Positions 1 to 64,000 of a stretch of DNA of 64,000 nucleotides are shown piece by piece. How positions within the stretch are numbered: the stretch's first letter is position 1; each line of letters starts with the position of its first letter. Under the pieces are notes generated by a model. That model searched no databases and had not been told where the DNA came from. It was given only the letters and a program-made list of their open reading frames with translations. This DNA is from Corynebacterium tuberculostearicum. Lineage in GTDB: Bacteria; Actinomycetota; Actinomycetes; Mycobacteriales; Mycobacteriaceae. Made by a program: the position numbers and the translations under genes. The stretch is from contig NZ_CP073096.1 in NCBI RefSeq assembly GCF_030503735.1, positions 1,302,001 to 1,366,000 of the forward strand. Reading direction: 5' to 3'.

Positions 1-555
1 CCCGCGCTCGATGGAGCGAAGCAGGAAATCGCGCAGCTGCCGGGCAAAGCCCACGTATTCGAGTGCGGGGCGCATCTCGGCTGGCCAAGAGCCGTGACCG
101 TCTTCTGCTTGCCCGGCAAGCAACTCACGGATAACAGCATCTTGTTCCGCACCGGTGATTAGCCGCAGTTCCTCTTCTGCGGCAGTGCGCAGCAGCGCGA
201 AAGCCAGGGAGTGCACGGAGCGCACCATAGAGCTCTGCGCGGCATAGTCCTCTAGGCGCTCAGAGAGCTCGCGGCGCAGCCGCGCACCGGATTCCTTCGA
301 GGGTGCAATAACGAGAATGCCTGAGGGATCCGCGCCGGTTTCCCGGGCTTTATCCAGGGCATGGATGACGGTATCGATAAGGAAGCTAGATACACCGGTG
401 CCAGCCGCGCCAGTTACCTTCCAGGTGCCGGATTCGGGCAGGTCAACCGACCAGCTCCGGGCCGCGGCGGACGGAGTACGGGGAACGAGGCGCACCTGCG
501 GGGACGGTGGAAGGACCACTCCCGCGCGGGCGGTGGAATGGGGATCGTATGTCAC
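1..555 (-). CDS. AdnA-like UvrD-family helicase/nuclease subunit, N-terminal part only
   Basis: The reverse strand encodes 185 residues from a GTG at 555 and runs out of the window. The GTG overlaps the TGA of the upstream TIGR02569 gene (GTGA), which indicates translational coupling. The visible part looks like the first motor subdomain of mycobacterial AdnA (Rv3202c): a P-loop region, then a stretch ending VRSVHSLAFALLR, and an EQDAVIRELLAG segment. In mycobacteria AdnA pairs with AdnB to resect double-strand breaks. Unusually, the P-loop reads GAAGTGVSS (385-411), so the ATP-binding lysine is valine. The family call rests on recalled similarity and on the neighbouring DUF3152/TIGR02569 genes; the nuclease domain is outside the window. 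Confidence 0.75.
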   Translation of the reverse strand, partial: MTYDPHSTARAGVVLPPSPQVRLVPRTPSAAARSWSVDLPESGTWKVTGAAGTGVSSFLIDTVIHALDKARETGADPSGILVIAPSKESGARLRRELSERLEDYAAQSSMVRSVHSLAFALLRTAAEEELRLITGAEQDAVIRELLAGQAEDGHGSWPAEMRPALEYVGFARQLRDFLLRSIERG

Positions 556-1337
556 CGCTCCAGTATGGCAGATGCCTGCGACACCAGATGCTGTTCCACC
601 CGTTCAATATGCGAACGCGTGTTTGAGCGAGAGGTGGGATGCAGGCCATTAATGTGGCGCCGGTACGATACCGCGCGCAGAAGCAGCTCCTGCATACCAG
701 GCACGTGGCTAAAACGCTGACAGATTCCATCATCTACCGCTTGAGCGATAAGCCCATCCACTATGACTAGGGCGGCGCCCCACCCGGCAGGGCGCGGGGA
801 TTCGCTAGGGACCAATTCCACGATCCCCGGCGGGTTGGCCCCGTGGTAGACCGTGGTGGCTAGCAGTGCGGTGTGGGCGGGGATAAGGGGGACGTCGGCA
901 AGCAAAGCTGGCCGGTAGGCCTCTCCTGTTTCTTCCCAAGCGGAGCGTTCAGCGCGAGCAAAGTCATCGCTACGCTGCCCGTTAGGCAGGGACACTTCCG
1001 CCATCGCTGCATCAAGCCGCAGGGCCATCTGCGCGGTTTCATCAATGCGCCCACGAACCTGGCCAGGAATAAACTGAGTAGCCTTCCAGCCCGCGGCCGT
1101 ATGCCGGCCATCGCTAGACAGCACAGGCCGGGAAACCCGCGCGCCCTGTACGCTCAGACGCTCGCGTACTTTGGCAGACCATGCAGCAAAGGGGCCGGCT
1201 TGGGAATAAACCACATCACCAACCTTGATGCCGTTATCCCACACTGGACCCAATTGATCGCCTTGGACGCGGCGGGTACCGGCGGCACCGGTTTCCGCAT
1301 GGAAGGCGCTTAAAACATACTCTGGGGGAAGCGGCAT
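552..1337 (-). CDS. TIGR02569 family protein (phosphotransferase-like)
   Basis: 261 residues starting at ATG 1337. The sequence matches the actinobacterial TIGR02569 family (Mtb Rv3205c-like): PPEYVLSAF near the N-terminus, a GPVWDNGIKVGD segment, VYHGANPPGIVELVP in the middle, and a C-terminal RHI(N) helix region. The fold is thought to resemble aminoglycoside/choline kinases, but I see no complete catalytic set and no activity is known. It sits 9 bases downstream of the DUF3152 gene and overlaps the adnA-like gene by 4 bases, so the three are probably one transcript. Length is normal for the family. Confidence 0.75.
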   Translation of the reverse strand: MPLPPEYVLSAFHAETGAAGTRRVQGDQLGPVWDNGIKVGDVVYSQAGPFAAWSAKVRERLSVQGARVSRPVLSSDGRHTAAGWKATQFIPGQVRGRIDETAQMALRLDAAMAEVSLPNGQRSDDFARAERSAWEETGEAYRPALLADVPLIPAHTALLATTVYHGANPPGIVELVPSESPRPAGWGAALVIVDGLIAQAVDDGICQRFSHVPGMQELLLRAVSYRRHINGLHPTSRSNTRSHIERVEQHLVSQASAILER

Positions 1338-1346
1338 CCTTAACTC

Positions 1347-2285
1347 CTATTCGGGTTGGTGGGGATCCTTATTATCTGGGTTGGGATACGGCCACGGGTT
1401 GGACACACAGGTTACGTCCTCATCAGGATAGACCTCGCTCGGCTTTCGGTCGTGCAATTCCTTGTTGTTGAGATCCAAAGTCTGCTGCATCATGATCGGC
1501 GCTAGCTTGCCTTGGCCGCCGCACGGCTGGTGGGAGGCGTAGCCAATTGCGTGCCCCAACTCATGGTTGATGACGTACTGACGATAATTGCCCATATCAC
1601 CCTCAAAAGGCGTAGCTCCGCGCACCCAACGAGCTTCATTGATAATCGTGGTGGACTCGCCAGTAATAGTGGTGTGACACGAGGTTTCCGTTTCGATCTT
1701 CTCGCCACACCGCTCTGCGGCCGTACCCAAGGAGGTCAGCTGAATACGGGTATCCGGTTCCGCATCGGAAGCAACGTGCTCAAACTCGAAGTCCTTGTGC
1801 GCCGTCCAGCCGCGTGGATCAGAAAGGGTAGCTTCTACCATGGCGGCAAAAGACTCATCGCCGCCATACGGCGCGGTATTGATGCCGTCTTCTACCTCGA
1901 TGGAATAGCGCACTTTCTGCTTGCCGCCCTTACCGGCCACAGCACCGGGCTCGCCTACTTGGTGAAAAGTGCCTTTCCCCTCCTTGGTAAACACACCGCC
2001 GGGCGGCATCTCATCCATTTCTCGTTTCACCGCTGCCGCATCGGCCGGATCAGGTCCGACCATTTCCTGGCTCGAAGGGGCGGCCGCAGTAGTTTCAGCC
2101 GCCTCCTCTTCTGAGGAAGAAGCAGTAGCAATATCGACGATGAACCAGATGGTCAAGGCGATCATGAGGGGGATAGCCACCACACGCCACCAGCCATATT
2201 GACGCGCAAACCGGACCACCGCATTCTGGTGGTCCGGCGTGTGGCCTTGGCCCCGGTGAGCGTGGCGAGTCTCCCTATTTTCCAT
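1347..2285 (-). CDS. DUF3152 membrane-anchored metzincin-like protein
   Basis: 312 residues. A basic cytoplasmic start is followed by one membrane segment at about residues 32-52, then a Glu/Ala/Thr-rich linker and an extracellular domain. Residues 241-252 read HELGHAIGYASH, a full HExxHxxGxxxH metzincin zinc site, and APIMMQQ follows about 20 residues later as a possible Met-turn. This is the DUF3152 family (Mtb Rv3207c-like), a wall-facing putative zinc protease of unknown substrate. Cysteines in the C-terminal domain suit an extracellular location. It is first in the TIGR02569/adnA-like operon. Confidence 0.85.
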   Translation of the reverse strand: MENRETRHAHRGQGHTPDHQNAVVRFARQYGWWRVVAIPLMIALTIWFIVDIATASSSEEEAAETTAAAPSSQEMVGPDPADAAAVKREMDEMPPGGVFTKEGKGTFHQVGEPGAVAGKGGKQKVRYSIEVEDGINTAPYGGDESFAAMVEATLSDPRGWTAHKDFEFEHVASDAEPDTRIQLTSLGTAAERCGEKIETETSCHTTITGESTTIINEARWVRGATPFEGDMGNYRQYVINHELGHAIGYASHQPCGGQGKLAPIMMQQTLDLNNKELHDRKPSEVYPDEDVTCVSNPWPYPNPDNKDPHQPE

Positions 2286-2347
2286 GGGGCTTTAGGCTAC
2301 CCGTTTGTAATTAAAAAAGCTGAATCAGCGATCCTTTGCGCCCCGCC

Positions 2348-2572
2348 TTAAGCACCGGCGAAGCCCACAGCCTGCTTCTTCGCAATGCCAACCTCGACGT
2401 AGACCACACGATCAGTGCGCACGAGGTATTTGCGGCCCTTGTCATCTTCGAGTTCAAGGGTGGAATTATCCGCCAAGGCACTATTGATCTTCTGCGTCAG
2501 CTCCGCTTGTTCACCAGCGGCGCTAATAACCAGCTCGCGCGCGGTATCTGCGAAGCCAAACTTAATATCCAT
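2348..2572 (-). CDS. DUF3107 protein (TB9.4-like)
   Basis: 74 residues from ATG 2572 (MDIKFGFADTARELVI). A longer in-frame start at 2668 exists, but the inner ATG has a perfect AGGAGG at the right distance and gives the normal family length. DUF3107 proteins (Mtb Rv3208A/TB9.4) are small conserved actinobacterial proteins of unknown function; the sequence has the expected KYLVRTDRVVYVEVG end. It is transcribed divergently from the DEAD-box helicase at 2644. Confidence 0.85.
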   Translation of the reverse strand: MDIKFGFADTARELVISAAGEQAELTQKINSALADNSTLELEDDKGRKYLVRTDRVVYVEVGIAKKQAVGFAGA

Positions 2573-2643
2573 GAAGATTCCTCCTCTAGCTAGAGTTTTA
2601 TTGTCAATGGCCCCACTATAACCATCCCGGCTACTATCAAGGT

Positions 2644-3969
2644 GTGTCTGACATAAAATCCCAGCCACCGAGCTTCGCGGAACTAGGCGTCGCTGCCGAA
2701 ATCTGTGATGGTCTCACTACTCGTGGCATCACGCGTACTTTTGCAATCCAGGAATTAACCCTGCCCATCGCGCTTTCCGGTCAGGACTTGATTGGCCAAG
2801 CGCGCACCGGAATGGGCAAGACCTATGGCTTTGGCGTGCCGCTTTTGGATCGCGTCTTTGATGATGCCGATATCGATGAGCTTGATGGCACCCCGCGCGC
2901 CCTCGTGGTGGTTCCCACCCGGGAATTAGCCCAGCAAGTCACGGAAGACCTGCAGGTAGCCGCCGCCCATCTGCCGGTACGCCTAGCCTCCATCTACGGT
3001 GGCCGTCCCTACGAGGAGCAGATCAAAAAGCTCAACAGGGGCGTCGATGTTGTCATCGGTACGCCTGGGCGATTAATCGATCTTCACGAGCGTGGCAATC
3101 TGCAGCTAGACCGCGTGGCCATCTTGGTGCTCGATGAGGCTGACGAGATGCTGGATCTGGGCTTTTTGCCCTCGGTGGAGGCTATCCTGCAGGCCTTGGA
3201 TGGCAATGCACACCAGACCATGCTCTTTTCCGCCACGATGCCCGGCGCGATTTTGACGTTAGCCCGCCGGTTTATGGAAAAACCCATCCATATCCGCGCC
3301 GAGTCTGGCGAGCAGGATTTCACCCACTCTTCTACCCGCAAGGTCACCTTTCAGGCCCACCGCATGGATAAGGTTGCCGTCGTCGCACATGCCCTCCAAG
3401 CCGCTGGCCGCGGGCGCACCATCATTTTTACCCGTACCAAGCGCGCGGCCGCCCAGTTGGCCGATGACCTAGCCCGGCGCGGCTTCCACGTGGGAGCCGT
3501 CCACGGCGACCTGGGGCAAAAATCGCGCGAGAAATCACTTCACGCGTTCCGCTCCGGCCAGGTAGATATTTTGGTCGCCACCGATATTGCCGCCCGCGGC
3601 ATCGATGTGGATGATGTCACCCACGTCATCAACTACCAGGTTCCGGATGATCCGATGACCTTTGTCCATCGCATTGGCCGCACGGGGCGCGCCGGCCATA
3701 CCGGTACCGCTATCACCTTGGTGGGCTACGATGAACTGGCCAAATGGCAGGTCATCAACGATGAGTTGGACCTGGGTGAGCCAGAACCGCCGCAGTGGTT
3801 CTCCATCTCGCCTGAATTGGCTCAAGCACTGGATATCCCAACCGGCGTAGAAGAGACCGTTGGGCCTGAGACCAAGGTCGTGGGCCAAGTTCCGGTCCGT
3901 GAGAAATCCTCTACCCGCACTACCGCGCGCCGCGGCGGATCCCGGCGCCGGCGAGGAGGACGCCGATGA
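2644..3969 (+). CDS. DEAD-box ATP-dependent RNA helicase, RhlE type
   Basis: 441 residues from a GTG start. All helicase motifs are visible: Q motif before GQDLIGQ, ARTGMGKT (I), PTRELAQQV (Ia), TPGRLIDL (Ib), LDEADEML (DEAD box), SAT (III), FTRTKRAAAQLADDL (IV), TDIAARGIDVDDV (V) and HRIGRTGRAG (VI). The tail is Arg/Gly-rich, a typical nonspecific RNA-binding extension. Probable role: remodelling of RNA or ribosome assembly intermediates. It matches the Mtb Rv3211 position and overlaps the next gene by ATGA, so the two are cotranslated. Confidence 0.93.
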   Translation: MSDIKSQPPSFAELGVAAEICDGLTTRGITRTFAIQELTLPIALSGQDLIGQARTGMGKTYGFGVPLLDRVFDDADIDELDGTPRALVVVPTRELAQQVTEDLQVAAAHLPVRLASIYGGRPYEEQIKKLNRGVDVVIGTPGRLIDLHERGNLQLDRVAILVLDEADEMLDLGFLPSVEAILQALDGNAHQTMLFSATMPGAILTLARRFMEKPIHIRAESGEQDFTHSSTRKVTFQAHRMDKVAVVAHALQAAGRGRTIIFTRTKRAAAQLADDLARRGFHVGAVHGDLGQKSREKSLHAFRSGQVDILVATDIAARGIDVDDVTHVINYQVPDDPMTFVHRIGRTGRAGHTGTAITLVGYDELAKWQVINDELDLGEPEPPQWFSISPELAQALDIPTGVEETVGPETKVVGQVPVREKSSTRTTARRGGSRRRRGGRR

Positions 3970-5204
3970 CTAAGACTCCCATTTTGCGCTCCACTCCCGC
4001 CGATTGGAAGGCTACCGGTATTATCGTCGCGATTTGCGCCATCGCGGTTGGAGGAGCAGCAATTACCGCTAGTATCAATCAGGCCCATCTAAGCCAAGCG
4101 GCCGTTCCTGGAGAAAAGGATGCGCCCGTGCTTGCCGACGTCCCCGAAAGCCTCCACGAGTCTTTCAGCCTTCCCAACCAACCAGTACCCGGCCAGTACC
4201 GCGCGGTTTCGGCGCACGGCCTGACCATCACGCATGCGGATCACACGCTCACCGCTACTAATCCGGACGGTTCTAAGGCTTGGAGCTATGAGCGCACGGA
4301 CGCCGAGCTATGTTCGTTGTCTACCGCATGGGGGAGGGTCGTAGCTTCCTATAAGACTGGTGTGGGCTGCGGGGATACCGTGGCCATTAACGCCGCCACC
4401 GGCGAATACGATGGCACTCGCAGCGCAATAAACTCGGAAAAGGTCGTTCCTATCTCTTCCAATGACCGGGTAGGAACCGTCTCTACCGACCGCATCGACC
4501 TGTGGCGCTCCGATATGGTGCGCACAGTGGAGTACGGAGCCGTAGAAGCAAAGCAGGAGCCGGAAAAACAACCGCATGAGGACTGCACGTTGAGCTCTGC
4601 CCTCACCCGTACCGAAAACTTAGCTCTGACTGAATCCTGCCCCGATAAACCGGACACAACCTGGCTGCGTTTCCAAGACACGACCCCAGATGACTCCCGT
4701 GAGCCGGATATCGCCGCCGATGTGGATATAGCAACCGACGGGGCTCGGCTTGTTGCCGTGGGACAAAAGGCCGCCGCCGTATACCGCCCAGGGCCCCACC
4801 CCACGATTGAGTCATATAACAATAAGGGCGAAAAGCTTGACTCCTCCTCAGCAAAGCCTTCTCCGGCCATAGACTCCGGTGCCTCCCCGTTTGCGCCGAC
4901 GACGGCAGACTTGCCGCACCATATGACCTGGTTTGACGGTTCCCGGCTCTACCTTTTCACCCCAAGTGACCTCGCGGTGGATCGAATCGTGGAAGATGCC
5001 ATCGGCACGCCCATTGCCGTTGCCGATCACATGCTGGTGCCTACCCAAGAGGGCATTGCTGTAATGAATTGGTCTACGGGCAAAACCGAACGCACGATTG
5101 CGGTAGACCGCGGCGACTATCACGGCCCCGTCTACCTCACCGTGGCGGGTAATACCATCGTTGAAAGCCGCGGCGATAAAGTGGTGGGTCTCAGCGCTAC
5201 TTAG
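3966..5204 (+). CDS. membrane-anchored beta-propeller-like protein (Rv3212-like)
   Basis: 412 residues. A short basic N-terminus precedes one membrane helix at about residues 17-38, and the rest is predicted extracellular. The outer part contains repeated TxTNPDGSKAWSYERT-like and GTPIAVADHML/VAGNTIVESRGDKVVGL segments, resembling a PQQ-type beta-propeller. Two cysteine pairs (CSLSTAWG...GVGC; CTLSS...SC) may form disulfides. It is the corynebacterial equivalent of Mtb Rv3212 by position and topology; no function is established. Its start overlaps the helicase stop. Confidence 0.7.
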   Translation: MTKTPILRSTPADWKATGIIVAICAIAVGGAAITASINQAHLSQAAVPGEKDAPVLADVPESLHESFSLPNQPVPGQYRAVSAHGLTITHADHTLTATNPDGSKAWSYERTDAELCSLSTAWGRVVASYKTGVGCGDTVAINAATGEYDGTRSAINSEKVVPISSNDRVGTVSTDRIDLWRSDMVRTVEYGAVEAKQEPEKQPHEDCTLSSALTRTENLALTESCPDKPDTTWLRFQDTTPDDSREPDIAADVDIATDGARLVAVGQKAAAVYRPGPHPTIESYNNKGEKLDSSSAKPSPAIDSGASPFAPTTADLPHHMTWFDGSRLYLFTPSDLAVDRIVEDAIGTPIAVADHMLVPTQEGIAVMNWSTGKTERTIAVDRGDYHGPVYLTVAGNTIVESRGDKVVGLSAT

Positions 5205-5228
5205 CACCGCGCTCCCCCGTTACAAAAG

Positions 5229-5265
5229 AGCCGCGCCCCGGGCCAACCGGAAAGCGCGGCTTCTT
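5229..5265 (+). terminator. intrinsic terminator after the helicase operon
   Basis: Perfect 8-bp stem AGCCGCGC/GCGCGGCT (5229-5236, 5254-5261) followed by TCTTTTT. It lies between convergent genes and may serve mainly the plus-strand operon. Confidence 0.8.
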
Positions 5266-5280
5266 TTTCGTACAGCGTGT

Positions 5281-5796
5281 TTAGAACCTCGCCGCTGCCC
5301 ACTCCGTGGAGGAGCGTACGAACATCAGCAGGAAGATGACTAGTGCGGCGCTTAACAATGTGACGGCACCTAGCAGCGGTGAACCACCGCTAAACATCTG
5401 GAAGGAGCTAGCCGCCAGAATGAGCTCCACCAAGATAATGGCACCCCTACCCCAACGCTTCCCCTTAACCATGGCCCAAGCTCCGACAATGACGAAGCCG
5501 AAGACGATAAAGATAAACAGCGCGGTACCTAGCCCCACGAAGCTTCCAGAGCCCGAATCCGACACCATCGAGTCATTCTCCGCGCCAGTCAGCTCTCGCA
5601 CAATAAGGAAGATTCCGAAGCAGATGACCGCAATGGACTGCACCACAGCAAGTCCCGCGGCCACGAGAACGGGCTGAGGCGCGCCCTGTCCGGAGGCTTG
5701 CCCATTCGCACTCTTCTGCCTCTCCGCCCCACGCACGGGCCGCGTAGATCCAGCACTTTGCTTTTTGTTTACCTGCTTTTTCCTCTGCTTAGACAC
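5281..5796 (-). CDS. four-helix integral membrane protein of unknown function
   Basis: 171 residues. A Lys/Gln/Arg-rich cytoplasmic N-terminal 40 residues is followed by four hydrophobic segments: PVLVAAGLAVVQSIAVI, LGTALFIFIVFGFVIVGAW, GAIILVELILAAS and LLGAVTLLSAALVIFLLMF. No catalytic motif is visible. It is convergent with the Rv3212-like gene. Small membrane proteins of this kind commonly occur in this actinobacterial neighbourhood, but I cannot name a family. Confidence 0.7.
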   Translation of the reverse strand: MSKQRKKQVNKKQSAGSTRPVRGAERQKSANGQASGQGAPQPVLVAAGLAVVQSIAVICFGIFLIVRELTGAENDSMVSDSGSGSFVGLGTALFIFIVFGFVIVGAWAMVKGKRWGRGAIILVELILAASSFQMFSGGSPLLGAVTLLSAALVIFLLMFVRSSTEWAAARF

Positions 5797-6293
5797 AAAC
5801 CCACAGTCTACTAACCGGCCAGCACCATTTCCTTGTGCGCCACTCAGGTTTCGCGGGGGCAGGGGCTAGCCGGTCAGATTTGACGGTACCTAAGTCAGCA
5901 CACTCAAGAATTTATGAACAATGCGCCAGTTCAGAGCGTTTCTCACAGGCTTCTTTCAACTCAAATCCTCTGCTAAATGACCCCCACATCTGTTTTGCAC
6001 ACGTGAGGTTGACCACAATTTCGCCTCTACCCCTAGCGGAGCCTGAGTAAACATGTCATGATTCTGGGGTAGCAAAAAGAAAGAGGACGTAAACCTCTTC
6101 TTAACTTGAAGGAAACTTCAAGTAACCACAATGTGAACCATTGGCGGCGGCGACGCTGGCCCGACCTCGAGACCGGGCCCCACTGCACGCAGACCAGTTC
6201 ACATAACCACCCACCCTGGCATTGGTTGCTTTTCATTTTCGTGAAAAGCGCTTGTGCTTACTGCTGTCGAATTTTTGTTAGGAGATATCAATC
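5797..6293. promoter_or_regulatory. whiB1 upstream region with GNRA hairpin
   Basis: About 500 bases with no convincing gene. A perfect hairpin at 6104-6123 (ACTTGAAG, GAAA tetraloop, CTTCAAGT) and a second GC-rich inverted repeat at about 6158-6180 (GGCCCGA...CGGGCC) lie upstream of the whiB1 start. A GAGGA/CCTC pair lies just before the first hairpin. Together they suggest a long structured whiB1 leader. Plus-strand ORF 5835-6050 lacks a ribosome site and family features and is not called. Confidence 0.45.
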
Positions 6294-6554
6294 ATGGATT
6301 GGCGCCACGAAGCTGTTTGCCGCGACGAAGACCCCGAACTGTTCTTCCCAGTAGGCAATTCTGGTCCTGCACTTACCCAAATCGCTAAGGCCAAGCTGGT
6401 CTGCAACCGCTGCCCTGTTGCCTCTTCCTGCCTGAAGTGGGCGCTGGAATCCGGCCTGGACGCCGGTGTCTGGGGCGGCCTGTCTGAAGAGGAGCGCCGC
6501 GCCCTCAAGCGTCGCCGCAACCGTGGCCGTGGCCGCGCTCGCGTTTCCGCTTAA
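6294..6554 (+). CDS. whiB1: WhiB-family iron-sulfur regulator, WhiB1/WhcE type
   Basis: 86 residues, nearly the length of Mtb WhiB1. The four Fe-S ligand cysteines are present (AVCRDED; LVCNRCPVASSCLKW), followed by the GVWGG turn and a basic RRALKRRRNRGRGRAR tail for DNA contact. The start MDWRHEAVCRDEDPELFFPV is almost identical to WhiB1, which binds the housekeeping sigma factor and responds to nitric oxide; the C. glutamicum equivalent is WhcE, linked to oxidative stress. AGGAGA precedes the ATG. The bL37 gene follows, then sigH-rshA on the other strand. Confidence 0.95.
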   Translation: MDWRHEAVCRDEDPELFFPVGNSGPALTQIAKAKLVCNRCPVASSCLKWALESGLDAGVWGGLSEEERRALKRRRNRGRGRARVSA

Positions 6555-6647
6555 TAAGCGTTAATAAGCGGCCCCCAATTTTCGTTTCGACGCCCTTAGC
6601 CGCTACAGTTGAATAAAGTTCAGATACCCTCAACGAAGGAGTGCGCA

Positions 6648-6722
6648 ATGAGCAAGCGTGGTCGCAAGCGCAAGGATCGCCGCAAGAAGTCCGCTAATCA
6701 CGGCAAGCGTCCTGGCGCATAA
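6648..6722 (+). CDS. 50S ribosomal protein bL37 (24 residues)
   Basis: A 24-residue ORF, MSKRGRKRK... ending NHGKRPGA, preceded by GAAGGAG at correct spacing and followed directly by a strong terminator. It resembles the tiny, extremely basic actinobacterial large-subunit protein bL37 seen in mycobacterial ribosome structures (MAKRGRKKRDRK..., ending ANHGKRPNA). More than half of the residues are Arg, Lys or His. Its role is probably structural, threading into 23S rRNA. Such genes are often missed because of their size. Confidence 0.88.
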   Translation: MSKRGRKRKDRRKKSANHGKRPGA

Positions 6723-6737
6723 CGCACAGCATTACTC

Positions 6738-6783
6738 AAAGCCCGGTTCCCTCGGTCACTTCGACCGTAGAACCGGGCTTTTG
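6738..6783 (+). terminator. intrinsic terminator after bL37
   Basis: Long stem AAAGCCCGGTTC/GAACCGGGCTTT with an inner GGTC...GACC pair and a closing T-run. It ends the whiB1-bL37 region. Confidence 0.88.
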
Positions 6784-6852
6784 CTATGTCAGACGCAAAT
6801 CGATGTCGTCTCCTAACTCCCCGCTTGACCTCTCCGTGCCTTAAGTCCAATG

Positions 6853-6919
6853 TGATCGGGCCGAATTGAACACATTGGGGTCTCAATTCGGCCCTTCCGC
6901 CCTCAATTCGGCCCGATCA
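6853..6919. repeat. inverted repeat with CAATTCGGCC half-sites
   Basis: TGATCGGGCCGAATTGA (6853-6869) and its perfect reverse complement (6903-6919) enclose a third half-copy, TCAATTCGGCCC (6883-6894). The core CTCAATTCGG also forms a hairpin at 38148-38182. It lies between convergent bL37 and rshA and has no clear T-run, so it is not a standard terminator. Confidence 0.6.
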
Positions 6920-6988
6920 GTATGGACTCAAACAAAAAGTTGAAAGATCATGAGACCAGACCCCACCACAGCGGGTGAGTAACAGTGC

Positions 6989-7261
6989 CTACCACGCCGT
7001 TTCGATGCGAGTGATTTCCACTGAAATGCGGCGACGCAGCGCCTGCGGCGCCTTTGCCTGCCCATTGCAGCAGTTGCGTACTAATGAGCGGACGATCTCT
7101 TCGCTCTCGAGGCGCTTTTGGCAGAAATCGCACTGGGAGATGTGCTCGCGGATGGCTAGTGCGCGGGCATAGGTGGTGGATTCATCGAGAAGCTCGCACA
7201 GGAGTGCCTGTACCTCAGGGGAGCTACACGCACCACAGTTGTGTTCCGTTGCGTGTTCCAT
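6989..7261 (-). CDS. rshA: zinc-binding anti-sigma factor RshA
   Basis: 90 residues. The ZAS motif is visible as HISQCDFCQ (HxxxCxxC) with an N-terminal Cys pair (NCGAC) and CC near the C-terminus. The ATG at 7261 overlaps the sigH stop (TAATG). RshA binds SigH in the reduced state and releases it on disulfide stress, turning on thioredoxin and protein-repair genes in corynebacteria and mycobacteria. Tight overlap with sigH supports stoichiometric coproduction. Cytoplasmic. Confidence 0.93.
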   Translation of the reverse strand: MEHATEHNCGACSSPEVQALLCELLDESTTYARALAIREHISQCDFCQKRLESEEIVRSLVRNCCNGQAKAPQALRRRISVEITRIETAW

Positions 7262-7872
7262 TACTTCTCCTCCATGTCTGGGTGTTCTAATCCAATGCCT
7301 TGTTCTCGTGCCACGTCTTTCAACGCTTTCCGGAGCAGTTTTCTTCCCCGATGTAGACGAGACATCACGGTACCCAGCGGAGTATCCATGATTTCTGCAA
7401 TCTCCTTATAGGCAAGGCCTTCAACATCCGCGTAATAGACCACCATCCGATAATCATCGGGCAAGTCATTCATTGCCTCCGAAATGGTGTCATTCGGCAT
7501 GTCCTTAAGCGCAGCCACCTCGGCGGATTCCAAACCAGTGGAATCGTGGCCAGCGGTGGTATAAAGCTGAAAATCACTCAAATCATCGGCCGAAGATTCC
7601 GTGGGTCGGCGCTTCGCCTTGCGGTAAGAGTTGATGTAGTTATTGGTCATAATGCGATACAGCCATGCCTTAAGATTCGTCCCCTGTTTAAAGGAATGAA
7701 AGGACTTATAGGCCTTGAGATAGGTCTCCTGCACTAGATCCTCAGCATCTTGGGGATTGCGCGTCATGCGCAAGGCTCCGCCATAAAGCTGGTCAACCAA
7801 GGGGAGCGCTTCCGATTCAAAGCGGCGCTGCAGTTCCTTTTCGCTGTTTGTTTCTTTAGCCACAATTTCCAT
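7261..7872 (-). CDS. sigH: ECF sigma factor SigH
   Basis: 203 residues from ATG 7872. Region 2 is clear ([26 protein letters not shown] and [17 protein letters not shown]), and region 4 carries [27 protein letters not shown] and [12 protein letters not shown]. It matches SigH of C. glutamicum and Mtb, the disulfide and heat-stress sigma factor. A longer frame reaches 7995 but would run into the divergent ybaK gene and its extra residues are not family-like. The start lies only 28 bases from ybaK, so promoters overlap. RshA is immediately downstream. Confidence 0.93.
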
Positions 7873-7900
7873 CCTAACGCGTAGGGCTAGAATCCCAGTC

Positions 7901-8404
7901 ATGTCTAAAAAGTCCCCGCATGCAGCTACCCCAGCGCTCAAGGTCGTAGAGGACGCCGGTGTAAAACACCACGTGCACACCTTTGAGGCGGGCACAGATC
8001 TCTTCGGAGATCACGCCGCCGCAGCCTTGGACGTAGAGCCGGAACGCGTGCTCAAAACCCTGGTCATCGATTTAACGGCAGACAAAGGGGCCAAGCGGAA
8101 GTTGGCGGTGTGCGTACTCCCTACCACCCACCACCTGAGCCTTAAGAAGGCCGCGGCCGCCCACGGCGTTTCTAAGGCCGCCATGGCGGATCCGCATGAC
8201 GCGTCCAAGTCATCCGGATATATTCCCGGCGGCATTTCCCCGCTGGGCCAGAAGAACCCGCTGCCCACGGTCATTGAGGAAACCGCCGTGCTTTTTGAAA
8301 CCGTCTTTATCTCCGGCGGGCGCCGCGGTCTCGATATCGAACTCAATGCGGAGGATCTCGCGGAACTGTGCTCTGCCAGCTTTGCCGATCTACTCGCCGA
8401 GTAG
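7901..8404 (+). CDS. ybaK: YbaK-type Cys-tRNA(Pro) deacylase
   Basis: 167 residues, family-length. Family features: [20 protein letters not shown] at the start, LKTLVIDL, and [13 protein letters not shown], the conserved loop near the active site. YbaK hydrolyses cysteine misattached to tRNA-Pro by prolyl-tRNA synthetase, a trans-editing step in the cytoplasm. It is divergent from sigH and overlaps the convergent SRAP gene by 15 bases. Confidence 0.9.
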
Positions 8405-9037
8405 CTCCGGATAATCGTTGGATACGCTGCCCACAGCCTTGTCGGCGGGGTGGGTGTGGAAGCCACGCAGGGGCGTAGGCAAGAGCAGCTCAGCAGCCTC
8501 TTCGGGGCTCCCCTCCAGCCAGGTACGCATTTCTTCGGCCGCCAAGAAGCGTGGCAGGCGGTGGTGCAGCCACTCCATTTCCTCCGTAGCTGCAGTGGTG
8601 ACAATCGTGGCAGACAGGCGGTCTAGGCCGGTGTCCCACAGGCCTGCCGCCCACAACAGGCCCTCTTCCGCACGGACGAAATAGGGCTGCTTGCCGCCTT
8701 CTTCCTGGTGCCATTCGTAGTAGCCGTTCATGGGGATAAGGCAGCGCTGCCCTTTAAAGGCATGCCGGAAGGAGGGTTTGGTGGCCACCGTTTCCGCCCG
8801 GGCGTTAAACAGCGGCGGCCCCTCAAGGTCCTTCTTCCAGTGCGGCAGCAGTGCCCACCGCGCAGGGTCGATTTGGGCGAGACTTTCACGCACACGCACG
8901 ATGGCCACCGGCTGTGTGGGCGCGATATTATAGCGCGGGCCTGGAGTGCCTTGTGGGGCATGGACCTCTGTGACTCCGGGCAGCGCTCCCACTTCATCGA
9001 GAAGGGACTCGGTAAAAAGAACGAATCTTCCGCACAT
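8390..9037 (-). CDS. SRAP/YedK-type abasic-site response peptidase
   Basis: 215 residues. The catalytic Cys2 is exposed after Met removal (MCGRF). Further landmarks: [36 protein letters not shown] (catalytic Glu) and HHRLPRFL (histidine of the active site). SRAP proteins (HMCES/YedK) crosslink to abasic sites in single-stranded DNA to shield them. It is divergent from aroA, with only 10 bases between the starts. Confidence 0.92.
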
Positions 9038-9047
9038 GCCCTCTATT

Positions 9048-10337
9048 ATGGACGATATGTCTCAACCTTGGTCCGCCCCGCAAGCGGCAGGCCCCATTGC
9101 GTGGGCCCAGCACGTGCCGGGCTCGAAGTCTATTACCAACCGCGCCTTCATTCTGGCCGCGTTGGCCGATGGCCCTTCTACCCTGCGCGCGCCGCTCGTC
9201 TCGCGCGATTCGCAGCTGATGGAAAAGGCGCTGGAGTCTATGGGCGCGCGCTTCGAGCACGATGGCGAGGATATCCACGTCACCCCAGGCCCGCTTAAGG
9301 GTGCCACGGTCGATTGCGGCTTGGCCGGCACGGTCATGCGCTTTATCCCACCGGTAGCTGCCTTGGCGGACGGCGCCGTGCTTGTCGACGGCGACCAGCA
9401 GGCCTACGCCCGCCCCATGTCCACCACTCTGGACGCGCTGCGCCAGCTGGGCGTAGAGGTAGACGGCGATAGTCTGCCTTTTAGCGTGCGCTCGCACGGA
9501 GTGCCGGAAGGCGGCGAGGTCACTATCGACGCCTCTGGCTCCTCGCAGTTCCTCTCCGGACTTTTGCTGGCCGGTGCGCGCTTTGCACAGGGCATTTCCG
9601 TCACCCACGAGGGCGGTCCCCTGCCCTCCATGCCGCACGTGGAGATGACCGTAGGCATGCTGCGGCAAGCCGGCGTACGCGTAGATTCCGGCGAGAATAC
9701 CTGGACCGTGCATCCTGGCCCGATTGCCGGGCGGGATTGGGCAATCGAGCCGGACCTGTCCAATGCCACACCGTTCCTTGCCGCCGCTGCCGTCACCGGC
9801 GGTCGTGTGACCGTCAAACGCTGGCCTGCGAATACCACTCAGCCGGGCGACGCTATTCGCCATATTTTGGTGGATATGGGCGTCATGGTCACCCAAGAGC
9901 CGGGCTTTGTCACCGCAAAGGGCACCAAGGGCGGCGCGCTGCAGGGCATCGCGCGCAATATGGGTGATATCGGCGAGCTGACCCCCACCGTCGCAGCGCT
10001 TTGTGCCCTGGCAGAAACCCCCTCTACGCTCACCGGCATTGCGCACCTGCGCGGCCATGAAACGGACCGTCTCAAGGCGTTGGCGGATAATATCAATGCC
10101 CTAGGCGGCAAGGTCGCCGAGCTTGCCGACGGCCTGCACATCGACCCCGCACCTCTCCACGGCGGCGAGTGGCCGTGCTACGCGGACCACCGCATGGCCA
10201 CCGCGGGAGCCATCATCGGCCTGAAGGTGCCGGGCATAGAGATAGAGGATATATCTACCACCGCAAAGACGCTGCCTGGCTTCGACCGCATGTGGGAGAC
10301 CATGTTGAACCCCGAGCAACAGGAGAGCAATGGCTAG
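9048..10337 (+). CDS. aroA: 3-phosphoshikimate 1-carboxyvinyltransferase (EPSP synthase)
   Basis: 429 residues if translation begins at ATG 9048; ATG 9057 is an alternative. A longer upstream frame would overlap the SRAP coding strand and is not family-like. Motifs: [11 protein letters not shown] (substrate and phosphate binding), [29 protein letters not shown] and [10 protein letters not shown]. It condenses shikimate-3-phosphate and PEP to EPSP, the sixth step of the shikimate pathway. There is no obvious ribosome site before 9048, so a leaderless start is possible. The rsgA gene overlaps its end by 8 bases. Confidence 0.95.
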
Positions 10338-11355
10338 GCGTTTTGGTTCCTTTGATGAATCCGATGTGCGCGTGCGCCCCGGCAAGGGGTCGCGGCCGCG
10401 CACGAAAGAACGCCCCAAGCACAAGAATGCCAAGTTTGGCATGGTCGTTACCAAGGACCGAGGGCGCTGGGGCGTCGCGCTAGATGATGGCCCACGCGTT
10501 ACCGCAATGCGCGCCCGCCAGCTAGGCCGCACCGCCATCGAGGTGGGCGACCGCGTCGGCGTCGTAGGCGATACCTCCGGTAAGAAAGACACCCTAGCGC
10601 GCATAGTGAAACTCGAAGAGCGCACCTCCGTCCTCCGGCGCACGGCCGATGACACCGACCCTTATGAGCGCATCGTGGTGGCGAATGCGGACCAGATGCT
10701 CATCGTCACCGCCGTGGCCGATCCTCCACCGCGCTCCGGGTTTGTCGAGCGCGCCCTCATTGCTGCGTTTGTGGGCAATATCCACCCCATCCTGTGCCTG
10801 ACCAAAACCGATCTCACGGATCCTGCCCCCTTCGCGGCAGAGTTCGCCGATCTTGATGTCACGGTGGTGGAAGCCGGCGTCGAAGACGGACTTGAGGCGG
10901 TGCGCCACCACATCGACGGCCACGTCACCGCGCTCATCGGACATTCCGGCGTGGGTAAATCCACCCTAGTCAACCGACTGGTATCGGATGCAGGTAGGGA
11001 GACGGGGGAAGTATCGGGCGTCGGCAAGGGCAGGCATACCTCCACCCAATCGGTGGCGCTCCCTCTCCCCGCCGAGGATGCATTCACCGGCGGCTGGATT
11101 ATCGATACCCCAGGCATTCGTTCCTTTGGCCTCGCACACGTGGATGCCGATGACGTGCTAGGCGTCTTTGAAGACCTTGCCGCAGCCATCGAGGACTGCC
11201 CCCGCGGTTGTACGCATATGGGCCCGCCTGCGGACCCAGAATGCGGCCTCGATGACCCTGCGCTTATTTCTCCTGATACCGCCAGTGCGCGGCGGCGCGA
11301 CGCGGTGCGCGGCCTACTCGAGGCCCTGCGCACCAACGTGGAGTGGGAAAATTAA
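10330..11355 (+). CDS. rsgA: ribosome small-subunit GTPase RsgA
   Basis: 341 residues. It has a basic N-terminus, an OB-fold region (about 35-95), then circularly permuted G motifs in the order G4 (TKTD), G1 (GHSGVGKST), G3 (DTPG), which is diagnostic. A C-terminal zinc motif [16 protein letters not shown] closes the protein. RsgA checks and releases factors during late 30S maturation. AGGAG of the start lies in the aroA 3' end. The aroA-rsgA pair is conserved in Corynebacteriales (Mtb Rv3227-Rv3228). Confidence 0.95.
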
Positions 11356-11600
11356 AGATGGAAGCCAGTATCGGCTATAAAGCCGAGCAGCACATCAATG
11401 ATGCCAAAGACCACATCGAGGATTTGGCCCCAGGTGCCCTGAGACGAGGTCTCTAGCAGCGCCAGCCACGGGGTGGTGGGCACGACGTCGGCAGCCGCAT
11501 CCGCAGCTGGGGTGGTATCTGCCAGGGCTGCCGGCGCGGCACTGAGGGCTGCGCCTGCGGTAACGGTGGCTGCAGCGAGGTTCTTGAAGCGCTGAGTCAT
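11352..11600 (-). CDS. small secreted protein, unknown function
   Basis: 82 residues. The Ala-rich signal peptide ends at about APAALA (residue 27). The mature 55 residues begin DTTPAADAAADV and end in a hydrophobic/amphipathic stretch, WGQILDVVFGIIDVLLGFIADTG. It has no cysteines. Size and composition recall small corynebacterial envelope proteins, but I do not recognise a family. Its last 4 bases overlap convergent rsgA. Confidence 0.6.
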   Translation of the reverse strand: MTQRFKNLAAATVTAGAALSAAPAALADTTPAADAAADVVPTTPWLALLETSSQGTWGQILDVVFGIIDVLLGFIADTGFHL

Positions 11601-11617
11601 GTTTTCTCCTTGAAGTT

Positions 11618-12133
11618 TTAGAACAATTCTACGAGGAAAGGCAGCTCGGTGGGGTGATAAAAGGCCATGAACTTATCCAGTGCATCGCCTACAGCCAGCT
11701 CCGCATCCTCATCGCCCAAGTCTGCGGTATCGATGGCCTCGATGGCTTTCGCGGTGGTTCCTTCAGATTCCGCGATGTCTACGTGGATAGCCGCCAAATC
11801 TTCCTTGCTGAACTGCGCCGGCTGGAGTTCTACTACTGGCTCACCCATATCCGGGCGCGGGGTGAGGACGGAGTCCTCGAGGTCCACGGAGATAACCACG
11901 CGGCGGTGGGGGAATTTCTCTTCATCGCCAATGGCCAAAAGACGCATGGAGGCCATCGAGGCTTCTAGAAACGCCGAGTAGGCGATCTCTTCTTCATCGC
12001 CCTCGGTATAAAAGTCCCGCAGCGCTGGGGTCACCATGAAACCCCACCCAGAGCGCGCAGAAAGGGAGCCGGTTTCTTCCAGCTCCGCCAGCATGGCATA
12101 CGTAGCAGGGATGTAGACGCGGGCTTTAGCCAC
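11618..12133 (-). CDS. DUF6912 family protein
   Basis: 171 residues from GTG 12133, sharing one base with the stop of the upstream HAD gene (TAGTG). The start MAKARVYIPATYAMLAELEETGSL is typical of this actinobacterial family of unknown function. The protein is acidic, lacks membrane segments or known catalytic motifs, and is probably cytoplasmic. It is probably cotranscribed with the HAD gene. Confidence 0.7.
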   Translation of the reverse strand: MAKARVYIPATYAMLAELEETGSLSARSGWGFMVTPALRDFYTEGDEEEIAYSAFLEASMASMRLLAIGDEEKFPHRRVVISVDLEDSVLTPRPDMGEPVVELQPAQFSKEDLAAIHVDIAESEGTTAKAIEAIDTADLGDEDAELAVGDALDKFMAFYHPTELPFLVELF

Positions 12134-12543
12134 TAAAACTCACCTTCAATATCGAAGACTGCCTGAATTTCAACGGACACGCGGTCGAAGCTCGTGTACA
12201 AGAAGCCGACCATGCCTGCCTCTACGGCCGCGCGAACGTTGAGAATGGAATCATCAACCATGACACAGTCATTGAGCGGCAACTCAAGGGCATCCGCTGC
12301 CGCTTGGAAAGCTGCGACCTCTGGCTTTTCCGCTCCGGCTTCCCCGGAGAGCACCACAGCATCCACATTGCCGCGGTATTCCCATTCGCGGATGTGCTCA
12401 GCACCAGGGCCGCCCGGGTCATTGGACAAAATGGCGGTTGCCGCACCATTGGCCTTTGCAGCGGCCAGCAGTGCCTTCCAGCGGCGGTTGTCTTCTTCGG
12501 TGCCATCAAGGACGCCGACATAGTCAACGATTAGACCACGCAT
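12133..12543 (-). CDS. HAD-superfamily hydrolase-like protein, small
   Basis: 136 residues with a reduced HAD fold: motif I region LIVDYVGVLDG, motif II LSND, a lysine in EKPEVAAF (motif III), and VMVDDSILNVRAA (motif IV). The nucleophile Asp7 is present, but the general acid at +2 is Val rather than Asp, so ordinary phosphatase chemistry is doubtful. No cap domain is visible. It is first of a two-gene operon with DUF6912. Confidence 0.8.
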   Translation of the reverse strand: MRGLIVDYVGVLDGTEEDNRRWKALLAAAKANGAATAILSNDPGGPGAEHIREWEYRGNVDAVVLSGEAGAEKPEVAAFQAAADALELPLNDCVMVDDSILNVRAAVEAGMVGFLYTSFDRVSVEIQAVFDIEGEF

Positions 12544-12720
12544 GTTCTTAAATCCTTTGTTAAACGAATTCTCTTTAACCCCCGAGAGTATAGCGAACCA
12601 GGCGTATATTCGCGCCCACCGCTTTCAGGAAATCCTCAGAAATGGCGGCCACACGGCAGACATGAGACAATTATCACGCGTCCGTCTCCTGCCCTAAGCA
12701 AGGAGCACTACTTCCCCACC

Positions 12721-13104
12721 ATGTACGAGCCCATTCCTGGTTACTCGCACCTCAAACTCTTCATTGCACCACACCGCGTGCGCTATGGCCGCTTGCCGAC
12801 GTCCGCGGAAGTCGCCGCCCAGCACCGCATCCAAGCCTGGGTAGTCTTCGTGCTGGAGGTAGCAGCCGGCTATCGCCCGTTGGCGCACCTCAATTCCCCG
12901 CGCTATTCAGATGCTATCCGCCTGCACATTGGCTCGTGGCTACGCCGCCGCGAGAGCCCATGTGCCACTGAGCGTTTACAGTTGACCAGCCTGCATGCGC
13001 GCCCGAACGGCGAATATTTTGGTTCCGCTTACCTTGGCCGGCAGCAACATGCCTTTACCGGCGCCGCCGACCGCACAGGCTTAACATCATTCCGTCTGCT
13101 CTAG
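12721..13104 (+). CDS. Rv3235 family protein
   Basis: 127 residues from ATG 12721. Two conserved blocks fit the actinobacterial Rv3235 family near secA: RIQAWVVFVLEVAAGYRPLAHLNSP and LTSLHARPNGEYFGSAYL. Its function is unknown; it may bind SecA or RNA, but nothing in the sequence shows this. AAGGAG is rather far from the ATG. It is divergent from the HAD/DUF6912 operon and lies on the other strand from secA. Confidence 0.65.
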   Translation: MYEPIPGYSHLKLFIAPHRVRYGRLPTSAEVAAQHRIQAWVVFVLEVAAGYRPLAHLNSPRYSDAIRLHIGSWLRRRESPCATERLQLTSLHARPNGEYFGSAYLGRQQHAFTGAADRTGLTSFRLL

Positions 13105-13130
13105 CGCAAGGAACCGTAATTTAGCGGTAC

Positions 13131-13943
13131 TTAGGAAAAGATTTGACCGAGCTGAGAGAGGATCTCGGACCAGTTCAAGGCGGACCACCCAAAGCTGGCC
13201 GCGCTGACCAAAGCCGCGATGCCAGTGGTCAGCAGACCGCCTTCAAGGGCGGATAGCCCAGAATTCTCCGCTGAGGTTCCGCCTGCGCGTGTGGCGTCCG
13301 CACCGCCGTGAGGGATAACCGATTGCTCAAAGGGTGCATTAACCTGCTTGGTAATGGTAAGGATATCGCGCAGCGCCGCCGCATAGTCTGGGAACTCATC
13401 TGGAAAAGTAGCCCCCGTCTCACCAGTCGTAGGTAGCTCGGCGCGCGTAGAAGCCTTGCCGGCGGAAACCTGCGGCAGATCCTTGGTGAACTCGCCCAGC
13501 TCGGCGCGGATTACCGCCTGCACATAGTTCGCCCCCAGCATGTCGAGGTAGTCCAAGACAGCTGCCTCGGTGAACTGCTTGCCACCTTGGGATTGGGTTC
13601 GCTTTTCTGGTTCCCATGGGAACTCAAGCGGTGTGGAATAGATATTCCCATCGGTACGCGCGGTATTGAGCCGCGCCTTGCCAAAGTAATAATCAAAGGC
13701 GGCCTCCGCCTTTTCCGGCGAGAGGATTCCATCATCTACCAGTGCATTCTTACGCTGAGTAGCAATAGCCAAAATGGCGGCGGCAGCATTGTCCTGTTCT
13801 AGCTTTTCGCCCGAGTCCAAGTTAATGCGGCACGAGGAATCAGAGTCACGCTGCATTTCATAGGCAATGGCCGGCGTAGCGCCACCGAGCAAGGTGGCAG
13901 ACAAAAGCGTCGTAATACCGAGACGCAAAGAGCGGCGGCGCAT
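13131..13943 (-). CDS. secreted or membrane-tethered corynebacterial protein, unknown
   Basis: 270 residues. The signal peptide MRRRSLRLGITTLL... probably ends at TPAIA. The mature part has helical segments with a YYFGKARLNTARTDG region, then a Ser/Thr/Gly-rich linker and a hydrophobic segment GGLLTTGIAALVSAASFGWSAL near the end, so it may be anchored by its C-terminus. Two Cys at most. No family is recognised. The IS3 element inserted about 100 bases upstream of its start. Confidence 0.6.
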   Translation of the reverse strand: MRRRSLRLGITTLLSATLLGGATPAIAYEMQRDSDSSCRINLDSGEKLEQDNAAAAILAIATQRKNALVDDGILSPEKAEAAFDYYFGKARLNTARTDGNIYSTPLEFPWEPEKRTQSQGGKQFTEAAVLDYLDMLGANYVQAVIRAELGEFTKDLPQVSAGKASTRAELPTTGETGATFPDEFPDYAAALRDILTITKQVNAPFEQSVIPHGGADATRAGGTSAENSGLSALEGGLLTTGIAALVSAASFGWSALNWSEILSQLGQIFS

Positions 13944-14047
13944 TGTCAGTGGAGCTCCTCACAGGAAATGGGCAGAATGGGCAAGTTTCTTATATTCTAC
14001 TCATTTTTCCTGAAAAGAAACCCGCCCCGCTCCCGCAAGCTATGAAC

Positions 14048-14100
14048 TGCTCCCCATTAGTTGGACTGAGAAATCAGTTGCCAACAACTAGTGGGGAGCA
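14048..14100 (+). repeat. IS3 left-end hairpin
   Basis: TGCTCCCCATTAGTTG (14048-14063) pairs with CAACTAGTGGGGAGCA (14085-14100), 15 of 16 positions. It overlaps the left terminal repeat and ends just before the orfA ribosome site (GGGGAG), so transcripts entering from outside would mask that site. Confidence 0.65.
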
Positions 14101-14106
14101 TTTTCT

Positions 14107-14589
14107 TTGAGAGCACGTAGTTCGCTGAGTGAAGTTCAGCGTGAGCAGTTAGTGGAGCTTTTCGAGCAGGGAATGGGTTGCCGAGCCGCTGCTCGTGTTG
14201 TCGGTGTCTCGAGAGACGCAACGCGTAGACTTTATCGTCGTTTCCAACTGCGTGGCAGACTATGTCTCGTGGAGAAACCAAACAAGCAGCACTACTCCTT
14301 CGAGGCGAAGAAGGAGGTTGTAGAACGTCATCTTGCGGGTGAGTCGATGATGGATCTTGCCCGAGAGTTCAATCTTTCATCCGACCACCTCGTCAAGGAC
14401 TGGGTGGCTAAGTGGCGCAGAGGCGGCGACGAGGCTCTGCGCCCGAAGCCGAAGGGCAGGCCCAAAGGATCGGCTGGGCCGAAACGCCTCACGGAAGAGG
14501 AAAAGCTTCGCCGCCAGGTTGAGCGGCTGGAAGCGGAAAACGCCTACTTAAAAAAATTGCGAGACTTGAGGAACCAGGGACACGCCTGA
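14107..14589 (+). CDS. IS3-family transposase OrfA
   Basis: 160 residues from TTG 14107, with GGGGAG 8 bases upstream. It has two helix-turn-helix regions (GMGCRAAARVVGVSRDATRRLYRRF and LAREFNLSSDHLVKDWVAKW) and a C-terminal leucine-zipper stretch, LRRQVERLEAENAYLKKL. It binds the terminal repeats and dimerises. At 14550-14556 the heptamer A_AAA_AAA is in correct phase for -1 frameshifting into OrfB. Confidence 0.93.
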   Translation: MRARSSLSEVQREQLVELFEQGMGCRAAARVVGVSRDATRRLYRRFQLRGRLCLVEKPNKQHYSFEAKKEVVERHLAGESMMDLAREFNLSSDHLVKDWVAKWRRGGDEALRPKPKGRPKGSAGPKRLTEEEKLRRQVERLEAENAYLKKLRDLRNQGHA

Positions 14590-14627
14590 AAGCCCAGGCA
14601 ATCGTCATCCTCAAGTCACACCACCGC

Positions 14628-15449
14628 TTGGACTACCTCCTGGATGCGGCCGGCATGGCACGCTCGACATTCTTCTACCACCAAAAACGACTCACCGCAC
14701 CGGATAAACATGCCGAGCTCAAACAAGCGATCCGGGACAGTTTTCAGCGCAACAAACACCGCTACGGCTACCGGCGGGTACTGCTCGACCTGCGTAACCA
14801 GGGCTGGGTGGTCAACCACAAACTTGTCTACAAGCTCATGTGCGCCATGGGCTTGAAAGCCAAGATCCGCCAGCGCAGGCCCTACATCTCCTACACTGGC
14901 ACAATCAGCTACATCGCTGAGAACACACTCGAGCGCAACTTCACCCCCGATAGGCTCAACACTGTCTTCGTCAGCGACGTCACCGAGTTCAAAGTCGCTG
15001 GCCGCAAGGTGTATCTCTCACCGGTGATGGACCTGTTCGACCGCTCAATCGTCGCCCACACAGTGGCCACATCGCCGTCTACAGCGTTTACCTCGGCTTC
15101 GTTGGCGCAGGCGATCAAAGCGTGTGCTCCAGAGCCGGGCTGGATGATCCACACCGATCAAGGATTCCAATACCAGCACTCATCATGGCGCACCCTGATT
15201 AGCCAGCACCAGGGAGTCCAATCGATGTCACGCAAAGGCAACTGCTACGACAACGCGGTCATGGAGAACTTCTTCGGCCACCTGAAAACCGAGATGTACC
15301 ACGGAGAAGCCTTCGACACCGTCGCAGAGTTCAACCAGGCAATCGACGAGTACATCCGGTGGTACAACACCGAACGCATCCAACAACGACTCAAGGGTCT
15401 AACCCCGATGCAATATCGAAATCAGACCCTTGAAGCCCTAACCGCCTAG
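14628..15449 (+). CDS. IS3-family transposase OrfB (DDE integrase core)
   Basis: The listed frame starts at TTG 14628, but it is open back to the slippery site near 14556, so the natural product is probably an OrfAB fusion made by -1 frameshifting. DDE residues are present: SDVTEF, HTDQGFQY and NAVMENFFGHLK. The HTH_21 segment (RDSFQRNKHRYGYRRV) precedes the integrase core. It cuts and joins the element ends through a circle intermediate. No truncation. Confidence 0.93.
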   Translation: MDYLLDAAGMARSTFFYHQKRLTAPDKHAELKQAIRDSFQRNKHRYGYRRVLLDLRNQGWVVNHKLVYKLMCAMGLKAKIRQRRPYISYTGTISYIAENTLERNFTPDRLNTVFVSDVTEFKVAGRKVYLSPVMDLFDRSIVAHTVATSPSTAFTSASLAQAIKACAPEPGWMIHTDQGFQYQHSSWRTLISQHQGVQSMSRKGNCYDNAVMENFFGHLKTEMYHGEAFDTVAEFNQAIDEYIRWYNTERIQQRLKGLTPMQYRNQTLEALTA

Positions 15450-15526
15450 AATTAAACCAGTCCAACTTTCGGGGGCCAGTTCACTAAAGCGGGTACGGGG
15501 CGGGTATCAACTAAGCAGGCGAACGC

Positions 15527-18112
15527 TTAGGCCTCCACGGTGCCTTCACCGTTGCCGGTCGCAGTAGCAGCAGATTCGCTGGCCTTCTCTTCTTCCTGCT
15601 GCTTGAACTGCTTGCGCAGCATAAACAGCTGGCGGACGGTCTCTTCTTTCACGCCATCATTCATGGCATTGAACATTTCGCCGCCCTCCTTCTGATACTC
15701 CACCAGCGGATCGCGCTGGGCCATTGCGCGCAGACCAATGCCCTCCTTGAGGTAGTCCATCTCATAAAGGTGCTCGCGCCACTTCTGGTCAATAATCGGC
15801 AGGATAACCATGCGCTCGGTGTTGCGCATCTGTTGCTCGCCACCAATTGCGGTAACGGACTCTTCCAACTTGTCGTATTCGTTATTGGCATCCTGAACTA
15901 GGGCGTCGCGAAGTTGCTCGGCCGAAAGCTCACCCGGGGAACCATACTCGGAGCCTTCCACCAGTTCCTCGTGGGAAATGGTTGGACCATACAGGGACTC
16001 CAATGCGTTCCACAGCTCGTCCAGATCCCAATCCTCCACGTAGCCGGTGGCGGTAGCGCCGGCTACATACGCAGAAACGGTGTCATCAATCATGCCGCGG
16101 ATATTGTCTTGAATATCGCCGGCATCGAGGATGTCGTGGCGGGTAGCATAAACCACCTTGCGCTGCTCATTGAGCACCTCGTCATACTTGAGGACGTTCT
16201 TGCGCATTTCAAAGTTTTGGTTCTCCACCTGTGCCTGAGCACCCTTGATGGAGTTGGACACCATCTTGGCTTCGATGGGGACATCGTCTGGGACATTGAG
16301 GCGGTTCATCATGTTTTCCATGGATTGTCCAACGAAGCGGACCATCAGCTCATCACGCATGGATAGGTAGAAGCGGGTTTCACCCGGATCGCCCTGGCGG
16401 CCGGTACGGCCACGCAGCTGATTATCAATACGGCGAGACTCGTGACGCTCGGTACCCAGCACGTATAGGCCACCGGCCTCGCGCACCTGGTCGCCCAGCT
16501 TCTTGGATCGCTCCCTTTCCGCATCGATTTCAGCTTCCCAGGCCTCTTGGTACTTCTCTTCATCCTCAAACGGATCTAGGCCGCGCTCGCGTAGCTTTTC
16601 ATCGAGGATGACCTCAGGGTTACCACCGAGCACGATATCGGTACCACGGCCAGCCATATTGGTAGCCACGGTCACGGTGCCAGGGCGGCCGGCACGAGCG
16701 ATGATCTGCCCCTCTTCCTCATGGTGCTTTGCGTTGAGCACATTGTGCTTGATGCCACGCTTGGACAGCAGCTGAGACAGGTACTCGGAGCGTTCCACGG
16801 AGGTGGTACCAACCAACACCGGTTGTTTGGATTCGACGTGCTCTGCAATATCGTCTACCACCGCGGCAAACTTGGCTTCCTGCGTCTTATAGATGCGGTC
16901 AGAGTGATCCGCGCGCTGGTTCGGCTTATTGGTAGGAATCGACACCACATCCAAGTCATAGATGGAGTGCAGCTCAGCGGCCTCGGTCTCCGCGGTACCA
17001 GTCATTCCGGAGATCTTTTCATATAGGCGGAAGTAGTTCTGCAGGGTAACGGTAGCCAGCGTCTGGTTCTCGTTTTTAATCTCCACCTGCTCCTTGGCCT
17101 CAATGGCCTGGTGCATGCCCTCGTTGTAGCGGCGGCCGGCCAGCACGCGGCCGGTAAAGCCATCCACAATCATGACTTCCCCGTTGCGGACAATATAGTC
17201 CTTATCCCGGGTGAAAAGTTCCTTGGCCTTGAGGGCGTTGTTCAGGTAGGACACCAACTGAGAATGTTCAGGGGCGTAGAGGTTATCGATGCCAAGCTGA
17301 TCCTCAACGAATTCCACGCCCTCTTCCAGCACACCGATGGTCCGCTTCTTGTGATCCACTTCGTAGTGGATACCTTCACGCATGCGCGGTGCCAATTGAG
17401 CGAAGACACCGTAGAACTGGGAGGAACCATCTACCGGGCCGGAGATAATGAGCGGGGTACGGGCTTCATCGATAAGAATCGAGTCGACCTCGTCCACGAT
17501 GCAGTAGTTGTGTCCGCGCTGAACCACATCATTAAGGGAACGGACCATGTTATCGCGCAGGTAGTCAAATCCCAGCTCGTTATTGGTGCCGTAAGTAATG
17601 TCGCAATCGTAGGCAGCTTTGCGCTCTGGTGGGCGCATCTCGGATAGGATAACGCCCACGGACAGGCCGAGCCAGCGGTGGACACGGCCCATCATTTCGG
17701 CATCGCGCTTGGCCAGGTAGTCGTTAACGGTCACGATGTGCACGCCCTTGCCGTCAAGAGCGTTGAGGTAGGCCGGCAGCAGCGAAGTCAAGGTCTTGCC
17801 CTCACCAGTGCGCATCTCGGCAACGTTGCCGAAGTGCAAGGCCGCACCGCCCATGATCTGCACGCGGTAGTGCTTCTGATCGAGGACGCGCCAGGCAGCC
17901 TCGCGAACGGTAGCAAAAGCCTCGAGCAAGATGTCATTCATCTCTTCGCCGTCTTTCAGGCGGGTCTTAAACTCGTCGGTCTTTGCCTTAAGTTCGTCGT
18001 CCGAAAGCTCCGCGTACTTATCCTCAAGGGCAATTACATCGTCTGCCATTTTGCCCAGGCGCTTGACCGTACGGCCCTCGCCCGCGCGCAGCAGCTTGGA
18101 AAGTCCAAACAC
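15527..18112 (-). CDS. secA: preprotein translocase ATPase SecA1
   Basis: 861 residues from GTG 18112. Motifs: [17 protein letters not shown] (Walker A), [20 protein letters not shown] (Walker B/DEAD-like), [25 protein letters not shown] and [11 protein letters not shown]. SecA drives export of unfolded proteins through SecYEG at the inner membrane. The C-terminus is Ser/Ala/Glu-rich and has no CxCx8C zinc tail, so SecB-type binding is absent. Length suits the housekeeping SecA1. The upstream neighbour is hpf. Confidence 0.96.
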
Positions 18113-18310
18113 GGTTAGTTAGTCCTTCTAGTCGCGACAATAAAGTTAACTCGTCGCTATTGTACTCACTAGCTTTCACAAAGCACTTCCCGCCTAGCGC
18201 AAAATGCGTTAGCAAAGCTGCCACTGGCTCTAGCCAACCGGCTTCACCGCGGCCGCTAGCGCTGCTTGCCGACACCTCGGCCGACAATCCCCTTATTTCC
18301 CTACTGCCAT

Positions 18311-18345
18311 AAAACGACCCCGCCACACGGTCGCAGCGGGGTTCC
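18311..18345 (-). terminator. terminator downstream of hpf
   Basis: Read on the minus strand, ACCCCGC and GCGGGGT arms (18336-18342 and 18317-18323) precede CGTTTTA. It separates hpf from secA, implying a separate secA promoter in 18113-18310. Confidence 0.7.
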
Positions 18346-18366
18346 TGAAGTTTAAGACAGGGTTCT

Positions 18367-19011
18367 TTAAGCTTCAGCTTCCTCCGAGAGGGAGATAATG
18401 CCGTAGTCGAAGGCGTGGCGACGGTAGACAACGGAAGGCTTATTATTTTCCTCGTTGACAAAGAGGAAGAAATCGTGGCCCACTAGCTCCATCTCGCTCA
18501 AGGCATCATCCACGCTCATTGGGGTAGCTGGGTGCTCCTTGGTACGTACAATTTGGCCCGGGCGAACATCCTCAACGGTCTCAGCATAGGGGTCAACGTA
18601 GCGCTCCTCCTTAGCGCGCTGCGCTTCAGCCTGTGCCACCATTTCGGCGGCAATTTCGCCGGTGCCCTTCTGAGCGCGGTGACCGCTCTTGACGTTCTCG
18701 CGGCGCACCTTCACCTTGCGCAAAGAACGCTCCATCTTGCCCACGGCAGTTTCAAGTGCAGCGTAGAAGGAATCTTCCTTGGCTTCTGCGCGGGCAATAT
18801 GGCCCTTGCCCGTAGCGGTGATCTGGATGCGCTCCGCCTCGGAGTCACGGCGCGGATTCGGCTCGTGCTGCAGCTCCACGTGGAAGAAGGTCAGGGTGGG
18901 GTCAAGGCGTTCAATCTTGGCCAGCTTGTCATTGACTCGCTCTTGGAAATGTTCCGGAACCTCGACGTTGCGGCCCGTAATCGTTACCTGAGCTTTGGTT
19001 GGCTGGGACAT
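18367..19011 (-). CDS. hpf: ribosome hibernation-promoting factor, long form
   Basis: 214 residues. The N-terminal S30AE domain (about 8-105) starts VTITGRNVEVPEHFQERV. A charged linker follows, and the C-terminal domain (about 150-210) holds MSVDDALSEMELVGHDFFLFVNEEN and VVYRRHAFDYGII. The long form dimerises 70S ribosomes into inactive 100S particles in stationary phase. There are about 140 bases of leader before comF. Confidence 0.94.
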   Translation of the reverse strand: MSQPTKAQVTITGRNVEVPEHFQERVNDKLAKIERLDPTLTFFHVELQHEPNPRRDSEAERIQITATGKGHIARAEAKEDSFYAALETAVGKMERSLRKVKVRRENVKSGHRAQKGTGEIAAEMVAQAEAQRAKEERYVDPYAETVEDVRPGQIVRTKEHPATPMSVDDALSEMELVGHDFFLFVNEENNKPSVVYRRHAFDYGIISLSEEAEA

Positions 19012-19155
19012 TGAGATGCCTCCCTTGAATAGTGGGGACTAGAATCAATCACAGCAACTATCTCTCTGTGACACTCCTCATGATAGCACTGGTTATGACC
19101 TGGCAGGTAAAGACTTCTGGCATTCCCCTACCTCGAGGGTAGCTACCGCCTTTAT

Positions 19156-19782
19156 CTAGGCATCCGCAAAGACCAATGCCCCGCACACTTCTACCCCCGC
19201 AGCTTGCAGGGCAGAAATGCTCGCGGCCAAGGTGGCGCCGGTGGTAATGACGTCGTCGGCAAGCAGGGCAGGCGCCTGGCCCACAAACCTGCCCACGCGG
19301 ACGCGCCCTTGCAGGTTTGCCCACCTATCCTGCGCATTAAGCTCGGATTGGTCGGCGGTATACTGCCCCATAGTGAGGACCTCACCGACGCGCACGCGCT
19401 GCCGCCGCGCCGCAGCATGACAGGCCATGGCAACCGGATCGCCACCGCGCGCCCGTGCTGAACGCGGCCGAGTCGGCGCAGGAACGAGGGTGAATTCGCG
19501 TGGGATATCGCCCCGTGCGCTTAAGTGTGCCAAACCGGCCGCAAAGACCGCTCCCACAAACTCACGGACCGGCCGATTGCCGCTCTCTTTCATACCGATG
19601 ATGATGCGGCGCCGAATATCGGAATACGGGCCAAGGGCATAGACGGGCGCTCCCAGCAGGCGAGGGCGGGCCACCAGGTAGGGAGGTTGGCGCAAGTGCT
19701 CACGGCACTGTAGGCATAAAATTTCGCCCGGCGCGTCGCATCCGGCGCACGCGCTCGGAAAAATAAGCTCCCCCAAGCTCAC
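19156..19782 (-). CDS. ComF-family phosphoribosyltransferase-like protein
   Basis: 208 residues. An N-terminal zinc finger (CAGC...CLQC) precedes a PRTase domain with the PRPP loop ALLADDVITTGATL. ComF proteins support DNA uptake in competent bacteria, but in actinobacteria the homologue next to lpqB (Mtb Rv3242c) has no proven role. It lies 38 bases downstream of lpqB and is probably cotranscribed. Confidence 0.88.
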   Translation of the reverse strand: MSLGELIFPSACAGCDAPGEILCLQCREHLRQPPYLVARPRLLGAPVYALGPYSDIRRRIIIGMKESGNRPVREFVGAVFAAGLAHLSARGDIPREFTLVPAPTRPRSARARGGDPVAMACHAAARRQRVRVGEVLTMGQYTADQSELNAQDRWANLQGRVRVGRFVGQAPALLADDVITTGATLAASISALQAAGVEVCGALVFADA

Positions 19783-19820
19783 TGTCGCCTCCCCTTAAGC
19801 CGCGCAGTTTCTTCCAGCGG

Positions 19821-21560
19821 CTAATTAGAAACGATAGGTGAAGATCGCCGTCCTTGCAGTCCGGAGACCTCGCGCCAGTTAGTTTCATCCATCACCGTGG
19901 AGGGAAGCTCGAACATCGCATGGGAGTCAGTAATAAAGAGCTTGGTGGGCGAGGTAGCCACTGCTACCACTGGGGCGGTGATATTTCCTGTGGGCATGGT
20001 CGACGCCGAAGAACCATCTTGCTCAATGCGCCATACCGGCGATTGACTCGAGGAAGTACCCACGATGAGCGAGCCATCTGCGTTCCAATCCAGCGATAGC
20101 GCGGAACCGGATACTTCCGGTCCTACCTCGCGGGCGTTGACGATGCGCTTATCCCCACTGCTGGATTGGGCCACGGCCGCGATATAAACGTGGCCGTCGA
20201 TGATCATCGCTACGCGCGCGCCGCTGTGAGACAAGCGGATAACGGAGATCTCTCCATCAATATCGTCGATGCTGCGCGCATCTACCTCAGACTCAGAAAT
20301 TCGTCCGGTAGTCTTGGAGCGCACGACGCGCACGATACGGTCACCATCCACCACGGTCCATGCGGCTTGACCTTTGTACTCAAAGGTTGGCCGCGCCAAG
20401 GTTGGACCATCCACCGAGTCCTGCAGCTGACCATCAATCTCACCTATTTGCAGCGAGAAGTCTTTATTTGATTTGCGGCGTACGGCCGCAACGAGGCCAC
20501 TATCGGCCACATCCACAGATTGCACGTCGCCGCTGCTGCCCAGCGTGGATTTGACGGGCTCGGCCACGCCATCATCCACCTCTAGGAGATTCCCCTCATT
20601 GAGGGCATAGAGTTTAGACAAGGAGGTGCTGCTTTCCTCCGGATTATAGTCCGCGAAGTCATCCACACTCAGGGTGTCCATGCCTTCTACAAGGTCACCG
20701 CCATCGGCCTTGATCTTGAAGGGGCCGGCGTGACCGGCCTCAGATAGCGTCCACACCAACTGGGCGGCAAATAGCGTGCGATCATGGGCATCAAGATCAA
20801 CTAGCCCTTCGAATTGGTAACCTGCTTCGCGGTCATAGCCGGCGTAGGTGACATTTTCCCCCGCCGCGCGACGGGTAGCAGGAGCAATGCTTGCCGATGG
20901 CCCCTCCATCAACAACGTAATAAGCGTCGACTCCGATTGTTCACCGCCCTTATACAGCCAGCGACGATCCGGGACCAGCACATCATTGGTCTGCTTATAA
21001 AAATACAGCGACTGGGGCGTGTAGTGATTGCGCATCTCATTGCGTTCCATGACCACGCCGGCCGGCAGGCCATCGATGCGCCACCTATCGTCTTGCATCT
21101 TCATATAGATAACCGCCTCGTAACCCTCATTTTCGGGCACATAAGCGCCGCCGGATTTAAGTCGCCCGATAATGGTTCCACGCACTGTAAAGGCCCGCTC
21201 ATTATCCTTCGAGCTTTGCTTATTGGCAGGGGCGGTGACGATGTCCAAACTATCGACAACCATTACTTCGCCGCTGGCATCCCAGGCGCCGCGGGCATTA
21301 TCAGTAAGGAATCCACGGGCTGCTTCGTGGTCATTGCCAGGCACGGCCGAGGCTTGGTAGAAATCGCGCAAGGTCAGGTCTGGGTCATCGCCGGGTTGCG
21401 GCGCAATAACCTCTTCTGGTCCATCGTCCTGCTTCTGATAAGTTCCTACCACCTGCGGACCGGTGTTATTGGGCAAAGTGGAGCAACCGCCGGCGAAAAG
21501 CACCGCTGCCGCGGTGCTTAGAACCGCCCACCGGCGGTAGTTATACTTAAACACGCTCAC
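19821..21560 (-). CDS. lpqB: lipoprotein LpqB, MtrAB accessory protein
   Basis: 579 residues from a GTG that overlaps the mtrB TGA (GTGA). The signal peptide ends with lipobox LFAGGC. The N-terminal half has a GerMN-type domain (about 190-310), and the C-terminal half is beta-propeller-like. LpqB sits on the outer face of the membrane, binds the MtrB sensor domain and tunes its activity. The coupled mtrA-mtrB-lpqB order is the standard actinobacterial arrangement. Confidence 0.95.
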   Translation of the reverse strand: MSVFKYNYRRWAVLSTAAAVLFAGGCSTLPNNTGPQVVGTYQKQDDGPEEVIAPQPGDDPDLTLRDFYQASAVPGNDHEAARGFLTDNARGAWDASGEVMVVDSLDIVTAPANKQSSKDNERAFTVRGTIIGRLKSGGAYVPENEGYEAVIYMKMQDDRWRIDGLPAGVVMERNEMRNHYTPQSLYFYKQTNDVLVPDRRWLYKGGEQSESTLITLLMEGPSASIAPATRRAAGENVTYAGYDREAGYQFEGLVDLDAHDRTLFAAQLVWTLSEAGHAGPFKIKADGGDLVEGMDTLSVDDFADYNPEESSTSLSKLYALNEGNLLEVDDGVAEPVKSTLGSSGDVQSVDVADSGLVAAVRRKSNKDFSLQIGEIDGQLQDSVDGPTLARPTFEYKGQAAWTVVDGDRIVRVVRSKTTGRISESEVDARSIDDIDGEISVIRLSHSGARVAMIIDGHVYIAAVAQSSSGDKRIVNAREVGPEVSGSALSLDWNADGSLIVGTSSSQSPVWRIEQDGSSASTMPTGNITAPVVAVATSPTKLFITDSHAMFELPSTVMDETNWREVSGLQGRRSSPIVSN

Positions 21561-23407
21561 TTCCTCCTCCCCTCAAAGTCCGGTGCCTTATAGGCTCGCC
21601 TATCAGGTGTGTCTATACCACGGTTAAGCTCCCGCTCCGATGGCCACAGGATGCCATCTCCTTCTGTTTCATCTTTTGTGCCCTTCTCGTTCTTCTCGAT
21701 GTGCGGCGAGCTCATTCCGGAAGAAATCGCAGGCGTTGCAGAGGCGGAGCCAGCAGCAGCGGCAGAGGAACCAGCGTCGCCCTTGTCCTCACCACGGCTG
21801 TCCTTGGTGCCGGCTGGCGGCAAGCCGCTGTCTGCCTGCGTGCTTTCCACGGGAGCGCCCGGAATCTCTAGAGCAATAGGGGCCTCGCCTACTTCTGTAT
21901 GTGGGGTGCGGGGAATAATGAGACGGAAGCGGGAGCCAAAGCCCTCGTAGCCATTAGCATCCAACGTGCCGCCGTGTAGGGCTGCATCCTCGCGGGCGAT
22001 AGCCAACCCCAAGCCGGTGCCGCCGGAGTGGCGCTTGCGGGAGGAGTCCGCTCGCCAGAAACGGTTAAATACCAATTCTTCTTGGCCCGGCTTCAAGCCC
22101 ACGCCATGGTCAGTTACGGTAACACCCACCGCGGTGTCTGTGGTCGCGACGTCGACGGCCACCGGATTGCCCTCCGAGTGGTCTATCGCATTTGCCAAAA
22201 GGTTGCGCAATATGCGCTCAATGCGGCGCGAATCGGCCTCTACCGCAATGCGCTCATCCGGCAGGTTGAATTGGACGTCCACGTCGAGCTCGTGGGCTAG
22301 ATGCTCAACCTGTCCATAGGCTGATTCCACGCAGGAACGCAGGTCAATGGCCGCGGTGGACAAATCTGCCACACCTGCATCGTGGCGCGAAATCTCAAGC
22401 AGATCTGTAAGCAGTTCCTCGAACCGGTCTAGCTCGCTAGACATCAGGCGGGAAGCGCGCTGGGCCCCGTGGGGCAGGCTATCGCTTTCGGCCTCGATCA
22501 TGTCCGCGGCCATGCGCACGGTGGTCAAAGGAGTGCGTAGCTCATGGGAGACGTCAGAGGTAAACTGGCGCTGCAAATCGCCGTACTCCTCCAGCTGGGC
22601 AATCTGGGACGAGAGCTTATCGGCCATGTTATTAAAGGAAGCGGCCAAGCGACCCATCTCGTCATCGCTATCGACTGCCATACGCTCCTTGAGATGCCCG
22701 GCCGCCAAACGCTGTGCAATGCGCGAGGCGGAGCGAATCGGAGTAATAACCTGCTGGGTGGCCAGCCACGCAATGCCTACTAGCAGCACCACAACCACCA
22801 CGCCGGCAGCTGAAAGGAGGCCGCGCATCAACGCCATGGTGGATTCCTCAGACCCCATGGACAACGCCAAGTAGACCTGGGTATTGGGGATATCCGTATC
22901 GGTGGGCGTGCCAACAATCAGGGCGTTGTAATAATCCCCGTTTTCGCGTGGAGCGGGGAAATACTGCTGCGCGATCTGGCCTTGGTCCACCATTTCGCGC
23001 AGCTGATCCGGCACGGGGAAATTCTCCGGTGAGGTAGTAACCGAGCCGTCCTGGTTTTCTACCACGATGATTGGTTCATAGACCGCCTGGGCATCGCCCT
23101 GCTGCGCTGAAAGCTGCCCCAATGCAGCACGGGCGGAATTAATCCGCACCTGGACAGAGTTAGCGGAACTGGTCGCATCAATCTGCTGCTCCACAGCGAT
23201 GCGGGCGCGTTCCAATTCCTGCTGGGCCACGTCTTCCTTTTGGCTAACTAGGCGCTGCGTTAGCACGGACACCAACGCATAGGCCAGGATGGTCATGACC
23301 ACCGAGGAGGCCACCAATATCATGCCAATAACGCGCGCCTGCAAGGAGGTGCGCCACGTTGTAATGAAGGCGTCTCGAATGCGCCTTAAACGCTCAATGA
23401 TGCCGAT
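21557..23407 (-). CDS. mtrB: sensor histidine kinase MtrB
   Basis: About 616 residues if it begins at ATC 23407. Features in order: basic N-terminus (IIERLRRIRDAF), TM1, extracellular sensor (about 60-200), TM2, HAMP, HisKA box SHELRTPLTT, then HATPase N box (NLLANAIDHSEG), DHGVGL and GGTGLGLAIA. A Ser/Ala/Glu-rich tail of about 110 residues follows. No ATG, GTG or TTG precedes the conserved N-terminus: the first is TTG 23344, right at TM1. GGGGAG ends 9 bases before ATC 23407, so an unusual start codon is likely. It phosphorylates MtrA to control wall and division genes. Confidence 0.9.
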   Translation of the reverse strand: MGIIERLRRIRDAFITTWRTSLQARVIGMILVASSVVMTILAYALVSVLTQRLVSQKEDVAQQELERARIAVEQQIDATSSANSVQVRINSARAALGQLSAQQGDAQAVYEPIIVVENQDGSVTTSPENFPVPDQLREMVDQGQIAQQYFPAPRENGDYYNALIVGTPTDTDIPNTQVYLALSMGSEESTMALMRGLLSAAGVVVVVLLVGIAWLATQQVITPIRSASRIAQRLAAGHLKERMAVDSDDEMGRLAASFNNMADKLSSQIAQLEEYGDLQRQFTSDVSHELRTPLTTVRMAADMIEAESDSLPHGAQRASRLMSSELDRFEELLTDLLEISRHDAGVADLSTAAIDLRSCVESAYGQVEHLAHELDVDVQFNLPDERIAVEADSRRIERILRNLLANAIDHSEGNPVAVDVATTDTAVGVTVTDHGVGLKPGQEELVFNRFWRADSSRKRHSGGTGLGLAIAREDAALHGGTLDANGYEGFGSRFRLIIPRTPHTEVGEAPIALEIPGAPVESTQADSGLPPAGTKDSRGEDKGDAGSSAAAAGSASATPAISSGMSSPHIEKNEKGTKDETEGDGILWPSERELNRGIDTPDRRAYKAPDFEGRRK

Positions 23408-23413
23408 GGTCGT

Positions 23414-24106
23414 TTACTCCCCGGCACCGGCTTTGCCGGTCTTATACCCCACGCCGCGCACGGTCAACACAATCTGCGGGTCTTCCGGATCGTGCTCGAT
23501 TTTGGCGCGCAGGCGCTGCACGTGCACGTTTACCAACCGCGTATCTGAAGCGTTGCGGTACCCCCATACGGATTCCAGCAGGGACTCGCGCGTATGTACC
23601 TGTCCAGGACGGCGCGCCATTTCCAGCAATAGGTCAAATTCCAATGGCGTCAAGTTCAACTCGGTACCATCAGTGCGGTGCACGGTGTGCTCCGGCACGT
23701 CAATAATGAGATCCGCTACCTCTAAAATCTCCGATTCCGAAGAATCGGAGCGGCGCAGGCGCGCACGGATGCGCGCGATAAGCTCTTTAGGCTTAAAAGG
23801 TTTGGTGATGTAATCGTCCGCACCGGATTCTAGGCCGAGGACCACGTCGACAGTATCCGTCTTGGCGGTGAGCATCACAATAGGCACGGAGGACTCGCGG
23901 CGGATGGCACGGCAAATATCCACCCCATTCATGCCCGGAAGCATCAGGTCAAGCAGGATAAGGTCAGGCTCGTGTTCTTCAAAGACGGGTACAGCATCGT
24001 TGCCATCCATGACTGGGATGGGCTTGAGCCCCTCGGACTCGAGGACGATGGTCAGCATCTCAGAGATAGCCGGATCGTCATCGACTACCAAAATCTTGGG
24101 CGCCAC
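23414..24106 (-). CDS. mtrA: response regulator MtrA
   Basis: 230 residues from GTG 24106 with GGAG upstream. The receiver domain shows VVDDDPA, LLDLMLPG (phospho-acceptor Asp), MLTAK and TKPFKPKEL. The OmpR-type winged helix has LTPLEFDLL, VNVHVQRLRAKIE and TVRGVGYKTG. MtrA is the essential or central regulator of wall remodelling and osmotic response in Actinobacteria. It follows tmk by 3 bases, and its TAA is the boundary for mtrB. Confidence 0.96.
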   Translation of the reverse strand: MAPKILVVDDDPAISEMLTIVLESEGLKPIPVMDGNDAVPVFEEHEPDLILLDLMLPGMNGVDICRAIRRESSVPIVMLTAKTDTVDVVLGLESGADDYITKPFKPKELIARIRARLRRSDSSESEILEVADLIIDVPEHTVHRTDGTELNLTPLEFDLLLEMARRPGQVHTRESLLESVWGYRNASDTRLVNVHVQRLRAKIEHDPEDPQIVLTVRGVGYKTGKAGAGE

Positions 24107-24109
24107 GTT

Positions 24110-24724
24110 TTATTCTCCTACAAGGTCTTTTATCGCTGAAATAATAGTATCCGCATCGGCGGTGGTGATCCAGCGTCCACCCCAGTTCCTTTCCGCCAGC
24201 CGCCGGTAAGCCGCAGCAGTGCGCTCCTGTAGTCCGCCGTCGCGCTCATATCGGTCGCGCTCCCGGCTGGCATCGGCGTGGGCTCTCACCTTTGCTCTTT
24301 CCGACGCCACCCCTACCGCCGTATCCAAATACACCTGCAGGTCCGCTTGCGGCAACCCCAAGGTTCCAAACTCCAGTTCATAGACCCAGTCCATGACCGC
24401 ATCGTCTTCGAGTCGCGCCGCCGAATACGCCGCATTGGAGGCAATATAGCGATCCAGTAGCACCACCGTGTCTGCCCGCTTGGCTTGTTGGAGCCTATCT
24501 TTGGCGCCTAAGCGGTCCAACGCGAATAGCGTCGCCATCGCATAGGCCGAATCCGTCAGGTCCCCCATTTTCCCGTACAGCGCCTTCTGAGCCAGCTGCG
24601 CGTGGATCGATTCCCCATAACGTGGGAATGCCATAACCTCCACGGGCCGATCCATGGCCTCTTTAATCTTGGAGACCAATGTGTTCTTGCCGGCACCATC
24701 GATGCCTTCAATGCTTATGAGCAT
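24110..24724 (-). CDS. tmk: thymidylate kinase
   Basis: 204 residues. P-loop GIDGAGKNTL, FPRYG(E), LLDRY and the LID region with RERDRYERDGG identify an actinobacterial dTMP kinase, which phosphorylates dTMP to dTDP for DNA synthesis. It is first gene of the tmk-mtrAB-lpqB transcript (Mtb Rv3247c-Rv3244c). Confidence 0.95.
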   Translation of the reverse strand: MLISIEGIDGAGKNTLVSKIKEAMDRPVEVMAFPRYGESIHAQLAQKALYGKMGDLTDSAYAMATLFALDRLGAKDRLQQAKRADTVVLLDRYIASNAAYSAARLEDDAVMDWVYELEFGTLGLPQADLQVYLDTAVGVASERAKVRAHADASRERDRYERDGGLQERTAAAYRRLAERNWGGRWITTADADTIISAIKDLVGE

Positions 24725-24791
24725 AGGTGTAGGGTATCTTCCCTTCTTTTACTTTGTCACCATGGCCGCTCGTGCAGGCTACGGAAGTGAC

Positions 24792-25145
24792 TTAAGACAG
24801 GGCCTCGATAAATGCCTCGAGGTCATATTCTTCTTCAACATTTTCCAGCACCTCGAGCGCATTTTCCGTCAAGGTTTCGCTACCGGAGCCCACCAGTTCC
24901 CTAATATAGGGGTAATCTTCGACAACGTCGCCCGCACTGAATGGTGCACCAGCCCAAATAGCGGCGATGGTCGCCGCCGCCTGCGCGTTCTGTTCCTCTT
25001 CCTCACTGAGCTTTGGCTTACTGTGGGCCACCTCGCAAGCGTCCTCGACTGCGCGAATTACCCCTTCTTCGTCGAGGTTTGTCATCTCTTCCAAAAAATC
25101 CACGTTGAGATCCGTGGTGAAAATATCTTCGTCCCAAGTACTCAC
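24792..25145 (-). CDS. DUF4259 protein
   Basis: 117 residues, very acidic (DEDIFTTDLNVDFLEEM at the start), all alpha-helical by appearance. It matches the DUF4259 pattern (N-terminal MSTWDED..., then an internal AAATIAAIWAGAP helix). Function unknown. It has its own region of about 250 bases upstream, facing the divergent gene at 25395. Confidence 0.7.
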   Translation of the reverse strand: MSTWDEDIFTTDLNVDFLEEMTNLDEEGVIRAVEDACEVAHSKPKLSEEEEQNAQAAATIAAIWAGAPFSAGDVVEDYPYIRELVGSGSETLTENALEVLENVEEEYDLEAFIEALS

Positions 25146-25394
25146 TTTTTGACTCCTTCGATCCTTTCAGCGCCATTTATACACGCTTTCCCATTCACGA
25201 AAAGCCGGCAATGAAAAGGTTTGCACTGTTCTTCACGGCCGCGAACTGCCTTTTTGTTTACTTATCACAGAATCTCGCTGCCGTCGCAGTGTTTCCCAAA
25301 CATGATAGTCTCGTTACCAACTTGTTACAGGGTGCATCACCACCCCTCCCGCCGAGGGCCTGCCATGGCCTGCCTCGCAGAAAGGACTGCCACG

Positions 25395-26213
25395 ATGAAG
25401 TCAGATTCACGCCGTGTATACGTGTTCATTGTGGCCGGACTGATTACCGCAGCCGTCGTCGGATTCGCTGTCTGGCGCATGAGCTCGCCGAGCACCAACT
25501 ATTCCAACGCCGCGGATCAGTCCGCGACCACCTCCGTCTCCCCGACCCACACCGCAGCTGAAGATGCAACCACTTCCTCCAAGGACACTCCCGCCTCGGA
25601 GAAGCCTTCCACGCATCCGACCAGCTCTACTGCTTCATCCGGAAATTCGAAGCATCACCAGCCTCACAACGATGATCCGTACCTCGCTCCCAATGCGGTA
25701 ATGCGTCCACAGGCAGCTACTCAGCCCACTAAGGTCTACCGTCCTGAAAATATCTACCCGCAAGGCACCGCCTCGCAGGGCAATAACAACACCCAGAGCG
25801 GTCAAGGTACCGGCCAAGGCGATCAGCGCCTGACGCCTGATTACCCGAGCAATCAGAATGGCTCGCAGGCTACTGGTTCCCCACAGGGCAACCAGGGCGA
25901 CAACAGTGGCAATGGCGGTACCACTCCACAGACCACCACTGCCCCGTCTATCCCGCAACCTTCCCCTGAAGAGCCTACGGAGCAAGATAATGCGGGTGAG
26001 AACACAGACGAGCGACAGCCCATCCCGGCCGAGGAACAAGCTGGCACTGAACAACACGAGGCCGAAAAGGCAGAGGAAGAAAAGCTCACCGGCCATGCCG
26101 CTGCGGAGCAGCATTCCGCCGAGCAGAACCAAGAGCCGACCGACCTGGTGCCCACCGAGCAGGCACCGGCCACGGCCCAGCAGGCCCCAAGCAGAGCAGC
26201 TCCTACTCGCTAG
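25395..26213 (+). CDS. single-pass membrane protein with long low-complexity extracellular tail
   Basis: 272 residues from ATG 25395 with AGAAAGGA upstream; the longer frame to 25221 has no ribosome site. After a short basic start there is one membrane helix (VYVFIVAGLITAAVVGFAVW). All that follows is disordered: Ser/Thr-rich, then Gln/Asn/Gly-rich with N-Q-G repeats, then Glu/Ala/Gln/Pro-rich. No domain is recognised. It may span or decorate the wall. Confidence 0.7.
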   Translation: MKSDSRRVYVFIVAGLITAAVVGFAVWRMSSPSTNYSNAADQSATTSVSPTHTAAEDATTSSKDTPASEKPSTHPTSSTASSGNSKHHQPHNDDPYLAPNAVMRPQAATQPTKVYRPENIYPQGTASQGNNNTQSGQGTGQGDQRLTPDYPSNQNGSQATGSPQGNQGDNSGNGGTTPQTTTAPSIPQPSPEEPTEQDNAGENTDERQPIPAEEQAGTEQHEAEKAEEEKLTGHAAAEQHSAEQNQEPTDLVPTEQAPATAQQAPSRAAPTR

Positions 26214-26244
26214 CCCTAAGCCGGCTCGCGGCTTAGCCAAACAT

Positions 26245-26303
26245 AATAAGCACGTTTCCCCGATTCTGAAGGCAAAAATCGGGAAAACGTGCTTATTTGT
26301 ATA
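26245..26303 (+). terminator. long hairpin terminator after the membrane protein
   Basis: Arms AATAAGCACGTTTCCCCGAT (26245-26264) and its near-perfect complement (26278-26297), 19 of 20 pairing, followed by TTGT. Probably a terminator readable on both strands. Confidence 0.7.
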
Positions 26304-26390
26304 CGCTGGAACGCAGAAGCAACGAAGCAGCCACAATGTTCCCCTGGAAATGGGCGGAGGAGGCCACAACGCGGCCGCAATTAAGCCCTA

Positions 26391-26431
26391 AAGCACGCTT
26401 CGCTGAATCCTCAGGGCGGCGAAGCGTGCTT
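26391..26431 (-). terminator. hairpin downstream of manA
   Basis: Perfect 13-bp arms AAGCACGCTTCGC / GCGAAGCGTGCTT, just after the manA stop on the minus strand. The T-run is weak. The AAGCACG core is shared with the hairpin at 26245. Confidence 0.6.
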
Positions 26432-26449
26432 GCGCGGGCCGAGCGTGGA

Positions 26450-27679
26450 CTAGGCGCGGGCGACGAAGAGGTCGGCGGAGTCGGATTCTGCCGCGGCAGT
26501 AACCAAGTCCTCGGAGGCAGGCAGCCAAACCGCCTGGCCTGGGGTGGCAGTCACGGTCTCGCCCGCGGCATCGGTGAGGGTAACGGAGCCTGCGGTACAC
26601 AAGGCGATGGACGGACCGTCGTAGTCAAGGTCCACGGAAGAAGATCCGGTGAGCTCGACGCGGTCCAACAAGAACTCATCGATGGGAACGGGGTAAGACC
26701 ATGCTGCGGCTTCGTGCACATTGTCCTGCGCGGACTTATCCTGCTGCTGCACGCGCGGCTCCTCGGCGGCGGCGTAGGTCAAGACCTTGACCAGCTCTGG
26801 TACGTCAACAAACTTGGGGGTAAGGCCACCGCGCAGCACGTTATCGGAGTTAGCCATGATCTCCACGCCGAGGCCGGAAACATAAGCGTGCAGCTGTCCG
26901 GCGTCTAGGTAGACGGCCTCGCCGGGGGACAGTTCTATGTGGTTGAGCAACAGTGCGCCAAGAACACCAATATCGCCTGGGTAGCGCTGGTTGAGATCCA
27001 GCACGGTAGACATCACGCGGGACTTCCAGTCATCCGCGTCTGTGGAGATGAGGCGTTCGCCGGCGGCGATGATGGCGCCAATAAGCTCCTTGCGCTTGGC
27101 AGATGGGATGGTAATCCACGTGGTGAAAAGGACGCGGAGATTGGCGGACTCGGTGGCGGCCGAGGGATCGTCGTCAAGCATGGCAACGTAGTGGTCCAGT
27201 TCGGGGCAGCCTAGGGCTGCAAAAAGCTCGCGGGTCTGCGCCAAGGGGCGGAAGCCGGCCATGGCGTAGAAATCCGTAAGTGCGACGATTAATTCGGGCT
27301 TGTGGTTGTCGTCCTTGTAGTTACGGTTGGACGCGGTGAGCTCAATGCCGGAAGCGTTTTCGCGGGCAAACCCCTCTTCGGCTTGAGACTTAGACGGGTG
27401 GGCTTGCAAGGACAGCGGTTCCTCGGCCGCAAGCACCTTGAGGAGGAAGGGCAGGCGCTCGCCATACTCGGCAGACACGCGGCTACCTAGCTGTCCCGCC
27501 GGATCCTCTGCAATCACTTCATTGAGCAAGCGGCCATCCACCGTGGATGGGTCGCCGGGGTGGGCTCCAAACCAAAGCTCGGCTATGGGCTTATCTGCGT
27601 CTGGCTGGCCCTGCAGGTGCGGAATGAGGGTACGTGAACCCCAGGAATAGTTGCGGGTGGCGCTGTGCAACAGCTGCAT
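26450..27679 (-). CDS. manA: mannose-6-phosphate isomerase, type I
   Basis: 409 residues. Zinc ligands and active-site motifs: QAHPSK, DDNHKPEL, AGQLHAYVSGLGVEIMANSDNVLRGG. It interconverts fructose-6-phosphate and mannose-6-phosphate and so feeds the mannose pathway for lipoglycans and glycoprotein mannosylation. The TobH-like gene ends 12 bases upstream, which suggests one transcript. Confidence 0.95.
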   Translation of the reverse strand: MQLLHSATRNYSWGSRTLIPHLQGQPDADKPIAELWFGAHPGDPSTVDGRLLNEVIAEDPAGQLGSRVSAEYGERLPFLLKVLAAEEPLSLQAHPSKSQAEEGFARENASGIELTASNRNYKDDNHKPELIVALTDFYAMAGFRPLAQTRELFAALGCPELDHYVAMLDDDPSAATESANLRVLFTTWITIPSAKRKELIGAIIAAGERLISTDADDWKSRVMSTVLDLNQRYPGDIGVLGALLLNHIELSPGEAVYLDAGQLHAYVSGLGVEIMANSDNVLRGGLTPKFVDVPELVKVLTYAAAEEPRVQQQDKSAQDNVHEAAAWSYPVPIDEFLLDRVELTGSSSVDLDYDGPSIALCTAGSVTLTDAAGETVTATPGQAVWLPASEDLVTAAAESDSADLFVARA

Positions 27680-27691
27680 GTGGCTTTATCC

Positions 27692-28708
27692 TTAAGAAAT
27701 CTCGTAGGCGGTCGCGGCATAGCTCCGCGTGATGAGCTGCAGTGAGCGGGCGAGGTGCCCTAGGCCCGGTTCCGGGTCGATACTGCGGACTGCAAGTGAG
27801 TTGGGCAGGTTCGCTTCTTCCTGCCCCCAGAAAACCACCTTCAAGGGTACCAAAGCGCCCGCAGCACCATCGCCATCAATGAACGGGTCATAGAAGAGAT
27901 CGCCAGCCGCGCCGCTATCAGAATTACGGTCGAGCGCGCGGCGCAATTCCGCCGGATCCACATAGGCGCTGGGCAGACCGTGAACGGCCCAGATAGTCGC
28001 GGCCATGCGGGCAACGAGGGCATCGAGCTGCACGTGCTCGCGACGCTCAGAATAGGAATACGGATCGAGCACGCAGGAATGGATGATACGGGCGCCGTCA
28101 ATAAATTCGCGCAGTTGGCGACCTAAATTGGTGGTGGCGTCGCGCTCAGGGGAAAGCTGCGCGAGCTCGCGGTCTACTGCCGCAGCAAGCTCTTCTAGGG
28201 TCTCTTTTACCGCAGCTGGATCTTGGTATAGGAGACAGCAAAGTGCATGCAGCGCGGCGATGCTGCGCGCAGGTGAGCTGCCTTCGGCCGTTGGAAGACA
28301 AGGAGCGACGAGCGTATCGTCCGGGCAGTCCTCAACAAGAGGGCCACGGGCTGGGCCGATGAGCACGGTGGTAGCACCACGCTGGCTGGCGGCAATAAGG
28401 GCACGGGAGGCCCAATCACATTCGCCGGTCTCGCCTACTACAACGACTACGTCCAAGGCCCCCACATACCGTGGGAGCGATTCGGTAACCACAATCGGGA
28501 TTCGCAGCGGCTCGGCTAGGCCGACGCCTAGGTGGGATGCTTGGCGGGCAATCGCATCGGTGGGGATAATGACCAGCGAACGGGGATTGAGCCCGCCGAG
28601 CGCCTCGCCCCAGCGCTCCACTTCTCCGGCCATCAGGCGGATTTGGGCGCCTTCGTGCGCCACATCAAAAAAGCGCACGGTTTCGGCATCATAATTACCG
28701 GTATCCAT
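27692..28708 (-). CDS. TobH-like SIS-domain protein
   Basis: 338 residues from ATG 28708 (MDTGNYDAET); an in-frame ATG at 28735 is less likely. The protein resembles the SIS-fold phosphosugar-binding proteins called TobH in Actinobacteria, with a DVVVVVGETGECDWASRALIAAS sugar-binding core. These occur between manA and manB and may be a phosphoglucose/phosphomannose-type isomerase, but no activity is proven. Confidence 0.7.
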   Translation of the reverse strand: MDTGNYDAETVRFFDVAHEGAQIRLMAGEVERWGEALGGLNPRSLVIIPTDAIARQASHLGVGLAEPLRIPIVVTESLPRYVGALDVVVVVGETGECDWASRALIAASQRGATTVLIGPARGPLVEDCPDDTLVAPCLPTAEGSSPARSIAALHALCCLLYQDPAAVKETLEELAAAVDRELAQLSPERDATTNLGRQLREFIDGARIIHSCVLDPYSYSERREHVQLDALVARMAATIWAVHGLPSAYVDPAELRRALDRNSDSGAAGDLFYDPFIDGDGAAGALVPLKVVFWGQEEANLPNSLAVRSIDPEPGLGHLARSLQLITRSYAATAYEIS

Positions 28709-28749
28709 GTGGCCCAAGCATAGTCGGGCACCCACTAAGATGAAGTCCT

Positions 28750-29487
28750 ATGAATTCCGCACAGATCCATCCCGTACCCCTGATTGGCGGCGGACCCGGC
28801 GCGTGGGACCTCATTACCGTGCGCGGCATGCGCGCCCTGCAGGAAGCAGAGGTTATTCTTGCCGATCACCTGGGACCTACGGCGCAGCTCGATAAGCTGT
28901 GTGATATTTCTTCCAAAGAGCTTATTGACGTCTCCAAGCTCCCCTATAAGAAGTCAATCTCGCAGGAAAAGATCAACGAGCTGCTTATCGAGCACGCCCG
29001 TGCCGGCCGCAAGGTGGCCCGCCTTAAGGGGGGCGATCCCTTCGTCTTTGGGCGCGGCTTTGAAGAGGTGCAAGCGCTGGCGGAAGCGTCTATTCCCGCC
29101 ACGGTCATTCCGGGCGTGACCTCCGCCATTTCCGTTCCCGCGGCCGTGGGCATCCCGGTAACTCAGCGCGGCATCGTCCACGGGTTCACGGTGGTTTCCG
29201 GCCACCTCCCGCCCGGCCATGAGAAGTCCTTGGTGGACTGGGCAGCGCTCGCCCGCTCTGGCGCCACGCTAGCGGTAATCATGGGAGTCAGAAATGCTCC
29301 GTCCATAGCCAGCGCGCTTATCGACGCCTCCCTCCCCCCTTCCACCCCCTGCGCCATCATCCAAGAGGGGACGCTTTCAACCGAGCGCGCCTACCACTGC
29401 ACGCTGGATACGCTGGCGCGGACGATGACCGAGCAGGAAATCAGCTCACCGGCCGTCTACGTCATCGGTGAAGTGGCAGGGCTCTAG
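28750..29487 (+). CDS. cobA: uroporphyrinogen-III C-methyltransferase
   Basis: 245 residues. SAM-binding motifs: GGGPGAWDLITVRGMRAL near the start, LADHLG, and ARLKGGDPFVFGRGFEE. It methylates uroporphyrinogen III twice to precorrin-2, the first step to siroheme. It is a stand-alone methyltransferase without the CysG dehydrogenase/chelatase part; a chelatase-like CysY is encoded nearby, but no precorrin-2 dehydrogenase is in this window. Divergent from the TobH-like gene, 41 bases apart. Confidence 0.94.
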   Translation: MNSAQIHPVPLIGGGPGAWDLITVRGMRALQEAEVILADHLGPTAQLDKLCDISSKELIDVSKLPYKKSISQEKINELLIEHARAGRKVARLKGGDPFVFGRGFEEVQALAEASIPATVIPGVTSAISVPAAVGIPVTQRGIVHGFTVVSGHLPPGHEKSLVDWAALARSGATLAVIMGVRNAPSIASALIDASLPPSTPCAIIQEGTLSTERAYHCTLDTLARTMTEQEISSPAVYVIGEVAGL

Positions 29488-29527
29488 CGGGGAATTCTCA
29501 AGTCCCGCGAGCCAATTTCTGGCCGCA

Positions 29528-29580
29528 TTCTACCCCACCAGAACCGACTTCGGACCCATAGCGTGGCCGAAAGTCGCGGT
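29528..29580 (-). repeat. repeated 3' element, copy 1
   Basis: TTCTACCCCA, a gap of about 20 bases, then TAGCGTGGCCGAAAGTCG. It forms an inverted repeat (GACTTCGG...CCGAAAGTC) downstream of the TSUP stop on the minus strand. A diverged copy is at 59797-59845. Confidence 0.5.
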
Positions 29581-29587
29581 GAAAAGG

Positions 29588-30655
29588 CTACGTTAGATCC
29601 GCGGTGGAGCCTTCGGGCGCCTCATCCTGGACAATGGTCACGCCAGTCCGGCGCGAGCCATGGGCGCTGCGTGAACCGTGGACGCGGTGAGCGGCGGCAA
29701 CGCGATCTGGGAAATCCGGTGCGTGGAAATCGGCGTGGGCTGCTTCCTCGGCATTTTCGGCTTCCAATTCCGCTGCACGCTCGCGCCTGGTGCGCAGCGC
29801 GCCTCGAATAGTGGCAGCCAGTCCAGCCGCGACCACGGCGGCGATGGCTACCGAGGTGACTGCTGGCGGCACCGACCAGCCGAAGTACGTCTCGGCGCCG
29901 CCGATGACCTTACTGATATTCAGCCCCACGATGGCCGTGCCCACCAGTCCGCCGAGCAGGACTGGGTTGATGCGGGAGATGAGCCACGCTGCAATAGGCG
30001 CGGTAATGGCGCCGCCGATGAGCAGCGCGATGACTGCGGCGAGATTGGCGACGATTTCGTGCCAGAGCCCGACGATGAAGCCCGCGGTCGCCCCAAAGGT
30101 TACAAGGAACTCGGCGGCATTGACCGTACCTACGATGCGGCGTGGCTGCTCACGGCCTATCGCCATGAGGGTGGAGGTCGAGACGGGTCCCCAGCCACCG
30201 CCACCGGTGGAATCGATAAATCCGCCCACTAGGCCAAGGCAAGCGAGAAATGGTGTGGAGTGCGTGCGCTTATACGCGGAGCCGCGGCGGCGCGGCTGGG
30301 AGAAGCGCCAGATAAGGTTGGCGCCGATGCCTACCAAGATGAGCGCGGTTACGGGAGCGGCTGCGGCGGTGGAGATAGTGGAAAGCAGCGTGGCACCCAA
30401 GAAGGCGGCGATGCCACCGGGCACGCCGAGGCGGATGACGGTATTCCAGTCCACATTGCCAAAGCGCGCGTGGCTTAATCCGGAGATAGCAGTTGTGCCA
30501 AGCTCGGCGGTGTGTACGACGGCCGAGGCTTGGGCGGGCCCAAGGCCTGCTAGCAGCAACATAGTGGTAGATGTGACGCCGAAACCCATGCCAATGCCGC
30601 CGTCCACAAGGTTGGCCGCCGCACCTGCCAGCGCGATGAGGATCAGGGTTAGCAT
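29588..30655 (-). CDS. cysZ: TSUP-family permease of the sulfite cluster (CysZ-like)
   Basis: 355 residues with about eight hydrophobic segments and two GG(I/V)xxF(I)GAT-type half-repeats (GGIAAFLGATLL; GGAITAPIAAW), the TauE/SafE layout. The last about 80 residues are charged and His-rich, probably cytoplasmic. Its start overlaps the cysY stop by 7 bases. Location in the siroheme/sulfite locus suggests sulfite or sulfate-ion movement, as inferred for cysZ of C. glutamicum; the direction is not known. Confidence 0.8.
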   Translation of the reverse strand: MLTLILIALAGAAANLVDGGIGMGFGVTSTTMLLLAGLGPAQASAVVHTAELGTTAISGLSHARFGNVDWNTVIRLGVPGGIAAFLGATLLSTISTAAAAPVTALILVGIGANLIWRFSQPRRRGSAYKRTHSTPFLACLGLVGGFIDSTGGGGWGPVSTSTLMAIGREQPRRIVGTVNAAEFLVTFGATAGFIVGLWHEIVANLAAVIALLIGGAITAPIAAWLISRINPVLLGGLVGTAIVGLNISKVIGGAETYFGWSVPPAVTSVAIAAVVAAGLAATIRGALRTRRERAAELEAENAEEAAHADFHAPDFPDRVAAAHRVHGSRSAHGSRRTGVTIVQDEAPEGSTADLT

Positions 30656-31335
30656 GGCACGAATACCTCCTGCGCGGCATTGCGCGCCTGACGGAAACGG
30701 TCAACGACGAGGCCAGCTAAGTCAGTTCCTAGCGGGCGGTCGACGGTAGCGGAAACGCCCGCCAAGCGATCCAGGAGCAGGCCCTCGGTCACAAAGAGCG
30801 GGATTACCCGAACACGTGCAGGATCCGAATATTCGCGGCAAAAGGACACAATCCCTTCGCGGCCACCGCGGGTAGCGAATTCCACTGTGGTGGGCACGCT
30901 GGTGAGCGCGAAGGTGCGGTGGGCGAGCTCTCGGATGGCATCGTTGGCCGCGGTATCAGAAGAACCTACGGAGTAGATGACTACATGGGAATCGCCCGGC
31001 CGGGTACGGGACGCGAGCACGCGAGCGACATCCTCGCCGGTGCCAAGTCCTGCGGTAAGATGAAGGGAAAGGTGGGCCGCTTGGGAGGCGTCGGCAAGCG
31101 CGCGTGGGACGTCAACGCGCTGGTGGTAGCCCTGGGTAAAAAGCAAGGGAACCACAATGGCGTCAGTCTCCCCCAGCTGGGCGAGCTCGAGGGCGGCCGT
31201 GGTGAGGTCGGGCCGGTTGAATTCCAGGTGCGCTGCACGGGCGGGCCGCACGCCGGTGGCCTGGGTAAGTCGCTCAATGCCGGCCGCGGCACCCGGTTTG
31301 CGCGAGCCGTGGGACAGGGTAATAAGCGCAGTCAT
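30649..31335 (-). CDS. cysY: sirohydrochlorin ferrochelatase-like protein (CysY/CbiX)
   Basis: 228 residues. CbiX/SirB-type half-domains: LSHGSRKPGAAAGI (metal-binding His) and VPLLFTQGYHQRVDVPRAL, with a second half ending VIPLFVTEGLLLDRL. It would insert iron into sirohydrochlorin to make siroheme for CysI. The gene lies 9 bases after cysX and overlaps cysZ, so it is in the operon. Confidence 0.82.
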   Translation of the reverse strand: MTALITLSHGSRKPGAAAGIERLTQATGVRPARAAHLEFNRPDLTTAALELAQLGETDAIVVPLLFTQGYHQRVDVPRALADASQAAHLSLHLTAGLGTGEDVARVLASRTRPGDSHVVIYSVGSSDTAANDAIRELAHRTFALTSVPTTVEFATRGGREGIVSFCREYSDPARVRVIPLFVTEGLLLDRLAGVSATVDRPLGTDLAGLVVDRFRQARNAAQEVFVPC

Positions 31336-31344
31336 CGGACAGCC

Positions 31345-31596
31345 TTAAGCCTTGGGGGCCGTACTATGGCCGCGGCGGGCAAGCGAACGCTTCAGCGCCT
31401 CGTTAGAAGACACGGCGGGTGCAGGGGCTACCGGGGCATCGTCTTGGCCGTGGAACCGCACGGAGAAAATCCGCAGGCATTCCTGGCACTTCCAGGCAAA
31501 GTCATCTTCCTCGTCTGGGAAGAGGTCGGTGCCGGCGCAGTAAGGGCAGAAGCTGGGATGGTTGCGGTTCGGGTTCGGCTGGCGGCGAAAATTCAC
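31345..31596 (-). CDS. cysX: small four-cysteine protein CysX
   Basis: 83 residues. One CPYC...CQEC pair arrangement (CPYCAGTDLFPDEEDDFAW then KCQECLRIF) suggests a zinc ribbon or small iron-sulfur site. It matches the C. glutamicum CysX position between cysI and downstream genes, and is thought to help electron transfer to sulfite reductase. The ATG overlaps the cysI stop by 4 bases. Confidence 0.82.
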   Translation of the reverse strand: MNFRRQPNPNRNHPSFCPYCAGTDLFPDEEDDFAWKCQECLRIFSVRFHGQDDAPVAPAPAVSSNEALKRSLARRGHSTAPKA

Positions 31597-33269
31597 TGCA
31601 AATCCTCCTCCTTAGCACGCAAGACCCAGTGGCGGAATTGCTCGCCTTCCTCGCGCTGCTCCTTGTAGTTGTTGACCAGGCGAATGACGTAATCGGGCAC
31701 CTCATCGGCCACGACCTTATGGCCGCGCAGCTTGCGGCCCCAGTCCGGAGAAAGGCCAAGCGCGCCGCCCAGGTGAACCTGGAAGCCTTCGACGCGGTTG
31801 CCCTCGGAATCGGTGACGATCTGACCCTTCAGGCCGATGTCCGATACCTGCGAACGCGCACAAGCGTTGGGGCAGCCGTTGAGCGCGATGGAAATCGGCA
31901 CGTCTAGATCACCCAAGGTTTCCTCCAGGATGTCCACCAGCTCAATGGCGCGGGCCTTGGTGGTCACGTGAGCGAGCTTGCAAAATTCCAGGCCGGTACA
32001 AGAGATGACGCCACGGCGGAATTCGGACGGCTGGGAGTATAGGCCGGTCTCATCGAGCGCGCGGGAGAGCGCCGGAATGTCTTCTTCCACCACATCGAGG
32101 AAAAGTAGCTCCTTCATTGGAGTGGTGCGAATGCGGCTAATACCGAATTTCTCGGCCACGTCCGCAATGGCGATGAGCTGCTCGCCGGTGGCGTGGCCCA
32201 CGGTGGGTTTTACGCCGACGTAGAACTTGCCGTCTTTCTGGCGGTGCACGCCAAGGTGATCACGGGAGCCAGGCTCGACCTCCAGTGGTATGCCATCCAG
32301 TAGCGGCTTATCCAGGTATTCTTCCTCCAGCACTTGGCGGAACTTTTCGATGCCCCACTTGGCTACCAAGAACTTCAGGCGGGCACGATTGCGATTGCGA
32401 CGGAACCCATAGTCACGGAAGATACCAACCACCCCGGCCCAGACCTCGGGTACGCGTTCCAACGGGACCCAAGCGCCGAGGGATTGCGAGAGCATCGGGT
32501 TGGTAGATAGGCCGCCACCGACGAAGCAGTCGAATCCCGGCCCGTGCTCAGGGTGATTTACGCCCACGAAGGCAACGTCTTGAATCTCGTGGGTAACGTC
32601 CTGGCGAGCATTGCCGGAAATGGCGGTTTTGAATTTGCGCGGTAGGTTATGGAATTCCTCGCGCGGCAGGTAGTTATTTTTGATCTCTTCGAGGGCTGGG
32701 GTGGCATCGATAATCTCGTCCTCTGCCACACCTGCGACTGGCGAGCCCAAGATGACGCGCGGCACATCGCCGCAGCCCATGAGCGTGCTCAAACCTACCG
32801 ACTCGAGCTTGTCCCAAATGGTGGGCACATCCTCGATTTGAATCCAGTGCAGCTGGATATTTTGGCGGTCTGTGAAGTCCGCGGTGGAGCGGGCATAATC
32901 GCGCGAGATTTCACCAACGGCGCGCAGCTTGGCAGGATCGGCGCGGCCGCCGTCGAAGCGAACGCGCATCATGAAGTACTCATCCTGCAGCTCGGCGTTC
33001 GAAAGCTTGGCGGTCATCTCGCCGCCCAAGTTCTGATTACGCTGGGTATATAGGCCCAGCCACTTAAAGCGCGGGGCTAAGTCATCCGCGGGGATCGAAG
33101 AAAATCCCTGCTTAGAATAGATATCGATGACGCGCTGCTTGGCAGAGAGCCCGCCATCTTCTTGCTTGATTACCTCGTCATTATTGAGGGGCTCGGTGCC
33201 GTCAATCTTCCATTGGCCTTCGGGCTTTTTGGCGCGGTGCTTGCGCTTGGGATTAGTCGCGGTGGTCAT
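31593..33269 (-). CDS. cysI: ferredoxin-dependent assimilatory sulfite reductase
   Basis: 558 residues from ATG 33269; the longer frame to TTG 33311 lacks a ribosome site. The siroheme/4Fe-4S cysteines are visible: CTGLEFC and NGCPNACARSQ. Nitrite/sulfite reductase half-domains repeat around RIRTTPMKELLF. Because it is the ferredoxin type, Fpr encoded divergently probably supplies electrons. It reduces sulfite to sulfide for cysteine synthesis. It is first gene of the cysI-X-Y-Z operon. Confidence 0.94.
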   Translation of the reverse strand: MTTATNPKRKHRAKKPEGQWKIDGTEPLNNDEVIKQEDGGLSAKQRVIDIYSKQGFSSIPADDLAPRFKWLGLYTQRNQNLGGEMTAKLSNAELQDEYFMMRVRFDGGRADPAKLRAVGEISRDYARSTADFTDRQNIQLHWIQIEDVPTIWDKLESVGLSTLMGCGDVPRVILGSPVAGVAEDEIIDATPALEEIKNNYLPREEFHNLPRKFKTAISGNARQDVTHEIQDVAFVGVNHPEHGPGFDCFVGGGLSTNPMLSQSLGAWVPLERVPEVWAGVVGIFRDYGFRRNRNRARLKFLVAKWGIEKFRQVLEEEYLDKPLLDGIPLEVEPGSRDHLGVHRQKDGKFYVGVKPTVGHATGEQLIAIADVAEKFGISRIRTTPMKELLFLDVVEEDIPALSRALDETGLYSQPSEFRRGVISCTGLEFCKLAHVTTKARAIELVDILEETLGDLDVPISIALNGCPNACARSQVSDIGLKGQIVTDSEGNRVEGFQVHLGGALGLSPDWGRKLRGHKVVADEVPDYVIRLVNNYKEQREEGEQFRHWVLRAKEEDLQ

Positions 33270-33521
33270 GGTGTAGATCTCAACCTGCCTTTCCAAAGTA
33301 TTGAAAGACAACCTACCCGTCTAAATAGAGCAGACAAAGCGGTCTTTTTCATTTTCAAGTGAGAAATCGCCCTGAACTGGCCTAAAGACAGGACAACTTT
33401 AGAATCTAATTCAAGACCTTGCCGCACACTAGACTAGACGGTTCAATTACCAGAAAGATTACTCACAAGAAATGAACCTAGCGGTCTAGACCCGCGGGAA
33501 AGAGAAAGGCACCCCCACAGA
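33270..33521. promoter_or_regulatory. cysI/fpr divergent control region
   Basis: Contains many AGAC/GTCT half-sites: AGAC at 33306, GTCTA at 33319, AGAC at 33332, GGTCT at 33341, TAGAC at 33430 and 33435, and the palindrome GGTCTAGACC at 33483-33492. McbR of C. glutamicum binds TAGAC-N6-GTCTA and represses these genes, but no pair has exactly that spacing. A second inverted repeat CTAAAG-N9-CTTTAG lies at 33382-33402. Sulfur-dependent repressor binding is likely; the exact sites are uncertain. Confidence 0.5.
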
Positions 33522-34877
33522 ATGAATAAGCCCTTGAAAGTAGCCGTCATTGGCGCCGGACCAGCCGGCATCTACGCCTCCGATATCTTGGTGAAAAAGA
33601 CCGGCAGCGAGGTACAGATTGACCTCATAGAGCAGATGCCCGCGCCCTTCGGCCTCATCCGTTACGGCGTAGCACCGGATCATCCGCGTATTAAGGGAAT
33701 CATCAAGTCCCTCCACCGCGTGCTCGATACCGAGCAGATTCGCCTGCTGACCAACGTACACATCGGGCGCGATATCACCGTCGACGAGCTGCAACAGCAT
33801 TACGACGCCGTGGTCTTTGCTACTGGGGCGGTAGGCGACCGCCATCGCGAGATTCCCGGTGCAGATTTGAATGGCGTGCACGGTGCCGGAGAATTCGTAG
33901 GCTTCTACGATGGCAACCCGCGCTTCGAGCGCCACTGGGATCTTTCAGCAAAGGAGGTTGCAGTCATCGGCGTGGGCAATGTGGGCCTTGACGTCTCCCG
34001 CATCTTGGCCAAAACCGGCGATGAGCTCAAGGTGACCGAAATCCCCGATAACGTCTACGAGTCCTTGGCCAAGAACCAGGCCGAGACCGTGCGTGTCTTC
34101 GGGCGCCGCGGCCCGGCGCAGGCCAAATTCACCCCGCAGGAACTCAAGGAACTTGATCATTCCGAGTCCATCAACGTTGTGGTCTCACCGGAAGACATTG
34201 ACTATGACGAAGCTTCGCTCGCCGCGCGTCAGGAAAGCAAGTCCACCGACTTGGTATGCCAAGTCCTTGAGCAATACGCCATCCGCGATCCCAAAAAGGC
34301 GCCGCACACCCTGCAGATCCACCTCTTTGAGCAGCCGGTAGAGATCTTGGGCGAGAACGGCAATGTTACCGGCATCAAGACCGAGCGAACCGCGCTCAAC
34401 GGCGATGGCAGCGTGCACGGCACCGGAAAATTCACCGAATGGCCGGTACAAGCGGTCTACTTCGCCACCGGCTACCGCTCCGATGCGGTCGATGGCGTGC
34501 CCTTTAACCAAGAGAGGAACGTCATCAATAATGACGGTGGCCATGTCATTGATGAGTCCGGTGAAGTGGTGCCTGGCCTTTACACCACTGGATGGATTAA
34601 GCGCGGACCGGTGGGGCTCATTGGCAATACCAAGTCCGATGCCACGGAGACGATTGGCATGCTGCTTGACGACGCCGCCTCTGGCGCCCTCCCCTCCCCC
34701 TCCAGCACCGCAGATATCACCGATGTCTTTGCCGAGCGCGGCATCGACTACCTGACGTGGCAGGACTGGCAGCGCTTGGACGCTGCCGAGCGCGCACTAG
34801 GCGAGCGCGAGGGCCGCGAACGCAAGAAGTTCGTGGAGTGGGAGGACATGGTCTCCCACTCGCGCGCCGAGGTTTAG
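33522..34877 (+). CDS. fpr: ferredoxin-NADP reductase FprA type
   Basis: 451 residues, adrenodoxin-reductase-like. The FAD site is VAVIGAGPAGIYASDIL, the NADPH site is VIGVGNVGLDVSRIL, and GLYTTGWIKRGPVGLIGN is also present. It passes electrons from NADPH to ferredoxin, which serves CysI. It is divergent from cysI, matching fpr2 beside cysI in C. glutamicum. Its end overlaps convergent manB by 4 bases. Confidence 0.93.
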   Translation: MNKPLKVAVIGAGPAGIYASDILVKKTGSEVQIDLIEQMPAPFGLIRYGVAPDHPRIKGIIKSLHRVLDTEQIRLLTNVHIGRDITVDELQQHYDAVVFATGAVGDRHREIPGADLNGVHGAGEFVGFYDGNPRFERHWDLSAKEVAVIGVGNVGLDVSRILAKTGDELKVTEIPDNVYESLAKNQAETVRVFGRRGPAQAKFTPQELKELDHSESINVVVSPEDIDYDEASLAARQESKSTDLVCQVLEQYAIRDPKKAPHTLQIHLFEQPVEILGENGNVTGIKTERTALNGDGSVHGTGKFTEWPVQAVYFATGYRSDAVDGVPFNQERNVINNDGGHVIDESGEVVPGLYTTGWIKRGPVGLIGNTKSDATETIGMLLDDAASGALPSPSSTADITDVFAERGIDYLTWQDWQRLDAAERALGEREGRERKKFVEWEDMVSHSRAEV

Positions 34878-36241
34878 CGGCGGATGATGGCGAGGACTTC
34901 GTCGACGATGGCTTGAACTTCGTCGGCCGTCTTCGCCTCTACATTGAGACGCAGCAGCGGTTCCGTATTGGACGCACGCACGTTGAACCATGCCTCAGTG
35001 TCCTTGAGCTCGACGGTCACGCCGTCCAGCTCATCGACGGATTCGATCTTATCGGCCAGCTCATCCAGTACCGCCTGGGTAGCGGCCTTCTGGTCCTCCA
35101 CGGTGGAGTTGATTTCGCCAGATGCTTCGTAGCGGGAGTACTCCGCCATGAGCTCGCTCAGCGGCTTATCTGACTGGCCCAGCGCGGCAAGAACGTGCAT
35201 TGCAGCCAGCATGCCGGAATCGGCGTTCCAGAACTCTTGGAAGTAATAGTGCGCGGAATGCTCGCCCCCGAAGGCAGCCTTATGCTCGGCCATTTGTGCC
35301 TTAATGAAAGAGTGCCCCACGCGAGTACGCACCGGGGTGCCGCCGTTTTCCTTAATGAGCTCCGGCACGGTCTTGGAGGCAATCAGGTTGTGGATGATAG
35401 TCGCGCCTGGGAACTTCTCCAGATAGCGCTCTGCAACCAGAGCACAGATTGCAGACGGGGAGACCGGCTGGCCCTTTTCATCCACCACGAAGCAACGGTC
35501 CGCATCGCCATCAAAGGCCAATCCGATATCGGCCTTCTGGTCCACGGTGAACTTCTGCAGGTCCACGAGGTTCTTCGGATCCAGGGGGTTAGCCTCGTGG
35601 TTCGGGAAGGTGCCATCGAGCTCGAAGTACAAATCCCGGACGTCGAAAGGCAGGCCATCGAAGACGGCCGGAACGGTGTGGCCACCCATGCCGTTAGCGG
35701 CATCAACGGCCACAACCAGCGGCTTGGAATCCTCCAGCGGCACCAGCTTGCACAGGAAGTCCGCGTAGCCAGCGAGAATCTCCTGTTCGGCAATCGCGCC
35801 TTCGGTACCGGTAAACTCCGGGGTTCCTTCGATAAGCATCTGCTTAATCTGTTCCAAGCCAGTCTCCTGGCCCACCGGCACCGCGCCAGCGCGGCAGAGC
35901 TTAATACCGTTGTACTTGGCTGGGTTATGGGAGGCGGTAAACATTGCGCCCGCACACTCTAAGGAACCAGCGGCGTAATAGAGCTCGTCGGTGGAAGTCA
36001 GCCCCAATAGAGTTACGTTCAGGCCTTGTGAGGTTACGCCTTCAGCAAAAGCGCGCGCCAGAGACGGCGAGGACGGACGCATATCGTGTCCCACCGCCAC
36101 GGTATTTTCGCCTTCCTCTCGCAGGATGGCGGCAAAAGCGGCGCCCGTATCGCGCACGAAGTTCTCATCGATATCTTCGCCCACCACGCCACGGACGTCA
36201 TAGGCCTTAATTACTGCATCAAGATGCTCACGAGTTCGCAT
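34874..36241 (-). CDS. manB: phosphomannomutase/phosphoglucomutase
   Basis: 455 residues from ATG 36241. Motifs: FTASHNPAKYNGIK (phosphoserine loop), FDGDADRCF (metal loop), GGEHSAHYY (sugar-binding) and RASNTEPLLRLNVEA (phosphate-binding). It converts mannose-6-phosphate to mannose-1-phosphate, the step after ManA and before ManC. It sits on the far side of the sulfite genes from manA, which suggests that the manA-manB block was split by them. Confidence 0.95.
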   Translation of the reverse strand: MRTREHLDAVIKAYDVRGVVGEDIDENFVRDTGAAFAAILREEGENTVAVGHDMRPSSPSLARAFAEGVTSQGLNVTLLGLTSTDELYYAAGSLECAGAMFTASHNPAKYNGIKLCRAGAVPVGQETGLEQIKQMLIEGTPEFTGTEGAIAEQEILAGYADFLCKLVPLEDSKPLVVAVDAANGMGGHTVPAVFDGLPFDVRDLYFELDGTFPNHEANPLDPKNLVDLQKFTVDQKADIGLAFDGDADRCFVVDEKGQPVSPSAICALVAERYLEKFPGATIIHNLIASKTVPELIKENGGTPVRTRVGHSFIKAQMAEHKAAFGGEHSAHYYFQEFWNADSGMLAAMHVLAALGQSDKPLSELMAEYSRYEASGEINSTVEDQKAATQAVLDELADKIESVDELDGVTVELKDTEAWFNVRASNTEPLLRLNVEAKTADEVQAIVDEVLAIIRR

Positions 36242-36295
36242 AACCCGCAATAGTACTCCCGCCCACTGGGAAACTACCGCACCATGGGGTCCGTG

Positions 36296-36763
36296 TCAGT
36301 CCTGTTCTGGTTCTTCCGGCGCTGGTTTATCGGGTACCACCGATAAATGTGCGCGACGAGCTTTTTTGGCATAGGCAACCCGGCGGGTGCGAAAGACAGG
36401 ATGATTCGAGTTTGCGGGATCCGCGCCATCAAAGGTGGCCGAATAATCGATCGGATCCGCACCCGAGCCGGCGCTGCGGTCATCGACTAGGCCGGTAGTC
36501 ACGCGACCGTCCTCCTTAACGGCCTCCGCCAGAGCCATTAGATCGTCTTCTTCATCCAGCTCGATGCGGTCCACGCGTACCAACTCCCATCCCACCGGCG
36601 CGGAGATGCGATCGCGGTGAGTGGCGCAGAGATCCCAGCTGTGCGGGTTCTCCTCTTCCGCCAGCGGCCCGACGACGGCCGTCTGGTCCGCGTAAGCGTA
36701 GGTTAATGTCGCCACGGCGGGACGGCCGCAGCCTGGGCGGGAGCAATGGCGAGATACAGTCAC
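36296..36763 (-). CDS. DUF3499 protein, cysteine-rich N-terminus
   Basis: 155 residues from GTG 36763; TTG 36772 is an alternative. N-terminal CSRPGCGRPAVATL and a DLCATHRDR motif suggest a zinc-binding start. The rest is acidic then basic. This conserved actinobacterial family sits beside manB and whiB2; its function is unknown. No clear ribosome site, so leaderless translation is possible. Confidence 0.75.
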   Translation of the reverse strand: MTVSRHCSRPGCGRPAVATLTYAYADQTAVVGPLAEEENPHSWDLCATHRDRISAPVGWELVRVDRIELDEEDDLMALAEAVKEDGRVTTGLVDDRSAGSGADPIDYSATFDGADPANSNHPVFRTRRVAYAKKARRAHLSVVPDKPAPEEPEQD

Positions 36764-36859
36764 AGCACACAAGTCTAAACCCTTAGTTGAGATTTAGATA
36801 GTTCTCGCTCCGGCGTGGCTCCGCTAAACCCCAGCCGTCGTCGCCTTAAAATCGGGGTT

Positions 36860-37330
36860 ATGACCACTGCTCGCCCGCATATCCGCCCCGCTCGCGACCG
36901 CCACGGCCACGGCATGCGCGGACCTCTCCTACCCCAGCAGGCCCCGCGCTACCGCAGCGCGCGCGAGCACTTCGATATGGCAGTCCTCGAGGCCTACGCC
37001 CCCATTCAAAACGCTTTCGCCCCTCAGCTGCGCGGCCTCGACCTAGCCGTAGACACCATCCCCCGCATGCGGCTTTCGCCCGATATGACCGTGCTTCCGG
37101 ATGAGATCATCGCTGATGGTCCAGTCCCCCTCGGCCGCGTGGTTCCTGCCGGTGTAGACTCGGCCGGCCACCCTACGCGCGCCCGCCTGGTCATCTTCCG
37201 CATGCCTATCGAACAGCGCGCCACTACCTCGACAGAGAGAGCTGAACTCCTCGGCACCGTTATCACCGCGCTGGTGGCCAACTACCTCAACTTGGACCCT
37301 GAAGAAGTGGATTCGCGATATAACTGGTAG
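36860..37330 (+). CDS. minimal metallopeptidase family protein lacking its zinc motif
   Basis: 156 residues from ATG 36860. The family (zincin-like, PF06262 type) normally carries HExxHH followed by a short FGI segment near the C-terminus. Here the matching place reads ITALVANYLNLDPEEVD, with no histidine or HExxH. The N-terminal FDMAVLEAYAPIQNAF helix and the VVPAG loop are family-like. So the fold is probably kept but catalysis lost. It is divergent from the DUF3499 gene. Confidence 0.7.
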   Translation: MTTARPHIRPARDRHGHGMRGPLLPQQAPRYRSAREHFDMAVLEAYAPIQNAFAPQLRGLDLAVDTIPRMRLSPDMTVLPDEIIADGPVPLGRVVPAGVDSAGHPTRARLVIFRMPIEQRATTSTERAELLGTVITALVANYLNLDPEEVDSRYNW

Positions 37331-37359
37331 CTCACTAGCGAGGAGGAACGCAGCAGAAA

Positions 37360-37400
37360 GGCCCCCGGCCGCACGCTACGCGCTAGCCAAGGGCCCTCCG
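37360..37400. terminator. hairpin between convergent genes
   Basis: Arms GGCCCCCGGC / GCCAAGGGCC at about 37364-37395 between the metallopeptidase-like gene and whiB2. On the minus strand it ends in CCTTTCTG. Confidence 0.6.
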
Positions 37401-37410
37401 AACACTTTAA

Positions 37411-37713
37411 TCATCCAATCTCACGCTTGAGGCGGCGGCGCTCACGGTCCGACAGTCCGCCCCAAATGCCGAAGCGTTCATCGTGCTCCAGCGCATACTC
37501 CAAGCATTCGTCTCGCACCGCGCACGCCTGGCAAATGCGCTTGGCCTCACGGGTAGAGCCTCCCTTCTCAGGGAAGAATGCCTCAGGGTCCGTCTGCGCA
37601 CAGAGCGCTTGATCCTGCCACTCCTGCTCGACGGCACCGAAGAGTTCATCGAGCGACATCTCTGCAGCAGCACCGCCACGGAGAATGGCGTTGTTATTAG
37701 CCATTTTGTCCAC
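37411..37713 (-). CDS. whiB2: WhiB-family regulator, WhiB2/WhmD type
   Basis: 100 residues from GTG 37713 (AAAGGA at good spacing); ATG 37704 is possible. Four Fe-S cysteines (ALCAQTD; RICQACAVRDECLEYAL), GIWGG turn, and a basic RERRRLKREIG tail. The extra N-terminal AAAEMSLDELFGAVEQEWQ is typical of WhiB2/WhmD, needed for septation in mycobacteria. It resides in the wall-sugar neighbourhood, as in other Corynebacteriales. Confidence 0.92.
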   Translation of the reverse strand: MDKMANNNAILRGGAAAEMSLDELFGAVEQEWQDQALCAQTDPEAFFPEKGGSTREAKRICQACAVRDECLEYALEHDERFGIWGGLSDRERRRLKREIG

Positions 37714-38228
37714 GCCTTTTCCTTTCTCCGAGGTTGGGTAATTCTCATCAGTGCGACCGACTGTACACCACCTCCCCCTTGGGTAGCCCCACTGGGATGT
37801 TGTGGAAGCAACTGCGTCGGCCGCCGTTTCTTTCACTGATGTAATTTCACACCGGATCACTAAATATCGTCAACCCGAATTGGCATCTTCTTCGAGCTTT
37901 CCGGCAAAAACGCAGCACACGATCCCCATGCGTCACATCTTTAACAACTGGTCCCCTCCGGGGGTGTAGGTAGGGGGTACTACATATAGTGGTGGCCGGT
38001 TTTTCTGTCAACAATTTTCAGGAAACCCCGGCGTGTCGCACGCACACTCCACCGCCGAAGGGATCCATGCACCGCCTGGGACGGGCGGATCACGTGCCCC
38101 GTCAAGGAGCTAGGAGCAAATCACGCCCACCAGTTCGCCATAAATAAAGACCGAATTGAGGTCATTTCCCTCAATTCGGTCTAAGCCTTCCGGCCTTAGA
38201 GTGGTGCCACCACCCCCTGCGCGGAAGG
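37714..38228. promoter_or_regulatory. whiB2 leader region and intergenic space
   Basis: About 515 bases with no gene. Contains GTCCCCTCCGGGGGTGTAGG (hairpin-like, 37952-37971) and an AT-poor promoter zone. A long untranslated leader for whiB2 is plausible. The repeat at 38148-38182 lies at its far end, just before manC. Confidence 0.4.
38148..38182. repeat. CTCAATTCGG hairpin
   Basis: Perfect 13-bp arms AGACCGAATTGAG and CTCAATTCGGTCT with a 9-base loop. It shares its core with the repeat at 6853-6919. It follows the manC stop in the minus direction but has no T-run. Confidence 0.6.
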
Positions 38229-39323
38229 TTAAGCGTCGGAACTAAAACGGACTCCTGCATCCGGAATGGAAACACCAGGGAAAACACGCATGCCGTCGAG
38301 AAGCTCGCAGCGTGCACCGACGTGAGCCCCCTCTCCGATGACACAGTTTTCAATGACCGCGTTGGCACCAATGTGTGCACCAGAGGCGATAATCGAATTG
38401 TGGATAATGGCACCTGGCTCGATGCGTACGCCATCAAAAACTACGGTGCCCTCGAGGCGGGAGCCGGCGCCCACCTCGGATCCTCGGCCCACGGCGGTAC
38501 CGGACAGTAACAACACACCACCGGCAATCCCGGCTGACGGGTCCACCAAGGACTCGCCGGTCTGGCCTTCAATTAGCGGAGAAGGCGCAATGCCGCGCAC
38601 TAGATCGGACGAGCCACGAGTGAAATCATCTGGGCGGCCCATGTCACGCCAGTACGAGTTATCTACGTGGCCTACAACGAGGCGGCCATCAGCGAGCAGC
38701 CCAGGGAAAGTCTCGCGCTCGACGGAGACGACGCGATCGGCCGGAATCGACTCGATGACCGAGCGCTTGAAAACGTAGCAGCCGGCGTTGATCTGGTTTG
38801 TGGGCGGATCCTCGGTCTTTTCCAAGAAGGCGGTAACCCGACCATTGGAATCGGTCGGCACACAGCCAAAGGCGCGAGGATCGGCCACGTTGAGCAGGTG
38901 CATCGTTACATCTGCATCCTTGTCATGATGCGTGGTGAGGATCCCTTCCAGATCCATGCCGGAAAGCACGTCGCCATTGAAGACCATGACCGTGTCATTG
39001 CGCAGCTTGTCATAGACATTGCGGATGCCGCCACCAGTGCCCAGCGCAGTCTCTTCCACCACGTACTCGATGTCTAGGCCCAAATCGGAGCCGTCCCCGA
39101 AGTACTCCTCAAAGACCTCAGCCTTATAGGAGGTAGACATGACCACGTGCTCGATTCCGGCGGCCTTTATACGAGCAAGCAGGTGCTGCAGGAACGGGTA
39201 GTTCGCCGTTGGCAGCATCGGCTTTGGCGTGCCAATGGTAAGTGGGCGCAGGCGTGTGCCGCGGCCACCGACGAGAATCACTGCATCCGTGCTGGCACCG
39301 TGGGTGGTGGCTGCTTCAGTCAT
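38229..39323 (-). CDS. manC: mannose-1-phosphate guanylyltransferase
   Basis: 364 residues from ATG 39323 (AAGGA five bases upstream); ATG 39329 is too close to that site. Nucleotidyltransferase signature VILVGGRGTRLRPLT, then TPKPMLP, FNGDVL, and a C-terminal left-handed beta-helix (IIASGAHIGANAVIENCVIG). It makes GDP-mannose from mannose-1-phosphate (Mtb Rv3264c type). It is followed in the minus direction by whiB2. Confidence 0.9.
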   Translation of the reverse strand: MTEAATTHGASTDAVILVGGRGTRLRPLTIGTPKPMLPTANYPFLQHLLARIKAAGIEHVVMSTSYKAEVFEEYFGDGSDLGLDIEYVVEETALGTGGGIRNVYDKLRNDTVMVFNGDVLSGMDLEGILTTHHDKDADVTMHLLNVADPRAFGCVPTDSNGRVTAFLEKTEDPPTNQINAGCYVFKRSVIESIPADRVVSVERETFPGLLADGRLVVGHVDNSYWRDMGRPDDFTRGSSDLVRGIAPSPLIEGQTGESLVDPSAGIAGGVLLLSGTAVGRGSEVGAGSRLEGTVVFDGVRIEPGAIIHNSIIASGAHIGANAVIENCVIGEGAHVGARCELLDGMRVFPGVSIPDAGVRFSSDA

Positions 39324-39422
39324 AGTCATCCTTTTATGCAGACAGTTCTATTCTGTGATTTTCTGAGGGACAGTGTAGAGCGTATGGCGCACAAACTAGG
39401 TCAACGGCACGCGCGCCGCGGC

Positions 39423-40301
39423 CTATGAACACGCCGACGCCGAGGCGATAAGCCCACGCACCTGCAAGCCCAACCACAGCGCACCTCGCAATGGGGCCTG
39501 CCACCATGCCGGGTGGCGGTCCGCCTGAAAGCGGTAGGCAGACGCGTGGTGGGCGCGCAACATGGCACCGGCGTGCGCCTGAGTGGAATGTCCCTTGGCG
39601 TGGCTAATAACAGCCTCCGGACAAAAAATATTTTGGTAGCCGGCGCGCGTGAAGCGGTCCCCTAAGTCCACGTCCTCGAGATACATGAAGTAGCGCTCAT
39701 CAAATCCGCCGATGGCTTCGAAGGCATCCCAGCGCACGAGCAGGCAGGAACCAGATAACCAGCCGGCCGGGCGCTGCGTGGTCATATCAGATTCATTGCG
39801 GTAAGCGCGCGACCATGGGTTAGAAGGCCAAATTGAAGAAAAGAGCGCGTGGCCGATGCCAGTGGCCACGGTGGGTATGGCACGGGCAGACGGGTAATTG
39901 GTGCCATCCGGCTCTACGATGCGAGGGCCCACGGCCGCAGCTTCGGGCCACTGGCGTGCGCACTCGATGAGCTGGTCAATAGATTCAGGAGTAAAGGTGA
40001 CATCGGGATTAGAAATGAGGAAGAATTCCTCGTCCACGCCGCCCTGTTCGCGGGCAAAGCGGGCTCCCGCATTCATTCCGGCACCGTAGCCGATATTGCC
40101 GCCGGTATCTACAAAGTCCACGTTGGCACGTTCGCGCGCGGCCGCTTCGGGCACGCCATCAATAGAGCCATTATCCGCAAGCACAACTCGTACGCCGCGG
40201 GCGCAGGCGCCCGTCAAGGAGTCTAAAAAACTACCGAGGTATTCACCGGGACTATAGGTCACGGTGATCACGGCCAGCGGGGATTGATTTGGTGTAGTCA
40301 C
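39423..40301 (-). CDS. wbbL: dTDP-rhamnosyltransferase WbbL
   Basis: 292 residues from GTG 40301, with GGAG upstream; the longer frame to 40382 is unsupported. GT-A/GT2 features: AVITVTYSPGEYLGSFLDSL, ADNGS, ISNPDVTF, GSCLLVRWDAFEAIGGFDERYFMYLEDVDLG. WbbL adds rhamnose to decaprenyl-pyrophosphate-GlcNAc, the linker joining arabinogalactan to peptidoglycan. It is divergent from the LCP gene. Confidence 0.9.
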   Translation of the reverse strand: MTTPNQSPLAVITVTYSPGEYLGSFLDSLTGACARGVRVVLADNGSIDGVPEAAARERANVDFVDTGGNIGYGAGMNAGARFAREQGGVDEEFFLISNPDVTFTPESIDQLIECARQWPEAAAVGPRIVEPDGTNYPSARAIPTVATGIGHALFSSIWPSNPWSRAYRNESDMTTQRPAGWLSGSCLLVRWDAFEAIGGFDERYFMYLEDVDLGDRFTRAGYQNIFCPEAVISHAKGHSTQAHAGAMLRAHHASAYRFQADRHPAWWQAPLRGALWLGLQVRGLIASASACS

Positions 40302-40446
40302 AATGGCTCCGAGCTTAGTCACAGCCGCTGCCAGCACACGGCAGGGACACTGCCCGAACACGCGAAATCGGACACGGATCACTAATTTTTAGCCGTTCTG
40401 CCCTAAACTGTCTCCAGATCCCCACCAATCTAGAAAGCCTCCACTT

Positions 40447-42078
40447 GTGACTTCTGAGAACATTCGCCGGGCGCGCACCATCCAGCCGGCGCCCTCTACC
40501 GCTAGTGCGGTAAAGCAAAAAGGTTCCACGGCCACCAAGACGATCGTGGCGTTCATCTCCGCCCTAATCTTGGTGGTGTCTGGCGTGGGTTATGCCACCG
40601 TGGGCCGGCTGGATAATGGCATGTCCTCGGCCAAGGATCTGTCCTTGGGCGGCAATGGCCTTTCTGGCGATTCGCTCGATGGTGCGGTAGATATCTTGCT
40701 GGTGGGCAAGGATTCGCGCACCGACGCTAAGGGCGATCCGCTCTCCGATAAGGAGTTGGCAGATCTACACGCCGGTGTAGCTGATGGTGAGGAAAATACC
40801 GATACCATGATGCTCATCCGCGTTCCGGAGGACGGTTCCCGCGCAACCGCCGTATCCATTCCGCGCGATACCTATGTCAAGGATCCGGAGTACGGCAATA
40901 TGAAGATGAACGCCGTCTTCGCCTCCCACAAGAACGCCAAGGTGGAAGAGCTCGAGCAGAAGAATGCCGAGGCGGAGGCTAAGGGTAAAAAGAAGCCGCA
41001 CTCGGATAAGGACATCGAAAAGCAGGGCGTCGAAGCCGGGCGCGAAGGATTGCTGGCGATGGTGCGCACCTTGACTGGTGTGTCCATCGATCATTACGCG
41101 GAGGTGGGCCTGTTGGGCTTTACCCTGCTGACGGACGCCGTCGATGGCGTCGACGTCTGCCTTAATGCCGATGTCGATGACGAAATGTCCGGCGCTAAAT
41201 TCAGTAAGGGCAAGCAGACTCTCGATGGCGGCAAGGCCTTGGCTTTCGTGCGCCAGCGTTATAACCTCCCGCGCGGCGACCTGGACCGCATCGTGCGCCA
41301 GCAGGCCTTCATGGCTTCCCTGGTCAATAAGATTCTGGACAATGACACCCTGGCTAACCCATCCAAGCTTTCCAAGATTGCCAAGGCCGTGGAGCGCTCC
41401 GTGGTCATCGATGATGGCTGGGACATCATGGGCTTTGTCACCCAACTTGCGGGCCTAGCAGGCGGCAATGTCACCTTCACCACTATCCCGGTAACTTCTA
41501 TCGATGGCCAGGGCGATTATGGCGAATCCATCGTCACCATCGATTCCTCCGAGGTCCACCGCTTTATGGATGACCTGGCCAAAACCCACGATGAAGCAAC
41601 TGACGAGTCCAAGGCTCAAGATAAGGACAAGCAGGAAAAGGCGGAAAAGGATAAGGACGTCGATCCGAATATCAATATTCATGTCCTCAACGCCGGCAAT
41701 ATTGATGGCTTGGCCTCCGGCATCGGTTCATGGCTGGAGGGCAAAGGCTACACGGTAGAGCGCTCCGCTAATGCGCAACCAGGCATCTACAGTGAATCTC
41801 AGGTTGTCGCCGCAGATCCCACTAGCAAGGAAGCCAAGGCCCTTGCTAAGAAGTTGGGTGGCCTGCCGGTGGCAGAAAACCCGCAGCTCGACGATGACAC
41901 CCTTATCGTCGTCGCTACCGATGACTACCAAGGCCCGTCCGATAAGGAAGCCAGCGCCCAAGAACCAGAGGTGGAAAAGTCCCGCCAGCCGGTAGGCACC
42001 CCAGGTGATGACTTCGGTACCGCTAAGGTCTCCCCGGAGATTGACGCTGGTGGCGACGGCCCTCGCTGCGTGAACTAG
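40447..42078 (+). CDS. LCP-family cell-wall glycopolymer ligase
   Basis: 543 residues from GTG 40447. A basic N-terminus precedes a membrane helix (TIVAFISALILVVSGVGYATV). The LCP domain (about 80-310) has DTMMLIRVPED, SIPRDTYV (catalytic Arg region), FVRQRYNLPRGDLDR and YAEVGLLGF. An EK-rich linker (KSTDEKAKD type) leads to a LytR_C domain (about 415-500, NAGNIDGLASGI). It joins arabinogalactan to peptidoglycan. It is divergent from wbbL. Confidence 0.93.
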   Translation: MTSENIRRARTIQPAPSTASAVKQKGSTATKTIVAFISALILVVSGVGYATVGRLDNGMSSAKDLSLGGNGLSGDSLDGAVDILLVGKDSRTDAKGDPLSDKELADLHAGVADGEENTDTMMLIRVPEDGSRATAVSIPRDTYVKDPEYGNMKMNAVFASHKNAKVEELEQKNAEAEAKGKKKPHSDKDIEKQGVEAGREGLLAMVRTLTGVSIDHYAEVGLLGFTLLTDAVDGVDVCLNADVDDEMSGAKFSKGKQTLDGGKALAFVRQRYNLPRGDLDRIVRQQAFMASLVNKILDNDTLANPSKLSKIAKAVERSVVIDDGWDIMGFVTQLAGLAGGNVTFTTIPVTSIDGQGDYGESIVTIDSSEVHRFMDDLAKTHDEATDESKAQDKDKQEKAEKDKDVDPNINIHVLNAGNIDGLASGIGSWLEGKGYTVERSANAQPGIYSESQVVAADPTSKEAKALAKKLGGLPVAENPQLDDDTLIVVATDDYQGPSDKEASAQEPEVEKSRQPVGTPGDDFGTAKVSPEIDAGGDGPRCVN

Positions 42079-42103
42079 CGTTTCTCCCCTACGATGGGCG
42101 GGT

Positions 42104-42766
42104 ATGGAACTACTCGCCCATCTTTTGCGTGCTGATGCCGCCTCCCCGCGGCTTACCGTATATAACGAAGCCACCGGCGCGCGCATGGATTTTTCCGCGC
42201 AAACGCTCGACAACTGGGTAGCCAAAATCGCCAATATGCTGGAAGAGGAGCTCGACTTGGAGCCCGATTCCACGATTGCTATCGACCTTCCCTCTTCGTG
42301 GCAGGCGGCCGTCGTGGCCTTGGGCGCGCTCGCCTCAGGCCCTTCCTATTGCTTTGGCGAGTCGCCCGCGCTTGCCGACGTCGTCTTTACCTCCCCTTCC
42401 CGCTATACCGCCGCCCATGAGCGCCAACCCCAAGCCGATATTGTGCTTATCAGCGAAGATCCGTTTGGTCGCGGCATAGTGGAATCAGGCGGCGAGCTAC
42501 CTACCGGCGCCATCGACTTCGGCCCCACTGTGCGCTTCTACGGCGATCAATACTTTGGTGAAACCACCCCACTGCCCCAGCTTGTCGATGCCCCCGCTAC
42601 CGCCAAGCGCCTCCTATCTACCGGCTGGTCTGATAACCAGTCCTTCTCCCGCGCCGTACTCGAACCCCTAGCCGCTGGCGGCTCCGCCGTAGTAGTCGCT
42701 GGCATGTGTCCGGCCGAACGCCTAGAGGAGATTGCCACCAACGAGAAGGCCACCGCGCGCCTCTAG
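42104..42766 (+). CDS. TIGR03089 family protein
   Basis: 220 residues, length typical of the TIGR03089 family, an N-terminal portion of the AMP-binding enzyme fold without the adenylation motifs. Starts MELLAHLLRADAASPRLTVYNE; contains LPSSWQAAVVALGALA. Function unknown. It lies 25 bases downstream of the LCP gene and before a TSUP gene, so it may be cotranscribed. Confidence 0.75.
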   Translation: MELLAHLLRADAASPRLTVYNEATGARMDFSAQTLDNWVAKIANMLEEELDLEPDSTIAIDLPSSWQAAVVALGALASGPSYCFGESPALADVVFTSPSRYTAAHERQPQADIVLISEDPFGRGIVESGGELPTGAIDFGPTVRFYGDQYFGETTPLPQLVDAPATAKRLLSTGWSDNQSFSRAVLEPLAAGGSAVVVAGMCPAERLEEIATNEKATARL

Positions 42767-42812
42767 TCGTTTTAGGCTGCGCACTGGGACCCAGATACAC
42801 TTAAACCTAGTT

Positions 42813-43550
42813 ATGTTTCTGGGAATTTCCGCCGCTGCATGGTCCTATATCTTTATCGGCGTGCTCATCCTCGCCGGCACCATTACGCAAGGCACCATCG
42901 GCTTCGGCCTGGGCACCATTGCCACGCCAATCATCGCACTCATCCGCCCCGAACTCGTACCCACGCTCATTCTGCTGCTCGCGCTGTGCATTTCCAGCTA
43001 TACGCTCGCGCGCACCTACCACGAGACGTCCTGGCGCGTCGTCGGCATCTCTTCCCTCGCCCGCATTCCCGGTTCTCTAGTGGGCGCTTGGGCGATTGCC
43101 AGCCTCTCCCCCAATGGCCTTTCCATCTTCATAGGTTGCGCCGTACTTTTTGCCATGACGCTGTCCAGTTTGGGGTGGAGCCCGCGCCCCACTACCCTCA
43201 ATACACTCATTGCTGGCGTTGCCTCTGGGATTCTCGGTACTTCCACCTCTATCGGCGGGCCGCCAATGGCGCTCATTATGAAGCGCTTCGATCCGGACCG
43301 CACCCGCGGCACCCTAGCAGGCACATTCGTACTTGGCACCTTAGTTTCTCTTATAATTCTGGCTTTTAGTGGCCAAATCAGCAGTACCCAGATGGGCGCA
43401 GCAGCGGCCTACTTGCCCTTGGTCATCGTTGGACTCATCGCCGCCAACCATCTCAACCAATTTATAGATAGGAACCTTCTCAACCGCATTGTCCTCATCG
43501 TAGCTATTTCTGCGGCGCTCATGCTGATAGTGGAATCTGCCGTCTTCTAG
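42813..43550 (+). CDS. TSUP-family membrane transporter
   Basis: 245 residues from ATG 42813 with about eight hydrophobic segments and the TauE/SafE half-repeats (ITQGTIGFGLGTIATPI and ASGILGTSTSIGGPPMALIM). The substrate could be a sulfur or organic anion. It is distinct from the TSUP gene in the sulfite cluster (29588). The C-terminal half ends with two hydrophobic helices. Confidence 0.82.
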   Translation: MFLGISAAAWSYIFIGVLILAGTITQGTIGFGLGTIATPIIALIRPELVPTLILLLALCISSYTLARTYHETSWRVVGISSLARIPGSLVGAWAIASLSPNGLSIFIGCAVLFAMTLSSLGWSPRPTTLNTLIAGVASGILGTSTSIGGPPMALIMKRFDPDRTRGTLAGTFVLGTLVSLIILAFSGQISSTQMGAAAAYLPLVIVGLIAANHLNQFIDRNLLNRIVLIVAISAALMLIVESAVF

Positions 43551-44049
43551 CCCTGTCCGCCACCCCTATACAGAACTTTCGCCTGCGCTCCAGTTGCGAA
43601 CTGCGCCAATCTCTGCCATGTAAACGCCTATAACTTATGTCACGTAACATTCATGACAAAGCATTTTATAACCCTCCCCTAACCGCTTAAATGCAGCGTA
43701 CGACGCATATTGTGACGTGTCCACAACTTTTCGACAGAACCCTACCCCTCCCAGAGGCCACCTAAACACCCCCAGATAGGGGTCCATTCCCTTCGTGCCG
43801 ATTCTTCATTGTATAGACAATCATCCATCAATATTTTTTCACTCACTAACAGCCGATTAGCGGAAACAAACACCAATAAACAGCTTGGCCTATATAAAAA
43901 TACCCACCCGCCGGCGTGGCAAATATATAGACATCTAAGAGATGATTTAATTCTGAGCCTGTTTTAGCGTTTTCTTAGCGCAACAGTATGAGTTGCTGGA
44001 TTTCATTCATAAGTTCATTCATTTTCTACCTGCCTAGGAGAAGTTCTAT
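43551..44049. promoter_or_regulatory. long AT-rich promoter region of the secreted protein gene
   Basis: About 500 bases with no gene. It is far more AT-rich than its surroundings, with TATATAAAAATA and several TAxxxT -10-like sites near 43890-43960. TGTGACGTGTCCACA at 43711-43725 resembles a GlxR (cAMP) site but is one base short. AGGAG is just before ATG 44050. Confidence 0.45.
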
Positions 44050-45441
44050 ATGTCGATTCGTCGTCGCATGACCGGCCTGACCGCCGGCCTCATCGTCGCC
44101 GGCACCGCATTCGCGGCACCGCTGGCTGGCGCAGCTACCCAGACCGAGTCATACCCGGAGACCCCGGCCCTGAACCCGGACCTGCCAATCATCCACACCA
44201 CCCACGGTTCCGACCACATGAAGGCGAACATCCTGAACCCTCGCCCGGTATGTAACCCGTGGGAGGACCACCGCACCGTGGTCTACAAGGTCTCCGATCG
44301 CTTCCTGCCGGCCGGCACCATCTCCACCACCAACCAGACTAAGAAGGACATCCCGCTGCAGCAGGATCTGTCCAAGTCCCAGTCGATCTCCCTTTCCGTC
44401 AACGGTGACCGCACCGAGACCACGTCCATGAACCTGGGCGGCAAGGGCTCCAAGAAGGGCGCTGAAGGCTCCTTCGGCATCTCCCACGAGATCGCCACCA
44501 AGATTGGCGCTAGCGCTTCCTACTCCTTGTCTTGGGATGCTGGCCAGTCCATCGGACCTTACGATGTTCCGCCAAACCACACCGGTGAAGCTACCTACGG
44601 CTTCCGCGTGCTGAACATGACCGGCACCCAGCAGTACTGCAAGCCAAACGGCACCTGGTCCACCCCGACTGCTTGGAACGCAATGCAGCCGGTAAAGAAC
44701 GAGGTTCGCGTCAAGCTGTACGACAAGCTGTCTGACTCCTACGCTCCTAACAAGGACGCTCAGAACACGACCGACGTCAACGACCCGAAGGTTGTTGAAG
44801 AGGACAAGAACCTCGAGGCTGACGCAGAGGTAATCAAGAACTCCGAGGGCAATGCCAAGGAAGAGTCCGAGAAGGTTTCTGAGGCAGAGGGCAAGAACGA
44901 AGAGGCCGCTGACAAGAAGGAACAAGAAGAGGTTGACGCCAAGGAGAACAAGAAAGACTCCAAGCACAAGCTTGACCTTGAGCCTTATATGACCGTTTCC
45001 GGCGCTAAGCACGCTGGCTTCGCAGGCACCGTTGCAGTTGGTGCCAAGAACGTTGGCTCCGAGCGCTACTACGGCGAGTTCCCAGCTACCCAGTTCCGCG
45101 TGGACGTGAAGACCGCAAAGGGCCCGAAGGGCGTCGACCGCCTTATCACCCCGCGTTCCTCCAACGGCGCTCACATCCGTGACCTGGGCTTCAACGAGAA
45201 GACCTCCACCCGCTCCTTCGAGGTAACCCTGGCTAACCCGATTAACGCTGGCGAAGAAGCTCGCATCGCAAACCTGGACTTCGGCGACGGCAACACCAAG
45301 GAAGGTCGCCTCATTAATAACATCGAGGTCACCCAGACCTCCCGAATCAAGGGTGATGACTCCAAGCACAACGACCAGAGGGTTGACTCCCGCGAGCACA
45401 CCGTGAATGACTTCGGAAAGAAGAACGAAGGCCTGTTCTAA
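44050..45441 (+). CDS. abundant secreted protein with ETX/aerolysin-like region (candidate)
   Basis: 463 residues. The signal peptide ends at GAA (about residue 35). Residues about 36-230 contain alternating Ser/Thr-rich beta strands (SKSQSISLSVNGDRTETTS and ASASYSLSWDAG) around a Gly/Lys turn (GGKGSKKGAEGS), then YDVPPNHTG, a pattern seen in aerolysin/ETX-type beta-pore proteins. Two cysteines (CNPWE; QYCKPNG) may bond. A Glu/Lys-rich helical zone (about 245-312) and another beta domain follow. Codons are almost all optimal, which suggests very high expression. No catalytic motif; family not recognised. A strong terminator follows. Confidence 0.6.
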   Translation: MSIRRRMTGLTAGLIVAGTAFAAPLAGAATQTESYPETPALNPDLPIIHTTHGSDHMKANILNPRPVCNPWEDHRTVVYKVSDRFLPAGTISTTNQTKKDIPLQQDLSKSQSISLSVNGDRTETTSMNLGGKGSKKGAEGSFGISHEIATKIGASASYSLSWDAGQSIGPYDVPPNHTGEATYGFRVLNMTGTQQYCKPNGTWSTPTAWNAMQPVKNEVRVKLYDKLSDSYAPNKDAQNTTDVNDPKVVEEDKNLEADAEVIKNSEGNAKEESEKVSEAEGKNEEAADKKEQEEVDAKENKKDSKHKLDLEPYMTVSGAKHAGFAGTVAVGAKNVGSERYYGEFPATQFRVDVKTAKGPKGVDRLITPRSSNGAHIRDLGFNEKTSTRSFEVTLANPINAGEEARIANLDFGDGNTKEGRLINNIEVTQTSRIKGDDSKHNDQRVDSREHTVNDFGKKNEGLF

Positions 45442-45493
45442 GAACGCCTGACCTTCCCCGCTAGGAACATAGCCTCCTAACCTGCCATTAGAG

Positions 45494-45537
45494 AAGCCCG
45501 CTGCACCATTTTGGTGCAGCGGGCTTCCAGTTTTCTT
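45494..45537 (+). terminator. strong terminator of the secreted protein gene
   Basis: 14-bp perfect stem AAGCCCGCTGCACC/GGTGCAGCGGGCTT (45494-45507, 45513-45526), then CCAGTTTTC. Confidence 0.9.
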
Positions 45538-45629
45538 TAACTTAGATCACTAAATTGCTTTCGTTTACTACTGCAGTGGGATAGGTTGTATGTGTTATCC
45601 CGTTCACATACCAACCAAGGATGAATTTT

Positions 45630-46949
45630 ATGTCTCAGAAGACTGCGGATTCTTCTGCTTCTCCAGCCGGTCCACCCACGACCGGCAATGAAAGAACTGC
45701 CACCACTGGCCAGGTGACTACCAATAAGGCCGTCAACAGCCAATGGGCCATCACACTCTTCGGCACTGCCGTGGGCGCAGGTATTCTCTTCCTGCCGATT
45801 TCTGCGGGCAGCTTCGGCTTCATCCCGCTACTGGTAGCTACTCTGCTCATTTTCCCGATGACCTACCTGGCCCACCGCGCCTTCTCATGGATCATTAGCT
45901 ACTCGCCACTGCACGGTGAAGACGTCCTCGCGGTACTTACCCACTTCTTTGGCCGCGGCAACGGCATCGTGCTGGCCATCATCTACTGGTTCACCATCTT
46001 CCCGGTGGTGCTCATTTACGGCGTATCCATTACCAATACGGTCGATAGCTTCATCGTCAACCAGCTGGACGGGCCGGAAATCTCCCGCTACATCCTGGCG
46101 CCGCTGTGCGTGGGCCTCATGACACTCGCGCTGGCCTTTGGCAACGCCATCATGCTCAAGATTGCCCAGTTCGTGGTTTACCCGCTCATCGTGGCGCTGG
46201 CAGCAGTATCGTTCTACCTCATTCCGCAATGGGACCTCGGGTCCTTCATGGAGGCCGGCGATCACACCGCTGGCGGCGTTATCAAGGCCATCATCCTTAT
46301 CCTTCCCGTATTGGTTTTCTCCTTCTCCTTCGTTGCTGCGATCTCCCAGTTCTCGTTGGGCATGGAAAAGGAATACGGCGCGGACCACCACGCACAGTCC
46401 GATAAGGTTATCCGCAATTCCGCCATCTTGCTGACCATCTTCACCATGTTCTTTGTCTGGTCCTGCGCCCTGGCCATGGGTGCAAACGGCATGCGAGAGG
46501 CAAATGACAAGAACCTGCCGGTACTTTCCTATTTCGCCAACGAAACCGACACCTCATTTATGGCCTACATGGCGCCCATCGTGGTTATTTGCGCAGTGGC
46601 TTCGTCCTATTTCGGCCACGCCCTTGGCACCATCGAGGGTACCCAGTACCTCTTCAACCTGGCCGCCCCGAAAGCCACAAAGAAGATGTCTGCGCGCACG
46701 CTTGACCTGTGGACCTACCTCTTCATCTTCATCACCACGTCTCTGGTAGGAATTTTCAACCCCTCGATCCTGGACATGATTTCTGTCGTAGGCGGCGTCT
46801 TCTTCGCCTTCATGACCTACCTGCTGCCTATTTGGGTCATCTACCGAGTGGAGGCACTAGCCCGCTTCCGAGGCAAGAAGACCAACTATTTCGTGGCGAT
46901 TATGGGCCTAATCGTGCTCTTTGCCACCATTTGGGGAATGTTCCAATAA
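45630..46949 (+). CDS. HAAAP-family amino-acid transporter, serine/threonine type
   Basis: 439 residues from ATG 45630; AAGG directly abuts ATG 45621, so that start is unlikely. About 11 membrane segments follow a 36-residue hydrophilic N-terminus. The AITLFGTAVGAGILFLPI signature is of SdaC/TdcC-type proton symporters for serine or threonine. The N-terminal tail is Ser/Thr/Pro-rich. It lies next to a ThrE-type exporter, pointing to import and export of the same amino acids. Confidence 0.88.
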   Translation: MSQKTADSSASPAGPPTTGNERTATTGQVTTNKAVNSQWAITLFGTAVGAGILFLPISAGSFGFIPLLVATLLIFPMTYLAHRAFSWIISYSPLHGEDVLAVLTHFFGRGNGIVLAIIYWFTIFPVVLIYGVSITNTVDSFIVNQLDGPEISRYILAPLCVGLMTLALAFGNAIMLKIAQFVVYPLIVALAAVSFYLIPQWDLGSFMEAGDHTAGGVIKAIILILPVLVFSFSFVAAISQFSLGMEKEYGADHHAQSDKVIRNSAILLTIFTMFFVWSCALAMGANGMREANDKNLPVLSYFANETDTSFMAYMAPIVVICAVASSYFGHALGTIEGTQYLFNLAAPKATKKMSARTLDLWTYLFIFITTSLVGIFNPSILDMISVVGGVFFAFMTYLLPIWVIYRVEALARFRGKKTNYFVAIMGLIVLFATIWGMFQ

Positions 46950-47005
46950 TCCCACAAAACATGGTTCGACAAGGGATTTTCCTGTCTGGCAGAGTGGGAG
47001 TCATC

Positions 47006-47296
47006 ATGGCAGAACAGGAAAAGGATCCCGACCTCACAATTAAGCTCGGGCATAACAGCGAAGTCAAAATCAAAAACAAATACGAGACTTTCTCTATCGC
47101 CAACGATATTGCCATCTCCGTTGTCTTTATCCTTGGTTCGGTGCTGACGCTTGCTGGGTTGTCGATGATCGCCACTTTCTTCTACCTCCTCGGCAGCCTC
47201 GGCATGGCGGCCCGTCCGGCCATTCGCCTAAAGCGCCGCACCCACTTGCAGCGCATTGGGGCTGATGCGAATACTTCCGAAAGTTATGACTACTAG
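47006..47296 (+). CDS. YrhK-domain membrane protein
   Basis: 96 residues from ATG 47006 with GGGAG upstream. It has two hydrophobic helices (ISVVFILGSVLTLAGLSMIATFFYLL) in the YrhK pattern, with NKYETFSIANDI before them and a basic end. Function unknown. It follows the amino-acid transporter by 56 bases and may share its transcript. Confidence 0.75.
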   Translation: MAEQEKDPDLTIKLGHNSEVKIKNKYETFSIANDIAISVVFILGSVLTLAGLSMIATFFYLLGSLGMAARPAIRLKRRTHLQRIGADANTSESYDY

Positions 47297-47391
47297 GTGG
47301 AGAAGGCGCTAACAGTAAACTTACAGCAACTAGCAGGGACCTATCAGCCACAATCCATTGCGGTAGCAGCCCAGTACCCCATACTTAAATC

Positions 47392-47536
47392 ATGCGTTTG
47401 AGAGAGCGCATACGAGAGAGATAGAGAGAACCCCTCAATTTCCAGAGGGCGGCTTGAAGCCGATACATGGAAACACCTTGTAGAGAGACGCCTGCGGCCC
47501 TCGGTTCCTTCCGGAGCTGAGGGCCACAGGCGTTTT
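47392..47536 (+). ncRNA. candidate small RNA, repeat unit A
   Basis: The 5' end forms a hairpin TGCGTT-TGAGAG-AGCGCA, followed by a GA-rich stretch ending GATAGAGAGAACC (to 47432). It ends in a strong terminator (CGCCTGCGGCCCTC / GAGGGCCACAGGCG, TTTT, 47489-47536). A -10-like CATACT ends 6 bases before the first base, and GCAGCC lies 26 bases before it. ATG at 47392 opens only a 10-codon frame. The same unit recurs at 49126. Confidence 0.6.
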
Positions 47537-47555
47537 CCCAGCTAGAGCCTAGGCA

Positions 47556-48866
47556 TTATGTGGAAGAAGGCCTTTGTGGAAGCCTTTTATCAAAATCAAT
47601 GAGGCGGCCCAACGCCCAATCTTTATCAGTGAGCAGGCGAGAAAACACCAATCCGGCACCAATAGATCCAACTACCATCATTCCAGTTGCTACGTTGGCC
47701 AAAGCTTGATCCATCTGACCATCGTTCAAATAAAACACTGCCCGGAACATTGTCACCCCCGGGATCATAATCACCGCAGCCGGAACGGTCGTTGTAATAC
47801 GAGGAAGACGCGCCTTTTTAGAAGCAACCGCGCCTAATAACCCAATGAGCAGTCCACCCACGAAGGCCGCAAAGAAAATGGTTGTTCCCGCGTGAATAAG
47901 AACCAAACGGAGCTCATTTGCCACGGTTCCCACACACGCTGCCACTAAGACCATGCGACGGGAAGAATTGAAAAGAAAGGCAAATCCAGCAATTCCCAGA
48001 AAACTTGCCACCGGTGCCAACAAAAACCACTGCATATCCTGTGCAGGTGCAGGCGGGTCAGGGCTAAGTTTGGTCAGCCAGCTGACCATAGAGACCGTGA
48101 AGGCCGCCGTAAATATAACAGTAAAGGCATACCCCAACCTGACAATGCCTGCATCGAAATCAAAGCGCGCTATGTCAATCAATGCAGAGAAAAGGGGAAA
48201 CCCAGGGATTAAGAATAAAACCGCTGCTACAAAGCCCGAGGACAACTCACTCGGCTCTACCGAACCTATGGCCCCAAAAATCTCCGTCAAAAAGAAGAAA
48301 ACGCTGCTCGCCGTTGCGCCGCCAGCAACTACTCCTCCGATTTGATGAACGTGCCGGTGGAGCACCGTGTAGCGAACAAACTGGCCCGCAAACGCCGCTA
48401 AAGCAACCAATCCCACCGCTTCCAATGGGAAAAAGTTAAGGTAAGCAAACGCCGCGCATGCGATCGCGGCGGCAAAGGATAGAACTAAACCGCTCCAGCG
48501 CTTTTTGATATCAAACTCAACGGAATCCAGCATCTCCGCCAATTCTTGGGCAGTAATCCCTGCATAGAGGCGGTTGTGGGTCAGATCTTCTAAGGCTTCA
48601 ATCCGCGAGGCATCAACCGCGGGAGAATGTTGCCGAGCAATGACCGTCCGGAAGTATTCTCCGCGGTGAAACGTACAGGTAATCTGCGTCAGACCCACTG
48701 TGGCATCGAGGTGATCAAACCCCAAAGCTCGCGCACTGCGTTTCATCCCCCTCAGTACGCGATAACCAGAAGTGCCAGCACCCATTAGAAGCATTCCCAC
48801 CCGCAATACGACGTCTGCCTCCACGCCCATTTGCCGGTGCATTTCTGGATCAAATTGTTGTGACAC
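47556..48866 (-). CDS. ThrE-type threonine/serine exporter
   Basis: 436 residues from GTG 48866 (AAGGAGG five bases upstream); the longer ATG 48899 is weaker. The N-terminal cytoplasmic domain (about 15-120) resembles ThrE, followed by about 10 hydrophobic segments with two ThrE half-repeats (AAIACAAFAYLNFFPL; GGVVAGGATASSVFFF; FVGGLLIGLLGAVASKK). It probably exports threonine or serine, in balance with the importer upstream. Flanked on both sides by the paired RNA-like units. Confidence 0.85.
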   Translation of the reverse strand: MSQQFDPEMHRQMGVEADVVLRVGMLLMGAGTSGYRVLRGMKRSARALGFDHLDATVGLTQITCTFHRGEYFRTVIARQHSPAVDASRIEALEDLTHNRLYAGITAQELAEMLDSVEFDIKKRWSGLVLSFAAAIACAAFAYLNFFPLEAVGLVALAAFAGQFVRYTVLHRHVHQIGGVVAGGATASSVFFFLTEIFGAIGSVEPSELSSGFVAAVLFLIPGFPLFSALIDIARFDFDAGIVRLGYAFTVIFTAAFTVSMVSWLTKLSPDPPAPAQDMQWFLLAPVASFLGIAGFAFLFNSSRRMVLVAACVGTVANELRLVLIHAGTTIFFAAFVGGLLIGLLGAVASKKARLPRITTTVPAAVIMIPGVTMFRAVFYLNDGQMDQALANVATGMMVVGSIGAGLVFSRLLTDKDWALGRLIDFDKRLPQRPSST

Positions 48867-49125
48867 ATCTCCTCCTTTGGCACAGCACTTGGCGCTCATC
48901 TAAAGACTTCTCGACCCCAACCGAAACCCGAGAGCGCATTTGTGGTTCACCTAGAATCCTACGTAGAGACCCACCCTTGTAAATGATGCTCATTGATTCA
49001 AAGGCCATCGCTTTCCACACCCATAGGCTGGTTTGATGTGCCATTTGCCCATTTCCCCTACCATTGCCACGGTACTCACAGGTAAAATGTAGGCTCATGG
49101 CAGCCTAGGAAGTTACATTAACTTT

Positions 49126-49214
49126 ATGCGTTTGAGAGAACGCAAGAGAGAGATAGAGAGAACCAGTTCCAGCGCCCAAGGCCCCAAGCGAGGCTCGGGC
49201 GCTGGAGCTGTTTT
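49126..49214 (+). ncRNA. candidate small RNA, repeat unit B
   Basis: Hairpin TGCGTT-TGAGAG-AACGCA, GA-rich linker to GAACC (49165), then terminator arms CAGTTCCAGCGCCC / GGGCGCTGGAGCTG (49164-49177, 49197-49210) and TTTT. TACATT ends 6 bases before the first base, and GCAGCC lies 26 bases before it, as in unit A. A 2-base indel relative to A changes any reading frame but not the hairpin or linker. The IS1249-type element entered its U-tract. Confidence 0.6.
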
Positions 49215-49217
49215 ATC

Positions 49218-50644
49218 GGCCTAAACGACAGAATGTGTTGTTTTGCGGCGTGTCAGGCTAAACGACATTTTGTGTTGGTGGGGTTAGCGTATGTGGCCTT
49301 TGCGTATTCCCATAGAGTGGTTGTAGGCAGTGTCGATGGCACTGTCGTAGGTTGCTGGTCGGCCGTCTTCGTGGCCACTGGTGGCTTGTTTTTCCTGGTT
49401 GGCTAGGGTTTGTGCTTTGGCGAGTGCGTCCTGGCCCCAGTTTTGCTGCCTGGCGATCTCTACAGGGTCGTCAGGCAGTTGCGTGTGGAGGTATAACCAC
49501 CAGTCGCAGGCGATGCGCTGTTGTTCGTCGCGCAGTCCGCGGTGGGTGTGCATAAGTTGCTTAATTTGTGAGTTCACCCCGCCTTCTAGCTTGTTGGTCG
49601 TGCGTTCAAACCGTTGGCCTTCTTCGGCTTCGGTGAGGTAGGCAAAGAGGTGTCCTTGTTGGCTCATTTTCTTTAGCTGCAGGTAGATTCCGCGGTGAGT
49701 GTAGTGGGTGTACCACCACTTTTTGTTCCGGCGCTTGGACTTTGGAATCTGGTCGAAAGGAACGTCTTTGACGTAGGTTTTGGCTTTGAGCTGGGTGCTA
49801 AATACGGTGCCGAACTGTTGTAGTTTTACGGTCCATTCGGCTGCTTTATCCAGGTTGTCGACGGCGAGTAGTTCAAAGGAAAGTCGTTGTAATGCTTTGC
49901 CCATAGCGGAAGTGGGATGAAGGCCGGTGGCGCGTTGGATATTGCGTTTGACGTGGACAATGCAGCGTTGAACCGGGGTATTAGGCCACAAGTGGTGCAG
50001 TGCTTTAAGGCCTCCGGCATCCCCATCGCAGGTCACCAATTGTGGTGGGGCTAGTGGGTCGAGCAGGCGCGTGTAGGACCACGAGGATTCTTTCGTGCAC
50101 CAGAACCAATTGATGACATGGCTGGAGTCGGCAGCTACAACAAGGCACTTGGTGTTGAAGTAGGTGCCGTCGATGAAGACTTGATCGTAGATTCGCTGCT
50201 TATCAACGCTTCGGGGAGGTTGGATAAGCCAGAACGGTTTAAAGCGTCGTTGCAAAGTTCGCGGTGAAACACCGCAGGTTTTAGCTGTTTCTTCCAGGCT
50301 GTTGCTGGAGGTGAGCCAGAAAATGAAAAGGCGGAACCATTTGGCTTGCACAGCATCGTTATTCACGCGGGTGAAGGTGGCCTTGCAGGTGCGGCATCGC
50401 CATCGTTGGCGCCCAGCACTCGTTGTTCCGTGTTTCGTGCATGTCCCGCCGCAGACGGGGCATCGAGGATGATTTTTACTCATCCCCTCATCGTGAACCT
50501 AGGTGCCTAGCACACCGGCATGTCTTTGGCGGTATTTCATGGTTGAAGCTGGAATATCCCTTTGGATAAGTGAAATAGTCGTAATATCAGCACGCCAGAC
50601 CGGCTAGCCGTACAACCTCACCAACACATCCTGTCGTTTAGGCC
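49218..50644 (-). mobile_element. IS1249-type element (IS256 family)
   Basis: Terminal inverted repeats GGCCTAAACGACAGAATG (left) and GGCCTAAACGACAGGATG (right, complement), both continued by TGTTG. Flanking 8-bp duplication GTTTTATC (49210-49217, 50645-50652) is the IS256-family size. A second tip-like copy GGCTAAACGACATTTTG lies inside at 49257. It carries one intact transposase, so it may be active. Confidence 0.93.
49284..50483 (-). CDS. IS1249-type transposase
   Basis: 399 residues. An N-terminal zinc ribbon (CPVCGGTCTKHG ... CRTCKATFTR) is followed by an HTH (SLEETAKTCGVSPRTLQRRF) and a mutator-type DDE core: FIDGTYF, TCDGDAGGLKALHHLWPNT with CIVHVKRNIQ, and a C-terminal Glu in TTNKLEGGVNSQIKQ. 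Full length, no stop. It mobilises the element. Confidence 0.92.
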   Translation of the reverse strand: MSKNHPRCPVCGGTCTKHGTTSAGRQRWRCRTCKATFTRVNNDAVQAKWFRLFIFWLTSSNSLEETAKTCGVSPRTLQRRFKPFWLIQPPRSVDKQRIYDQVFIDGTYFNTKCLVVAADSSHVINWFWCTKESSWSYTRLLDPLAPPQLVTCDGDAGGLKALHHLWPNTPVQRCIVHVKRNIQRATGLHPTSAMGKALQRLSFELLAVDNLDKAAEWTVKLQQFGTVFSTQLKAKTYVKDVPFDQIPKSKRRNKKWWYTHYTHRGIYLQLKKMSQQGHLFAYLTEAEEGQRFERTTNKLEGGVNSQIKQLMHTHRGLRDEQQRIACDWWLYLHTQLPDDPVEIARQQNWGQDALAKAQTLANQEKQATSGHEDGRPATYDSAIDTAYNHSMGIRKGHIR

Positions 50645-50727
50645 GTTTTATCCATCCGGGCTGAGACAAGGAGGAGTTCCGGAGTCTCTCCCCACCAAGT
50701 GCAATCACATCATCCATCCACAGAGAG

Positions 50728-51957
50728 TTAGAAATCGCTGCCAGAATTACCCAGGTAGCTCAAACCGGCGGCCACCAAAGCTTCGGTGCCGGTACGCAGC
50801 GTGGGCTGGAGCAGCGGCGCAAAGTGCGGGCTGTGGTTGGGCACATCCTTTCCTTCTTCGCGGCCGGAAAATACCCAAAAGCAGAAAGGAACGCCGAAGG
50901 CGCGAGCAATGGTGGAGAAATCTTCGGAAGCCGTCAGAGGGCCTGCATCGAGGACGCGGTCGGCACCAAAATGGGAGATGAAGGTTTCCTTCAGCCGTGC
51001 TGTTGTGGTCTCATCATTGCTGGTAAGCGGGCAGGAATCGTGATAGCTAAACTCCGCCGACTTAGGGCTACCGGCAGCTTGGCATTCTGCATTGACGATG
51101 CGTTCGATAGCGCAGGTAATTTTATCGCGCACCTGCTCGCTATACGCTCGTACGTTTATCTTTAAGCTGGCTTCGGAGGGAATAATATTGGCCTTCGAAC
51201 CAGCATTAATAGCTCCCACGGTGAGCACGCCAAATTCGGAAGGAGTGAGCTCGCGGGAGATGACCGTCTGCAAACGCATGACGATGGAGCTGGCCAGAAC
51301 CACTGGATCCACGCTGAGATGCGGCATGGAGCCGTGTGCTCCTTGGCCGTAGACCTTGACATCCATGCTTACGGCGGTGGACATGAATGGCCCCGAGGCC
51401 AAGGCGACAGTTCCGGCAGGAAATTGGCTGGCAAAGACATGTTGGCCTAGCACTACGTCCGGTGGGGCGACCTTGTCTACGAGGCCGTCATCCACCATGG
51501 CCTGAGCACCAGCGGCGATTTCCTCGCCCGGCTGGAAAATGAGCTGCAGAGTACCAGTCCACTGGTCAGTAGCCTGCGCCATGAGTGCGCCCATTCCCAG
51601 TAGGCTGGCCACGTGTGAATCGTGACCACAGGCATGCATGACGGGCACGGTTTTTCCTTCAAAATCTACCGCACTGTCCGTAGAGGCATAGTCCAATCCG
51701 GTATCTTCCCCGACCGGCAATCCATCAAAATCCGCGCGCAGCATAACGGTAGGCCCAGCACCATTTTCTAAGACGCCCACCACACCGCCACCGACCTCTA
51801 CCTGTTGAAAACCAATCTCAGCGAGGTTGTCTTTAATGACGCCGAGGGTGCGCTCTTCCTGCATGGAAAGCTCTGGGTGCTGGTGCAGATCCTAATACAG
51901 CGGCTCTTGCCAAACCTTTACGGAGTCATAGTTACTACAGACACTGCGAACAGTCAT
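50728..51957 (-). pseudogene. M20-family amidohydrolase interrupted by an amber codon
   Basis: Frame of 410 codons from ATG 51957, with AGGAGG before it. TAG at 51892-51894 (codon 22) sits where relatives have Glu, Lys or Arg: the frame reads CCG CTG TAT TAG GAT, then HQHPELSMQEE. The remaining frame is intact and metal motifs are there: MHACGHDSHVASLLG, QPGEEIAAGAQAM, GQHVF. It resembles IAA-amino-acid/hippurate hydrolases. Restart at ATG 51864 would lose only the first 31 residues, so a shortened protein is possible. Confidence 0.85.
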
Positions 51958-52167
51958 TATTTCCTCCTCGTGTTTCCCTTCGACAGGACCAACAAATGGT
52001 CAAAAGTGTAATGTCTACCATAATTCAATAATAGTGCGATGCGGGCCATACCCCCTTAAGCTGCGGTTATGTCACGCGTTCGATAACGCAATCATTCTTA
52101 ACCAATCGGACTTTTATAATTCACCAATTGTTTGTTTTCCATGTATCCGGACTTCACCTGTCCGTCC

Positions 52168-52182
52168 TAAATTGACCGAGTG
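52168..52182 (+). promoter_or_regulatory. leaderless-type -10 element of ugpA
   Basis: TAAATT (52168-52173) ends 6 bases before GTG 52180, and there is no ribosome site. This is the usual actinobacterial leaderless arrangement. Confidence 0.55.
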
Positions 52183-53160
52183 ACTTTTCAGGAAGACTCT
52201 CTCAGTGCAAGCAACTCCGGCACTACAACCGCCTCTCCCGCACGCACGGAAAGCCCCGGTGATTCCGCGGCGCTTGTCCGCAAGGCCAAGCGCAACCGCC
52301 ATAAAGAATGGTTGCTGGCCGCAGCGCTCTTGGCACCGAACCTTATCTTGTTGGCCATCTTTACCTACCGGCCGCTGCTGGATAATATTCGCCTTTCCTT
52401 TTTCAATTGGAATATCTCTAGCCCCACCTCGACCTTCGTGGGCCTAGATAACTATGTGGAGTGGTTTAGCCGCGATGACACGAAGACCATCGTGCTCAAC
52501 ACCCTGGTCTTTACCTTCTTTGCAGTGATTGGCTCCATGGTCATCGGCCTAGCGCTGGCCTTGCTGCTGAACCAAAACATTAAGGGCCGCAACTTTGCGC
52601 GCTCGGTGGTCTTTGCCCCCTATGCCATCTCCGGCGCGGCCATTGGCATTGCCTTCCAATTCGTCTTCGACCCCAACTTTGGCCTGATCCAGGAACTACT
52701 GGGCTGGTTCGGCGTAGACTCCCCCAACTTCTATGCCGTGCCGGGCTGGGCAATGTTCATGGTGACTTTCACCTTTGTGTGGAAAAACCTGGGCTATACC
52801 TTTGTCATCTACTTGGCGGCACTACAGGGCCTAGACAAAGAGCTGGATGAGGCCGCGGCTATCGACGGCACCAGGCGCTGGCGTAAGTTCTGGCGGGTGA
52901 CGATGCCGCAGCTGCGCAATACCACCTTTTTCCTGTCCATTACGGTGCTGCTCAATTCCGTGCAGGTCTTCGACATCATCAACGTCATGACCCGTGGCGG
53001 CCCGCAAGGAAATGGCACGCAAACTTTGGTCTTCCAGATCTATAACGAGACCTTTGTGAACTTCCGTGCCGGCTATGGTGCAACTGCCGCCACCATCTTG
53101 TTCCTGATTTTGCTCATCATCACCCTGATCCAAGTCCGCATCATGGATAAGCGAGGTTAA
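52180..53160 (+). CDS. ugpA: sugar-phosphate ABC permease UgpA
   Basis: 326 residues from GTG 52180. Disordered Ser/Thr/Pro N-terminus (about 40 residues), then six membrane helices and the EAA loop (DEAAAIDGTRRWRKFWRVTMP) that docks on UgpC. It pairs with UgpE. The order ugpA-E-B-C matches C. glutamicum, where the system takes up glycerol-3-phosphate under phosphate shortage; the substrate here is inferred. Confidence 0.9.
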   Translation: MTFQEDSLSASNSGTTTASPARTESPGDSAALVRKAKRNRHKEWLLAAALLAPNLILLAIFTYRPLLDNIRLSFFNWNISSPTSTFVGLDNYVEWFSRDDTKTIVLNTLVFTFFAVIGSMVIGLALALLLNQNIKGRNFARSVVFAPYAISGAAIGIAFQFVFDPNFGLIQELLGWFGVDSPNFYAVPGWAMFMVTFTFVWKNLGYTFVIYLAALQGLDKELDEAAAIDGTRRWRKFWRVTMPQLRNTTFFLSITVLLNSVQVFDIINVMTRGGPQGNGTQTLVFQIYNETFVNFRAGYGATAATILFLILLIITLIQVRIMDKRG

Positions 53161-53165
53161 TCCAC

Positions 53166-54032
53166 ATGGCTACTTCTACCCTTCACATGGTCACGGATGA
53201 ATCCCCCACCACCCGCCGCGCCAAGCTTATTGGTGGCTATCTAGGCATCCTCGCGGTGCTACTACTTATTGGCCTACCGCTCTTTTGGATCCTCATGACG
53301 TCTTTCAAAGCCAAGGGCGATATTTATACAGATCCAGTCAACTGGCTACCACCAGTGTGGGAGACCGGAAATTACTCTGATGCCACCACGCGCGTGCCTT
53401 TCTGGACATACCTGCGCAACTCAGTACTGATAACCGCGGTGCTTTCCATCATCAAGATTGTGCTGGGTGTCATCTCCGCCTATGCGCTGGCCATCCTGCG
53501 CTTCCCCGGCCGCCACCTGGTATTCCTGTTGGTGATTTCCTCACTCATGGTGCCGAGCGAAATCACCGTCATCTCCAACTACGCCCTAGTCAATTCCTTG
53601 GGCTGGCGAAATACGTTTGTGGGCATCATCGTGCCGCTAGCCGGCGTGGCTTTCGGTACCTTCTTGATGCGCAACCACTTTTTGTCCCTGCCCTATGAGC
53701 TGGTGGAAGCCGCCCGCATGGACGGCGCCGGCCCCATCCGCCTGCTCACCAAGGTGTTACTACCGGTCTCATGGCCCACGCTAACCGCATTTTCCGTCAT
53801 CACCATGGTCAATGAATGGAATACCTACCTGTGGCCCTTCCTCATGGCGGATACAGAGGACGTCGCCCCGCTGCAGGTGGGTCTGACCATGCTGCAAAAC
53901 AACGATGGTGTGACCAACTGGGGGCCGGTAATGGCCGCCACCATCCTCACCATCATCCCTATGGTGATCATCTTCCTAGCCTTGCAAAAATACATGATTC
54001 AAGGCCTGACCACTGGCGCCGTGAAGGGCTAG
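53166..54032 (+). CDS. ugpE: sugar-phosphate ABC permease UgpE
   Basis: 288 residues with six membrane helices. The EAA loop is ELVEAARMDGAGPIRLLTKVLLP. It starts 5 bases after ugpA and is followed by ugpB. Together with UgpA it forms the membrane channel. Confidence 0.9.
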   Translation: MATSTLHMVTDESPTTRRAKLIGGYLGILAVLLLIGLPLFWILMTSFKAKGDIYTDPVNWLPPVWETGNYSDATTRVPFWTYLRNSVLITAVLSIIKIVLGVISAYALAILRFPGRHLVFLLVISSLMVPSEITVISNYALVNSLGWRNTFVGIIVPLAGVAFGTFLMRNHFLSLPYELVEAARMDGAGPIRLLTKVLLPVSWPTLTAFSVITMVNEWNTYLWPFLMADTEDVAPLQVGLTMLQNNDGVTNWGPVMAATILTIIPMVIIFLALQKYMIQGLTTGAVKG

Positions 54033-54112
54033 AAGGATTCTTCCCCACCCACGCTCGCCGTTTCCACTCGCTTAACTTTCCGCCTTCAACCAGGCACTAC
54101 AAGGAGAACTAC

Positions 54113-55435
54113 ATGCTACGCCGCAAATTCCTCGCCCTAGCTTCCACGGCCGCTTCTGCCACCGCACTCGCTGCTTGTGCCGGCACCTCATCCACCAATT
54201 CACAGGGTGGCAACGACAAGGGCGGCGACGGTGAAGTCACTGAGCTGACCTGGTGGTCCAACCACCCCGGCACCTCTAAGGACATTGAAAAAGAAATCAT
54301 CTCCCGCTTTGAAAAGGAGAACCCGGACATCAAGGTCAATCTCGTTGATGCCGGCAAGAACTACGAAGAGGCAGCACAGAAGTTCAACGCCGCGCTCACC
54401 GGCCAGGACCTGCCGGACATCGTGGTGCTGTCTGACGTCTGGTGGTACAACTTTGCCATCAATGGCCAGATTGCCAACGTGGACGACCTTGCTAAGGAAG
54501 CAGGCATCGACCTGTCTACCTATGTGCAGCCGCTCTACGAGGACTACAACTACGATGGCGGACACTTTGCTCTCCCCTTCGCACGCTCCACGCCGCTGTT
54601 CTACTACAACAAGGATGCTTGGAAGAAGGCTGGTCTGCCGGACCGCGGCCCGAAGTCCTGGGATGAGATGGATGAGTGGTCCAAGAAGCTGGCCGAGGCG
54701 GATTCCAAGATGAAGCCTTTTGGTTGGGGTGATGCCGTGGACTACCTGGGGTGGATCTTCCAAGGCCCACTATGGTCCAAGGGCGGCGCTTATTCCGATG
54801 AGTGGGACCTGAAGTTCACCGATGACAAGACGATCAAGGCCGTCGAGTGGCTCAAGAACATCACCGATGAAAAGAAGGGCTACTCCTACGTGGGCAACGA
54901 TATGGCCATGGAGTTCGGCACCGGTCGCGCTGCCGCCACTGTTCTGTCCACCGGTGACCTGGCAGGTCTTACCGATACCGCCAAGTTCGAGCTCGGCACC
55001 GCCTTCCTGCCAAACCCGACTGGCGACGGCGCCTGCCCCACCGGTGGTGCTGGCCTGGCCATCCCGGCTGGCATCAGCAAGAACCGCCAGCTGGCCGCTA
55101 TCAAGCTCATTGACTTCATCACTAATGAGGAAAACACCTGTTACTGGTCCCAGAACGTGGGCTACATGCCGGTGCGCTCCACCGCGGTGGACAACGAGGA
55201 CCAGAAGAAGTTCATGAAGGACAACCCGAACTTCGAAACGGCTATCAAGCAGCTTCCAGAAACCCGGCCGCAGGATAATGCCCGCGTATTCCTCCCCGGC
55301 GCGGACCAGGAAATCGGCGGTGCTTTTGAAAAGATCGTGACCAACCGCGATGACGTCACCAAGGTGCTTACCGATCTGCAAAAGACTCTGCAGTCTATTT
55401 ACGACAACCAGGTCAAGACTGTCATCAATAAGTAG
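54113..55435 (+). CDS. ugpB: glycerol-3-phosphate-type ABC binding lipoprotein UgpB
   Basis: 440 residues from ATG 54113 (AAGGAG upstream). The signal peptide contains a lipobox (ALAAC, Cys at about 22), so it is lipid-anchored on the outer face. Family landmarks: LTWWSNHPG, GKNYEEAAQKFNAALTGQDLPDIV, LFYYNKDAWKKAGL. It captures the substrate and delivers it to UgpAE. Confidence 0.9.
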   Translation: MLRRKFLALASTAASATALAACAGTSSTNSQGGNDKGGDGEVTELTWWSNHPGTSKDIEKEIISRFEKENPDIKVNLVDAGKNYEEAAQKFNAALTGQDLPDIVVLSDVWWYNFAINGQIANVDDLAKEAGIDLSTYVQPLYEDYNYDGGHFALPFARSTPLFYYNKDAWKKAGLPDRGPKSWDEMDEWSKKLAEADSKMKPFGWGDAVDYLGWIFQGPLWSKGGAYSDEWDLKFTDDKTIKAVEWLKNITDEKKGYSYVGNDMAMEFGTGRAAATVLSTGDLAGLTDTAKFELGTAFLPNPTGDGACPTGGAGLAIPAGISKNRQLAAIKLIDFITNEENTCYWSQNVGYMPVRSTAVDNEDQKKFMKDNPNFETAIKQLPETRPQDNARVFLPGADQEIGGAFEKIVTNRDDVTKVLTDLQKTLQSIYDNQVKTVINK

Positions 55436-55484
55436 GCTCTCGCAGCCGACCTCCCCCCCCCACACTAGATTCTGAAAGGTAACC

Positions 55485-56606
55485 ATGGCTACTGTCACCT
55501 TCGATGGCGCAAGCCGCATCTACTCAAAGGACGCGGAACGCCCCGCCGTTGACCGCCTCAACCTGGACATTGCCGATGGCGAATTCTTGGTCCTCGTTGG
55601 CCCATCCGGCTGCGGCAAGTCCACCAGCCTGCGCATGCTGGCAGGTCTTGAGCCCACCGACCGCGGCTCCATCCGCATCGGCGGTAAGGACGTCACCGGG
55701 GTCAGCCCATCGGACCGCGACGTGGCCATGGTCTTTCAGAACTATGCCCTCTATCCCAATATGTCCGTGGCGCAGAATATGTCCTTCGCGCTAGAAAACC
55801 GTAAGGTCCCCAAGAACGAGATCAAGACGCGCGTGCAGGAAGCAGCAAAAATCTTGCAGATGGAAGACCTACTTGACCGCAAACCAGCTAACTTATCCGG
55901 TGGTCAGCGCCAGCGCGTAGCTATGGGACGCGCCATCGTCCGCGAGCCAGCCGTATTCTGTATGGACGAGCCACTGTCCAACCTGGATGCCAAGCTGCGC
56001 GTATCCACCCGCGCGCAGATATCTAACCTGCAGCGCCGCCTTGGTACCACCACTGTTTATGTCACCCACGACCAGACTGAGGCGATGACCATGGGTGACC
56101 GCGTCGCCGTCCTCAATGCTGGCGTCCTGCAACAGGTGGACACCACCCGTACCATTTATGACCGCCCGCAGAACGTCTTCGTCGCCGGATTCATTGGCTC
56201 CCCGGCGATGAATATCTACGACCTCACCCATAACTCCTCTGAGCTCACCATCGGCTCTACCCACATCAATCTGGCTAACTACAACTTTGAGGGCGTTGAG
56301 ACCGTTACCGTGGGCATCCGCCCGGAAGACTGGCAGCTAAGCGATACCGGCAATGGCGGGGCAAAGTTCACCGTCGCGCACGTCGAGGAGCTGGGCAACC
56401 AGACCTATGTCTATGGCGAGCTTGACGACGCCGCCGGCAACAGCTCCGCCGACGGCGTGCTCAAGTCCTCGACCCGGATGGGTGGCCAGACCGGCATTTT
56501 GGTCGATGCCCGCGGCCGCTATGCGGTGGGCGATACTTTCTACGTTTCCCCCGACCCGGACCGCGTGCATTTGTTTAGCACCACCACTGGGGAGCGATTG
56601 AACTAG
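55485..56606 (+). CDS. ugpC: ABC transporter ATPase UgpC
   Basis: 373 residues. Walker A GPSGCGKST, Q-loop FQNYALYPNMSV, signature LSGGQRQRVAMGRA, Walker B FCMDEPLSNLDAKL, and His switch VTHDQ. A C-terminal OB/TOBE domain (about 240-365) follows, as in MsmX/UgpC-type ATPases. It energises UgpAE. Confidence 0.93.
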   Translation: MATVTFDGASRIYSKDAERPAVDRLNLDIADGEFLVLVGPSGCGKSTSLRMLAGLEPTDRGSIRIGGKDVTGVSPSDRDVAMVFQNYALYPNMSVAQNMSFALENRKVPKNEIKTRVQEAAKILQMEDLLDRKPANLSGGQRQRVAMGRAIVREPAVFCMDEPLSNLDAKLRVSTRAQISNLQRRLGTTTVYVTHDQTEAMTMGDRVAVLNAGVLQQVDTTRTIYDRPQNVFVAGFIGSPAMNIYDLTHNSSELTIGSTHINLANYNFEGVETVTVGIRPEDWQLSDTGNGGAKFTVAHVEELGNQTYVYGELDDAAGNSSADGVLKSSTRMGGQTGILVDARGRYAVGDTFYVSPDPDRVHLFSTTTGERLN

Positions 56607-56633
56607 AAGGCAGTCAAAAGGCAGTAAGTTCTT

Positions 56634-56672
56634 CAGTTTCTTATTTTTCCCTTTGCAGACAATAAGAAACTG
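56634..56672. repeat. inverted repeat after ugpC
   Basis: Perfect 12-bp arms CAGTTTCTTATT and AATAAGAAACTG with a 15-base gap. No T-run follows, so it could be a regulator site for the next gene or a weak terminator of ugp. Confidence 0.5.
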
Positions 56673-56782
56673 ATATATGCTCGCGCGCATAAGACGCCCA
56701 TGTAGTCCCGTTTACCACGGATATTGCTGGGAATATCGCACTCAGCGAACCTTAAAATCAACCGAAAGGTAACTTACTGCCT

Positions 56783-57400
56783 ATGCTTTCTTTCAAGAAG
56801 CTTTCTGCCGCCACTCTGGCTGCTGCCGCAATCCTCGGTACCGTCGCCGCACCGGCCGCCAGCGCCAAGAGCGACCCAGTTCGCTCCCTTATTGATCCGG
56901 GCACCTGCAAGACCATCACCAAGCTGGCTAACGATGGCAAGCCTGTTCCGGATCCTTCCATCCTCCATGACGAGGATTCCGTAAAGCCGTACTTCAAAGA
57001 TGGCGTGCTGGAGTACAAGGTGGCAGATAACTTCCCTTACCGCAAGCAGCTCGACGCCGCGGTCGCGGAGTGGAACGAGGCACTAGACGGCAAGGCTTCG
57101 CTAAAGGAAGTTAAGCCTTCCGAGGCAGACGATGACACCATCGCCATCATCTTCAAGCCCGACCCAAATGGCTACGTCCAGGGCTCTGCCTACCCAGATC
57201 ACAAGATGGTCTTCATCAAGATTCCTAATGCCCAGTACCCAGAGGCAGTCCAGGGCACCATCGCCCACGAGCTGGGCCACATGATGGGTGCAGGTCACTC
57301 TTGCGCCGGCGCGCTCATGGCCGGTGCTAACCAGAATCCCATCTCCTACCACGTGACCGCGCTGGATGCGGCTGCCATTATCCAGGGACAGTTCGACTAA
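56783..57400 (+). CDS. secreted snapalysin-like metalloprotease
   Basis: 205 residues. A signal peptide ends at ASA (about residue 28). The active site is HELGHMMGAGH (57266-57298), a metzincin HExxHxxGxxH, followed by CAGALMAG as Met-turn. The layout resembles family M7 snapalysin (small Zn proteases of Actinobacteria). Two cysteines are seen in the mature part, one before and one after the active site. Substrate unknown. Confidence 0.75.
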   Translation: MLSFKKLSAATLAAAAILGTVAAPAASAKSDPVRSLIDPGTCKTITKLANDGKPVPDPSILHDEDSVKPYFKDGVLEYKVADNFPYRKQLDAAVAEWNEALDGKASLKEVKPSEADDDTIAIIFKPDPNGYVQGSAYPDHKMVFIKIPNAQYPEAVQGTIAHELGHMMGAGHSCAGALMAGANQNPISYHVTALDAAAIIQGQFD

Positions 57401-57418
57401 ACGCCTATCGCCTCCTCT

Positions 57419-57453
57419 CCCCTAGGCCCAGTACCGTGCCTAGGGGATTTTTT
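57419..57453 (+). terminator. terminator after the metalloprotease gene
   Basis: Perfect 9-bp arms CCCCTAGGC/GCCTAGGGG and an ATTTTTT tail. Confidence 0.85.
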
Positions 57454-57572
57454 CTGCCTTCACCCGGCAATGTGTTGGATAGGTCGCATTTAACCGATTG
57501 CTTTAGGCGGCACAGAGGCCTACTGCTAACGTTTCCTTTATTCAAAGGTTTGCAAAGGAAAAGGAATTCTCT

Positions 57573-58967
57573 ATGGAAACGTGGGAACCAACACTATCCA
57601 CCGGCCCGCTGCTGGGCATTGCGGTGGCCGCCATCGCCGTAATCTTGGTGTTGGTCATCTACTTTAAGCTTCACGCCTTCCTCACGCTATTGGTGGTCTC
57701 GGCGCTCACGGCGCTAGCTGCCGGCATTCCCCTCGAGGGAATCGTGCCCACCATGACCGAAAGCTTTAGCTCCACCCTAGGCTCGGTGGCACTGCTCGTA
57801 GGCTTGGGCGCCATGATCGGCCGGCTGGTGGAAGCTTCAGGTGGCGCTAAATCGCTTGCCGACGCCATGGTCCGCCGCTTCGGCGAATCCAAAGCACCCC
57901 TAGCGCTCGGCCTAGCCTCGCTGATTATGGGCTTTCCCATTTTCTTCGATGCCGGCCTGATTGTGATGCTGCCGGTCATCTTCGCCGTCGCTCGCCGCTT
58001 GGACGGTCCCGTCCTTGCCTATGGATTGCCGGCAGCCGGCGCGTTTTCTGTCATGCACGTCTACCTGCCGCCGCACCCGGGTCCCGTCGCAGCGAGCGAA
58101 TTCTACGGCGCCGACCTTGGCCTCGTCCTCCTCGTTGGCCTGCTGCTTGCACTGCCTACCTGGTATATCTCCGGCTATCGCTTTGGCTTGCTCTCCGGCA
58201 AAAAATTCCCCATCAAAGTAACTGATGCCATCGCCGGTCCCCTCCTCGCGGATGACGAACAACCCCATAAGCCCGCCTCTGCCGCCACGGTGATCTCCAT
58301 CCTGCTTATCCCCATGGTGCTCATCTTCTTCAACACCGGACTCAATGCTTTGGCCTCCTATGGCACCATTGACGCCGACGCCGCGTGGGTACGGTTCTTT
58401 GTCATGCTGGGCCAGACCCCTATTGCCCTGCTAATTACCCTCCTCATCGCGCTCGTGGTCCTCGGCCTGCGCCGTGGCGTAGAAAAGACCGCGCTGGAAA
58501 AGCTTGTCGATTCCTCGCTCGGGCCCATCTGTTCCGTTGTGCTCATCACCGGTGCCGGCGGCATGTTCGGCGGCGTGCTGCGCACCTCTGGCATTGGTGA
58601 TGCGCTTGCTGATTCCCTCTCCGGCCTTGGCATCCCCGTCATCCTGGCGTGCTACCTCATCGCTGTGGCCCTGCGCCTGGCCCAAGGCTCGGCGACCGTT
58701 GCTCTCACTACAGCCGCCGCTCTTATGGTCCCGGCCGTGGAAGCAGGCGGCTTCAACGAACTACAGCTCGCGCTTATCGTCGTAGCCACCGCCGCTGGTT
58801 CCGTCTTTGGCTCCCACGTCAATGACTCCGGATTCTGGCTCGTCGGCCGCCTCATGGGCATGGACACAATTACCACGCTTAAGACCTGGACCGTCAACCA
58901 GGTCCTCATCTCCGTTATCGGCTTCGCCCTAGTACTAGTCATGTACGGCCTGACAGCCGCTTTCTAG
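57573..58967 (+). CDS. gntP: GntP-family gluconate transporter
   Basis: 464 residues with about 12 hydrophobic segments. The GntP-family traits are present: IVPTMTESFSSTLGSVALLVGLGAMIGRL and LPPHPGPVAAS. AAGGAAT precedes ATG 57573. It imports gluconate with protons. The kinase gene gntK is convergent, 8 bases away. Confidence 0.9.
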   Translation: METWEPTLSTGPLLGIAVAAIAVILVLVIYFKLHAFLTLLVVSALTALAAGIPLEGIVPTMTESFSSTLGSVALLVGLGAMIGRLVEASGGAKSLADAMVRRFGESKAPLALGLASLIMGFPIFFDAGLIVMLPVIFAVARRLDGPVLAYGLPAAGAFSVMHVYLPPHPGPVAASEFYGADLGLVLLVGLLLALPTWYISGYRFGLLSGKKFPIKVTDAIAGPLLADDEQPHKPASAATVISILLIPMVLIFFNTGLNALASYGTIDADAAWVRFFVMLGQTPIALLITLLIALVVLGLRRGVEKTALEKLVDSSLGPICSVVLITGAGGMFGGVLRTSGIGDALADSLSGLGIPVILACYLIAVALRLAQGSATVALTTAAALMVPAVEAGGFNELQLALIVVATAAGSVFGSHVNDSGFWLVGRLMGMDTITTLKTWTVNQVLISVIGFALVLVMYGLTAAF

Positions 58968-58975
58968 CACTAGCT

Positions 58976-59485
58976 TTAAGCTCCCGTCTTAATCCATTCC
59001 GCGGCATCGCCCGCAATGTCCGACGCCGGCCGTGTCACATCAAAGACCCGACCGGTTTCGTCATTTTCCAGCGGTTCCAAAGTATCGAACTGCGATTGCA
59101 AGAGCGATGCCGGCATAAAGTGTCCCGGCCGGTGTTGCATGCGCTCATACAGCACGTCAAAGTCCCCGTGCACGTGGACAAATACCACGCTCGGGCAGTA
59201 CTCCCGAATCAAATCTCGATATTGTCGCTTCAGCGCACTGCACCCCACCATCGCGCCTTCCGGCCTATCAGCCAACCACTGACCAATCTGTTTCAGCCAC
59301 GGCTCCCGGTCCGCATCATTGAGAGGTATTCCCGCCGCCATCTTGTCGATATTGGACTGCGGATGCATATCATCGCCATCGCGATACTCCAGACCTACCA
59401 AAGGCGACAGCGTCTCCCCTACCGTTGTCTTACCCGAGCCTGATACTCCCATAACTACAATGTGGCGGAAACTGTGCTGATTCAT
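58976..59485 (-). CDS. gntK: gluconokinase
   Basis: 169 residues. P-loop VVMGVSGSGKTTVG, then YRDGDDMHPQSNIDKMAAGIPLNDADREPWL and VGCSALKRQYRDLIRE are diagnostic. It phosphorylates gluconate to 6-phosphogluconate for the pentose-phosphate pathway. The convergent gene pair suggests separate but coregulated promoters. Confidence 0.94.
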   Translation of the reverse strand: MNQHSFRHIVVMGVSGSGKTTVGETLSPLVGLEYRDGDDMHPQSNIDKMAAGIPLNDADREPWLKQIGQWLADRPEGAMVGCSALKRQYRDLIREYCPSVVFVHVHGDFDVLYERMQHRPGHFMPASLLQSQFDTLEPLENDETGRVFDVTRPASDIAGDAAEWIKTGA

Positions 59486-59876
59486 GATGGCTCCTAGGGT
59501 TGGGGTGTTCCCTTCGAGTTTAGGCTGAACCCCAGCGCTGACCTATTTAGCGCCGTTCTCATCCCTGCCATGACCGGTGCGACTTGTGTCATTGCGACCA
59601 CCAAGTCATCTGTGATGAGCGATGGCCAAGTCCTGCCCGTTTTGACACAACTCATCAAAGTGGCCACGAACCTCAGCAGAGGTTACTTCCACAAGAAAAT
59701 GAAGGATGGTGCGGTCGTCGGGTTGATTCGCCGCCTAAATGAATTCCCGTAATGATTCTGTCTGGCGCCCCCTATCCCACCTAGACAGCCGCGTTTCTAC
59801 CCCAAACCGGCGGTGCAGGGGCTATAACGTGGCTGAAAGTTGGGTTCCCGCGCAGCGGACGCGAAGCGACCGTGGC
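59486..59876. other. intergenic region upstream of gntK, downstream of iunH
   Basis: 390 bases with no supported gene. A 60-codon frame at 59570 lacks a ribosome site and family features. It holds the gntK promoter and the second 3' repeat element (59797-59845). Confidence 0.4.
59797..59845 (-). repeat. repeated 3' element, copy 2
   Basis: TTCTACCCCA, about 20 bases, TAACGTGGCTGAAAGTTG, related to 29528-29580. Like copy 1, it lies a few dozen bases downstream of a minus-strand stop codon (iunH). Confidence 0.5.
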
Positions 59877-60818
59877 CTAGACGAGGTTTTTGAGGGCGTC
59901 GGTGACAAGGCGCCAGAAACCGGCGTGGTCAAGGGTGGTGGCAACTTGGGTGTGACAGGAGGCGTCGGCAGGCTCGCGGAGATCGGTGACGGTCATGCCG
60001 GTGGTAAGGGCACCGGCAAGCTCGACGTGGACCGGTGCCTTGCGGGTCTGGACGATGTCCGGATCGATGAGGTAGGCGATGGTGCACGGGTCGTGGACCG
60101 GTGGGTTATCAAAGCCCTGGTTGGCCTGGTAGGCCTTGCGGAAGAAACCGAAGAGGCCCACGACGAACTCGGAGACCGGAGTATTTAGCGCCTTGATTTC
60201 GGCTTCGACCTCTGGGGTGGCAAGCGCCTGGTGAGTGAGATCGAGGCCCACCATGGTCACAGGCCAAGGCTCTTCGAAGACGATGTGGGCGGCCTCGGGA
60301 TCGATCTTGATATTGAACTCGGCAACCGGAGACCAATTGCCCTCGTGATAGCCACCGCCCATGAGGACGACTTCCTTGACGCGCTCGACGATGCGCGGCT
60401 CCTTGCGCGCGGCCATCGCGATATTGGTAAGCGGGCCGGTGGGCACCAGGGTGATGGTGCCGGGCTCGTGGGACATGATGGTGTCGATGATGAAGTCGAT
60501 GGCGTGGGCGTCGGCAAGCGCGGTGCTTGGCTCCGGAAGCTCGACGCCTTCCACGTCCATGCCGGTGGAACCGTGGATAGCCTCGGCAACCTCAACGGGG
60601 CGCACGAGCGGGCGATCGCAGCCGGCATAAACCGGAACCTCAGGATGCCCAGCGATTTCCTTGACCACCCGGGCATTGTGGGAGACCTTGTCCAAAATCT
60701 GGTTGCCACCCACGGTGGTAATGCCCAGCAGGTCGATGTTGGGGTTGCCCAGGGCTAGGAGCAGGGCCACCGCATCATCGTGGCCGGGGTCGCAGTCCAG
60801 AATAATTTTTCGCGTCAT
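59877..60818 (-). CDS. inosine-uridine-type nucleoside hydrolase
   Basis: 313 residues. The calcium-binding N-terminal motif DCDPGHDDAVALLLALG is intact, and PTGPLTNIA is present. It splits nucleosides into base and ribose. Downstream member of an operon with an MFS transporter (9-base gap), suggesting nucleoside or purine/pyrimidine salvage. Confidence 0.93.
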   Translation of the reverse strand: MTRKIILDCDPGHDDAVALLLALGNPNIDLLGITTVGGNQILDKVSHNARVVKEIAGHPEVPVYAGCDRPLVRPVEVAEAIHGSTGMDVEGVELPEPSTALADAHAIDFIIDTIMSHEPGTITLVPTGPLTNIAMAARKEPRIVERVKEVVLMGGGYHEGNWSPVAEFNIKIDPEAAHIVFEEPWPVTMVGLDLTHQALATPEVEAEIKALNTPVSEFVVGLFGFFRKAYQANQGFDNPPVHDPCTIAYLIDPDIVQTRKAPVHVELAGALTTGMTVTDLREPADASCHTQVATTLDHAGFWRLVTDALKNLV

Positions 60819-60827
60819 GTCACGAGC

Positions 60828-62252
60828 CTACTTTCGGGCGTTGACGGCCGCCACGGTGTCATCGATGGACTCCGGGCGCGGAATGAGGAAGGACAAAGCT
60901 AGGGCCGCAAGCAGGATGATGACACCGGCGATCATGCCCGCGCGATAGCCATGCTCGAAGGAGCCAGAAACCGCGAAGAGCACCGCGAAGGACAAGCCCG
61001 CGCCTAGGTTGAAAGCGCCGGCGTTCATGCCGGGAAGATAGCCCTGGTTATCGGCCGGCGAGAGCACAATTCCTAAGCCATTGAGCATGATATTGGCAAT
61101 GCCGGCGTAGGTCACGCCCAAGAAGATGGAGACGAAAAGCAGGGTCCACGCGTTCGGAACGCCCACCACGAAGATGGCAATAATCAGGCCTACGACGGTG
61201 CCAATGAGGCCGGTTTGCAGGACGTATTTGTAGCCCAGCTTGGAGGCCATCCAGCCGGCAATGGGGCCGAAGACCAAGCCCGCAAGGGCGTATGGAGTAA
61301 GGGTGACCCAGGAAATGGTGCTGGCAGAAATTCCAGCACCGGCCTCTGCATCCTGGCCGAGGTTCGGGATAAGACCGTTCATCACGGCAAAGACGCCGGT
61401 CATGGTCAAAAGCGTGGTAGCAAGCAGTGCCCACGTGCGGCGCTGCTTCAGGTAAGCCACCGGCACGAGCGGATCGGCGACCTTCTTCTCCACATTCCAG
61501 AAAGCCCAGAAGCCGGCTGCGCCAATGAGGATGAGGATGATGACGAGGAACCAATTGGCCTCGGCAAGCTTGCCCGCCTCGTTGAATGCGGTGAGAACAC
61601 ACCCCAGCGCCACGGCCAGGGGCAGCACGCCCGCCCAGTCCATGCGCGGGGTTTCGGTGGCCGTGGACTCCTTGGTAAATACCTGCACCGCTACTACTGC
61701 GATGGCGCACAGTACTGCCATGGTCCAAAAGACCGAGCGGTAGCCAAAGTTTCCTGCCAACCAACCGCCGGCCAGGGCATCCACGCCAGCGATGCCACCA
61801 TTGACGGAAGTGACAATTCCCAGCAGCAAGGCATACTGCTGTTCATTAAGCACTTGCTGGCGCAGCATGATAAGGCACAGCGGAACCGTAGGTCCTGCCA
61901 CGCCCTGAATGATGCGGCCGATAAGCAGCACGGCGACGTTCGGTGCGACGGCGGAAGCCACGCAGCCCAGCGCAGCAACGCCCATCATGCCGACGAGGAC
62001 CTTTCTGCGTCCGATGAGGTCACCCCAGCGCGGCAGAAATAGTGAGAATAGTGCCGCGGCCGTAAAGAATGCCGTTTGCGTCAGGCCGATCTGTGCGGTG
62101 GTGGCGCCCAGCTCATCTTCCATCGTCGCCAAGGCAGGCGAGAGCATCGACGCATTGAGCTGGAAAGCGAACACCGCCGTAAGCAGTGCAAACATCAATG
62201 GAATATAGGAGCTGGGCTGGAGCTTAGCTGGCTCGGAGGTGGTGGAAGTCAT
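60828..62252 (-). CDS. MFS transporter of the nucleoside hydrolase operon
   Basis: 474 residues from ATG 62252. About 14 membrane segments, motif RWGDLIGRRKVLVG between the second and third. A TAAATT -10 element ends 7 bases before the ATG, so translation is probably leaderless. It might move nucleosides or a drug; the operon favours the former but the 14-helix type favours export. Confidence 0.82.
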   Translation of the reverse strand: MTSTTSEPAKLQPSSYIPLMFALLTAVFAFQLNASMLSPALATMEDELGATTAQIGLTQTAFFTAAALFSLFLPRWGDLIGRRKVLVGMMGVAALGCVASAVAPNVAVLLIGRIIQGVAGPTVPLCLIMLRQQVLNEQQYALLLGIVTSVNGGIAGVDALAGGWLAGNFGYRSVFWTMAVLCAIAVVAVQVFTKESTATETPRMDWAGVLPLAVALGCVLTAFNEAGKLAEANWFLVIILILIGAAGFWAFWNVEKKVADPLVPVAYLKQRRTWALLATTLLTMTGVFAVMNGLIPNLGQDAEAGAGISASTISWVTLTPYALAGLVFGPIAGWMASKLGYKYVLQTGLIGTVVGLIIAIFVVGVPNAWTLLFVSIFLGVTYAGIANIMLNGLGIVLSPADNQGYLPGMNAGAFNLGAGLSFAVLFAVSGSFEHGYRAGMIAGVIILLAALALSFLIPRPESIDDTVAAVNARK

Positions 62253-62367
62253 GGCTACCAATTTAGTGCATGCTCCCTTTCTCCATATTTCTTTTAGATT
62301 TAACCAGCGATTCACCCCGACTACTTAGGCTGGAAAAGTTCCTTTTAAACCTCTTGTGGAGCTTTGT

Positions 62368-63918
62368 ATGCCTTACTCAAATAGTCGTTCTTCTTTTAAT
62401 CGTCGTAACTTCCTGCAGATTGCAGGCGTTTCGGCCGCAGCGGTGGCTGCGGGTATTAATGCGCCGGCGAAGGCGAGTGCGCAGTCGAGCCTGAGTTCAT
62501 GGGGATCCTCGCAAGGCGGTGAACTGCCGCAGGATTCGGAGCTTTTTGGACTAGGTGTAGCTGCGGGCACGCCGCGGCACGATTCGATGATCTTGTGGAC
62601 CCGCTTGGCCCCAGAACCGCTGGCCGAGGATGGTCATGGTGGAATGACCGGCGGCGATGTTCGCGTGGGTTGGGAGGTTGCGAAGGATGAGGGGTTTGGA
62701 GACGTCGTCAAGCAAGGCGAGGCCCTAGCCCAACGCGAGCTGGCGCACTCGGTGCACCCGCAGGTGACTGGGCTGGAGCCTGCAACTGAGTATTTTTATC
62801 GCTTCCGCGTGGATGGCAAGGTGAGCCCAGCAGGTCGGTTTAAAACTCTGCCCGCGCCCGGCGCGAAGGTGGATGATTTCACCTTCACCGTAGCTTCCTG
62901 CCAGGCGTGGTACCACGGCTATTTCACCCCGTGGAAGCACATTGCGCAGGAACCGGACCTGGATATGACGATTTTCGTGGGTGACTACATCTACGAATAC
63001 GGCATTGTGGAAGGCGATAATTTGTGGCGCCAAGGCGCAAGCGTGCCCGATGTTTTCAAGGCCAAGGTGGAGACTCTGGAACAGTATCGCCTGCGCTACT
63101 CGCTCTTTAAATCCGATGAGCACCTGCAGGCCGCGCACGCACGCGCCGCAATGGCGATTGTGTGGGATGACCACGAGGTAGAAAATAACTACGCCGGTAA
63201 TTGGTCCGAGGTTGGTACCAAGGCCGAACACTTCCTCTACCAGCGCGCAGCTGCCTACCGTGCATTTTATGAGAATCTTCCGGTGGCCCCGCCCGCGCTT
63301 CCCGATGGCCCCAATAACCGCATCTATGATTCCTTCGATGTGGGCACGCTAATGCGTTTTAATCTGGTCGATACCCGCCAATACCGCGAAGAATCTGCAG
63401 AAGACGCCAGCATCTTGGGCGCGGAGCAGGAGCAGTGGCTCAATGATAAGCTCGCCACTTCCCCGGCACAGTGGAACGTGGTGGTCAATAGCGTGGTCGT
63501 CGTACCGATCGCCGATAGCGCCGACCAGTGGGACGGCTTCCCAGCAGCACGTCGCCGGCTTATCGAATCCTTATCCAAGGTCAGCGATCCCGTTGTCTTC
63601 ACCGGCGATATTCACCAACACTGCGCTGCCGAGATCCAATCCGAATCCGGCCAGCCCGTAGGCGTGGAATTGGTCGCTACCTCCATTGCTTCCGATGGCG
63701 ATGGCTTCGCCGGTTCCAAGAGCACCGAATGGCTGGAAAAGCCATATGTGAAGGCCATGGATAAGCGCCGTGGCTACATCAAGGTGCGCGCTTCCCGCGA
63801 GCACCTCGATTCCGAATTCGTCGTCGTGCCCTGGATCGAGCGCGATGATACCGCCCCGCGTGAGACTGCTTTCTCCTTCCGCACCAATGCCGGCGAGCAC
63901 ACGCTGCGCTCCCTCTAA
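62368..63918 (+). CDS. phoD: PhoD-type alkaline phosphatase/phosphodiesterase, Tat-exported
   Basis: 516 residues from ATG 62368 (GGAG seven bases upstream). The Tat signal is RRNFLQIAG, followed by a hydrophobic Ala-rich stretch and ASA. The metallophosphatase core has CQAWY, DYIYEYG, WDDHEVENNY and FTGDIHQH. It frees phosphate from organic phosphate outside the cell, fitting the ugp system in a phosphate-limited state. Confidence 0.9.
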   Translation: MPYSNSRSSFNRRNFLQIAGVSAAAVAAGINAPAKASAQSSLSSWGSSQGGELPQDSELFGLGVAAGTPRHDSMILWTRLAPEPLAEDGHGGMTGGDVRVGWEVAKDEGFGDVVKQGEALAQRELAHSVHPQVTGLEPATEYFYRFRVDGKVSPAGRFKTLPAPGAKVDDFTFTVASCQAWYHGYFTPWKHIAQEPDLDMTIFVGDYIYEYGIVEGDNLWRQGASVPDVFKAKVETLEQYRLRYSLFKSDEHLQAAHARAAMAIVWDDHEVENNYAGNWSEVGTKAEHFLYQRAAAYRAFYENLPVAPPALPDGPNNRIYDSFDVGTLMRFNLVDTRQYREESAEDASILGAEQEQWLNDKLATSPAQWNVVVNSVVVVPIADSADQWDGFPAARRRLIESLSKVSDPVVFTGDIHQHCAAEIQSESGQPVGVELVATSIASDGDGFAGSKSTEWLEKPYVKAMDKRRGYIKVRASREHLDSEFVVVPWIERDDTAPRETAFSFRTNAGEHTLRSL

Positions 63919-63939
63919 ACCCCGAAAGGACAATTCATC

Positions 63940-64000
63940 ATGGGACTTTTTAGCTCGCTTTCCTCTTCTTCCTCTCGCCCCGGTTCTTCCCGCAAGAACT
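63940..64000 (+). CDS. start of an unknown gene
   Basis: ATG 63940 with AAAGGA before it opens MGLFSSLSSSSSRPGSSRKN, Ser-rich, and continues past the end. It is 21 bases after phoD and may be in the same operon. Too short to assign. Confidence 0.5.
   Translation, partial: MGLFSSLSSSSSRPGSSRKN

Follow-up and report, generated by a model that had tools for sequence, protein, structure and literature searches.

Structured small-RNA-like units beside thrE in Corynebacterium tuberculostearicum belong to a multi-copy family found in the genus

The threonine/serine exporter gene thrE of Corynebacterium tuberculostearicum (47556–48899, minus strand; PF06738 and PF12821) lies between two short plus-strand units of similar sequence, unit A (47392–47536) and unit B (49126–49214), which raises the question of what these units are and whether they have any connection with the gene beside them, itself a neighbour outside the RNA. 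Positions are those of the window, by which we mean the whole 64,000-nucleotide stretch that was analysed (G000:C1:1302001-1366000, from a 2.5-Mb genome). An earlier note on this DNA had read them as twin small-RNA-like units, conserved as RNA rather than as peptide, and had supposed that they represent a small RNA family acting on nearby amino-acid transporters. From sequence comparison we consider it reasonably likely that A and B belong to a family of structured small RNAs (sRNAs), apparently not described before, that are transcribed independently, are co-regulated and act in trans.

The 5' hairpin, GA-rich linker and terminator-like hairpin said to be shared by the two units were borne out by sequence checks and by predicted folds. 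Folding gives the P1 hairpin of unit A (ATGCGTTTGAGAGAGCGCAT, 47392–47411) an 8-bp stem and that of unit B (ATGCGTTTGAGAGAACGCA, 49126–49144) a 7-bp stem, and P1 closes with a GAGA loop in the folds of both and of a third copy, unit C, described below; the G/A base difference in the stem leaves a U-G or a U-A pair, the former as the note had recognised. A 19-base pattern of the hairpin, allowing up to three mismatches, matched only units A and B in the window (0.08 matches expected from shuffles), and the folding z-scores of the two units were -7.36 and -7.46, respectively. The GA-rich linker follows, at 47412–47430 in unit A (by comparison and folding) and at 49145–49164 in unit B. In unit A, comparison then places an H-type pseudoknot at 47432–47473, a structure that the folding program cannot show, composed of stem S1 (47432–47436/47445–47449), the 6-bp stem S2 (47439–47444/47468–47473) and an inner hairpin (47451–47461); a second GA tract (GUAGAGAGAC, 47480–47489) and a terminator-like hairpin with TTTT (47488–47536, by folding and comparison) complete the unit. 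The pseudoknot is absent from unit B, where the linker adjoins a terminator-like hairpin (49165–49214, arms 49165–49177/49197–49209) of sequence CCAGCGCCC...GGGCGCTGG, again with TTTT at the foot of the stem. A terminator pattern scan reported only a short alternative stem in unit B and nothing on the plus strand in unit A.

Promoter-like regions precede both units on the plus strand (47334–47391 for A, comprising upstream boxes and a -10-like element, and 49079–49125 for B). The GCAGCC 26 bases upstream and the -10-like element ending six bases upstream that had been pointed out earlier are present in both (CATACT at 47380–47385 in A, where the presumed transcript start is 47392; TACATT at 49114–49119 in B), the part of GCAGCC that is conserved family-wide being the CAG around -25. 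Unit A has CAG boxes at -58, -47 and -25 and a CAT at -36, in 11-bp phasing, and unit B has CAG boxes at -47 and -25; a sigma-70 scan flagged neither promoter. The next genes, thrE after unit A and an insertion sequence (IS) transposase after unit B, are both on the minus strand, and on this orientation we rejected an attenuator or riboswitch role for A and B, in agreement with the note's view that they are not attenuators.

Unit C lies elsewhere in the same genome (C1:271553), between genes that we take from their sequence to be thiC-like and nicotinamidase-like, the former identity being supported by a TPP riboswitch located in front of thiC, on the other strand from the unit. Among 201 genomes of the same genus, 22 contained an exact match to the core pattern, and a scan of named genomes for the exact pattern listed carriers that include C. 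striatum, C. minutissimum, C. aurimucosum, C. tuberculostearicum and C. kefirresidentii as well as C. curieae, C. yonathiae, C. macginleyi, C. flavescens and C. phoceense. A covariance model trained on 14 sequences (R1) matched in 36/242 same-genus genomes, and a broader model of 26 long forms (R2) matched in the same 36, with 117 matches and 1–6 copies per genome, these models drawing on sequences from some of the very genomes that were searched and all searches over more than 40 genomes using stricter filters that lose weak matches. The short-form model (R3) matched in 37/242 genomes, missing two of the 36 (G143 and G171) and adding three (G021, G107 and G233), which were dropped because by eye they showed neither an RTGCG hairpin with GA linker nor the family promoter. 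In a family-level draw, R1 matched three of 201 genomes, all Corynebacterium (1/31 genera), and in an order-level draw R2 matched only the genome studied here (1/249 genomes, 1/68 genera). The covariance-model search of corynebacterial genomes proposed in the note therefore recovered the family in relatives rather than the absence that would have told against it.

We examined the stretches around some of the copies, from 25 of the 36 genomes; 42 sources yielded 69 model matches, of which the two weakest (L077:5260 and L101:6458) were dropped as chance. The 67 remaining units were sorted by eye into 49 long forms, 17 short forms and one decayed-looking copy (L075:4490). Four stretches contain a long and a short unit on the same strand some 0.3–1.8 kb apart (L081:4465-4895, L102:4437-5071, L103:4280-6150 and L105:4915-5730).

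The two subtypes, about 90 or 150 nt in size, are exemplified by our two units. The long subtype, like unit A, consists of the GAGA-loop hairpin, GA-rich linker, H-type pseudoknot, second GA tract and terminator, while the short subtype, like unit B, lacks the pseudoknot and has the hairpin, the GA linker and a terminator conserved in sequence among short forms. MAFFT misaligned two pseudoknot groups, and thus one was aligned alone and the rest by model-based alignment, in which the inner hairpin is still poorly aligned. Pairing held in 99.7% of cells when the first 14 sequences were assessed, and sliding the partner by 1–3 columns reduced it to 24–51%. Double-sided changes affected five pairs in these sequences compared to 1.8 in shuffles (reached by 4/500) and 11 cells compared to 2.0 (0/500), and the covariation score was 0.181 compared to 0.104 (0/500); further pair types were no more numerous than in shuffles (10 vs 9.7, 272/500).

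In the long units a C-rich S1 encloses a loop whose bases form S2 with some seven bases further downstream, and an extra hairpin stands in the third loop; this inner hairpin contains UGAGA, a further GA-type motif, in many long units (L083, L094–L097 and others). A first, looser test of the pseudoknot found a mean of 6.4 bp in 30 loops, while swapped loops averaged 5.1 bp and reached up to 8, and found no S1 in L075:4490. As this test was too permissive, it was replaced by an anchored and weighted one, designed after that result, in which the S2 score was at least 5 in 29/31 distinct long units, compared to 18% when loops were swapped (532 swaps) and 16% when they were shuffled. Two long units, both from L090, were without an uninterrupted S2. 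S2 pairs 1–7 are each represented by 3–5 standard pair types in the 31 long units, in a parse that counts standard pairs only and from which, as from the anchored test, the decayed-looking copy was left out. The first loop is 1–2 nt long in 24/31 long units and S2 abuts S1 in 30/31, a short first loop with S2 abutting S1 being the geometry of an H-type pseudoknot. Among short forms, the closing hairpin shows compensatory C-G/U-A change in 6/16, at two pairs. A closing stem of at least nine pairs ends the unit in 67/67 cases, counted without a shuffle control, and its foot carries at least four T in five bases in 54/67; the other 13, including unit C, in which the stem is followed only by TTGT, have no more than three.

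Upstream of most units, a -10-like (C)CATACT or CATAAT ends six bases before the presumed start and CAG recurs further upstream. In 22 non-redundant regions out of 67, two CAGs lay 11 bp apart 14 times (0.3 expected), 22 bp apart 12 times (0.2 expected) and 33 bp apart 11 times (0.1 expected), counts that are not independent, since one sequence can give several distances, and that were reached by none of 300 shuffles preserving base composition only; distances of 10, 21 and 43 were also raised. The favoured CAG starts are -68, -59/-58, -48/-47 and -26/-25, the last falling within the core promoter where it stands at -25, and a CAT is often found near -36, while in some short forms (L103, L105) the boxes are weak or absent. 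Operators of the OmpR/PhoB type are direct repeats at 11-bp spacing, and a layout with one helical turn between boxes, the last ending about 10 bp ahead of the -10 element, is reminiscent of pho-box promoters; the CAG boxes are direct repeats with that 11-bp spacing as far as sequence can tell, and at 11, 22 and 33 bp they look like OmpR/PhoB-type operators. With up to three mismatches allowed, the full phased pattern occurs in this genome at unit A (no mismatch), at unit C (three) and at one other site (three), compared to one site in the reversed control, and does not match at unit B, and with so few sites this strict search gives no sign of further genes carrying the whole pattern. We infer that each unit is a stand-alone gene with its own putative promoter.

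The present arrangement around thrE appears to have a history of deletion and insertion. Genomes G199, G230 and G006 share the order unit 1 (long), a gene for a major facilitator superfamily (MFS) protein, unit 2 (long), thrE and unit 3 (short). The MFS protein of G199 (identified by PF07690) has 86–100% identical matches in these three genomes, only distant relatives (27–36%) in G218 and G138 and no match in the genome studied here; G230, which is labelled as the same species, keeps the gene. When positions 47334–47560 of the window were compared with L068:4400-6400, the promoter of unit A agreed with that of unit 1 at 42/44 positions and with that of unit 2 at 32/45, its downstream flank matched unit 2, and its terminator combined a 5' arm like that of unit 1 with a 3' arm like that of unit 2, leaving one C-A mismatch. 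Because the promoter matches unit 1 and the flank unit 2, with the switch within the terminator, the best reading of unit A is that of a recombinant produced by deletion of the MFS gene between units 1 and 2. Two units do flank thrE, but their appearance as twins is partly accidental, given that relatives carry three around the MFS gene and thrE. These repeats thus seem to reshape the genome, a transporter gene having apparently been deleted in this strain.

At the other end of the locus, an IS element (49218–50644, minus strand) encoding a Mutator-family transposase (49284–50483) is inserted at the U-tract of unit B, with an 8-bp direct repeat on both sides (GTTTTATC, identified by eye) and inverted ends of 24–28 nt, and leaves the terminator hairpin and TTTT intact. 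L082 and L102 likewise have a similar IS end within about 30 nt downstream of unit terminators, hinting that the IS prefers these terminators (3/67 units, with no control).

Several readings other than a family of sRNA genes have to be weighed against these observations. Leaderless genes are common in actinobacteria and 59/67 units begin with ATG or GTG, as would be expected of leaderless small-peptide genes with the start codon at the presumed +1 and products such as MRLRER(I/M)RER; however, ACG, GCG, TAG or TTG stands at this position in 8/67, open reading frames measure anything from 0 to 67 codons across the 67 units, and indels break the frame while the pseudoknot covaries. Since neither start codon nor frame is conserved, it is the RNA that is kept, as the note had argued from a 2-base indel between A and B; this indel is real, linker lengths and frames differ among the family copies, and on these grounds we rejected the peptide reading as the most improbable of all those considered. 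Only a little less improbable is that the units act in cis, as attenuator or riboswitch leaders or simply as elaborate terminators of the genes beside them. Every unit does close with a terminator-like hairpin, some copies lie just 3' of a gene on the same strand (for example, d 68–121 in several cases), and by hand count the next open reading frame of at least 90 aa is on the same strand in 15/66 units, but it is antiparallel in the other 51, a conserved promoter-like region precedes the units, and a covarying pseudoknot would not be needed for a simple terminator. The neighbours vary as well: in the stretches from 25 genomes, in which open reading frames were called mechanically, the copies adjoin different genes, presumably including thiC/pncA, an Mqo-like gene, ribosomal-protein genes, an enoyl-CoA-hydratase-like gene and ABC lipoproteins, and, as named from domain matches, ThrE, MFS, Aa_trans and YrhK. 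This variation leaves action on nearby amino-acid transporters, a link that rests on the thrE locus, unsupported, so that of the note's proposal the sRNA-like family and the constraint at RNA level stand and the transporter link does not. A mobile or selfish repeat with no cellular function, which we also think improbable, would account for multiple intergenic copies that vary in number, lie close together and in one case (L075:4490) look decayed; against it are the compensatory changes and the loci shared across genomes (thiC/pncA in three, thrE in 11/25), and a phage or plasmid origin was discarded as the exact pattern was absent from viral contigs and unit A had no blastn match in plasmids.

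Returning to the family of sRNA genes that we favour, each unit would be transcribed from a promoter of its own, in most cases one carrying CAG boxes in helical phase, and a common regulator, perhaps of OmpR/PhoB type, would switch the units together. In the long form the H-type pseudoknot may keep the GA tracts apart and protect the RNA, and the units would act in trans by offering the GA tracts to one invariant partner, a constant partner being suggested by the fact that copies which have diverged elsewhere retain the GA tract. RsmX/Y/Z titrate RsmA, and by analogy the GA tracts may titrate a purine-binding RNA-binding protein, a possibility that we hold tentatively and consider slightly likelier than base-pairing to CU-rich mRNAs. 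Base-pairing would make the units classical antisense sRNAs that alter translation or stability, a mode of action shared by many bacterial sRNAs that combine a terminator with an exposed tract, and the GA tract ranks with the best conserved parts and appears more than once in a single long RNA; yet near complements of the tract (14 nt, up to two mismatches) occur outside the units four times compared to five in the reversed control, and purine tracts would be expected to leave purine-rich ribosome binding sites unmasked. Extended antisense pairing through the GA linker was thus discarded for want of a signal above that control, and it is because long complements are not enriched that titration is slightly favoured over antisense action, which we regard as somewhat unlikely. 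Our confidence in titration was itself lowered from a slightly higher level because the folds partly pair the GA tracts. While the linker of unit A is unpaired in the pseudoknot model, the nested minimum-energy fold pairs part of it with the S1/S2 strands, and in nested folds the U-run is base-paired to the 3' ends of GA tracts (that of the linker in unit B and the 3' half of the second tract in unit A), and full exposure of the tracts is therefore not supported. A fuller version of the analogy, a counterpart of the Gac-Rsm system in which a response regulator acts through 11-bp-phased CAG boxes on redundant pseudoknotted RNA genes as its main or only targets and these RNAs titrate a GA-binding post-transcriptional regulator, is in our judgement a long shot; we know of no protein-decoy system of this kind in Corynebacterium.

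The terminator-like ends of A and B and the conserved non-coding RNA structure are features by which sRNA genes are recognised, and the family seems to be undescribed. In the window no Rfam 15 family reached the gathering score, and a search of six loci at E≤1 gave nothing over gathering on a unit, recovering the TPP riboswitch beside unit C, an unrelated snoRNA-model match and a sub-threshold microRNA-model match to both strands of the unit C terminator hairpin. None of the 5.39 million papers searched contained the core sequences in any of four spellings, and literature searches listed no paper recognisable as describing these RNAs, a scope that leaves aside subscription journals and supplementary tables. 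Regulation by sRNAs is poorly understood in corynebacteria, in which to our knowledge Hfq is not known. The covarying pseudoknot, conserved GA motif and shared boxes may offer an entry point to it, as the GA motif could be used to fish for the partner and the promoter to fish for the regulator.

Two known classes of RNA were considered and set aside. TRAP-binding RNAs carry GAG/UAG triplets with spacers of 2–3 nt and are accompanied by a TRAP gene, whereas the spacers here are 1 nt and PF02081 had no match in this genome (0/1), the control giving a match in Bacillus subtilis only. Type III toxin-antitoxin RNAs consist of pseudoknots repeated in tandem, with a toxin gene downstream, whereas each long unit has a single pseudoknot and the downstream reading frames are varied and mostly antiparallel. 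The trans-encoded sRNAs of C. glutamicum, catalogued with structure prediction by Mentz et al. 2013 (PMC4046766), are likewise intergenic and corynebacterial, in a different species. Our exact-pattern scan of named genomes had no C. glutamicum record among its matches. The purS and ilvB motifs of Corynebacterium are mentioned in PMC11109978.

Like 6C RNA and other actinobacterial sRNAs of Rfam, the units are intergenic and end in a terminator; the difference is that the window gave no Rfam match exceeding the gathering score. The same difference, together with the pseudoknot, separates them from Qrr and OmrA-B, multi-copy sRNAs under one regulator with which they share the presence of multiple similar intergenic copies and common upstream boxes. 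Decoys of the CsrB/RsmZ type carry repeated GGA in hairpin loops that bind CsrA/RsmA, and no GGA is found in the loops of A or B; GGA does occur in the P1 loop of the short forms in L081, L102, L103 and L105, and GGGAG follows the inner hairpin in some relatives. RsmX/Y/Z and CsrB/C are decoy sRNAs under GacA control, and the Corynebacterium units resemble them in comprising several redundant short RNA genes with common upstream boxes, a terminator and a repeated purine motif, but differ in that this motif is GAGA/AGAGAUAGAGA rather than ANGGA and that the long form contains an H-type pseudoknot.
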